37,276 bases of DNA from Candidatus Woesearchaeota archaeon (GCA_018302545.1 JAGVZM010000021.1:1-37276); one strand, 5' to 3'. Shown: positions 1 through 37,276, counted from the first letter of the stretch. Made by a program: numbers and translations. Notes: generated from the letters alone by a model not told the origin.

Positions 1-2
1 TA

Positions 3-65
3 AGAAAATATATTCTCAATCAAGGAAGAAAATCAGATCAAGTTAAACTAAGTAATTTCTTTTAG
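3..65 (+). CDS. C-terminal end of a CDS truncated by the window edge (…RKYILNQGRKSDQVKLSNFF*)
   Basis: Open frame from the window start to TAG at 63-65; too short to identify. Confidence 0.45.
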   Translation, partial: RKYILNQGRKSDQVKLSNFF

Positions 66-69
66 TGAT

Positions 70-92
70 ACCCTATGGTCTTGCCATAGGGT
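70..92 (+). repeat. Perfect 9-bp inverted repeat with 5-nt loop (ACCCTATGG-TCTTG-CCATAGGGT)
   Basis: Arms 70-78 and 84-92 are exact reverse complements; unusually GC-rich for this window. Confidence 0.85.
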
Positions 93-246
93 CGTTCATC
101 TAGTTTAAGATCAGGTCAAGTAAGAGTTATAGCAGGAAAGCCATTAACAAAACAATTTGGTTATGTATTAAATGGTGACTGGAAAATAAGAGATATAAGA
201 GCAGGAATAGTATATTAAGTAGATATTTCATGATTTCTTAAAATAA

Positions 247-858
247 ATGATAATTCAAATACCAAATTTAGGTCCAATTGAAAATAATGCTTACATAATT
301 TCAATAGGAAATAAAGCAATTTTAATAGATGCCCCACCAGAACCAGATAAAATATTACAAAGATTAGAAGAAAATAATTTAAAATTAAAATATATTTTAA
401 TAACTCATGGGCATACAGATCACATAGTCTCTACAGTATTCTTAAAAAACCAAACAAATGCAGAGATTCTAGCAAACGAAAACGATATCAAGATGTTTCA
501 AAAACCATGGAATTTATTGCATTTAAGAGCAAAGCCATTTACTCCCGATATATTATTAAAAGACAATGAAGAAATAAAATTAGGAAACAAAAATATAATA
601 TCATTAAAAGTTATCCATACACCAGGACACTCTCAAGGAAGTATATGTTTTTATCAAGAAAAAGAAAAGATATTATTCTCAGGAGACACATTATTTGCTT
701 CTGCAATTGGAAGAACAGATTTACCAGGCGGAGACCAAAATCAATTAATAAAGAGTATAAAAGAAAAGTTATTTACACTCCCATTAGAAACAAAAGTATT
801 TCCAGGGCATGGTCCAAGTACAACTATAAAAACAGAAAAAGAAAATTTCTATTTTTAA
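247..858 (+). CDS. Metallo-beta-lactamase fold hydrolase (glyoxalase II-like)
   Basis: THGHTDH metal motif, HTPGHSQGS, FSGDTLFA, FPGHG motifs. Confidence 0.92.
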   Translation: MIIQIPNLGPIENNAYIISIGNKAILIDAPPEPDKILQRLEENNLKLKYILITHGHTDHIVSTVFLKNQTNAEILANENDIKMFQKPWNLLHLRAKPFTPDILLKDNEEIKLGNKNIISLKVIHTPGHSQGSICFYQEKEKILFSGDTLFASAIGRTDLPGGDQNQLIKSIKEKLFTLPLETKVFPGHGPSTTIKTEKENFYF

Positions 859-892
859 AAAAATATTTAAAGTATAAAACTAAAAGTAGATT

Positions 893-1276
893 ATGAAAAA
901 AACGTTTTATCATGGATCTCAGGTTGAAGGAATAAAAATATTAAAACCAAAAAAAGATCCTAGAACAAAAATAAATGGTATATTTATCTCAGATCTTCCT
1001 TATGGTCCAATGCTGCACTCTCTTCTTAAAAATCGTTCAACCTCTAATGTTAATTATACAACAAAAAATAAGAGATTTATAAAAGGTAGAGTCATAACAA
1101 AACACGAATTAAACAAAGAAGGTTATTTATACAAAATCAAACCAAATAAAAAAGATTTAACAATAGATAAAGAAGGTAAATTATATTTAACCAAGCCAAT
1201 AAAAGTAGAAAGCTGTAAAAAAATAACAAAAAAAGACGTTTTAAAATTAGGTTGGAAGATTAAAGTTAAAAAATAA
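893..1276 (+). CDS. Small protein, possible ADP-ribosyltransferase-like fold
   Basis: N-terminal FYHGS…L.P and later GYLYKI resemble the H/Y motifs of ART-like proteins; weak similarity from memory only. Confidence 0.4.
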   Translation: MKKTFYHGSQVEGIKILKPKKDPRTKINGIFISDLPYGPMLHSLLKNRSTSNVNYTTKNKRFIKGRVITKHELNKEGYLYKIKPNKKDLTIDKEGKLYLTKPIKVESCKKITKKDVLKLGWKIKVKK

Positions 1277-1750
1277 TCACCTTTTTCTATATTTAATAAA
1301 TAAATAAGCAAATATAATTATCAATAATCCATAATTGATTATAATAAACCAAGGATTAGCCCAACTAATACCATTAAGTGTAAAGCTACTTATAGGCCAT
1401 AAAAATGGAGTTGGGAAATAATCCCTTGTATGTGTCGGAATATCTATAAAGATATGTAATAACCAACCACCAAGAACCCAAGGTATCTTTTTAGAAATAA
1501 TATAAATTAAACCAAAAACAATCAAAAATATAACTAAACTATGTGTTATATTATAAGCAATAAAAACATATTCTGGAAGAGTTTCTAAAGGAGGTTTGCC
1601 AGGATGAAAAGTACCAAATATAAGACTATAAATGATAAACACTCCAAAAGACAAAAAATCTGGTAGAATCGCAAATAATCCAGCCAACCACCTATAGGAA
1701 GTCCTAAAATAAATTGCAAAAGTCCATAAAAAATGAGCCAATGTATCCAT
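1277..1750 (-). CDS. Multi-TM membrane protein, membrane-bound metal-dependent hydrolase (YdjM/DUF457-like)
   Basis: Several hydrophobic helices; MDTLAH… and GGWLLHIFIDIPTH motifs. Confidence 0.55.
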   Translation of the reverse strand: MDTLAHFLWTFAIYFRTSYRWLAGLFAILPDFLSFGVFIIYSLIFGTFHPGKPPLETLPEYVFIAYNITHSLVIFLIVFGLIYIISKKIPWVLGGWLLHIFIDIPTHTRDYFPTPFLWPISSFTLNGISWANPWFIIINYGLLIIIFAYLFIKYRKR

Positions 1751-1903
1751 AAACTATATCTTTCTTAATCTATATAAAAAACTTCTCAATTTAATACACA
1801 TTAAGAAACATAAAAATACTTATTAAAAGCCCAATAAAACCAAAAATAGGGCAGAACTTTTCTTGGGTTATATTTTTATATTTTAAAATATGGTTTAATT
1901 TAT

Positions 1904-2599
1904 ATGAAAAAAATAATAATTTTATTAACAATGCTAATAACAGCCTGTACTTTAATTGACCAACCAATAATTGCAGATACCTCTAACGGTTTCCTAACTA
2001 CAGAAGACAAAGTAAAGATTTACTATTCTTACGAAAAAATCCCAACAAATAAGGCAGTAATATTAATTCATATGCTTGATAGGAGTCATACAGATTGGAA
2101 TGCTTTTTCTAAAAGGTTGCATAAAACAAATTTCTCAACTCTAGCAATTGATTTAAGGGGTCATGGAAAGTCAGACCTAAATTGGGAAGAATTTTCAGAA
2201 AAAGATTTTAATAATATGTTATTAGAAATAAAATCAGCAAAAGAATTCTTAAAAAAAGAAAATTATACAGAAATAAGCATTATAGGTGCAAGTATTGGAG
2301 CGAATTTAGCTCTAAATTATGCTTCTAATGATCAAGATATTAATAAATTAGTTTTGCTTTCACCTTCAGAGGATTATAGGGGAATAAAAACATTAAGCAA
2401 TTTAAATAATTTTAACAATTCGTTATTAATAGCAACAGGATCTAAAGACATAAAAAGTTACATTGGATCAAAGAAAATAAATGAATCATTTAAAGGAAAT
2501 AGAAAGTTATTAATGTATAATACAGAGAATCACGGAACAATACTATTACTTTCTCATTTCGAGTTAAACAAAGAAATAATAGAGTTTCTAAAGGCTTAA
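1904..2599 (+). CDS. Secreted alpha/beta hydrolase, probable lipoprotein
   Basis: N-terminal signal peptide with lipobox-like LITAC; LRGHGKSD; nucleophile elbow GASIG; late ENHG. Confidence 0.8.
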   Translation: MKKIIILLTMLITACTLIDQPIIADTSNGFLTTEDKVKIYYSYEKIPTNKAVILIHMLDRSHTDWNAFSKRLHKTNFSTLAIDLRGHGKSDLNWEEFSEKDFNNMLLEIKSAKEFLKKENYTEISIIGASIGANLALNYASNDQDINKLVLLSPSEDYRGIKTLSNLNNFNNSLLIATGSKDIKSYIGSKKINESFKGNRKLLMYNTENHGTILLLSHFELNKEIIEFLKA

Positions 2600-2601
2600 A
2601 T

Positions 2602-3261
2602 TTATTCTAAAGATCTATCGACTATTTTTGCATAGTCTATAACTCCATTCATTGAGCTTACTAATCTATCTGTTATTGTATAAATCCCTTCATTACTATC
2701 ACTTCTCAAAACAAGTTTAGATCCACTATATTGATCTGCCCACTTAGAAGCAGGTGCTTCAATCCTAGAGAATTTCTTTTCTGGATCAATTATTAATTTC
2801 TCAATATCTTCAGGTTTCAAAGAAAAAGTTAGAGAAGAATTCCCAGAAAGAGGAATACCTGCTGCTGCAGCTTGTAGTGTATCAAAAAACAAAACATACT
2901 CTAAATTTAGTAAATCTTCTATCCTACTCGTCTCTTTAACTAAATAATCAAATGCTGAATAAGCTATTTTCGGATCTCTATGACTAATAATAACATCTAT
3001 AGCTCTTCTAACATCAGCAACATCATCCCAATCTAATCTAGAGTCTAATTTAGCCTCAACCATAAAACCTGTATCTTTAGAAACAAACCTAAATACCGGT
3101 GGAGAAGAATAAACACCTGAACCTCCAATAATATGAACAAATCTAGCATAATAATCTCTCACAATATTACCCAAACAAGGTATAGTACCAAATAAAAGTT
3201 TAGTACCAGGAGCTAAATTTCTATCAATCCTATCACTTGGTCCTGTTCCACCACCAGACAT
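2602..3261 (-). CDS. Hypothetical protein (starts MSGGGTGPSD…), third gene of the MoxR-VWA cluster
   Basis: Long ORF; internal Met at 3261 preferred because the upstream extension would overlap the VWA gene; no recognised family. Confidence 0.6.
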   Translation of the reverse strand: MSGGGTGPSDRIDRNLAPGTKLLFGTIPCLGNIVRDYYARFVHIIGGSGVYSSPPVFRFVSKDTGFMVEAKLDSRLDWDDVADVRRAIDVIISHRDPKIAYSAFDYLVKETSRIEDLLNLEYVLFFDTLQAAAAGIPLSGNSSLTFSLKPEDIEKLIIDPEKKFSRIEAPASKWADQYSGSKLVLRSDSNEGIYTITDRLVSSMNGVIDYAKIVDRSLE

Positions 3262-3298
3262 ATAAACAAAAAAAATTAGAAATATATAAACATTTATA

Positions 3299-4501
3299 CT
3301 ACAAACTATAATAATCTTGTAATACAACCCTATCTAAATTATCTAGGTCATTAACAACATATAAATTACCTTTTCCAATCTCAACTATTTTTTTAGCTAA
3401 ATCTAAACCTTCATCCAAACCTATACCTATAACTGAAATAGTAATTCCTTGATTAACAGCCCTTTCAACTAAATTCAAAGTATTTTTAGTAGGTTCATCT
3501 CCAACTGTAGGCATTGCATCTGTAAGCAAAACTAGATGTTTGGTTATATTTTCTGAAGGAAACATTTCTATAGCTTTATTTATAGTTAAAGCCAAATCAG
3601 TTTGCTTCTTAGGGCTTACTTTTACAATTGCTTTCACAAATTGCCCAAAATCAGTAGTAGGATAAACAGCTTCTTCAATATCACTTCCAAACACAATCAA
3701 CCCAACCTTATCATTTTCCTCTATAGCTTTGAAAGCTAAAGCAACACCTGCTTTTTTACATAATTCTATTTTCTTGCCTTTCATACTTCCAGAAGCATCT
3801 AAACCATAAACAAGAAATATTTTACCTCTACTATCCCTTTCAAAAGACATTAAATCTTCTACTTCTAAGTTCTTATGACCTCTTCTTATAGATTTCCTAA
3901 GACTAGATTTTAATGCAATATCCCTATATCTATCTCCTTTTCTAAAATTTCTAACATTTTCTTTATCACCATACATCATAAACTTCTTAGTCTTTCTTTC
4001 ACCCAAACCCTTAGCAGATAAATCATCTAATTCTTTCATATATAAAACCATAGAAGCCAAATTAATACCTTTATCTGTATATTCCCCATCTTCTTCAATT
4101 AAACCTTCATCTTCTAGTTCCCTTTTTTTATCTTGCAGCTTATTTTTTAGCTCCCTTTGAAATTCAGGAAATTTAATATTTTTCTTAATAGCATCTTTAT
4201 CATAACCAGTAGCATATCTCAAAAAACTTTCACCAAATATCTTTTCAGCATTGTTATAATCTTTAACCAACTTCTCCATCAACATATCAGGATTAAAAGA
4301 TAATAATCCTTGATTCATACTAGAATCAATCATCATTCCTTGTTCAATAGTCTGTTTATTTCCCTCAACTATAGAATGACTCAAACCTTCATCAGAATCC
4401 ATAATACCCTTTTGTTCATATCCTTTTTTAAAATCTTGAACATCTACACTAGGGTAAATCCTCTCCTGTTTCTCTTTCAAAATTTTCTTTAAACTTAGCA
4501 A
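3299..4501 (-). CDS. VWA-domain protein
   Basis: MIDAS DASGS (VYGLDASGSMKGKK), LLTDAMPT; start may be an internal Met, as the ORF overlaps MoxR by 53 nt. Confidence 0.85.
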   Translation of the reverse strand: MLSLKKILKEKQERIYPSVDVQDFKKGYEQKGIMDSDEGLSHSIVEGNKQTIEQGMMIDSSMNQGLLSFNPDMLMEKLVKDYNNAEKIFGESFLRYATGYDKDAIKKNIKFPEFQRELKNKLQDKKRELEDEGLIEEDGEYTDKGINLASMVLYMKELDDLSAKGLGERKTKKFMMYGDKENVRNFRKGDRYRDIALKSSLRKSIRRGHKNLEVEDLMSFERDSRGKIFLVYGLDASGSMKGKKIELCKKAGVALAFKAIEENDKVGLIVFGSDIEEAVYPTTDFGQFVKAIVKVSPKKQTDLALTINKAIEMFPSENITKHLVLLTDAMPTVGDEPTKNTLNLVERAVNQGITISVIGIGLDEGLDLAKKIVEIGKGNLYVVNDLDNLDRVVLQDYYSL

Positions 4502-5420
4502 ATTCTTTAATTATAAAATCTTTATTGTTCATTAAATATTTAACACTTGGTTTCAATCTTATTCTATGGCTAACAACAGAATAAAAACTTTCTATAATAT
4601 CTTTAATATCAACTTTATTCTTATTTGCTAAATAAGCATTACTTTGGGATCTCTCATATAATCCTATAGATGCTCTAACACTAGGAACTCTTTCTAAATT
4701 CTCATTATTTCTTAACTCTCTAATAAATTGTAATGTTAAGTTTAATAAACTATCTGGAAATTCTACCTCAGGTAAATCTTCAGATTTTTCTCTAACAATT
4801 CTTTTTTCAATATCTAAACTTTCAGGATAACCAACAAATACAAAATCAAACCTATCTAGTAATACTTCTGATAATTTTTCTGTAGCTGCAAAATCTTCAG
4901 GATTCATAGTAGCAATCATCACAAAATCAGCTTCTAAATCCAAATCATAACCACCAATAGTAGCTTTACCCTCTTCTAAAACTTGTAATAATGCATTTTG
5001 CAACTTCTCAGGAGCCCTATTTATCTCATCAAAAAATAAAACACCTTTATTTGCTTTGAAAATCTTTCCAGGAGTAAAACTTTCTATTGACAAAGGACCA
5101 AATTGCATAGCCTTCACAGGATCTATATCTCCTATCATATCCTCGACAGTTAAATCAGGACTTCCTTGAATTCTAATAAATCTCTCTTCTCCCTTCAATT
5201 TATTTTTTTTCTTTGTAATAATTTCTTCAACTTCCATTTCAGGAAGTAACTTAGCAACGTTTTTGGCAAAAGTAGTTTTTCCTATTCCTGGTGGACCAAC
5301 TAATACAATATGCCTATTCATTATTAAAGCAGAAAGTATTTGCTTTTTAGCATTCTCTTGTCCATATATATCATTAAAAGGATCTTGTCCTCTAAATTTT
5401 TTAAATGTTTCAGTTAGCAT
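4449..5420 (-). CDS. MoxR-family AAA+ ATPase
   Basis: Walker A GPPGIGKTT, Walker B VLFFDEINRAP, sensor-1 MIATMNPED; start set at MLTETFKKF. Confidence 0.93.
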   Translation of the reverse strand: MLTETFKKFRGQDPFNDIYGQENAKKQILSALIMNRHIVLVGPPGIGKTTFAKNVAKLLPEMEVEEIITKKKNKLKGEERFIRIQGSPDLTVEDMIGDIDPVKAMQFGPLSIESFTPGKIFKANKGVLFFDEINRAPEKLQNALLQVLEEGKATIGGYDLDLEADFVMIATMNPEDFAATEKLSEVLLDRFDFVFVGYPESLDIEKRIVREKSEDLPEVEFPDSLLNLTLQFIRELRNNENLERVPSVRASIGLYERSQSNAYLANKNKVDIKDIIESFYSVVSHRIRLKPSVKYLMNNKDFIIKEFAKFKENFERETGEDLP

Positions 5421-5543
5421 TTTCAGCTTAAAAATAATATAATCTTTATAAAGTTTCTGGAAAATTAAATTTAAAGAAATATTTATAAACATAGGAATAT
5501 TAGAAGAAAGCTTTATATATTGATTAATAAGTTGCCGAATTAA

Positions 5544-5978
5544 ATGAATAAAAAACAAACAGTAAAAATGGATTATTCAAGTGCACTTCTTTATGGAATA
5601 CCAGCAGGAATTATAGCAGCTGTGATTTGGGCAATTTTAACTGTTATCACAGGTTGGGAATTTGGCTTCGTTGCTATTGGTATAGGTTATCTAGTAGGAT
5701 ATGCTGTTTACTATGGCGCTGGAAAAAAAGGAGATCAAAAATTACAATTTTTAAGTGCAGGCATATCTCTAATTGCAATATTCATTGGAGAATATTTAAT
5801 AACAAATCATTATTTATATACCTCTTTAATAGATCAAGGTATGAACACATTATATTTTCTTAAAGTATGGCCTGTTATTAAAGAAACAGTTTATTATGTT
5901 ATAGACTTTCCAATTACATTCTTATTCTGGACCATTGCATTATATGCAGGTTATGCCATGGCTAGAAAAAGAGAATAA
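5544..5978 (+). CDS. Small multi-TM membrane protein of unknown function
   Basis: Four hydrophobic segments; no recognised family. Confidence 0.6.
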   Translation: MNKKQTVKMDYSSALLYGIPAGIIAAVIWAILTVITGWEFGFVAIGIGYLVGYAVYYGAGKKGDQKLQFLSAGISLIAIFIGEYLITNHYLYTSLIDQGMNTLYFLKVWPVIKETVYYVIDFPITFLFWTIALYAGYAMARKRE

Positions 5979-5981
5979 AAA

Positions 5982-6464
5982 CTATCTTTTGTATCTCCAA
6001 CGAAACTTTTCAAGATCTTCAGAAAAAGCTTGCATAGCCCAATCAACACTAAAATTTTCACTAAGAGGAAAATTAATTCCTAAAATTCTCCTAGATCTCT
6101 CAACAAACAAATCATAAGCTATTTTAGTTTCCTCAGACAAATCCCTTCTATCCATTTCTGGTTTAGCTTCATAAAACCAACCAGTTTCATTTAAAGACCA
6201 TTCTAAAATATAAACAGCATCATCCAATTCATCAGGAAGTTCGAATTCATCATCAAATGGTTTTTCATCACCATTCCAAGTATCACAAAATATTCCTCTA
6301 AAATTATCATAAGTTTGAATAAGCATAGACCTTGATATATTCAAATCAGAGTTTAATCTTCTAATTCTATTTTCCTCATTAACTGGCAAATATCTTTTTA
6401 GGTGATAGATTTTAATAGGAAATAAGTAGCTAATACCTTCAACAGTCTTTCTAGGTAATTCCAT
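5982..6464 (-). CDS. Hypothetical protein
   Basis: 160-aa ORF with balanced composition and no recognised family. Confidence 0.6.
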   Translation of the reverse strand: MELPRKTVEGISYLFPIKIYHLKRYLPVNEENRIRRLNSDLNISRSMLIQTYDNFRGIFCDTWNGDEKPFDDEFELPDELDDAVYILEWSLNETGWFYEAKPEMDRRDLSEETKIAYDLFVERSRRILGINFPLSENFSVDWAMQAFSEDLEKFRWRYKR

Positions 6465-6544
6465 TGTAAAATAAAAAATATAAAAAAACTTAAAAAACTA
6501 GTTAAAAGAAACATTTTTATACTAGTTTTGAAGAAATATGATAT

Positions 6545-6838
6545 ATGCCATTAAAAAAGAGTGATATGAGTACAGAAACACAAAATTCTCCTAAAGATAT
6601 ACATGAATTAATTAAATCTGTAAATCAATTAACTCAAAGAATAGATAGATTATTAACCCTATTTGAACAAGCAGCAAAACATATTGATGAAGTAGAATCA
6701 ACAGAAGCTAAAATATCAAACTTATCATCAAGATTAGATTCATTACTAGAGCAAAATAAAGCAATTGCCCAAGGTTTAATATTACTAGAAAAATACGTAA
6801 GAGGAAAAACAGGCCTTCAAAAAGAAATGTCACAATGA
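6545..6838 (+). CDS. Small coiled-coil protein
   Basis: Heptad-like LIKSVNQLTQRIDRLLTLFEQ; stop overlaps next start (ATGA), indicating an operon. Confidence 0.65.
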   Translation: MPLKKSDMSTETQNSPKDIHELIKSVNQLTQRIDRLLTLFEQAAKHIDEVESTEAKISNLSSRLDSLLEQNKAIAQGLILLEKYVRGKTGLQKEMSQ

Positions 6839-7692
6839 TAAAAGATCAAGAACCATTCTTTCTAATAAATGAATTTGTTGAAGAACAAAAAGAAGAATTG
6901 CAGAAGATAGTTGATATAATTGAGCCAAGTAACTATCAAAAGTTTAAAAAGGCATTATTTATAAGAAATTTCACAAATGGATTATTTCAAGCATATAGGT
7001 TAGAAAAATCAAAAAGATATAAGAACAAACAGCAAGAATTAGAAAATTTAAAAAGAAAAAAACAAGATTTATTAAAAAAATTACAAAATATACAAAAAAA
7101 CAAATTAATAGAAAAACAAGAACAAGCAAAAAAACAATTAGAGATAGAAAAAGTAAATCCATTAGAAGAAGATAAAATAGTCAAAATAAATTTTAATGGT
7201 CATCAGTTAAATATTAAAGAACCAGAACTAAATGAACAAGAAGAAAAGATATTGAAAGATTTAAAGTTAAATACTTTAAAGTATCATTTAGAAAAAGAAG
7301 AAACCTTCACTCAAAAATTAAAGGAAATTGCAAATCAAAATTATTCTGAAGAATTAAATAAAAAATTAAAGTATTACACAGATAGAGACTTAAAAAAATA
7401 TGGGAAAATAAACTATTTAATTGAAGAACCAAAAATAAAAGAGATAATATGTAATGGAACAAGCCAACCAGTTTTAGTTACATATGAAAATAAAAAAGAA
7501 ATACCAACAAATATAGCATTCAACTCTGAAGAAGAATTAAATGATTTTATAGAAAAATTGGCAGATAAAACAAATTCAGAAATTTCAGAAGAAAACCCAT
7601 TTTTAAGCTCATCTTTAAAAAATTTAGAGATACAAGCAACTTTAGGATCCCAATTTGTAAAGGCCAAGTTCATAATCCAAAAGTCTATTTAA
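6835..7692 (+). CDS. Stand-alone N-terminal domain of a type II/IV secretion or archaellum ATPase (FlaI/GspE-like), no catalytic domain
   Basis: C-terminal ~100 aa (KYGKINYLIEEPKIKEIICNGTSQPVLVTYENKKEIPTNIAFNSEEELNDFIEKLADKTNSEIS…LEIQATLGSQFVKAKFIIQKS) match the FlaI NTD pattern; no Walker A; preceded by a long KE-rich coiled coil. Confidence 0.75.
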   Translation: MIKDQEPFFLINEFVEEQKEELQKIVDIIEPSNYQKFKKALFIRNFTNGLFQAYRLEKSKRYKNKQQELENLKRKKQDLLKKLQNIQKNKLIEKQEQAKKQLEIEKVNPLEEDKIVKINFNGHQLNIKEPELNEQEEKILKDLKLNTLKYHLEKEETFTQKLKEIANQNYSEELNKKLKYYTDRDLKKYGKINYLIEEPKIKEIICNGTSQPVLVTYENKKEIPTNIAFNSEEELNDFIEKLADKTNSEISEENPFLSSSLKNLEIQATLGSQFVKAKFIIQKSI

Positions 7693-9151
7693 CCCATTTA
7701 TCGAGATAAATATTAGGATTATCTTCATCACCTTGAAAAATAATAATTTGCATTCTTTTTAATTTTAATAAAGAATACTCTAATCTATCTTTAGTAAAAC
7801 CTAATCTATCTATAAGATCAGATTTCTTTATCCCTTCATTTTCAAGAATTACATAAAGAACTTTATTTTCATCATTAGTCAAATTCTTCCCTATTTTATT
7901 AAATAGGGAGCTTACTTTAACATTTTCATCTTTTCTCTTAACTCTTAAAAAGTTAGCAATTTTTGTGCTTAATAAAGATATAAAATCAAATATAGAAACA
8001 AGAATTTTCTTAATTGTATTCCCAATAAAATAGAAAAAACTCTTAAAATAGGTTTCAATCCCAAATTTAGAAATAAATATACCTAAAATTATACATATAA
8101 GTCCTACAGTAACAAGTAAATGAAGGGATTTTTCACCTTTGTCCAATATAACTTCTTCTTTACTATAATAATTAGAAGAATTAGTATTATTTTCTTTATC
8201 CCCTCTGCTTAAGAATTTAGCAATCTTAGTATCACTTAATAAACTGTCCCTTTTACAAGCAATAGGACAACAATATTTATTTCCCCAATTTTTTAATTGA
8301 TCAACTGAGCAAACTTGATTATCTTCACATATAAAACCATTTTGAACTTCACAACTACAATCTTTATCTCCTTCTAAACATTTAGGATTACAACCATCAC
8401 CTTCACCACAACCAGCAGCAAAAGGAGTGTTAGGAACATTATTAGTTGCAACATTTGTGATGCCAACAATATTATATTTTAATTTTTTCTCAAAAGTCTC
8501 AAGATTAGAACATTGGCAATCCAAAACACTAGTTAAAAATTTAATTTCATGTTCTCCTGAACTTTGAGGAATCCAATTAAAGTCTAACTTTTTAGTTTCA
8601 CCTATGAATAATGTATAATTAATATCATGAATTAAAACATTATCAACATACATCTTTACATTAATATCAGATTTAAAAAACTCTTCCTTATCTCTAGATA
8701 AATTATTTAAAAAAGAATTTCTAAAGTAATCATTCATTAAAAAAGGGCTTTCAACATTAGCAGAGACAATTATATTATTGCCTACAGAATTACCTCCTTC
8801 AAAATTTATTGCCCTCCCAATATTAGCATTACAACTACTCTTTTTATTTAAATTTAAATCAACTATAGCACCATCTATATCTTGAACAACAGGAACTTCA
8901 TTAGATAAAGGATAAAAACACTCTTTATAAACAACATAAAGATAACTTCCTTCTTCAGGAAAAGCATAAGTTAAACTATCTTGTATATTATTATTAGATA
9001 TTAAGTTTACAGAATTACAATTATTACTACAATTATAAATATCAAAAGAAACATTATTTGGGTTTATCCTATAAGTCAATGAAACTGCCGCATTAGCAAT
9101 ACTTACTAATAACAAAGAACTCAAAATAAAAATTATCACCCTTTTTAACAT
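7685..9151 (-). CDS. Membrane-anchored protein: signal peptide, extracytoplasmic Cys-rich region, TM segment, C-terminal winged helix
   Basis: N-terminal hydrophobic signal; Cys-rich CGEGDGCNPKCLEGDKDCSC…CCPIAC; TM LLVTVGLICIILGIFI; wHTH DENKVLYVILENEGIKKSDLIDRLGFTKDRLEYSLLKLKRMQII. Confidence 0.75.
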   Translation of the reverse strand: MLKRVIIFILSSLLLVSIANAAVSLTYRINPNNVSFDIYNCSNNCNSVNLISNNNIQDSLTYAFPEEGSYLYVVYKECFYPLSNEVPVVQDIDGAIVDLNLNKKSSCNANIGRAINFEGGNSVGNNIIVSANVESPFLMNDYFRNSFLNNLSRDKEEFFKSDINVKMYVDNVLIHDINYTLFIGETKKLDFNWIPQSSGEHEIKFLTSVLDCQCSNLETFEKKLKYNIVGITNVATNNVPNTPFAAGCGEGDGCNPKCLEGDKDCSCEVQNGFICEDNQVCSVDQLKNWGNKYCCPIACKRDSLLSDTKIAKFLSRGDKENNTNSSNYYSKEEVILDKGEKSLHLLVTVGLICIILGIFISKFGIETYFKSFFYFIGNTIKKILVSIFDFISLLSTKIANFLRVKRKDENVKVSSLFNKIGKNLTNDENKVLYVILENEGIKKSDLIDRLGFTKDRLEYSLLKLKRMQIIIFQGDEDNPNIYLDKWVK

Positions 9152-9227
9152 ATCATTCTAGTATATTTTTTCTTTAAATATGTTACTAGACCAAAAATCT
9201 TATTAATTTTAGATATTAATTAAGAAC

Positions 9228-9866
9228 ATGTCTTTTAAACTAATAGCTTTTGACATCGATGGAGTAATATTCAAAGATGTAAATTTTTGGTTAGAATTAC
9301 ACAAAAAATTCAGGACTTTAGAGCAAGGAAAAATATTAACTGAAAAATATTTGCATACAAACTACAAAAGATTAGTAGAGGAAGTAGTTGAAAAATTATG
9401 GAAAGGTAAAGATGCAAAACCTTATTATGAATTAATAAATTCTCTAGAATATTTACCAGGAGTAAAGGAGGTATTTAATTACATAAAGTCTAAAGGATTA
9501 ATAACAGCTTTAATCTCTGCATCTAGCATAGACGTAGCAAGAAGAATACAAAAAGATTTTGGAGTTGACCATTTGTTTGCTAATGAACTAATAATTAAAG
9601 ATGGAAAAGTTTCTGGAGAATTTCTTTGGCCAATTGCAGAAGGATGTGAAAAGAAAGCACAAATAATTAGAGACCTATGTAAAGATTTAAACATTTCTCC
9701 AAAAGAAGCTATTTATATTGGAGATTCATGGAAAGATATAGAAGCATTTAAAGAAGTTGGTTTATCTATAGCATTTAATTCTAATTCCGAAGAATTAAAA
9801 AAAGTAGCAACACATATAGTAGAAAGTAACAACTTATCAGAAGTTATAAAATATTTGCCTGCATAA
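9228..9866 (+). CDS. HAD-superfamily phosphatase (phosphoserine phosphatase-like)
   Basis: Motif I FDIDGVIF, motif II LISAS, motif IV YIGDSWKDIEAFKEVG. Confidence 0.88.
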   Translation: MSFKLIAFDIDGVIFKDVNFWLELHKKFRTLEQGKILTEKYLHTNYKRLVEEVVEKLWKGKDAKPYYELINSLEYLPGVKEVFNYIKSKGLITALISASSIDVARRIQKDFGVDHLFANELIIKDGKVSGEFLWPIAEGCEKKAQIIRDLCKDLNISPKEAIYIGDSWKDIEAFKEVGLSIAFNSNSEELKKVATHIVESNNLSEVIKYLPA

Positions 9867-9905
9867 TATAAATGTATTTAAAGAAAAAAATCCTTATAGA
9901 TTCTA

Positions 9906-10727
9906 TTGAGGGTAGGGCATAGAAAAAGGGGTTTAGATAGCTTAGTAGCTAGTTTGGTCGCTCTTCATCAAATTGAACTTCTGATCGACCAGACTTTTCA
10001 CAGAGTGCCCTCAAAAGCAGATTTAGATGATAAACTAAATAATACAACTGCTAATACTATACTGCTAGGAAGATTTTATGAAGTTTTAGGAGCAGCTTTA
10101 TTTAACGGAAGATTGCCTTCTGAAGAAGAAAAAATATTTTATGCTACAGAAGAAGAAGGAATACCAGATATAATAATAGAATCTGAAAATAAGATACTAG
10201 AATCAAAATCAGTAAACGTATATAAATTATGTGAGATTTCAGGATCTCAATTAGAAGCATATGAAGAGATGAATAAAAGAGAACCATATCCAAAAGTGGG
10301 GTATGTAATATGGCGTCATAGAATTCCAGGAATAAGATCTTCATGGAAAGGGACAGGAAGAGAATTAATACAACAAGCTTCTAAAAACACATTATATGGC
10401 ATAGTTCTTCCTTTAGAAGTAATGCAGGCTTTATGTTTACAAAGATATGATGTTTATAATCAAAATTTAGTATATGTTCATCCTAGAGATCAAGTTCCAG
10501 AAGATTGTTATAATGGAGGAACTGGAATTTATGCTAGCACATTAACAAGACTATTTGAAACTCCAGAAGAAATTTTAACAGAATTAAGTTTTACTGAAGG
10601 AGTTAAAATAAAAAGAACATTAACACCCTCAGATTTAAGAGTTGAAAGATATAAAGTTTCACAATTTCCTTTAATTGAAATTTCTGTATCACCTAGAATA
10701 TCTGAAAATGATGAAGTACCATTCTAA
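9906..10727 (+). CDS. Putative PD-(D/E)XK nuclease-like protein
   Basis: GRFYEVLGAALFNG…GIPDIIIESENKILESKS fits E…PD…ExK core; TTG start. Confidence 0.6.
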   Translation: MRVGHRKRGLDSLVASLVALHQIELLIDQTFHRVPSKADLDDKLNNTTANTILLGRFYEVLGAALFNGRLPSEEEKIFYATEEEGIPDIIIESENKILESKSVNVYKLCEISGSQLEAYEEMNKREPYPKVGYVIWRHRIPGIRSSWKGTGRELIQQASKNTLYGIVLPLEVMQALCLQRYDVYNQNLVYVHPRDQVPEDCYNGGTGIYASTLTRLFETPEEILTELSFTEGVKIKRTLTPSDLRVERYKVSQFPLIEISVSPRISENDEVPF

Positions 10728-10787
10728 ATTTAGAAAGTTTATTAAACAACAAATAGATTTATTAATAATCAATAAAATAAGATAAAA

Positions 10788-11411
10788 ATGATTAAAAAAA
10801 TAATTGATTTTATTCTACACATTGATCAATATTTAAATGTCTTAATACAAAATTACGGAAATTTAGTCTATATTTTTCTTTTTATGATAATATTCATGGA
10901 AACAGGGTTTGTTGTAACTCCATTTCTACCAGGAGATTCTTTACTTTTTGTTGCAGGAGCTTTAGCAGCAACAGGTTCTTTAAATGTTTATATAATATTT
11001 TTACTTTTATCAATAGCTGCCATTTTAGGAGATACAGTTAATTATGCATTAGGAAAATATTTCGGAGAAAAAGTATTCTCAAGATTTATCAAAAAAGATC
11101 ATTTAGAAAAAACAAAATTATTCTTTAATAAATATGGCAAAAAGACTATAATCTTAGCTAGATTCATACCTATAATAAGAACATTTGCTCCATTTGTAGC
11201 AGGAATAGGAAAAATGAATTATTTTACATTCTTAAGCTATAATATAATTGGAGGCATAGTATGGGTTGGAATATTTATATTTGCAGGTTTCTTCTTTGGA
11301 AATGTTCCAATTATTAAGGAAAATCTAAGCATAATAATAATTTTAATAATAATAGTATCTATTATTCCAGCAGTAATTGAATATTTTAAAATAAAAAGAT
11401 CTAAAAATTAA
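10788..11411 (+). CDS. DedA/VTT-domain membrane protein
   Basis: FMETGFVVTPFLPGDSLLFVAGALAA; ARFIPIIRTFAPFVAGIGKM. Confidence 0.93.
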   Translation: MIKKIIDFILHIDQYLNVLIQNYGNLVYIFLFMIIFMETGFVVTPFLPGDSLLFVAGALAATGSLNVYIIFLLLSIAAILGDTVNYALGKYFGEKVFSRFIKKDHLEKTKLFFNKYGKKTIILARFIPIIRTFAPFVAGIGKMNYFTFLSYNIIGGIVWVGIFIFAGFFFGNVPIIKENLSIIIILIIIVSIIPAVIEYFKIKRSKN

Positions 11412-11868
11412 AAAATAATTTCAAATATTCAGGACTACTCATAAAATCTTCTCTTTTAATTTCATCAATTATATAACTAACATAAGTATCCTCAACACCA
11501 AAGTCATTATCTAACCTTTCTAAAAAAACCTCAACATCCTTAACCTCTTTAAATATTCCATCTAACATAAAGTCATATCCATTATTAACTCTATATACAC
11601 TATTCAAACTCTTAGATAATAAAAGATGTTCCTTTAATCTATCCCTAAATTCTCTCTTAACTTTTAAAAATATAGTTGCCCTAATTGTAAAACCCATTTG
11701 AGAAAAATCAACTAAAGAAGTATACCTAGTAATTATTTTTCCTTCATAAGACTTTAATCTTTCATATATTGTAGATATAGGAATAGCCGTCTTTTTGCTC
11801 ATCATAGTCAAACTCTCTCTAGCATTTTTCCTTAAGTTTGCAATAATCAATAATTCCTTTTTATTCAT
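11401..11868 (-). CDS. Lrp/AsnC-family transcriptional regulator
   Basis: N-terminal HTH (NARESLTMMSKKTAIPISTIYERLKSYE) plus C-terminal ligand-binding (RAM-like) domain. Confidence 0.87.
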   Translation of the reverse strand: MNKKELLIIANLRKNARESLTMMSKKTAIPISTIYERLKSYEGKIITRYTSLVDFSQMGFTIRATIFLKVKREFRDRLKEHLLLSKSLNSVYRVNNGYDFMLDGIFKEVKDVEVFLERLDNDFGVEDTYVSYIIDEIKREDFMSSPEYLKLFFNF

Positions 11869-11944
11869 ATTAAATCACCAATATTAAGTTAGTTAAACTT
11901 CTACATAAAGAATCTTCTTAAAAATTATATAGCACCTTATAAGA

Positions 11945-12841
11945 ATGTTTATAAAAGATAAAATTAGCTATAATTTAAGTAAAAAGAGGAAAATGGAAAA
12001 AGTAATAGAATCATTTGATGGAACAAAAATATATTATCAGCATGAAAAAGGAAAAAGAAATAAAACTTTAATATTTCTTCATGGTATAGGAAGTAATTGG
12101 ACTGTATGGAAAGATTCTATAAATATATTTCAAAAAGAGGGTTTTTCAACAATAGGAATAGATTTAAGAGGCCATGGAAAGTCAGATTGGCCAGAAGATT
12201 TTAGTTTTTATAAAATATCAAACTTCTCTAGGGATATATTTGAAATAGTAAAAAAAGAAGGATTATCTAGATTTTCATTTATTGGGAATAGTTTAGGAGG
12301 AGCAGTAGCAATAAATTATTGTAGAAGATATAAAAAGAATACACCATTATCAATGGTTTTAGTAGAATGTGCAATATCATATCCCTTTCCACATAATAGA
12401 ATATTAAATCATAGCCCTTATTTTACAAATGTAATAAGGTATATAGCAGAGCATGATATAATAAAGGAAAAGCATTTCTTAGATTATGAAATAGATTTTT
12501 CAAAAAGTTCAATAATAAAAAATTCACATTTTTTAGCAAGTATCTTAAGTAATACCCCATTTCAAACAATAGTCGGAACATTAGATAACATAGAAAAATA
12601 TATTTTTAAGAATAAGCCAGGAATTATAAAAACAATTAAGAGTTTGAATATACCAATTTTGGCAATAGCAGGAAAAAAAGATGAGATAATACCTGTAAAA
12701 TTCGTGCAAGAGATAGCTAATCTAAACCCAAAAATAAAAATAAGAATATTAAAAAATGCAGATCACATGGTGATATTAAAGAATCCAAGAATAATAAACA
12801 AAGAAATTAACAAATTTTTTCTAGAAAACAAGTTAATTTAA
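11945..12841 (+). CDS. Alpha/beta hydrolase
   Basis: FLHGIGSNWTVW, DLRGHGKSD, nucleophile GNSLGG, AGKKDEIIP, ADHM; Met at 11993 is an alternative start. Confidence 0.93.
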   Translation: MFIKDKISYNLSKKRKMEKVIESFDGTKIYYQHEKGKRNKTLIFLHGIGSNWTVWKDSINIFQKEGFSTIGIDLRGHGKSDWPEDFSFYKISNFSRDIFEIVKKEGLSRFSFIGNSLGGAVAINYCRRYKKNTPLSMVLVECAISYPFPHNRILNHSPYFTNVIRYIAEHDIIKEKHFLDYEIDFSKSSIIKNSHFLASILSNTPFQTIVGTLDNIEKYIFKNKPGIIKTIKSLNIPILAIAGKKDEIIPVKFVQEIANLNPKIKIRILKNADHMVILKNPRIINKEINKFFLENKLI

Positions 12842-13293
12842 ATTGGGAATAATAATTTAATAATAAAGAAAGTAATAATTCCTAAAAAAATTCCTCCAAT
12901 AACATCATAAATATCATGTTTCTTTAAATAAATTCTCGACCAGCAAGTACCAAAAGCCAAAAGAAAGAATAAGATAGTTAATAAAATTTTATTAAAGTAT
13001 AAACTAAATAATATAGCCAAGAATAATACTCTAGCAGCATGCACACTTGGAAATGAAGAAGCATCAATTTTTTCTATAAAATTTCTATAAGCTTCATGAT
13101 TAGGTCTGCTCTTAAAATAAAAAGTCCTTATAAAAAGAGCAATAAGGAGAATAATAATTAAACCTATTAATAAAAATAAGGATAAATATAAATCAAAGAA
13201 AACAGAAACAATTATCAAAAATAAGAAAAAAACAAAAGACCCAAAAGAACTTAAATCTTGGATAGGATTAAAAGTTAAATTATAATTTTTCAT
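12838..13293 (-). CDS. PAP2-family membrane phosphatase
   Basis: KSRPNHE, PSVHAAR, SRIYLKKHDIYDVIGG motifs and TM helices. Confidence 0.88.
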   Translation of the reverse strand: MKNYNLTFNPIQDLSSFGSFVFFLFLIIVSVFFDLYLSLFLLIGLIIILLIALFIRTFYFKSRPNHEAYRNFIEKIDASSFPSVHAARVLFLAILFSLYFNKILLTILFFLLAFGTCWSRIYLKKHDIYDVIGGIFLGIITFFIIKLLFPI

Positions 13294-13348
13294 ATATTCT
13301 AGTTTAAGAAAGGGTAATATTTAAAAGTTTATAGTATTAACAAAATTT

Positions 13349-14038
13349 ATGAAATTAGAACAAGAATTGGATGGAATATCCATTGATATTAATTTAATAC
13401 CAGATAAACCAATTTTAGTATTTATACATGGAGCCCATGAACATAAAGATGTAGGTCACATAAGAGATACTGCAAATAAACTATATGAAGAAGAAATAGT
13501 TTCTGTTGTTCGTTATTCCTCTTCAAGAAATTGGGATGCTTGGATTGCAGCAGCTACATCTCCAATGGTGCAAATTAGTAGAATACAATCTTTTGATGGA
13601 AAAACATATGAACAATGTTTAGATGATCTAAGAAAGGTATTAGGTTTTATTCAAGAAAGGTTTAAGCCTAACGAATTATGGGTTAGTGGTTATTCTCATG
13701 GAGGAGGATTAGCAACTCTAATTAGTAAAGAAGTAGAAATACAAAGATTATTAGTATCTTTTCCTCAAATAGAACCTTTTACTAGGGACATTGGTTGTTA
13801 TCACGGATTTCCAGAAAAACAAGATTTTTTATATGCTATCTCTAAATATAATGGAAGATTAGAAGTTTTAAAATTGGAAAATGATGAAATGGTACCTTCA
13901 TCACAATCTCAAGAATTATATAACGCAGCAAAATCAATTAATAAATCATTAAAGGTAATTGAAGGAACAGACCACACATTAAAAGATAAAAGACTCCGTG
14001 AAAGATATGTTGAGTTACATAAAGAATTCTTCTCTTAA
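13349..14038 (+). CDS. Alpha/beta hydrolase / lipase-like
   Basis: FIHGAHEHKD; nucleophile elbow GYSHGGGLA; late TDHTLK. Confidence 0.75.
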   Translation: MKLEQELDGISIDINLIPDKPILVFIHGAHEHKDVGHIRDTANKLYEEEIVSVVRYSSSRNWDAWIAAATSPMVQISRIQSFDGKTYEQCLDDLRKVLGFIQERFKPNELWVSGYSHGGGLATLISKEVEIQRLLVSFPQIEPFTRDIGCYHGFPEKQDFLYAISKYNGRLEVLKLENDEMVPSSQSQELYNAAKSINKSLKVIEGTDHTLKDKRLRERYVELHKEFFS

Positions 14039-15534
14039 TTATATTTATTTTTAATATTAGATTGATAAGGGAATTTTCCAAACTCATGTAAAACTATTAA
14101 GGGCATAGCCTTTTTACCAATTCTATTATAAACTAATTTATAACCTTCATTTACATTTTGTAAAGTATTACAAATAGAATTAGAAAATTCTTGCTCAATT
14201 TTAGAGTTCTTTTTAGCACCTTGTCTAAGTTCAAAATCAATCCTTAATTTATGTTCATGATCACTACTAACAACATTCTTAATATGAAATTTTCCAGTTA
14301 CAAATTTAGAAATGTTCTTGTCTTTATAAATGGCTTCCTGAATATTTTCAGGATAAATAAGGAAAGCATGGAATTTCACAGAACCATCTTTTCTTCCAAC
14401 TACATATAAAAAAGACAGAGGTAAATTAAATTTCCTAGATATTCCAAATTCTAAAAGAATTTGTTGCATATTCCTATAAGTTATAACCCCTCCTATATCT
14501 TTTAAATTATAATTTATCATTGGTTCCGCATCTTCAGGTAAAATACTTGTAAAAATTAGTTCTCTATTTTTATTTTGGTAAGCAAATAAGCTTAAAGGAT
14601 ATTGAAATAACATAGGAGTGTCTTCAACATCCCCAAAAAGGGCTTTTTTAATCTTCTCATTAGTATCAGCAAGTCTCCTGATATAAACAGTATCATCAGT
14701 CTCTATCCCCCCAAGTATTCCAATATCAGAAGCTCCAAATCCAGACCTTATTTTCTCAGAATAAGTAATTTTTTGTATATAATCTCTCCAAGACTCAGGA
14801 AAGTCCTCACCACCAACTGCAAAGTTAATATCATGTTTTTTCCAAGGAAACTTAATCTCAATACCATAATCAACTAATTCTTTTACAAAAGGAGGATAAC
14901 CAGTAATAATAATCTGCTCAAATTGATTACCTATCTCATTAATTGTTTGTAATATTTCTTCTTTATTAGCCCCAATATTAATAACTGGACAATTTGATGA
15001 AGCAAAATCACTAAAAGTTATCCCCGTAACCCAACTACCTAAGATAAATCCATTAATAATCAAAGTTTTTTTATTAGTAATATTAAAATTCTCATCCAAA
15101 CCTATAGTTAGTCCAACCTTTCCAAAAGAATCTGCTTTATGAGATCTAACCCAATAACACTGCCTACCTGAATGACCAGAACTTTTAACTAACATACTAA
15201 TGTTATGATAATCTCCATCAACACAAAGATCATTAACTCTTTCAGCATTAAAAACATAATTATGCTTATCTGTTTCAGGAAGATTATTCATAAAATCTTC
15301 AACACTTTTTATAGATTTTGGATCAAAATTATTTTTTTCTAAGAATTTTTTATAATGTGGAATCCTTTGCGAGTTTTTACTAAAGGTATATAATAAATAT
15401 TTTCTACGTATTAATTCTAAATCATCAGGATCTTGCTTCAAAAAAAACTTTTTAAATTTTTTATAATCTTGAATCTTCTTCATAGTCAAATTATGTAAAA
15501 TAGAAGTAGGGATTAATCGTATAAGTCCTTGCAT
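14035..15534 (-). CDS. Adenylate-forming enzyme, phenylacetate-CoA ligase (PaaK)-like
   Basis: PaaK-like N-terminus (IPHYKKFLEKNNFDPKSIKSVEDFMNNLPETDK), SSGHSGRQ phosphate loop, FGASDIG, C-terminal lobe DHEHKLRIDFEL. Confidence 0.8.
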   Translation of the reverse strand: MQGLIRLIPTSILHNLTMKKIQDYKKFKKFFLKQDPDDLELIRRKYLLYTFSKNSQRIPHYKKFLEKNNFDPKSIKSVEDFMNNLPETDKHNYVFNAERVNDLCVDGDYHNISMLVKSSGHSGRQCYWVRSHKADSFGKVGLTIGLDENFNITNKKTLIINGFILGSWVTGITFSDFASSNCPVINIGANKEEILQTINEIGNQFEQIIITGYPPFVKELVDYGIEIKFPWKKHDINFAVGGEDFPESWRDYIQKITYSEKIRSGFGASDIGILGGIETDDTVYIRRLADTNEKIKKALFGDVEDTPMLFQYPLSLFAYQNKNRELIFTSILPEDAEPMINYNLKDIGGVITYRNMQQILLEFGISRKFNLPLSFLYVVGRKDGSVKFHAFLIYPENIQEAIYKDKNISKFVTGKFHIKNVVSSDHEHKLRIDFELRQGAKKNSKIEQEFSNSICNTLQNVNEGYKLVYNRIGKKAMPLIVLHEFGKFPYQSNIKNKYN

Positions 15535-15585
15535 AAATTTTAATGAACAAATAGGTTTTTAAAGGTTTCTTACATTAGATAATTA

Positions 15586-17172
15586 ATGGGAATAAAAGAA
15601 GTGAGAAGCTATTTTTCTAGTCACACAGGGGATGAAAAAAAATTATTAAAATTATTAAAATTTAGTTTTCTAAGTCTTGATAAATTAAAAAAAAATGGTT
15701 ACATAGGAGAATGTAAAGAATCAATAGATTACAATCAAATTATTAAAAACTCAAAATTTCCGGAAAAATCTCTACCAGAAAAATATGTAGTAAAAGAAAT
15801 TTTAAAAAATTATCAAAATGTAATTAATGTTGCACATCCTTTAACACAAGTAAATGTAAACCCTCCACCCACAAATTTATCAATAGTAATGTCATCAATC
15901 ACAGCAAAGTATAACGAAAATGGAGTTTGGGATTTTTTAGGACATTCTGCAGCAATATCAGAAATGCTTACAATTAGTATGTTAGCTGATCTTATTGGTT
16001 ATAATAAATCAAATACAGGAGGAATTTTTACATTTGGAGGAACAGCATCAAACCTTTATGCAGGAAGAATAGGAATAAGTAAAATATTAAAAAATTCTAG
16101 AGATAGTGGTCTTAGAAATGAAAAAGTAGTATTTATTTGTTCAGAATTAGCACATTATTCAACAGTAACAGCAGCAATTTGGTTAGGTGTTGGAAAAAAC
16201 AATATAATAACTATTCCATCAAATGAAAAAAATGAAATGGATTTAAAATATTTAGAGAATACCTTAAAAAAACTAAAAAAAGAAAAGGTTTCAATAGCTT
16301 GTATTTATGCAACAATAGGAACAACAGATGCATTTGGAATAGATCCTTTATTCAAAATAAATCAATTATGTAAAAAATTAAAGATTAATACACATATTCA
16401 TGCAGATGCAGTAATTGGTTGGGTTTACTTAACTTTTAAAGGTTATAACTTTGATTTAATTAAAGATAAAAAAATTGCATCTGAAATTAAGTATACCTAT
16501 AATCAAGTAGAACAAATAAAATATGCTGATTCAGTAGGAATAGACTTTCATAAGACAGGATGGACAAATTATTTATCAAGTTGCTTTATTTTAAAGAACA
16601 AAGAAGATTTTAAATTAATAGAGAGAAACAAAGAATCGACTCCTTATTTATTTCACGGTTCAGGTTACAAACCAGGAGAATACACTTTAGAAACAAGTAG
16701 GCCTAATTATGCTCAAAAAACATTAGCAAATATCCTAGGTTTAGGTAAAGAAGGATATAGAGAATTAGTTATACACTTATTTACAATAAGACAATATTTT
16801 GAAGAGCTATGTGAAAAAGAAGGAATTCTAGTATTAAATAAAAAAAATAACTTCTTTGTAACTGACTTAAGGTTATATCCTAATAAAGTTGAAAAAGATT
16901 ATTTCAAAAAAGAATTAGAAGAACAATTACCACTAAAAAAAATAGAGGAAATAAATGAATATAATAAAAAGATAGTAGAGATAATGGAAAAAAATTCAAA
17001 AAAAGAAGAGTCCACACTATTTTCATTAAGTAAAAAATATAAGTCTACAAAAAAAGGACATCCTATTTATTGTATTAAGTCATTTCCAATGAGCCCTTTT
17101 ATAGAAAAATATCATATGGACAAGGCATTAAAAGATCTTCTTAGAGCAAAAAAAGAAGTAACCCCTATATAG
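15586..17172 (+). CDS. PLP-dependent group II amino acid decarboxylase-like protein
   Basis: GGTASNLYAGR, HADAVIGW, Schiff-base lysine motif ADSVGIDFHKTGW, FHGSGYKPGEYTLETSRP. Confidence 0.9.
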   Translation: MGIKEVRSYFSSHTGDEKKLLKLLKFSFLSLDKLKKNGYIGECKESIDYNQIIKNSKFPEKSLPEKYVVKEILKNYQNVINVAHPLTQVNVNPPPTNLSIVMSSITAKYNENGVWDFLGHSAAISEMLTISMLADLIGYNKSNTGGIFTFGGTASNLYAGRIGISKILKNSRDSGLRNEKVVFICSELAHYSTVTAAIWLGVGKNNIITIPSNEKNEMDLKYLENTLKKLKKEKVSIACIYATIGTTDAFGIDPLFKINQLCKKLKINTHIHADAVIGWVYLTFKGYNFDLIKDKKIASEIKYTYNQVEQIKYADSVGIDFHKTGWTNYLSSCFILKNKEDFKLIERNKESTPYLFHGSGYKPGEYTLETSRPNYAQKTLANILGLGKEGYRELVIHLFTIRQYFEELCEKEGILVLNKKNNFFVTDLRLYPNKVEKDYFKKELEEQLPLKKIEEINEYNKKIVEIMEKNSKKEESTLFSLSKKYKSTKKGHPIYCIKSFPMSPFIEKYHMDKALKDLLRAKKEVTPI

Positions 17173-17221
17173 TTACAACAGTATAGAAAACAATATAAAC
17201 AATTAAAGATTATTAACCTGT

Positions 17222-19141
17222 ATGAGCGCTCCACTAGTTAGAAAAGACAATAGCAAACTAGAAGAAATTCTAAGAAGGTTTCCAGGATTAGAAAGAGTTC
17301 CAATATTAGGAAAAAGAATATTCACAAGAGAACAAGTCTTAGAAAGTGGATCATCAATAAAATTAGGAATTTCTCAAGGAGAGATTAGTAATCAAACCTT
17401 TGGAGCAATTATAAAATATGTTGCAGTCTCAAATCCAAATTTACTAAACGTTATTTTTGAAGGAATACAACTACCAGATTATGCTGTAGAAGCAGTAAAA
17501 AATAGGGGTTTTGAAATACCCAATCGTATTTCCATGCATATTGAAAATGAACACGCAAGAGATTGTATCGCCTATTATGTAGGAAGCCCAAATGGTTGGG
17601 GAAGTTTAGAAGATGAAAGAAGAATATTCCATAACTTAATTAATCATAGAAATGATGCTCTAACACCTTTTGAAGTTGGTTTTAATTCTAAAAGTGCATT
17701 CTCTACAATAAAATTAATGTTTTTGCTTGCTAGTAGTCATCCAAATACTGCATTCAGAAAAGGAGCACCAGCAGTAAACAGGAGAATGAATGGAGTCTTT
17801 GACTTAAGACATATTGAAGGGAGTAAAAATTATTCAGTATTAGAAATAGAATATTTTCCACAATTCAAACCGCATATTAACGGAGATCTTTATACATTAG
17901 GAGTTTTAGTAGCAGGAATAGATTCATTAGAAAGAGAAGGAATAAAAGTCACACAATTAATATCTCCCTTTGATGAGTCAACAGAACAAGTAAAGTTAGG
18001 CTTAAACCAAAGAGGAATTGAATTTTCATTAGAAGATTGTAGATTTGAACCAGGAACTCAAGTTCATACTTATAGATTTGATTGGAAAGAGGAAAGTAGA
18101 AGTTTTTGGAAACGTTTAGAATTAGTCTTCCGTGAATTAGACGAAAGAAAAAAATTCTCTCGTCTTGGAGTCCAAGAACAAGAATATGAAACAGCTGCCG
18201 AAACAATAGCTCAACAACAAGATAGTTTAGAATATGTTGAAAGAAAAGCATATGAAGAAACAGTTGCAAGACTTAAAGCAGAAACAGAAGCTGCAGAAGC
18301 AAGAGCAGAAAAAGAAAGAATAAGAGCAGACGCAGAAGAAGCTAAAAGAGGACTAGATGCACAAACAAGTACAGTTAATGATTTAGTAGATAGAGTCAAT
18401 TTAATAGCCCATGATGATGCTCATTTAGCTGAAGATTCTAAAGATGATCTAATCAATTACCTAACTAGATTAAGAAAAGAATTAGAAGAAGGAAAAATAA
18501 AACAACAAGAATTCGATATAGCTAATAACTTGATAGGCAGAGTAATTGAAAGACAACAAAGATTAATGAATAATGAAAGAAGTATCATGGGATTAGGAGC
18601 AGGAGATACAGAATTCTACTTAGATGAGATATTAGACCATTTAGTAGAAACTGTAAGAGTAGCTTATCCTAATTTAGATATAACTTACGATAAAGGAAGT
18701 TATAGGAAAAAAACAAAAGGAGATAAAGAGATATTAGGCGCTGCGATAGCAAATATAATAAAAAACGCAGCAGAGGCATCGCAACCAAAAAATGCAGATA
18801 AAGGAAAGTTATATGTCTATGATGGAGAAGAACAATACGGGGATCAACGTACTTTTGCAGTAATAGGTTGTTATCAAACAGGATCTGCTCCAGCAGAAAT
18901 ATTAGAAAGATTAAGTCGTGGTCAAAAAATAGAAAAAGAGCAAAGAGCAGTTGATACGAAAAAAACTAGTTATGGAAAGGGTTCTATAACAAGCCATAGA
19001 ATATTCACTAAACAACATAGAGGTTCATTAAGTTATAAGTTAATAGAAGATGTAAATCCACAAGATATAGAAGACATAGGATTTAATAGACAAGAATTTA
19101 TAGATCAAGGTTATAGAGTATTAACATTAGCCAAGTGGTAG
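17222..19141 (+). CDS. Cytosolic histidine-kinase-like protein with novel N-terminal sensor region
   Basis: Coiled coil, possible H-box region (VNLIAHDDAHLAEDSKDDLINYLTRL), N-box AAIANIIKNAAEAS, G2-like YGKGSITSHRIFTKQHRGSLSYK; no TM segment. Confidence 0.75.
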   Translation: MSAPLVRKDNSKLEEILRRFPGLERVPILGKRIFTREQVLESGSSIKLGISQGEISNQTFGAIIKYVAVSNPNLLNVIFEGIQLPDYAVEAVKNRGFEIPNRISMHIENEHARDCIAYYVGSPNGWGSLEDERRIFHNLINHRNDALTPFEVGFNSKSAFSTIKLMFLLASSHPNTAFRKGAPAVNRRMNGVFDLRHIEGSKNYSVLEIEYFPQFKPHINGDLYTLGVLVAGIDSLEREGIKVTQLISPFDESTEQVKLGLNQRGIEFSLEDCRFEPGTQVHTYRFDWKEESRSFWKRLELVFRELDERKKFSRLGVQEQEYETAAETIAQQQDSLEYVERKAYEETVARLKAETEAAEARAEKERIRADAEEAKRGLDAQTSTVNDLVDRVNLIAHDDAHLAEDSKDDLINYLTRLRKELEEGKIKQQEFDIANNLIGRVIERQQRLMNNERSIMGLGAGDTEFYLDEILDHLVETVRVAYPNLDITYDKGSYRKKTKGDKEILGAAIANIIKNAAEASQPKNADKGKLYVYDGEEQYGDQRTFAVIGCYQTGSAPAEILERLSRGQKIEKEQRAVDTKKTSYGKGSITSHRIFTKQHRGSLSYKLIEDVNPQDIEDIGFNRQEFIDQGYRVLTLAKW

Positions 19142-19654
19142 TTATCTTCTAACAGATCTTCTAGAATTAATAGGAATTTCTTTGCCCCTATATATATCCA
19201 TAATCTTATTGAACAATAAAGTTTTATAAGTTTCAGGATGATAACCAATAGAGCTTCTTAGTGAAGGAATCTCCATAGCATAAACATCAAATCCCCCTTG
19301 TGTATAAGGTAGAGCATTTAAAATATAAGGTTGATCAATTTCACTTTTCAATGTAGTGTTAATTAAAACTCTAGAAAGACCTCTCAAATGACCATTTTTC
19401 TTCCATTCAACTAAATTTCTAAACACATCTCTTCCAGAAAAATCAATATCTTCTAGTCTAAAACAAATATCTAACAAAACTATATCTTCAATTTTAAGAG
19501 TTAATTCCTGCCATTCAGAAAGAGATAAAGCTTTCTTAAGATTTACTTGAGTATATCCACAATTAAGATCATCAACTACAGAAAGAACATCCTTCTTAAT
19601 TTCAGAAGAATCATCACAAACAACTATTAAGCCCTTTTCATATTGATTGCTCAT
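19142..19654 (-). CDS. Receiver-like protein 1 (REC-like, no output domain)
   Basis: VVCDDSSE acidic pair, DIVLLDI putative phospho-Asp, LINTTL, GFDVYAM, C-terminal SVRR. Confidence 0.72.
   Translation of the reverse strand: MSNQYEKGLIVVCDDSSEIKKDVLSVVDDLNCGYTQVNLKKALSLSEWQELTLKIEDIVLLDICFRLEDIDFSGRDVFRNLVEWKKNGHLRGLSRVLINTTLKSEIDQPYILNALPYTQGGFDVYAMEIPSLRSSIGYHPETYKTLLFNKIMDIYRGKEIPINSRRSVRR
19274..19370. repeat. Near-identical coding block shared with 21247-21343
   Basis: First 61 nt differ at one position; encodes PYILNALPYTQGGFDVYAM in both. Confidence 0.85.
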
Positions 19655-19659
19655 TTTAA

Positions 19660-20280
19660 TTATCTTTTAACTATCTTATTCCCATTAACAGGGTTAGCTA
19701 TTCCAGAATATATACCCTCAACAGTACCTGATAAGATAGATTCATAACTATTAAGGTCTAGTACACCTTGTGTTGCTTGCCTTCTAAGGTTAGCTGTCCT
19801 CTTTAAAGTGTAAACATTAAAACCACTTTGTTCATAATTCGGAGAACTTAAAACACGAGGATCACTTAAATGAGATATTAAAGTGGTATTAAGTAATAAC
19901 TTAGTTAGACCAGATAATTTTCCATCCTTTTTCCACCTAACTAAGTAAGTAAAAACATCTAAACCATTATATTGTGTGGGTCTATAAACAACATGAGTAG
20001 GACTTCCTTCTCTACCATCAACAGGCAATAATTCATAGTCTTGCACAACGTCATCTGGAAGAGCAGAACTTCTAAGATCTACAGCATCTTCCAAATTAAC
20101 ATCTAAAACAACTAAATCATTCTGCGTAATTGCAGTATTTTCCCAAAAAACTAAAGAAAGCAATTCCTTAATAGGCAATTCTTGATAACCTAAATCTTTA
20201 CTATAAGCAACTTTTCTAATTACATCTAAAGCATCTCTTCTATCATCAATTGCCAGCAATCTACCTCTTAAATCATCCAA
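19660..20280 (-). CDS. Receiver-like protein 2
   Basis: LAIDDRRDA, DLVVLDV, LLNTTL, GFNVYTLK, C-terminal KIVKR; TTG start with GGGGTG upstream. Confidence 0.72.
   Translation of the reverse strand: MDDLRGRLLAIDDRRDALDVIRKVAYSKDLGYQELPIKELLSLVFWENTAITQNDLVVLDVNLEDAVDLRSSALPDDVVQDYELLPVDGREGSPTHVVYRPTQYNGLDVFTYLVRWKKDGKLSGLTKLLLNTTLISHLSDPRVLSSPNYEQSGFNVYTLKRTANLRRQATQGVLDLNSYESILSGTVEGIYSGIANPVNGNKIVKR
19882..19971. repeat. Near-identical coding block shared with 20555-20644
   Basis: 90-nt aligned block with few mismatches; encodes GLDVF.YLVRWK.DGKLSGLTKLLLNTTL in both. Confidence 0.8.
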
Positions 20281-20326
20281 CTTACAACACCCCTTACGAT
20301 TAAAAAAACAAAAGATTTTAAAAAAA

Positions 20327-20989
20327 TTATCTTCTAACTACTCTTCCACCATTAACGAAAGGTGCAGTGTTCTTATAAATTCTTTCAACCATGTCTGATA
20401 AACTACTTTGATAACTTTGAACATCTAAGGCACTACCTGTCTTTACTCTCTGTTCATGAGGAGCAGTATTTCTCCTTAAAGTATAAACATCAAATCCACC
20501 TTGTGAATATTTAGGAGTGTTTAAAACATCAGGAGTTGTCAAACTAGTTTGTAGAGTAGTATTAAGTAATAGCTTAGTTAGACCAGATAATTTTCCATCA
20601 TTTTTCCACCTAACTAAATATTTAAAAACATCTAAACCATTATAATCTACAGTAGGTCTAACCTCAGAGACAACTGCAGGATAGTCAACTATCTCTCCAA
20701 TAGTATCAGGGTCATCTAATCTAACTTCATGCACATCTTCAGGTGCATTTAGATCTAATTCAACTTCTAATACAGGTTTTTTACGATCTTGAGCATGTTT
20801 AAAACTAATATCCAAAATAACCAAATCATTTTGTTTAAGATCGACATTATTCCAAGTTACTAATTCCAAAAGTTGATCAACTGGTAATTCAGCATAACCT
20901 AATCCTTTACTTTTTGCAACTGCCTCAATTACTTGTAATGCATCCTTACTATCATCAACTGCTATTAATCTTCCTTCAAACCTACCCAT
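20327..20989 (-). CDS. Receiver-like protein 3
   Basis: IAVDDSKDA, DLVILDI, LLNTTL, GFDVYTLR, C-terminal RVVRR; strong GAGGAGGT upstream. Confidence 0.72.
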   Translation of the reverse strand: MGRFEGRLIAVDDSKDALQVIEAVAKSKGLGYAELPVDQLLELVTWNNVDLKQNDLVILDISFKHAQDRKKPVLEVELDLNAPEDVHEVRLDDPDTIGEIVDYPAVVSEVRPTVDYNGLDVFKYLVRWKNDGKLSGLTKLLLNTTLQTSLTTPDVLNTPKYSQGGFDVYTLRRNTAPHEQRVKTGSALDVQSYQSSLSDMVERIYKNTAPFVNGGRVVRR

Positions 20990-20994
20990 TTTAA

Positions 20995-21855
20995 TTACCT
21001 CCTCACAATTCTAGTACCATTAATAGGTCTAACACTTTTATCTCTTATAATTCTATTAATATAACTAGCTAATTTAGGACCATGCCTAGCAAAATCAGTC
21101 ACATCTATTTCTCTTTCTTTTTTAGATTCTGATTCTCTTCCTCCAAGACCAAGAGCATCACCAATCACACCTGCAACCACATCTAATAAACCCCCTATAT
21201 TTTTAGATTCTTGTCTTCTCTCATAAGGTTGTTCTCTTTCTCTTTGCATAGCATAAACATCAAATCCCCCTTGCGTATAAGGTAGAGCATTTAAAATATA
21301 AGGTTGAGTAATTTCACTTTGTAAAGTGGTAGCAATTAAAACTTTAGATAATCCTTCTAATTTCCCTTGTTTTCTAGCCTCAACTAGTCCACTAAAAACA
21401 TTTCTACCATCAAACTGAACTTTATCATGATAAACCATCTCAGGTATTTCTTCATGTCTTTCAATCTCTCCTATAGCACTATAAACTGGAACTGTAGATG
21501 CAGGAACAACAACACCTTTTTTTGTTGTATCTTCTGCAAAACCAAAGTTTATATCCAAAAGCAATAAATCCAATGGATGCATTCCTAAGTTTTCCCAATA
21601 AGGTAAATTCAAAACCCATCTTCCATTAGTAGTAGGTTTAACCATTGTCCTAGGCAAATCAAGCCCTTCAAAATCATAACCAGTATCATTCATTAAAGTT
21701 CTAGTTAATTCAACATTGGTTTTATCATCATCAAGCATGAAAATTTTAACATAATGCCCATCTATAACTAACTTATCCTTTTTACCAGAAATTGGTTCAA
21801 TAACTGAACGATTTCCCCTTGCTAAATCTTTAGGATCATATTCATTTATTCCCAT
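20995..21855 (-). CDS. Receiver-like protein 4 with C-terminal extension
   Basis: FMLDDDKTN, LLLLDI, LIATTL, GFDVYAM, extra ~80-aa C-terminal region, C-terminal RIVRR. Confidence 0.72.
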   Translation of the reverse strand: MGINEYDPKDLARGNRSVIEPISGKKDKLVIDGHYVKIFMLDDDKTNVELTRTLMNDTGYDFEGLDLPRTMVKPTTNGRWVLNLPYWENLGMHPLDLLLLDINFGFAEDTTKKGVVVPASTVPVYSAIGEIERHEEIPEMVYHDKVQFDGRNVFSGLVEARKQGKLEGLSKVLIATTLQSEITQPYILNALPYTQGGFDVYAMQREREQPYERRQESKNIGGLLDVVAGVIGDALGLGGRESESKKEREIDVTDFARHGPKLASYINRIIRDKSVRPINGTRIVRR

Positions 21856-21939
21856 TTTAACTAATTAGTAACAACATAATTCCATTATAAATATTATTCT
21901 ACTAAATAATATATTTTAAAGAATATCACTAAATTAAGG

Positions 21940-22374
21940 TTACAAATAAAAATCATCAAATGTAAATTTTTTAACCTGATTTTTAATTATATCAAATCTA
22001 TTCTTCATACTCTTAACTTTGCTAGATAATATAGGTAAATTATTATTCAATCTTAAATTAATTTCAGAATAGCCAGGTTTTGTTTTATAAAATTTGAGAA
22101 TATCTTTAATTATCTTATCAAGATCATCACAAAGATTAATTAAAGTATCAAATTGGTTATGATTGTCTAAACCAGTAACATATTTATCTTTAAGTTCATC
22201 TAAATTCTCTTTTAATTCACTAATTTTAGAAACAAAATCTCTTTCCAATTTATCAATCATCCAAACATAACTAGTTAAGAATCTCTCGTTCTGCTTACTT
22301 TCAACCATAGATTTAAGTTCATTCAAATTTCTTTCAAATTCATCAATAAGAGAACCAACTTTAACAATGGACAT
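21940..22374 (-). CDS. Coiled-coil hypothetical protein
   Basis: 144-aa helical ORF, no recognised family. Confidence 0.55.
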   Translation of the reverse strand: MSIVKVGSLIDEFERNLNELKSMVESKQNERFLTSYVWMIDKLERDFVSKISELKENLDELKDKYVTGLDNHNQFDTLINLCDDLDKIIKDILKFYKTKPGYSEINLRLNNNLPILSSKVKSMKNRFDIIKNQVKKFTFDDFYL

Positions 22375-22451
22375 ATTAATAATATTAATTTCAGATATTT
22401 AAGCTTTTATTTATTAATATTTAACTTTTATAATTATATATTTAAAAAAGA

Positions 22452-23930
22452 TTAATAACTCTTAGCCACATAAACTAAGTGGTTTGCTTTTTGAGAACAA
22501 ATAACACATTTTAATCCATTTCTAACTCTTTCTTCTTCAGGATACAAAGTACCGCAAACATTTCCACCTTCAGTGTCGGCTTTTAATTTATCTGCACATT
22601 CTCTTCCAGAATTCGTAACACTACAAAAAGGAACTTTAACAAAACCTCTATGTTCTTTAAGTAATATTTTCAAATCTTCATAAGACTCAGCCTCTCTAGT
22701 ATTTCCTTTAAAATAATCATTAGCCCTATGCTCTATTTCTTTATCTAATTTTAAAGCAAATTCTTTAATCTTATCAAATAAATCATCACTCAAGACTGTC
22801 TTTTTCCCTTCTTCAGTTCTTAAAGAAACAGTATAACTCTTCTTACTAATTTCTTTAGGACCTATTTCTATTCTTATTGGAACACCTCTCAATTCCCAGA
22901 AATTATACTTATAACCAGTAGTATTATCGCTATTATCAAACTTAACTTTATAACCGTCTTTTCTTAATTTTTCTTCTATCTCCTTGCATTTTTTAATTAC
23001 TTTTTCACTTTCTTCTTTTTTATTTACAAATATAACTGGAACAATAACGATTTGGATAGGACACATATCAAAAGGAACAACCAATCCTTTATCATCTCCA
23101 TGTATACTTATCAAAGCAGCCATAATTCTCCAAACACCAGGACCAAAACATGTTTGATAACAATAATGTTCTCTTCCATCTTCTCCTAAAACTTTAATTT
23201 CATAAGCCTTAGAAAAATTTGTTCCTAAATCATGAGTAGAAGCAATTTGTAATCTTCTACCATCTGGAACTAAAGTATCTGGAGTAAAAGTAGCATCTGC
23301 TCCTTTAAATTTATCCCATTCAGGCCTTTTGAAATATAAAAAAGGGATCTTAACCTTTTTTTTAATTACATCATCACAAGTCTCTAAATCTTTTTCAATT
23401 TGATCTAAAGCTTCTTGATGTTTATAATAAACATTATGTGTTTCAAAAAATAAAAACTCTCTCCCTCTTAAAAAAGGCCTAGTTGTCATTTCATTTCTAA
23501 AAGCTGGAATTCTGCTTTGGTATCCTAAAAAAGGCAATTCTTTATGGCTCCTAAACCATAAACTATAAACAGGATATATCTGCGCTTCACCTGTTGGCCT
23601 TAAAGCAAACCTCTCCTCTATTGGTTTACTTCCAGCTTCACTAACCCAAAATACTTCAGGAGTAAAACCAGCATGTTCTTTTTCTTTAGTTAAATTTTCT
23701 TCTTTAACAACAGTAGGAAATAAAAAAGCATGGTGTCCTTGTTTTTCAACCTCTTCTTCTAGATATTCATAAATTTTTTTTATAATTGAAAAACCCCAAG
23801 TGCAATGAACTATAAAACCTTGAATACCAAATCTTATATCAGCTAATTCTGCTTTTTGAACAACTTGAGTATACCATTCAGAGAAATCTTCTGATTTTTT
23901 TACAGTTATACCTTTAATGTCTTTATCCAT
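22452..23930 (-). CDS. proS: Prolyl-tRNA synthetase, archaeal/eukaryal type
   Basis: Class II motifs (RPTGEAQIYPVYSLWFRSHKELP, FLRGREFLFFETHNVY), C-terminal Cys-containing zinc region, terminal AKSY. Confidence 0.96.
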   Translation of the reverse strand: MDKDIKGITVKKSEDFSEWYTQVVQKAELADIRFGIQGFIVHCTWGFSIIKKIYEYLEEEVEKQGHHAFLFPTVVKEENLTKEKEHAGFTPEVFWVSEAGSKPIEERFALRPTGEAQIYPVYSLWFRSHKELPFLGYQSRIPAFRNEMTTRPFLRGREFLFFETHNVYYKHQEALDQIEKDLETCDDVIKKKVKIPFLYFKRPEWDKFKGADATFTPDTLVPDGRRLQIASTHDLGTNFSKAYEIKVLGEDGREHYCYQTCFGPGVWRIMAALISIHGDDKGLVVPFDMCPIQIVIVPVIFVNKKEESEKVIKKCKEIEEKLRKDGYKVKFDNSDNTTGYKYNFWELRGVPIRIEIGPKEISKKSYTVSLRTEEGKKTVLSDDLFDKIKEFALKLDKEIEHRANDYFKGNTREAESYEDLKILLKEHRGFVKVPFCSVTNSGRECADKLKADTEGGNVCGTLYPEEERVRNGLKCVICSQKANHLVYVAKSY

Positions 23931-23962
23931 TAAAAGTTCAGATTATTAGTATTTTATATAGT

Positions 23963-24859
23963 TTATTCTTTCAATCTCATTTTAAGTTCATCAATACAAA
24001 CTTTATCAATTTCTACTTTTCTTAAAGAAGTAAATACATTCCTAAAATAGGTAGCATCCTGTTTGCCTAAACCATAAGGCAATTCATAATGTTCTTCCCA
24101 TTGAAAAAAATTTCTAACAGCATCTAAATCATTAAATTTTCTAAAAGGATCTCCACCAGTTTGCACAAGCATTAAACCATTAGGTAAATATAAAGGTCTA
24201 ACTTCCCGCTCTTGATATCTCCAAACCATAGGAACTCTAACCCCAATACTTTCAAGAACCAATTTATCCAAAATTCTATTTCCTTTCTCACAAGTTTCCT
24301 GTAGATTATGTGCAAGAGAAGCCAATATTACTTCTCTAGTAAACTCTTCACCTGTTAATTCTCCAGAGTTATATTTAGCAACAAGGTCTTCTTGAAATGG
24401 TCTTAAGTATTTAGACAAGGCTAACATAACTAAATAAGCAGGAGACCTTTGTAAAGCGAATAAGACAAATCTATTATAGTTATGAACATAATCTGCAACA
24501 ATATTCCCTTTATGATCTGGTAGGCAAGCTTCTAAACCTACCTCAGAAAAATAAAAAACAGGAGCAGTAAATTTTCTATCATTTTTAATTCTACCATCCT
24601 CACCTATTTCCATATTAGGAGTAGCAGCACATATTAAAAGATTGGGATGTCTTTGAGGCAGTCTATCTCCTAAGTAACTATTCCAAGTATCCACATCACT
24701 AAAAAAACTAATAGGTTTAAGTATTCTTTCAGCAACATCTCTTAATTGTGAAAATCTTTCTTTATCTAGAATTTCTGAATATCTTTTATCTAATCTAGTT
24801 CTTACTAATTCTAATTTTTCTATAAGACTTCCAACATCTCCATGATATACTATAGACAT
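23963..24859 (-). CDS. Hypothetical protein
   Basis: Long ORF with no recognised family; start MSIVYHGD preferred. Confidence 0.6.
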   Translation of the reverse strand: MSIVYHGDVGSLIEKLELVRTRLDKRYSEILDKERFSQLRDVAERILKPISFFSDVDTWNSYLGDRLPQRHPNLLICAATPNMEIGEDGRIKNDRKFTAPVFYFSEVGLEACLPDHKGNIVADYVHNYNRFVLFALQRSPAYLVMLALSKYLRPFQEDLVAKYNSGELTGEEFTREVILASLAHNLQETCEKGNRILDKLVLESIGVRVPMVWRYQEREVRPLYLPNGLMLVQTGGDPFRKFNDLDAVRNFFQWEEHYELPYGLGKQDATYFRNVFTSLRKVEIDKVCIDELKMRLKE

Positions 24860-24905
24860 ATCAAAAAAGAAGAACAAAAAATTTTATAAGTTTATCATTC
24901 CATTA

Positions 24906-26141
24906 CTATCTCATTCCATTAGGACTTCTATTATTTAAAGTACGATACATAGAAGAAATTCTATCCAAATTAGATCTTTCAACATAAATAGTTCCACCTT
25001 CAACAACCAAAATCCCTCTCTTTTCTAAAACTCCTTTAAAACCATCAAAAAATTCCCTTCTTGGAACACCTGCAGCTTCAGCAATTGCTTCTATTCCATA
25101 AATTTTAGTTTCTCTTTTCTTTTCTCTAGAAACTTGTGCCAAAGAATCTGCTTCTTCTCGAGTATATTGATGAGGAACCCATTTGTTATCATTCCCAGGT
25201 TCATCAGAATTATAAATATCTTTTAACAAAACTTCTCCTTTTTTAGAAACTCTATAAGTGATTCTAAGTTCTGGTAAATAATTCATCCCAAAACTCACCC
25301 TAGACTCTTCTCCATATCTAATTTTAGCATTAGCAACTATAATTTCTCTAATGTCTGTTCTATCAGCCCTATAAATTTCATTTCCAACTAAAAGAAATTG
25401 AATTTCATTTCCATTTACATTTAAAGCAAAGGAATAGGTTCCATTAAAATTTCTTATTCCAACAGATTCATAGATTCTAGATTTAACTTGTGTTAAGTCT
25501 CTGACATTAACTTTAGGGGCCTCATATTTAGGAACTTCAAAACCAGTCTGTTGTAATACTCTCCAAACATTAGTATAAAGATTAGCCTGCTCCCTTAAAA
25601 CACTCGCTCTAATAATATGCCCATGTTTGGTTTCAATTAAACCATTAGTTATTGCATCATCAAGTCCTTTTGAAGTAATATACAAAGCATTGCAAGTTTC
25701 AATTTTAGAAGGATAACCCACACCAGGTAGAATGCGCAAAGCATAAATCAAAACTACTGGACTAACAGATTCACCAGAATCTTCATCATCAAAACAATCA
25801 ACTTCTCCTATAACTCCAGCAAATTCTTTAACTTCATCTACTCTTCGCCTCATAACTCTAGACTCTATACCAGAAATTTCAACAGCCTCATCAAAACTTA
25901 ATACATCCCATAAATCACATTGGCCTTTTGGAAAAACTAATTTTCCATCTTTATATAAACCTTCTTTCCCTATATTAAGAAAAAATTTAGCAATCTTATT
26001 AGGATCATCAATTCCAATTGGATGATAACTTAAATCATTTGCTGCAGCCCTAGTTTTATCAGAAGAACCACCATTAAACTCAATTTCAAAATCATCAAAA
26101 TCACTAATACTCTCATCTAATAAACCAGGTTCAAAAGTCAC
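24906..26141 (-). CDS. Hypothetical modular protein sharing a ~170-aa module with the adjacent 1340-aa protein
   Basis: YHPIGIDDPNKIAKFFLNIGKEGLY … ANLYTNVWRVLQQTGFEVPK aligns with two modules of the neighbour. Confidence 0.7.
   Translation of the reverse strand: MTFEPGLLDESISDFDDFEIEFNGGSSDKTRAAANDLSYHPIGIDDPNKIAKFFLNIGKEGLYKDGKLVFPKGQCDLWDVLSFDEAVEISGIESRVMRRRVDEVKEFAGVIGEVDCFDDEDSGESVSPVVLIYALRILPGVGYPSKIETCNALYITSKGLDDAITNGLIETKHGHIIRASVLREQANLYTNVWRVLQQTGFEVPKYEAPKVNVRDLTQVKSRIYESVGIRNFNGTYSFALNVNGNEIQFLLVGNEIYRADRTDIREIIVANAKIRYGEESRVSFGMNYLPELRITYRVSKKGEVLLKDIYNSDEPGNDNKWVPHQYTREEADSLAQVSREKKRETKIYGIEAIAEAAGVPRREFFDGFKGVLEKRGILVVEGGTIYVERSNLDRISSMYRTLNNRSPNGMR
25515..26035 (-). repeat. 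Module copy 1 (protein-level repeat)
   Basis: YHPIGIDDPNKIAKFFLNIGKEGLY … FEVPKYE. Confidence 0.7.
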
Positions 26142-26190
26142 ACATTTCCACCTAAAAACAAAAAATAAAGATAATATATAAAACTTTAGA

Positions 26191-29100
26191 TCAAGAACTA
26201 GACCTTAAAAAACTACCCAAAGTACCTGTTATTAAGCTCCTAGCTCTATTTGCAAAAGCAGGAATAAACCCATCAACTAAAACCAAATCAGAACTATGGG
26301 TAGTAGCAATATTGTACCTAACCCTATAAAGTTTAGGGGTTCTAGGTTCCAATCCCCTATCTTTAAGAATATCATCCAATCTACTATAACTAATTTCACT
26401 CAAAAGTCTTTCTGGTATTCCTCTCAAACCATAAAAAGCAACAGCACCATTAACTATTTCATCTTCTATCTCAAAACCCCTTTCTTCCCTATATCGTTCC
26501 ATAATTTCTTTAACTCTAGTTCTCTCAAAAAAAGCAAATGGCTTATTGTCTTTAGTCTTTCTAGTAACAAAATTAAAAGAACTCAATCTTTGAGTTATAC
26601 CCAAAGCAATTTGTTTTTTAGGCCTATCCCCAAAATAGAAAGCAGAAATATCATTTGCTAATGCATAAACAGGAAGATGTAACCTTACATCATAACCTTC
26701 AGCAAAACTACCTTTCGGATCTATATTAATTTTAGTAAGAACTGTATCAATATCTCCTTTTAATTCTTCAACAACTCCTTTAATACCCCCAACCTTACTT
26801 CCATAAGTATAATAGACCCCACTATCATTAATTAATAAACCTCTTTCAACTAATAAATCCCTAACTCTTGGAAAATCAGCAGAAGAAATTCCACAAACTG
26901 AACTTATTCTTTCTCTCCCAATAATTCTTAGTTCTTCAGAAGATTGTCCTAAATCATCAGATACTATTCGAGCTTCATCACTAGCGGTAGATTCAGGCAA
27001 TCCTGCTCTTAATGTATTAAGACTTTGGCCAGCAACTTCTCCCAACGTTCCTTTCAAAGGAGCTTTATTACGTGCACCTTGATGTCTTAAAGCCTTCCTA
27101 TCCCTTGCTCTTAATTCATCTTTTACTTCAGGATCCAAACCTACAATATTTTCTCCATCAATAATTTCAACAGGTTGACCCTTTTTTTTAGCTTCTAATC
27201 TTACTCTGACTTCTGGGTCTAATAGATCATCAAATAAAATTCCCCCCTCTGTAAAAACAGGTCCATGAGAACCAATAGCAGAAGGCAAATATTCAACATC
27301 TGTATCTGTTTTCAGAAATTCAGAATTTCTAGTAGTATCATCATGAACAATTCTAGGATCTATTCCTTCATTACCTAAAATAGATTGATCACCTAAAACA
27401 GGATTAACACTCTCTCCACAATCTACTTGAACAACAGATCCAACAAAATCTCTAACATATCTAGAAACAATAGTATCAAACAATTGATAAAAAGTATCAC
27501 GTTGTTCTGACCTTTGAGCTCTTGCGGTTTTTCTTGTATTATCTTTAAGTAAACTGTCTTTAGCATTTAATATTAACTCAGGAAAAGCACCATATAAAGT
27601 ACCTAATCCTGAATCATCTAGGGGTTTATGAAGATTTACAGCAACATCATCAAATAATCTAATTTTTATAGCATCAGCAGCAGCAACTCCTCCTTTTTTT
27701 ACCAAATTATGGTTTCTAGCATATTGTTCCATTCCACTCAAAGATTTTTTCGTGATTCTAGCAGCACTATCATATTCAACAACTTGATTAAGAACATACC
27801 TATTACCATCTATCTCAAATTCATTTGTATCAAGTAAGAGAATACCACTATTAACAAGTCTCTGTTCCAAACTTTGACTAAGACTGATAGCAATATCAAG
27901 ATTAACTAATTCGGAATTAGCTTCAAAAATTTCTTCGTCTCTCTGACCATCAATATTTCCAGAATCATCTAGTACTTTATCCCCTCTATCAACAATTGGT
28001 TCCAAAGGATTATCATTAACTACAGTAGTTGAATCATCCAATTTAGGAACTTTGAAATCATTTCTTGACAAATAATCCCAAACATCTAATAAAAGATTAG
28101 CTCTTTCTCCCATAAGATCACTTCTTCTATAAATAGGATATTGACCAAAATAATCTCTCTTAATAAGTTGAGCACTAACCATAGATTCTAGGTTATTAAC
28201 ACCTGAATATAAAACATTTAATGCATCATGCAAATTAGAGTAACTTTCACCAGATCTAACAGAAAGAACTCTAGAAGATTTTAAGTCATAAACTAAAACA
28301 TAAGGCATAATATCTCTATCACTAACAGCTCTTCCAGTAAATTCAGTCATATTCCTAGCTTTTACTTTAAGAGCAGTATGACTCTTTCCAACAGATTTAC
28401 CCGCAACAACAGGTTTCAAGGTTTCATTCAAACCAACAAAGTTTCCACCAAAATTTAATTGATTACTGTCTCTATCATAATATCCTCTTCTTTCTAAATT
28501 AGCAAATAATTTAGCAGTCTTAAGTTCAATAGGATCTTGATAACCTATAGGATAATAATCCAATTTTTCATCAAAACTAATATCTGATTTAATTAAACTT
28601 CTAGCATTCATAGAATTATCATCTGAACTAAGATTGTCATTTCTCAGTCCTTCATCAACAATTTCAACAATTGGTTCTATTCCAAAAGAGGGAGCACATA
28701 CTCCAGGAATTCCAGAAGGAGGGTCTTCTCCAAAATCAAAAGGTCTTAACTCAAATGGCTCTCTAGCAAATGAAGCAACAAGCTCATTTAATTCTTTTGG
28801 ATCTTCCCCATAAGGCCATCTAGTAATTACGCTTTTTCCATCTAATTCTACTAATCTATCTAAAACAGAAACAGCAAGTTGAGAATATGTTTTATCTCTA
28901 TCTAAAGCTTGTCTAATATCTTGTTCAGTTATATTACTACCAACAATTTCAGAAAGAAAAGCATCTCTCCCAAATCTAACAATTTGTTCATTAATATCTC
29001 CAACCAAACCAATATCTAAAATAGGAACGCCTGTAGAAAAACCAGAAATTCCAGGAGAAACGACAACTGATACTATTGAATCATCTTCAAGTTCATAAAG

Positions 29101-30195
29101 TCCTCTAAGAATTTCATCTTGCCTAGCCAAATCACTATTTAATCCAAGACCTATAGAAAAATAATTATTCTCAAAATCTTCACCAGAATCTCTAACTTTA
29201 TTTCTAGAATCAATCAGAGGATATTCTTCAACAACTTTAATTTTTGGAACTCTAAATTCATGTTGTTCTAAATAATTCCAAGCAAGATGCAACATATTAG
29301 CAAGACCGTATACGACACCATCTCTTTTCAAACCACCATGAAAAAACTCTAAACCTCCTTTTTCAACCATACCAAGAATAGCATCAGAATCAAAATACAA
29401 AGTTCCTTTAGCATCATCTAAACTAAATTTATTTCCTGTTCCATTAGGAAGTTTTTTAGAATATAATAAAAAATAAGGAGGATATTTATCTTTAGAAAAT
29501 TCAACTCCTAAAATTTTAGAAGCTTGTCTAACCCTATTAAGAACAAAAGTCTCTTGAACACCTAAAACTCTAGCCATATCAGCAGTAGAAATCCTATCAG
29601 AAAGTGAAAACCTGCTGCTACCTAAGATTAATTTATCATTTGAAGGATCATAATATCCATCTCTCTCAAGATTAGCAAACAGTTTAGCTGTAATTACTTG
29701 ATCTTCCTCTTTTAAAGGATTTATTGGGTAATAACCAGAATCTTCATCTAAATAAGATTCTAAATCTTTCCTAACTCTTTTACCAATCTGAACTTCAGAA
29801 TCAGAAAGAGCTTTAGCAACTACATCAATAGTTCTAGGCTCAATAACTTTTAAATCTCTAACTTCAGAATCAAGTAACTCAAAAGGAGAAACAAGGGAAT
29901 CTACACTCACAACAACTTCTCCATCTCTTGAATCTTGAGCAAAATGTAATAATAGATTATCTTGATTAAGATCTAAAACATCTAAAGGAAGTCTACCAAC
30001 AGGAACATCATCAGCAGCAATCAAAAATTGATCGCCTTTAACAACTGCACGAACATCAGCTAATTTATACTCCCCATCTAATTTCAAAATAGGCACATTA
30101 GCAGTGTATAATCCTTCATCTTGTTTAGTTAAAACACGTCTAATAACGTGTCTAGAATTACTATCATTCAAGTTTCCAGAACCATTTCTCGCCAT
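26191..30195 (-). CDS. Giant hypothetical modular protein (~1334 aa) with two copies of the shared module and several HTH-like segments
   Basis: Uninterrupted long ORF; repeats YYPI…AKLFANLER.GYYD … VW.YL…F.VPK; start MARNGSG. Confidence 0.75.
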   Translation of the reverse strand: MARNGSGNLNDSNSRHVIRRVLTKQDEGLYTANVPILKLDGEYKLADVRAVVKGDQFLIAADDVPVGRLPLDVLDLNQDNLLLHFAQDSRDGEVVVSVDSLVSPFELLDSEVRDLKVIEPRTIDVVAKALSDSEVQIGKRVRKDLESYLDEDSGYYPINPLKEEDQVITAKLFANLERDGYYDPSNDKLILGSSRFSLSDRISTADMARVLGVQETFVLNRVRQASKILGVEFSKDKYPPYFLLYSKKLPNGTGNKFSLDDAKGTLYFDSDAILGMVEKGGLEFFHGGLKRDGVVYGLANMLHLAWNYLEQHEFRVPKIKVVEEYPLIDSRNKVRDSGEDFENNYFSIGLGLNSDLARQDEILRGLYELEDDSIVSVVVSPGISGFSTGVPILDIGLVGDINEQIVRFGRDAFLSEIVGSNITEQDIRQALDRDKTYSQLAVSVLDRLVELDGKSVITRWPYGEDPKELNELVASFAREPFELRPFDFGEDPPSGIPGVCAPSFGIEPIVEIVDEGLRNDNLSSDDNSMNARSLIKSDISFDEKLDYYPIGYQDPIELKTAKLFANLERRGYYDRDSNQLNFGGNFVGLNETLKPVVAGKSVGKSHTALKVKARNMTEFTGRAVSDRDIMPYVLVYDLKSSRVLSVRSGESYSNLHDALNVLYSGVNNLESMVSAQLIKRDYFGQYPIYRRSDLMGERANLLLDVWDYLSRNDFKVPKLDDSTTVVNDNPLEPIVDRGDKVLDDSGNIDGQRDEEIFEANSELVNLDIAISLSQSLEQRLVNSGILLLDTNEFEIDGNRYVLNQVVEYDSAARITKKSLSGMEQYARNHNLVKKGGVAAADAIKIRLFDDVAVNLHKPLDDSGLGTLYGAFPELILNAKDSLLKDNTRKTARAQRSEQRDTFYQLFDTIVSRYVRDFVGSVVQVDCGESVNPVLGDQSILGNEGIDPRIVHDDTTRNSEFLKTDTDVEYLPSAIGSHGPVFTEGGILFDDLLDPEVRVRLEAKKKGQPVEIIDGENIVGLDPEVKDELRARDRKALRHQGARNKAPLKGTLGEVAGQSLNTLRAGLPESTASDEARIVSDDLGQSSEELRIIGRERISSVCGISSADFPRVRDLLVERGLLINDSGVYYTYGSKVGGIKGVVEELKGDIDTVLTKINIDPKGSFAEGYDVRLHLPVYALANDISAFYFGDRPKKQIALGITQRLSSFNFVTRKTKDNKPFAFFERTRVKEIMERYREERGFEIEDEIVNGAVAFYGLRGIPERLLSEISYSRLDDILKDRGLEPRTPKLYRVRYNIATTHSSDLVLVDGFIPAFANRARSLITGTLGSFLRSSS
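28035..28560 (-). repeat. Module copy 2 (protein-level repeat)
   Basis: YYPIGYQDPIELKTAKLFANLERRGYYD … FKVPKLD. Confidence 0.75.
29235..29740 (-). repeat. Module copy 3 (protein-level repeat)
   Basis: YYPINPLKEEDQVITAKLFANLERDGYYD … FRVPKIK. Confidence 0.75.
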
Positions 30196-30316
30196 TACAA
30201 AGAAGATAATCAATAAAATCTATATTTAAGTGTTTTTATGATGTAATGAATATTTTATGATTATACAAAAAAATAAAAGAGAAGTTTATAATAGTTTTAA
30301 AAATCAAACTTAAAAA

Positions 30317-30952
30317 ATGAAAAAATTAGAAGTAGTAATATTATCAGCAGCAAATTTTAATGAAATGAGAAGACTACTTTTAGGTGAACCATTATTTCTA
30401 GATGAAGATGAATCCCAATTTTATGGTACTGTATTAAGACTAAAACCATATAAAAAAAGAGAGTTAGTAAGGGAATTAGGAACAGAAACTGCAAAAAAAG
30501 CAAGAGTTGTAGATGATGATAATTATATAAATTTAGTAGATCCAGTAAAAGCAGATATTTATAGTAATGGAAGATATGGTTTATCTCTTTATAGAATAGG
30601 ACAGACTCTTAGAGAAGAAAAAAGACCAATTTCAGATTTAACCAATTCAAGTTTATTAACTTATGAAATAGATTTGGAAGGAAAGATAAGAATACCCGGA
30701 ATAAATCTAGATTTAGATAAAGGATTTCTTGCAGCTTTAATAAGATCAATATTAACTGATCTTGACTTATTACCAGAAACAAAGTTAGGAAAAGAAATAT
30801 TTAAATTACTAGCAGAAAAAGAAATACATTTTTATGGATTAACAAGAAAGAATGAAAATAAACAACAAAAATATCAATTACTCTGTGAGTATAATGATAG
30901 AGGATTAATATATTATGATAAATCTCCAAAATTAGCTAAAGCTTTAATCTAA
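30317..30952 (+). CDS. Hypothetical protein
   Basis: 211-aa ORF, no recognised family. Confidence 0.6.
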   Translation: MKKLEVVILSAANFNEMRRLLLGEPLFLDEDESQFYGTVLRLKPYKKRELVRELGTETAKKARVVDDDNYINLVDPVKADIYSNGRYGLSLYRIGQTLREEKRPISDLTNSSLLTYEIDLEGKIRIPGINLDLDKGFLAALIRSILTDLDLLPETKLGKEIFKLLAEKEIHFYGLTRKNENKQQKYQLLCEYNDRGLIYYDKSPKLAKALI

Positions 30953-31651
30953 TAAAGTAAAGTAAAGTCTTTTTCTTCCTTTTCCTTTATTTTCCAATCC
31001 AACCAACCCTATTTTTCCAATTTCAGAAGTATTCTTAATATGGCAACCGCCACAAGGCTGCTTATCTATTCCATCTATTTCTATAATCCTAAGTTCATCT
31101 TCTTTCATATCACTATAATCCCAATCTTTTAGCATAGAAAATTTTTGAGCTTCTTCTTTAGGCATAAAACTAATGTTAACTTCTATTCCTTTTTTAACAA
31201 GTTCATTAGCATCCTCTATATATTTAGCCATTCTATCTCTATCAAAATCCTCTAAACTAAAATCTAATCTACTCTTATCTAATCCTAATTGATTACCAGT
31301 AAACAAAGCACCACTTTCTTTATGAATGACACTATCCAAAATATGAGCTGCAGTATGCATCCTCATTAACCTATATCTCCTCTCCCAATCTATAAAACAA
31401 ACAACTTCATCTCCAACTTTAAGTCCTTCATGATCTACTTCATGACTAATCTCTCCATTAAATTTACCTACAAAAACAATTTTATATTCAGAATCTTTAC
31501 AAACTATTTTACCTTCATCATGAGGTTGGCCACCACCAACAGGATAAAAAGCACTCTTATCTAATAAAATATATTTACCATCTTTAATAGAAACAACTTT
31601 AGCATTAAATTTTTTCAAATAACAATCTTTCAAATACAATGCATTTTCCAT
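30944..31651 (-). CDS. alaX: Alanyl-tRNA editing protein AlaX
   Basis: HTAAH and PCGGCH zinc/editing motifs; AFYPVGGGQPHDEG. Confidence 0.93.
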   Translation of the reverse strand: MENALYLKDCYLKKFNAKVVSIKDGKYILLDKSAFYPVGGGQPHDEGKIVCKDSEYKIVFVGKFNGEISHEVDHEGLKVGDEVVCFIDWERRYRLMRMHTAAHILDSVIHKESGALFTGNQLGLDKSRLDFSLEDFDRDRMAKYIEDANELVKKGIEVNISFMPKEEAQKFSMLKDWDYSDMKEDELRIIEIDGIDKQPCGGCHIKNTSEIGKIGLVGLENKGKGRKRLYFTLLD

Positions 31652-31720
31652 AAATAAAGCATATACGAAATTTATTTAAAGTTTATGAAAAAAACCTCAT
31701 TAACCAGAGAGTAAAAAGAA

Positions 31721-31732
31721 ATATTTATATAT
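31721..31732 (+). promoter_or_regulatory. Candidate TATA box (ATATTTATATAT)
   Basis: Archaeal TATA-like sequence ~40 nt upstream of the first ATG (31770). Confidence 0.4.
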
Positions 31733-31769
31733 CAAATTGAGCATAAAAATAATATAAAAGAGGTTAAAG

Positions 31770-31832
31770 ATGTATGAAAAAGACAGTATAAATACTGAGA
31801 CAAAAATATTAGGGGTGATATTTCTTGTATGA
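31770..31832 (+). CDS. Short leader ORF MYEKDSINTETKILGVIFLV, overlapping the start of the PAS-wHTH gene
   Basis: ATG preceded by GAGGT; TGA at 31830-31832 overlaps the downstream TTG start (TTGTATGA). Confidence 0.45.
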   Translation: MYEKDSINTETKILGVIFLV

Positions 31833-32457
31833 CGAAAGTCTAATTCTAGATATTGTTAGAAATTCAAACCAAACAATATTAGCTCTAGATCTAAAAGGAA
31901 GAATAATTTATTGGAATCAAGGAGCAGAAGATTTATTTGGTTATGGAAAAGAAGAAGTTTTAGGAAAGTTACTTCCCATAGTTCAAAATAAAAATAGTTA
32001 TGAGTTACAAACATTAATATCTAATTCTGAAAAAAGGAAAGGTCTAACTTATAGAACACAAAAAACAAATAAAGATGGAAAAGAATTAGACTTAATATTT
32101 CAAACAAATCCTATAATAAAAGATGAAGTAGTTATAGGAACTTCTATAAGAATACATCAAACAGAAGTAATAAAAAAAGTAAATTATTTACCATTCAACA
32201 TCGAGACAAAACAAAAAGAACAAAAAAGGACATTTAATGTAATAAGAGAATTAATAATACTAACTTTATATAATGGTAAAAGGACAATAAATCAATTAGC
32301 TTCTGAATCAGGAATTAATTGGCGTACAGTTGAAAAACATTTAACTTATTTAATAGGAAAAAAATTAGTAGCTGAAATATTTAGTTCAGAATATGTAAGA
32401 ATATTTGAATTAACTGAAATTGGAAAAAGTTATACAGAAAAACTAAAAAATAAATAA
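31825..32457 (+). CDS. PAS-domain one-component regulator with C-terminal winged helix
   Basis: PAS: LALDLKGRIIYWNQGAEDLFGYGKEEVLGK; wHTH: INQLASESGINWRTVEKHLTYLIGKKLV; TTG start with GGGGTGA upstream. Confidence 0.85.
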   Translation: MYDESLILDIVRNSNQTILALDLKGRIIYWNQGAEDLFGYGKEEVLGKLLPIVQNKNSYELQTLISNSEKRKGLTYRTQKTNKDGKELDLIFQTNPIIKDEVVIGTSIRIHQTEVIKKVNYLPFNIETKQKEQKRTFNVIRELIILTLYNGKRTINQLASESGINWRTVEKHLTYLIGKKLVAEIFSSEYVRIFELTEIGKSYTEKLKNK

Positions 32458-32505
32458 AAAAATTTATAAAGGGTAAAATAAAATCAGATTAAGAGGTGAC
32501 GTTCA

Positions 32506-32643
32506 TTGCCAAAAAAAAGCATAAAGAAAAAAACAATAAATTCTAAAAATGGAAAATTAGAAAAATCAAAGATTAAACATATAAAACCGTGGAGACCATA
32601 TTCTATAATAAAAAGATTAAAAGAGGTATATAAAATTGAGTAA
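32506..32643 (+). CDS. 45-aa basic small protein MPKKSIKKKTINSKNGKLEKSKIKHIKPWRPYSIIKRLKEVYKIE
   Basis: TTG start 6 nt after GAGGTGA (32493-32499); stop overlaps the TTG start of the downstream ParA gene; not in the ORF track. Confidence 0.6.
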   Translation: MPKKSIKKKTINSKNGKLEKSKIKHIKPWRPYSIIKRLKEVYKIE

Positions 32644-33448
32644 AGGAAAAGCAATTGCTGTTGCAGCAATAAAAGGAGGAGTTGGAAAAACAACTACTAT
32701 AGTTAATATTGCCCATATATTAGCTAATGACCATAATAAAAAGGTATTAGTAATTGACGCAAATTTCTCATCACCAAATTTAAATTTACATCTAGGTGCA
32801 ATTGAAAATGATAAATCAATACACCATTTATTAAATAATAATGAAAAATTACATAATGTAATATGCGAACATTCATTTGGATTTCATTTTATACCAACAG
32901 ATATTACTAAATTGAATAGTAATCAACATAAATTAAAGAACATAGTCAATGAATTAAAAAATCATTATGATGTTATATTATTAGATAGTGCACCAAGTCC
33001 TAAAGATGAAATGTTAGCTGCAATTGACGCAGCAGATGAATTATATGTTGTAAGCACTCCAGATTTGCCAACTTTAACATCAACATTAAAAACAGCAAAA
33101 CTAGCAAGACAAAATAATACCAAAGTCTCAGGTTTAATACTAAACAAAGTAAAAAATAAGAATTATGAATTAAAACCAGAATCAATGGAAAAGCTAACCG
33201 GAATAAAATTAGTAGCTACTATAAAAGATAGCGTTAGAGTATTAGAATCATTAAACAGTATAAGACCAGTTTCATTATTAAATCCTAATTCAGATGTTTC
33301 TTTAGAATACAAAAAACTAGCAGCATTAATGGTAAATGCAAGTTATGAAAATCCAAAATGGCATATAAGAGCATTAGGTTATTTAAAAGATGATTTCAAA
33401 AATTTAACAACACATAAATTTTCAAAAGGATTAAGTTATTTCAAGTAA
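32636..33448 (+). CDS. ParA/MinD-family P-loop ATPase
   Basis: Deviant Walker A KGGVGKTTT, VLVIDANFSSPNL, DVILLDSAPSP; TTG start with GAGGT upstream. Confidence 0.93.
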   Translation: MSKGKAIAVAAIKGGVGKTTTIVNIAHILANDHNKKVLVIDANFSSPNLNLHLGAIENDKSIHHLLNNNEKLHNVICEHSFGFHFIPTDITKLNSNQHKLKNIVNELKNHYDVILLDSAPSPKDEMLAAIDAADELYVVSTPDLPTLTSTLKTAKLARQNNTKVSGLILNKVKNKNYELKPESMEKLTGIKLVATIKDSVRVLESLNSIRPVSLLNPNSDVSLEYKKLAALMVNASYENPKWHIRALGYLKDDFKNLTTHKFSKGLSYFK

Positions 33449-33449
33449 A

Positions 33450-34007
33450 TTATTCTAATTGTTCCATCTCATCACATAACCAATTAACTGTATCCTCTAT
33501 GTGTTTATCTCTTTGTTCTTGATAACTAATAAAAACTCTATAAAAATCAATGACAGATTTAAGAGGTTGAAAATCAGAAGCAAAGATTCTAGAATTAAAA
33601 GGAGGTTGAATTCTTTTAATAGAATAAGCGGTTCTCACTGCATGATTAGGTTCAGTATCCATATAACTAACTGAACTCAAAGTTAACCCCAATCTACCTG
33701 CTAAGCCTTCAAAAACAGCATATTCCTCAAAATCCCTTAATTTTAATGATTTCCCAATAGAAGCTAAAGTAACTTGTTTATTCTGAGAATTAAAACCAAC
33801 AACAAATTTATCTAAAGTTTCATCTGTTAAATCAGATTTAATAAGATAAACCTCTCCCAGTTCATTATCTATTGAACTAGCAAGCATCATTGTAACTTTA
33901 AAATAATCCCAAAATTGAGATAAAAGATTAGTTATATCTAATCCCATAGCAAATTTTAACCTATCTCTCAAAGACTCAACATTGTAAATATATTCAACCA
34001 TAAACAA
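33450..34007 (-). CDS. Hypothetical protein
   Basis: 185-aa ORF, no recognised family. Confidence 0.6.
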   Translation of the reverse strand: MFMVEYIYNVESLRDRLKFAMGLDITNLLSQFWDYFKVTMMLASSIDNELGEVYLIKSDLTDETLDKFVVGFNSQNKQVTLASIGKSLKLRDFEEYAVFEGLAGRLGLTLSSVSYMDTEPNHAVRTAYSIKRIQPPFNSRIFASDFQPLKSVIDFYRVFISYQEQRDKHIEDTVNWLCDEMEQLE

Positions 34008-34050
34008 AAACCAAAGAAAAAATTATATAAATTTAATTAAAATCAAAGAT

Positions 34051-34617
34051 TTACTTTCTGCTTCCTACTTTTAGACTAAATACTAAATCCTCTAATTTAT
34101 TTAAATTCCATTTTATAGAATCTGATTTCTTACGTAATTCACCATTTCTCAAATCAAATTTTAAGAATTCACCATGAATATCCTCAACTAATTCTTTAAT
34201 TTTAGAAACACTATCAAAATTACCTGCAATTGCATCATGAACTGCTTTTCTTCCTAATTCTCCTGTCAAATCCGCCAATCCACTCAAATAGGTTTCAGGA
34301 GTAACTCTCAATTCTTTTAATGCAGGAAATCTTTTATTTTTAACAACTTCATAAAAAACAATAGCTTCCACAAATTCTTGAAAAGCAACATCACTAATAC
34401 CTGTATCATAATTTTTATTTTTATCTAATAAACTAATCTTAGAATTTATTTGTTTAACTCCAATCTCAGCGGTCTTAAGATCATTCCTATGTATAGAATA
34501 TATTATTTGTTTACTTAATTTAATAATCTCTCTAGATATTGATATAGTCCTTTCTCTATTTTTATCAAACTCTTTTAATTCTCTTCTTATGAATTCAAAT
34601 TCTTTTTTATTTAACAT
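34051..34617 (-). CDS. Translin/TRAX-family-like helical RNA-binding protein
   Basis: TPETYLSGLADLTGELGRKAVHDAIAG and C-terminal LRKKSDSIKWNLNKLEDLVFSL match translin signatures. Confidence 0.75.
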   Translation of the reverse strand: MLNKKEFEFIRRELKEFDKNRERTISISREIIKLSKQIIYSIHRNDLKTAEIGVKQINSKISLLDKNKNYDTGISDVAFQEFVEAIVFYEVVKNKRFPALKELRVTPETYLSGLADLTGELGRKAVHDAIAGNFDSVSKIKELVEDIHGEFLKFDLRNGELRKKSDSIKWNLNKLEDLVFSLKVGSRK

Positions 34618-34668
34618 ATATACTCTATAAAACAAAAGAATATAAATCTTCCTGTAAAAAATATAGAA

Positions 34669-35262
34669 ATGTCTGATTTAACAGAAAAGTTAGAACAATT
34701 AAAAGAAAGGTTACAAAGACACGATCGGGAATTAATTCTATTAGAATTTAATTATGTAGGATATAAAGGAAAAGAACCAGAATTTAGACCAACAGGACAA
34801 CATAGGGTTATAATTATGGGAAGAATAAGAGACCCGTATTTAATTATAGAGCCCCCTAAATCAAGAGAGTATAAATATCTAAGACATATAAGACCAAATG
34901 ACCTTCAAATACCAATTGCTCCAGAATTATTAATGTTTGCAAAATACAGCATGATCATAAATGGCCATGAAAGAATTACTGAAGGAACAATACCAAGATC
35001 ATTAGAATCCCAATTAAGTGAAAAACCAATAAATGACTCATTAGGAGCTTTATATTTTGAAGGATTTACAAAAGAAGCAATAGTTAAAGAAATTGAAAGA
35101 ACATGCGGAGACCTCATAGGAGTAGGACCAACAAGATTATATATTGGAGACTTAGAAGTTAGAAGATATTTCTCAGATGAATCAGGTCATCTTTACTTTG
35201 AAGCAATAGATGATAAAAAAACAACTTATCAAAGAGCATTAGAAATATTAGATAAAGATTAA
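34669..35262 (+). CDS. Hypothetical protein
   Basis: 197-aa ORF, no recognised family. Confidence 0.6.
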   Translation: MSDLTEKLEQLKERLQRHDRELILLEFNYVGYKGKEPEFRPTGQHRVIIMGRIRDPYLIIEPPKSREYKYLRHIRPNDLQIPIAPELLMFAKYSMIINGHERITEGTIPRSLESQLSEKPINDSLGALYFEGFTKEAIVKEIERTCGDLIGVGPTRLYIGDLEVRRYFSDESGHLYFEAIDDKKTTYQRALEILDKD

Positions 35263-36140
35263 ACATATCTCTTAGCTAGTTCTAAAGGATTATTTCTTTC
35301 TATCTTATTTTTAATACTTAAGCTCTTATTAACAACAGCAATTAATAATTTATCTAATAATTCATTTAAATCACCATGTAATATTCTATTTTCAACTTGT
35401 TTAGCAATTTCTTCTTTATAACTGGAATTCTTCTCAACATTAAGTAAATCATGATAAGCCATAACCTTAATTAAATGAGTATCCAACTGTTTAATCAATC
35501 TTAAATCTTCTTTCAAAGAATTAATTATATTATCAATATCATCACTATTTGCCTTTTTATTGATTTTTTCTAAAGCATCAATTACAACAGAATAATAATG
35601 ATCCTCTAAAGTAACTAAAAGATTCTTTAATTCTAAACTATGACTATTTATTACTTTAATTTTACCGCTTATAGAACTAATAACCAAACTAATCTTATCT
35701 TTCTTATCATTAAGTTCTTCATATTTATGCAGATCTTTAATTAAAGCCTTAACATAATTACTTATAGTTTCAGCTTCACTTTCTAATCTACCTAAAGCTA
35801 AAGCAGAATAATCAACATCAACTTGGCTTAATTCAAGTAACAAAGAGGAATCACCTTGATACATTGGAGTACTTTCTTGTTCTTCAACTTCTTGAAGTTC
35901 ATCTTCATTAGATTCTACATCTTCAACTTGTTTAACTTCCTGTTCCTTAATCTCTAACTTTTCTTCATCATCAAATAAACTACTAGTATTCTCCAAATGT
36001 TTATCAAAGGAGTTATTCTCAACTTTATCCTGGCCTTCAAATAATGAAACTTCATCAGAACCAAGAACCTTATTTACTTGATCCATAGAAATCTCATCCT
36101 TTTTTATAAAAAAACCCTTTAATTTATCAAAAAAGCCCAT
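35259..36140 (-). CDS. Hypothetical protein: N-terminal amphipathic helix, acidic linker, helical C-terminal domain
   Basis: MGFFDKLKGFFIKK followed by E/D-rich linker and coiled-coil-like sequence. Confidence 0.6.
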   Translation of the reverse strand: MGFFDKLKGFFIKKDEISMDQVNKVLGSDEVSLFEGQDKVENNSFDKHLENTSSLFDDEEKLEIKEQEVKQVEDVESNEDELQEVEEQESTPMYQGDSSLLLELSQVDVDYSALALGRLESEAETISNYVKALIKDLHKYEELNDKKDKISLVISSISGKIKVINSHSLELKNLLVTLEDHYYSVVIDALEKINKKANSDDIDNIINSLKEDLRLIKQLDTHLIKVMAYHDLLNVEKNSSYKEEIAKQVENRILHGDLNELLDKLLIAVVNKSLSIKNKIERNNPLELAKRYV

Positions 36141-36236
36141 AGTTTTCGAAACAACTTTCTATTTTTATATGTTACTCCTCTATAAAATATACTTCAACAA
36201 AGCTAAGTTTTAAATATAAAAAGAAAAATAAAAAAT

Positions 36237-36246
36237 AGAGGTGATT
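36237..36246 (+). promoter_or_regulatory. Ribosome-binding site AGAGGTGATT for the 6PGDH gene
   Basis: Strong complementarity to the archaeal 16S 3' end, 2 nt before the GTG start at 36249. Confidence 0.7.
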
Positions 36247-36248
36247 AA

Positions 36249-37139
36249 GTGAAAATTGGTTTTATTGGTTTAGGACGTATGGGTTATAATATGGTTCTAA
36301 ACTTATTAGATAATAAACAAGAAGTTGTAGCATACAATAGATCTCCAGAACCAGTAAAAAAAATAGCAAAATATGGAGCAATTCCTGTATATTCTTTAGA
36401 AGAATTAACAAAACAATTACCAAAAAGAAAAGTAATATGGATAATGGTAACTTCATCTGCTGTAGATCAAATAATTAAAGAATTATTACCTTTATTATCA
36501 AAACAAGATATTATAATAGATGGTGGAAATTCATTCTATAAAGATTCAATTAGAAGATACAATTTCTTAAAGAAAAAAGGGATTCACTTTCTTGATGTAG
36601 GAACATCAGGAGGAATAGAAGGAGCTAGAAGAAATGGCTGTTTAATGATCGGAGGAGATAAAGTAATATTTAATTATATAGAACAAATCTTTAAAGCAAT
36701 TGCTCAAAAAGAAGGTTATGGTTACATGGGCTCTACTGGCTCTGGTCATTTCGTCAAAATGGTTCATAATGGTATAGAATATGGAATGGTCGCAGCAATA
36801 GATGAAGGATTTGAAGCACTAAAAAAGTATAAAGATAAATTCAATATAGATTTAAAAGAAGTTTCAAAAGTCTATGCACATGGTTCTATAATTGATGGAA
36901 AATTAACAAAGTGGTTATACCAATCATTCACAACTAAAGATTATCTAAAAAACATATCATGTGTAGTTCCAAAAGGAGAAACAGAGGATGAAATGAAAGA
37001 ATTAACAAAACTAGCTGATATGCAAATACTCAAAGAATCAATAAAATTAAGAGAAAAATCAAGAAATGGCTTAATTTGCGCACAGATGATCGCTGCTATG
37101 CGTAACCTTTGGGGCGGCCATAAAGTAAACAAAAAGTAA
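36249..37139 (+). CDS. gnd: 6-phosphogluconate dehydrogenase, decarboxylating (short ~300-aa type)
   Basis: IGLGRMGYNM, DGGNSFYKDS, VGTSGGIEGARRNGCLMIGGD, GSGHFVKMVHNGIEYGMV. Confidence 0.93.
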   Translation: MKIGFIGLGRMGYNMVLNLLDNKQEVVAYNRSPEPVKKIAKYGAIPVYSLEELTKQLPKRKVIWIMVTSSAVDQIIKELLPLLSKQDIIIDGGNSFYKDSIRRYNFLKKKGIHFLDVGTSGGIEGARRNGCLMIGGDKVIFNYIEQIFKAIAQKEGYGYMGSTGSGHFVKMVHNGIEYGMVAAIDEGFEALKKYKDKFNIDLKEVSKVYAHGSIIDGKLTKWLYQSFTTKDYLKNISCVVPKGETEDEMKELTKLADMQILKESIKLREKSRNGLICAQMIAAMRNLWGGHKVNKK

Positions 37140-37276
37140 TTAAATTCTACCAATAGCTCTGTCTAGCAATAAACTAACTGCATGAACTGTAGTTTCTAAA
37201 CGTTCATTTTGTAATCCTAATCTTATTAATGCACTATGTTTCTCATTAATAGAATTTACCAATATCCCAATTGCAT
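37140..37276 (-). CDS. C-terminal part of a CDS truncated by the window edge (AIGILVNSINEKHSALIRLGLQNERLETTVHAVSLLLDRAIGRI*)
   Basis: Open frame running off the window edge. Confidence 0.6.
   Translation of the reverse strand, partial: AIGILVNSINEKHSALIRLGLQNERLETTVHAVSLLLDRAIGRI

Follow-up and report, generated by a model that had tools for sequence, protein, structure and literature searches.

Two-component signaling in DPANN archaea has usually been described as absent or scattered. No two-component genes are reported from finished Nanoarchaeota genomes, and unfinished genomes have yielded them in 5 of 8 DPANN phyla (Galperin 2018, PMC5847659). Regulators that consist of a receiver (REC) domain only are common in archaea, are thought to act via protein contacts, and are encoded mostly outside conserved gene neighborhoods (Galperin 2018, PMC5847659). 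A second set of related systems comes from the quorum-sensing pairs proposed for CPR and DPANN genomes, in which a gene for a small-molecule enzyme lies beside a sensor kinase gene; the synthases named for CPR in the parts of the report available to us are CqsA, LuxI, and PpyS (Bernard 2020, PMC7567580).

We analyzed a stretch of 37,276 nucleotides from a Candidatus Woesearchaeota archaeon (GCA_018302545.1 JAGVZM010000021.1:1-37276; hereafter, the window) that carries a two-component unit missed by Pfam, conserved among related archaea, and physically linked to a constant set of genes for small-molecule enzymes. Like the archaeal systems with stand-alone receivers, the window has a cytosolic kinase and receivers that we propose to act through protein contacts. 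However, its kinase has no recognized PAS or GAF sensor, its receivers lack the switch lysine, and, unlike most REC-only genes, this type of kinase recurs together with its receivers and a fixed enzyme set (compare PMC5847659). As in the proposed quorum-sensing pairs, a gene for a small-molecule enzyme adjoins that for the sensor kinase in the window. It differs from the pairs described in the available parts of that report in having a soluble kinase and, as enzymes, a PaaK-like ligase (a type not named among those pairs) with hydrolases and a decarboxylase (PMC7567580). The first-pass annotation of this DNA had called two-component genes generally scarce in small DPANN-like archaea. That is only partly right: two-component genes are reported from the five phyla above, and at least five further receiver-like genes lie elsewhere in this genome.

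The kinase gene (17222-19141, + strand, 639 aa) converges with four receiver genes on the opposite strand, and its stop codon abuts that of the first receiver gene with 0 bases in between. All five ORFs called in the first-pass annotation are present, and its reading of the 639-aa product as a cytosolic histidine kinase stands. Used as the sole query, the window kinase gives no meaningful match in Pfam or NCBIfam, noise only in a PDB sequence search, and no relative in a scan of genome contigs. Kinase and receivers were recognized through family profiles built from relatives found by genome searches. The profile of the kinase family (12 members) matches PDB sensor kinases at E = 7.3e-23 across the DHp and GHKL ATPase half (18380..19138, + strand), 10 of the 12 members match HATPase_c (best 1.2e-14), and the GHKL ATPase homology of the window kinase is supported by fold search and sequence boxes as well as by the family profile. 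The H-box (IAHDDAH, with His397-Asp398 at 18410..18415, + strand) contains a histidine that is invariant in 17/17 kinases and is followed by aspartate in most members. The window kinase also keeps the N-box (Asn511/Asn515, of which Asn515 is invariant in the 17 kinases aligned) and the G2 box GxG (Gly587). With a maximum 19-residue hydropathy of 1.14 there is no membrane-spanning stretch, and the protein is soluble and cytosolic.

The N-terminal half of the kinase (~residues 1-326; 17222..18200, + strand), delimited by alignment and model, is of a kind that we call sensor type A. In a low-confidence model it forms helices followed by a beta-beta-alpha-beta-alpha-beta-beta domain; the full-length kinase model (pTM 0.42) is too uncertain for naming the sensor fold. 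Downstream lies a long putative signaling helix or coiled-coil linker (~residues 314-393; 18160..18400, + strand), modeled as part of an unbroken helix from 314 to 422 and represented in relatives by an Ala/Glu-rich stretch such as ADAAEARAE. No Pfam family, V4R included, matches the sensor half of the window kinase, and sensor-half profiles find no match in the PDB. In one relative with a type B sensor, the corresponding half matches V4R at 2.8e-4, below the Pfam cut-off, and the type A and type B sensors show weak similarity to each other (hhalign probability 51%). V4R is the sensor domain of PoxR, MopR, and DmpR, which are sigma54 activators and not kinases. A ligand-binding nature of the N-terminal half is possible; this possibility, the upstream enzyme genes, and the replacement of the switch lysine were all missed in the first-pass annotation.

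The four receivers share 33-46% identity with the 170-aa copy, and each consists of a single receiver domain with loops and a short basic tail. Receiver 1 (170 aa; 19142-19654, - strand) has the acidic pair D14 D15, phospho-acceptor D62, T100, isoleucine in place of the switch lysine, and the tail PINSRRSVRR. Receiver 2 (206 aa; 19660-20280, - strand) is read from a TTG start with GGGGTG upstream; it has arginine at the switch position with a lysine one residue earlier, a long beta3-alpha3 loop, and the tail NPVNGNKIVKR. Arginine at the switch position and a long beta3-alpha3 loop are also found in receiver 3 (220 aa; 20327-20989, - strand; tail FVNGGRVVRR). Receiver 4 (286 aa; 20995-21855, - strand), in which arginine again replaces the lysine, adds an N-terminal extension and an insert ahead of the last helix, and ends in PINGTRIVRR. 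The acidic pair, Asp, TT(L), and GF(D/N)VY motifs are as first described, as is the lack of an output domain: the window receivers have no Pfam match up to E 10 and none in NCBIfam at meaningful E-values.

Evidence from structure and from homologs agrees with a receiver fold. The AF2 model of the 170-aa receiver (pLDDT 88.1, pTM 0.85) alternates strands and helices, its best 50 PDB matches in Foldseek are all receiver-type, and the other three copies are assigned the fold by homology. The receiver family profile retrieves response regulators from the PDB (E = 3.5e-5), with 33 of 34 matches so named and the remaining one a designed receiver-like protein. Across the 20 family members compared, D or E fills the first acidic position in 20/20, the second holds Asp in 18/20 and Asn in the other 2, the phospho-Asp occurs in 20/20, and Thr/Ser occupies the beta4 position in 19/20. 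Based on sequence and this model, the four ORFs are receiver domains. The shared C-terminal tail noted at the outset also has a wider distribution, as its P-[IVL]-N motif is shared with several relatives. In a tree of 19 family members the four window receivers form one clade (support 99/97), so they were duplicated within this lineage; the kinase of relatives is adjoined by one or two receivers. In several relatives a protein with a membrane-anchor-like N-terminus recurs beside the receivers.

The source genome (1.16 Mb, 95.6% complete) bears on the question of partners. A kinase profile search finds the window kinase as its only histidine kinase; the other four HATPase matches are GyrB, TopoVI-B, and two HATPase_c_3 proteins. 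With a sole histidine kinase, the natural interpretation is that one kinase serves several receivers, and, judging from sequence, phosphotransfer from the window kinase to the window receivers is likely. The five other receivers could be the true partners, and no kinase was found near them. Nine other sampled genomes of the same family lack the kinase/receiver system, so it was likely acquired by transfer in this lineage or lost from its family relatives. Taken together, the kinase and four receivers almost certainly constitute a genuine, highly diverged two-component system.

The extent first assigned to this unit, 17222-21855, is too short, as the conserved unit begins at 11945 and runs to 21855. 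Its first gene encodes alpha/beta hydrolase A (298 aa; 11945..12841, + strand; Abhydrolase_1 4.9e-19), which matches the module hydrolase family at 1.1e-95 with a profile built without it and at 1e-123 with an HMM that includes it. A PAP2-family membrane phosphatase (151 aa; 12838..13293, - strand; PAP2 E 6.8e-14) follows, and then alpha/beta hydrolase B (229 aa; 13349..14038, + strand; Hydrolase_4 3.2e-10 and family HMM). The next gene encodes a PaaK-like adenylate-forming ligase of the phenylacetate-CoA ligase group (499 aa; 14035..15534, - strand) with the motifs SSGHSG, GASD, and GRxDG and a C-terminal Lys495 that is invariant in the alignment. Its family profile matches PDB phenylacetate-CoA ligase at E 5e-13; GRxDG and the C-terminal lysine are common to that group (PDB 4r1l, 2y4o), from which the module ligase differs in its length of ~500 aa and its family-specific C-terminus. 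Between ligase and kinase lies a PLP-dependent amino-acid decarboxylase (528 aa; 15586..17172, + strand; Pyridoxal_deC 5.2e-28), which stands where loci L034, L035, L036, and L115 have PanD (5.2e-43 in relatives); PanD is absent from the source genome. We considered PanD as a module marker and rejected it, since it lies beside the ligase in only 3/22 sampled genomes (and in L115) and also occurs in ligase-free genomes.

Two other enzyme assemblages were compared with the unit. The luxCDE fatty-acid reductase genes encode both an adenylating ligase and an alpha/beta hydrolase. The window has the same pairing but, unlike luxCDE, no luciferase or LuxC is recognized in its unit, and we rejected a lux-type operon because the LuxE match is not significant (0.26) and a LuxC-like appearance in L107 is unsupported by Pfam. 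Similarly, an analogy to photoactive yellow protein, in which a ligase loads the chromophore, was discarded as no such protein is recognized in the window's unit (PMC12826048).

The kinase and receivers belong to a conserved module of Woesearchaeota/Nanoarchaeota-type archaea that comprises one or more alpha/beta hydrolases, the PaaK-like ligase, often a decarboxylase, and then kinase and receivers; our search of the literature available returned no earlier report of it. Related genomes likewise encode the kinase together with stand-alone receivers, which supports the first-pass reading of them as partners. The ligase is present in 22 of 383 genomes of the class, mostly incomplete MAGs, and the kinase adjoins it in 19 of the 22, counting G112, where the neighbor is recognized by its sensor half only, and G078, where a type C kinase is recognized by homologs. 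Elsewhere, kinase and ligase are each at a contig end (G062), an HD-domain protein takes the place of the kinase beside the ligase (G053), or the ligase has neither beside it (G130). Assuming a generous 5 kinases per genome and ignoring relatedness, adjacency in 19/22 would arise by chance with a probability of ~1e-23. Conversely, the ligase is found in 12/12 genomes with a full-length kinase relative and in 10/371 others (p ~4e-17, species relatedness ignored). In most loci, the ligase has a hydrolase of one family no more than a few kb away, that at 11945-12841 in the window included. Where the sensor is of the window's type, the locus also carries a decarboxylase, and hydrolase B is seen only among such loci (window, L035, L036, and L115). 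We therefore regard it as very probable that kinase, receivers, and ligase form one module.

The ligase tree adds to this picture. The five ligases of type A kinases and that of G112, whose kinase also carries a type A sensor, form one clade (100/99) that spans at least three taxonomic families; ligases of type B and C kinases from the same families fall elsewhere in the tree, and ligase clade largely predicts kinase type. It follows that enzymes and sensor were inherited or transferred together, and the module is apparently mobile.

Based on these data, we lean toward a model in which the cytosolic kinase senses a small molecule that the module enzymes produce or use up, and signals via output-less receivers; that the ligand is drawn from the module's own chemistry is a tentative suggestion. 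Ligase, hydrolases, and decarboxylase would synthesize or turn over a small compound derived from a carboxylate, and this compound, or a precursor of it, would be bound in the cytosol by the N-terminal half of the kinase. Once bound, the ligand would alter the autophosphorylation or phosphatase state of His397, and phosphate would move to the Asp of the receivers. With no attached output domain, these would act by protein-protein contacts, perhaps via the shared basic tail, and the four copies, a local duplication, may compete for one kinase. If the kinase does read module chemistry, it offers a tangible starting point for learning what these archaea sense, as well as a candidate small-molecule signal in microbes presumed to depend on a host.

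That sensor type tracks ligase clade is easier to understand if the sensor responds to the chemistry of the ligase, yet transfer of the cluster as a block would also produce this pattern, and adjacency could reflect control of the enzymes by the kinase rather than sensing of their product. Indeed, tight adjacency suits regulation as well as sensing. In the main rival model, which we consider less likely, the same two-component system would answer to an unrelated cue and its receivers would regulate ligase, hydrolases, and decarboxylase by direct contact, the enzymes belonging, for example, to an envelope-lipid or surface-modification pathway. The PAP2 phosphatase of the window, the genes of the phosphatidylserine-decarboxylase family that adjoin the ligase in L070 and L107, and the recurring protein with a membrane-anchor-like N-terminus of several relatives all point to the cell envelope, but no part of the receivers is known to dock onto enzymes. 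At the other extreme, a true autoinducer circuit is possible. Its strongest form, a self-contained circuit in which the enzymes make an amide- or thioester-derived signal of a new class, the soluble kinase reads it, and the duplicated output-less receivers spread the response, seems unlikely to us; if true, the ligase group found beside Patescibacteria 7TM kinases would represent a signaling chemistry common to small-genome archaea and bacteria.

All four window receivers have lost the switch lysine after beta5, which 16/16 relatives retain; the window receivers are a natural set with this residue replaced. In the kinase, the Asp of the G1 box (DxGxG) is absent; Gln, Asn, or Ser stands there in nearly all relatives, and the box is clearly canonical in L107 only. 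We hold the missing Asp to be a known kind of divergence and no ground for exclusion from the histidine kinases. Given both losses, normal switching cannot be assumed, and the activity of kinase or receivers could be altered. These losses, together with the failure of the window kinase alone to match any family, might indicate that the window copy is drifting from phosphotransfer, with receivers that are locked or serve as phosphorylation-independent docking proteins and a kinase that acts as a scaffold or phosphatase. We consider this improbable, as each of the four receivers preserves its acidic pair, phospho-Asp, and Thr, the kinase preserves His397, N-box, and G2 GxG, and four intact receiver copies have been amplified and retained. 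In addition, a receiver with arginine in place of the switch lysine can still be phosphorylated. Finally, that the five ORFs, none with a meaningful Pfam or NCBIfam match, resemble a two-component system by chance is hardly credible and is refuted by the structural model, the fold and profile searches, and the conservation of catalytic residues.

Related ligases also occur beside a histidine kinase in several Patescibacteria and one unclassified bacterium, with a 7TM sensor in those tested. We regard these bacterial ligase-kinase neighborhoods as a lead; some of them also carry ThiF and nitroreductase genes.

We find five more stand-alone receiver genes in the genome to which the window belongs, located on the loci L109 (5325-5828 and 6489-7118), L110 (4738-5295 and 5366-5740) and L111 (1-473); the best Response_reg match is 2.3e-10. 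No kinase was recognised near these five receivers, and it is possible that they are additional partners of the window kinase. Elsewhere in this genome, an ORF of 306 aa (L194, 2294-3214) overlaps the start of gyrB and resembles a homing endonuclease.

Adjoining the receivers in the window itself are an ORF of 144 aa with a predicted coiled coil (21940-22374) and another of 304 aa (23963-24877), neither of which has a significant family match. In several relatives, a protein with an N-terminal hydrophobic segment recurs close to the module's receivers or kinase (L035 11164-11964, L037 6598-7452, L069 8963-9853, L103 12565-13356, L104 13756-14712 and L115 5483-6298); a Pfam search of the L035 and L069 copies returned zero matches.

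In the locus L108, an HD-domain protein (9935-11893; HD_5, 1.2e-10) with a long N-terminus of no recognised kind adjoins the ligase, in the position of the kinase. The gene adjoining the kinase in L107 (11666-13444) has an NAD-binding match at its N-terminus (1.7e-4) and, judged by eye, a receiver-like segment in its second half.

In Patescibacteria (L124, L127, L140, L155 and similar loci), a histidine kinase is clustered with a PaaK-like ligase, and ThiF-like and nitroreductase-like genes are also found in these clusters. Several of them contain stand-alone receivers, and the L124 histidine kinase matches HisKA_7TM (7e-12).
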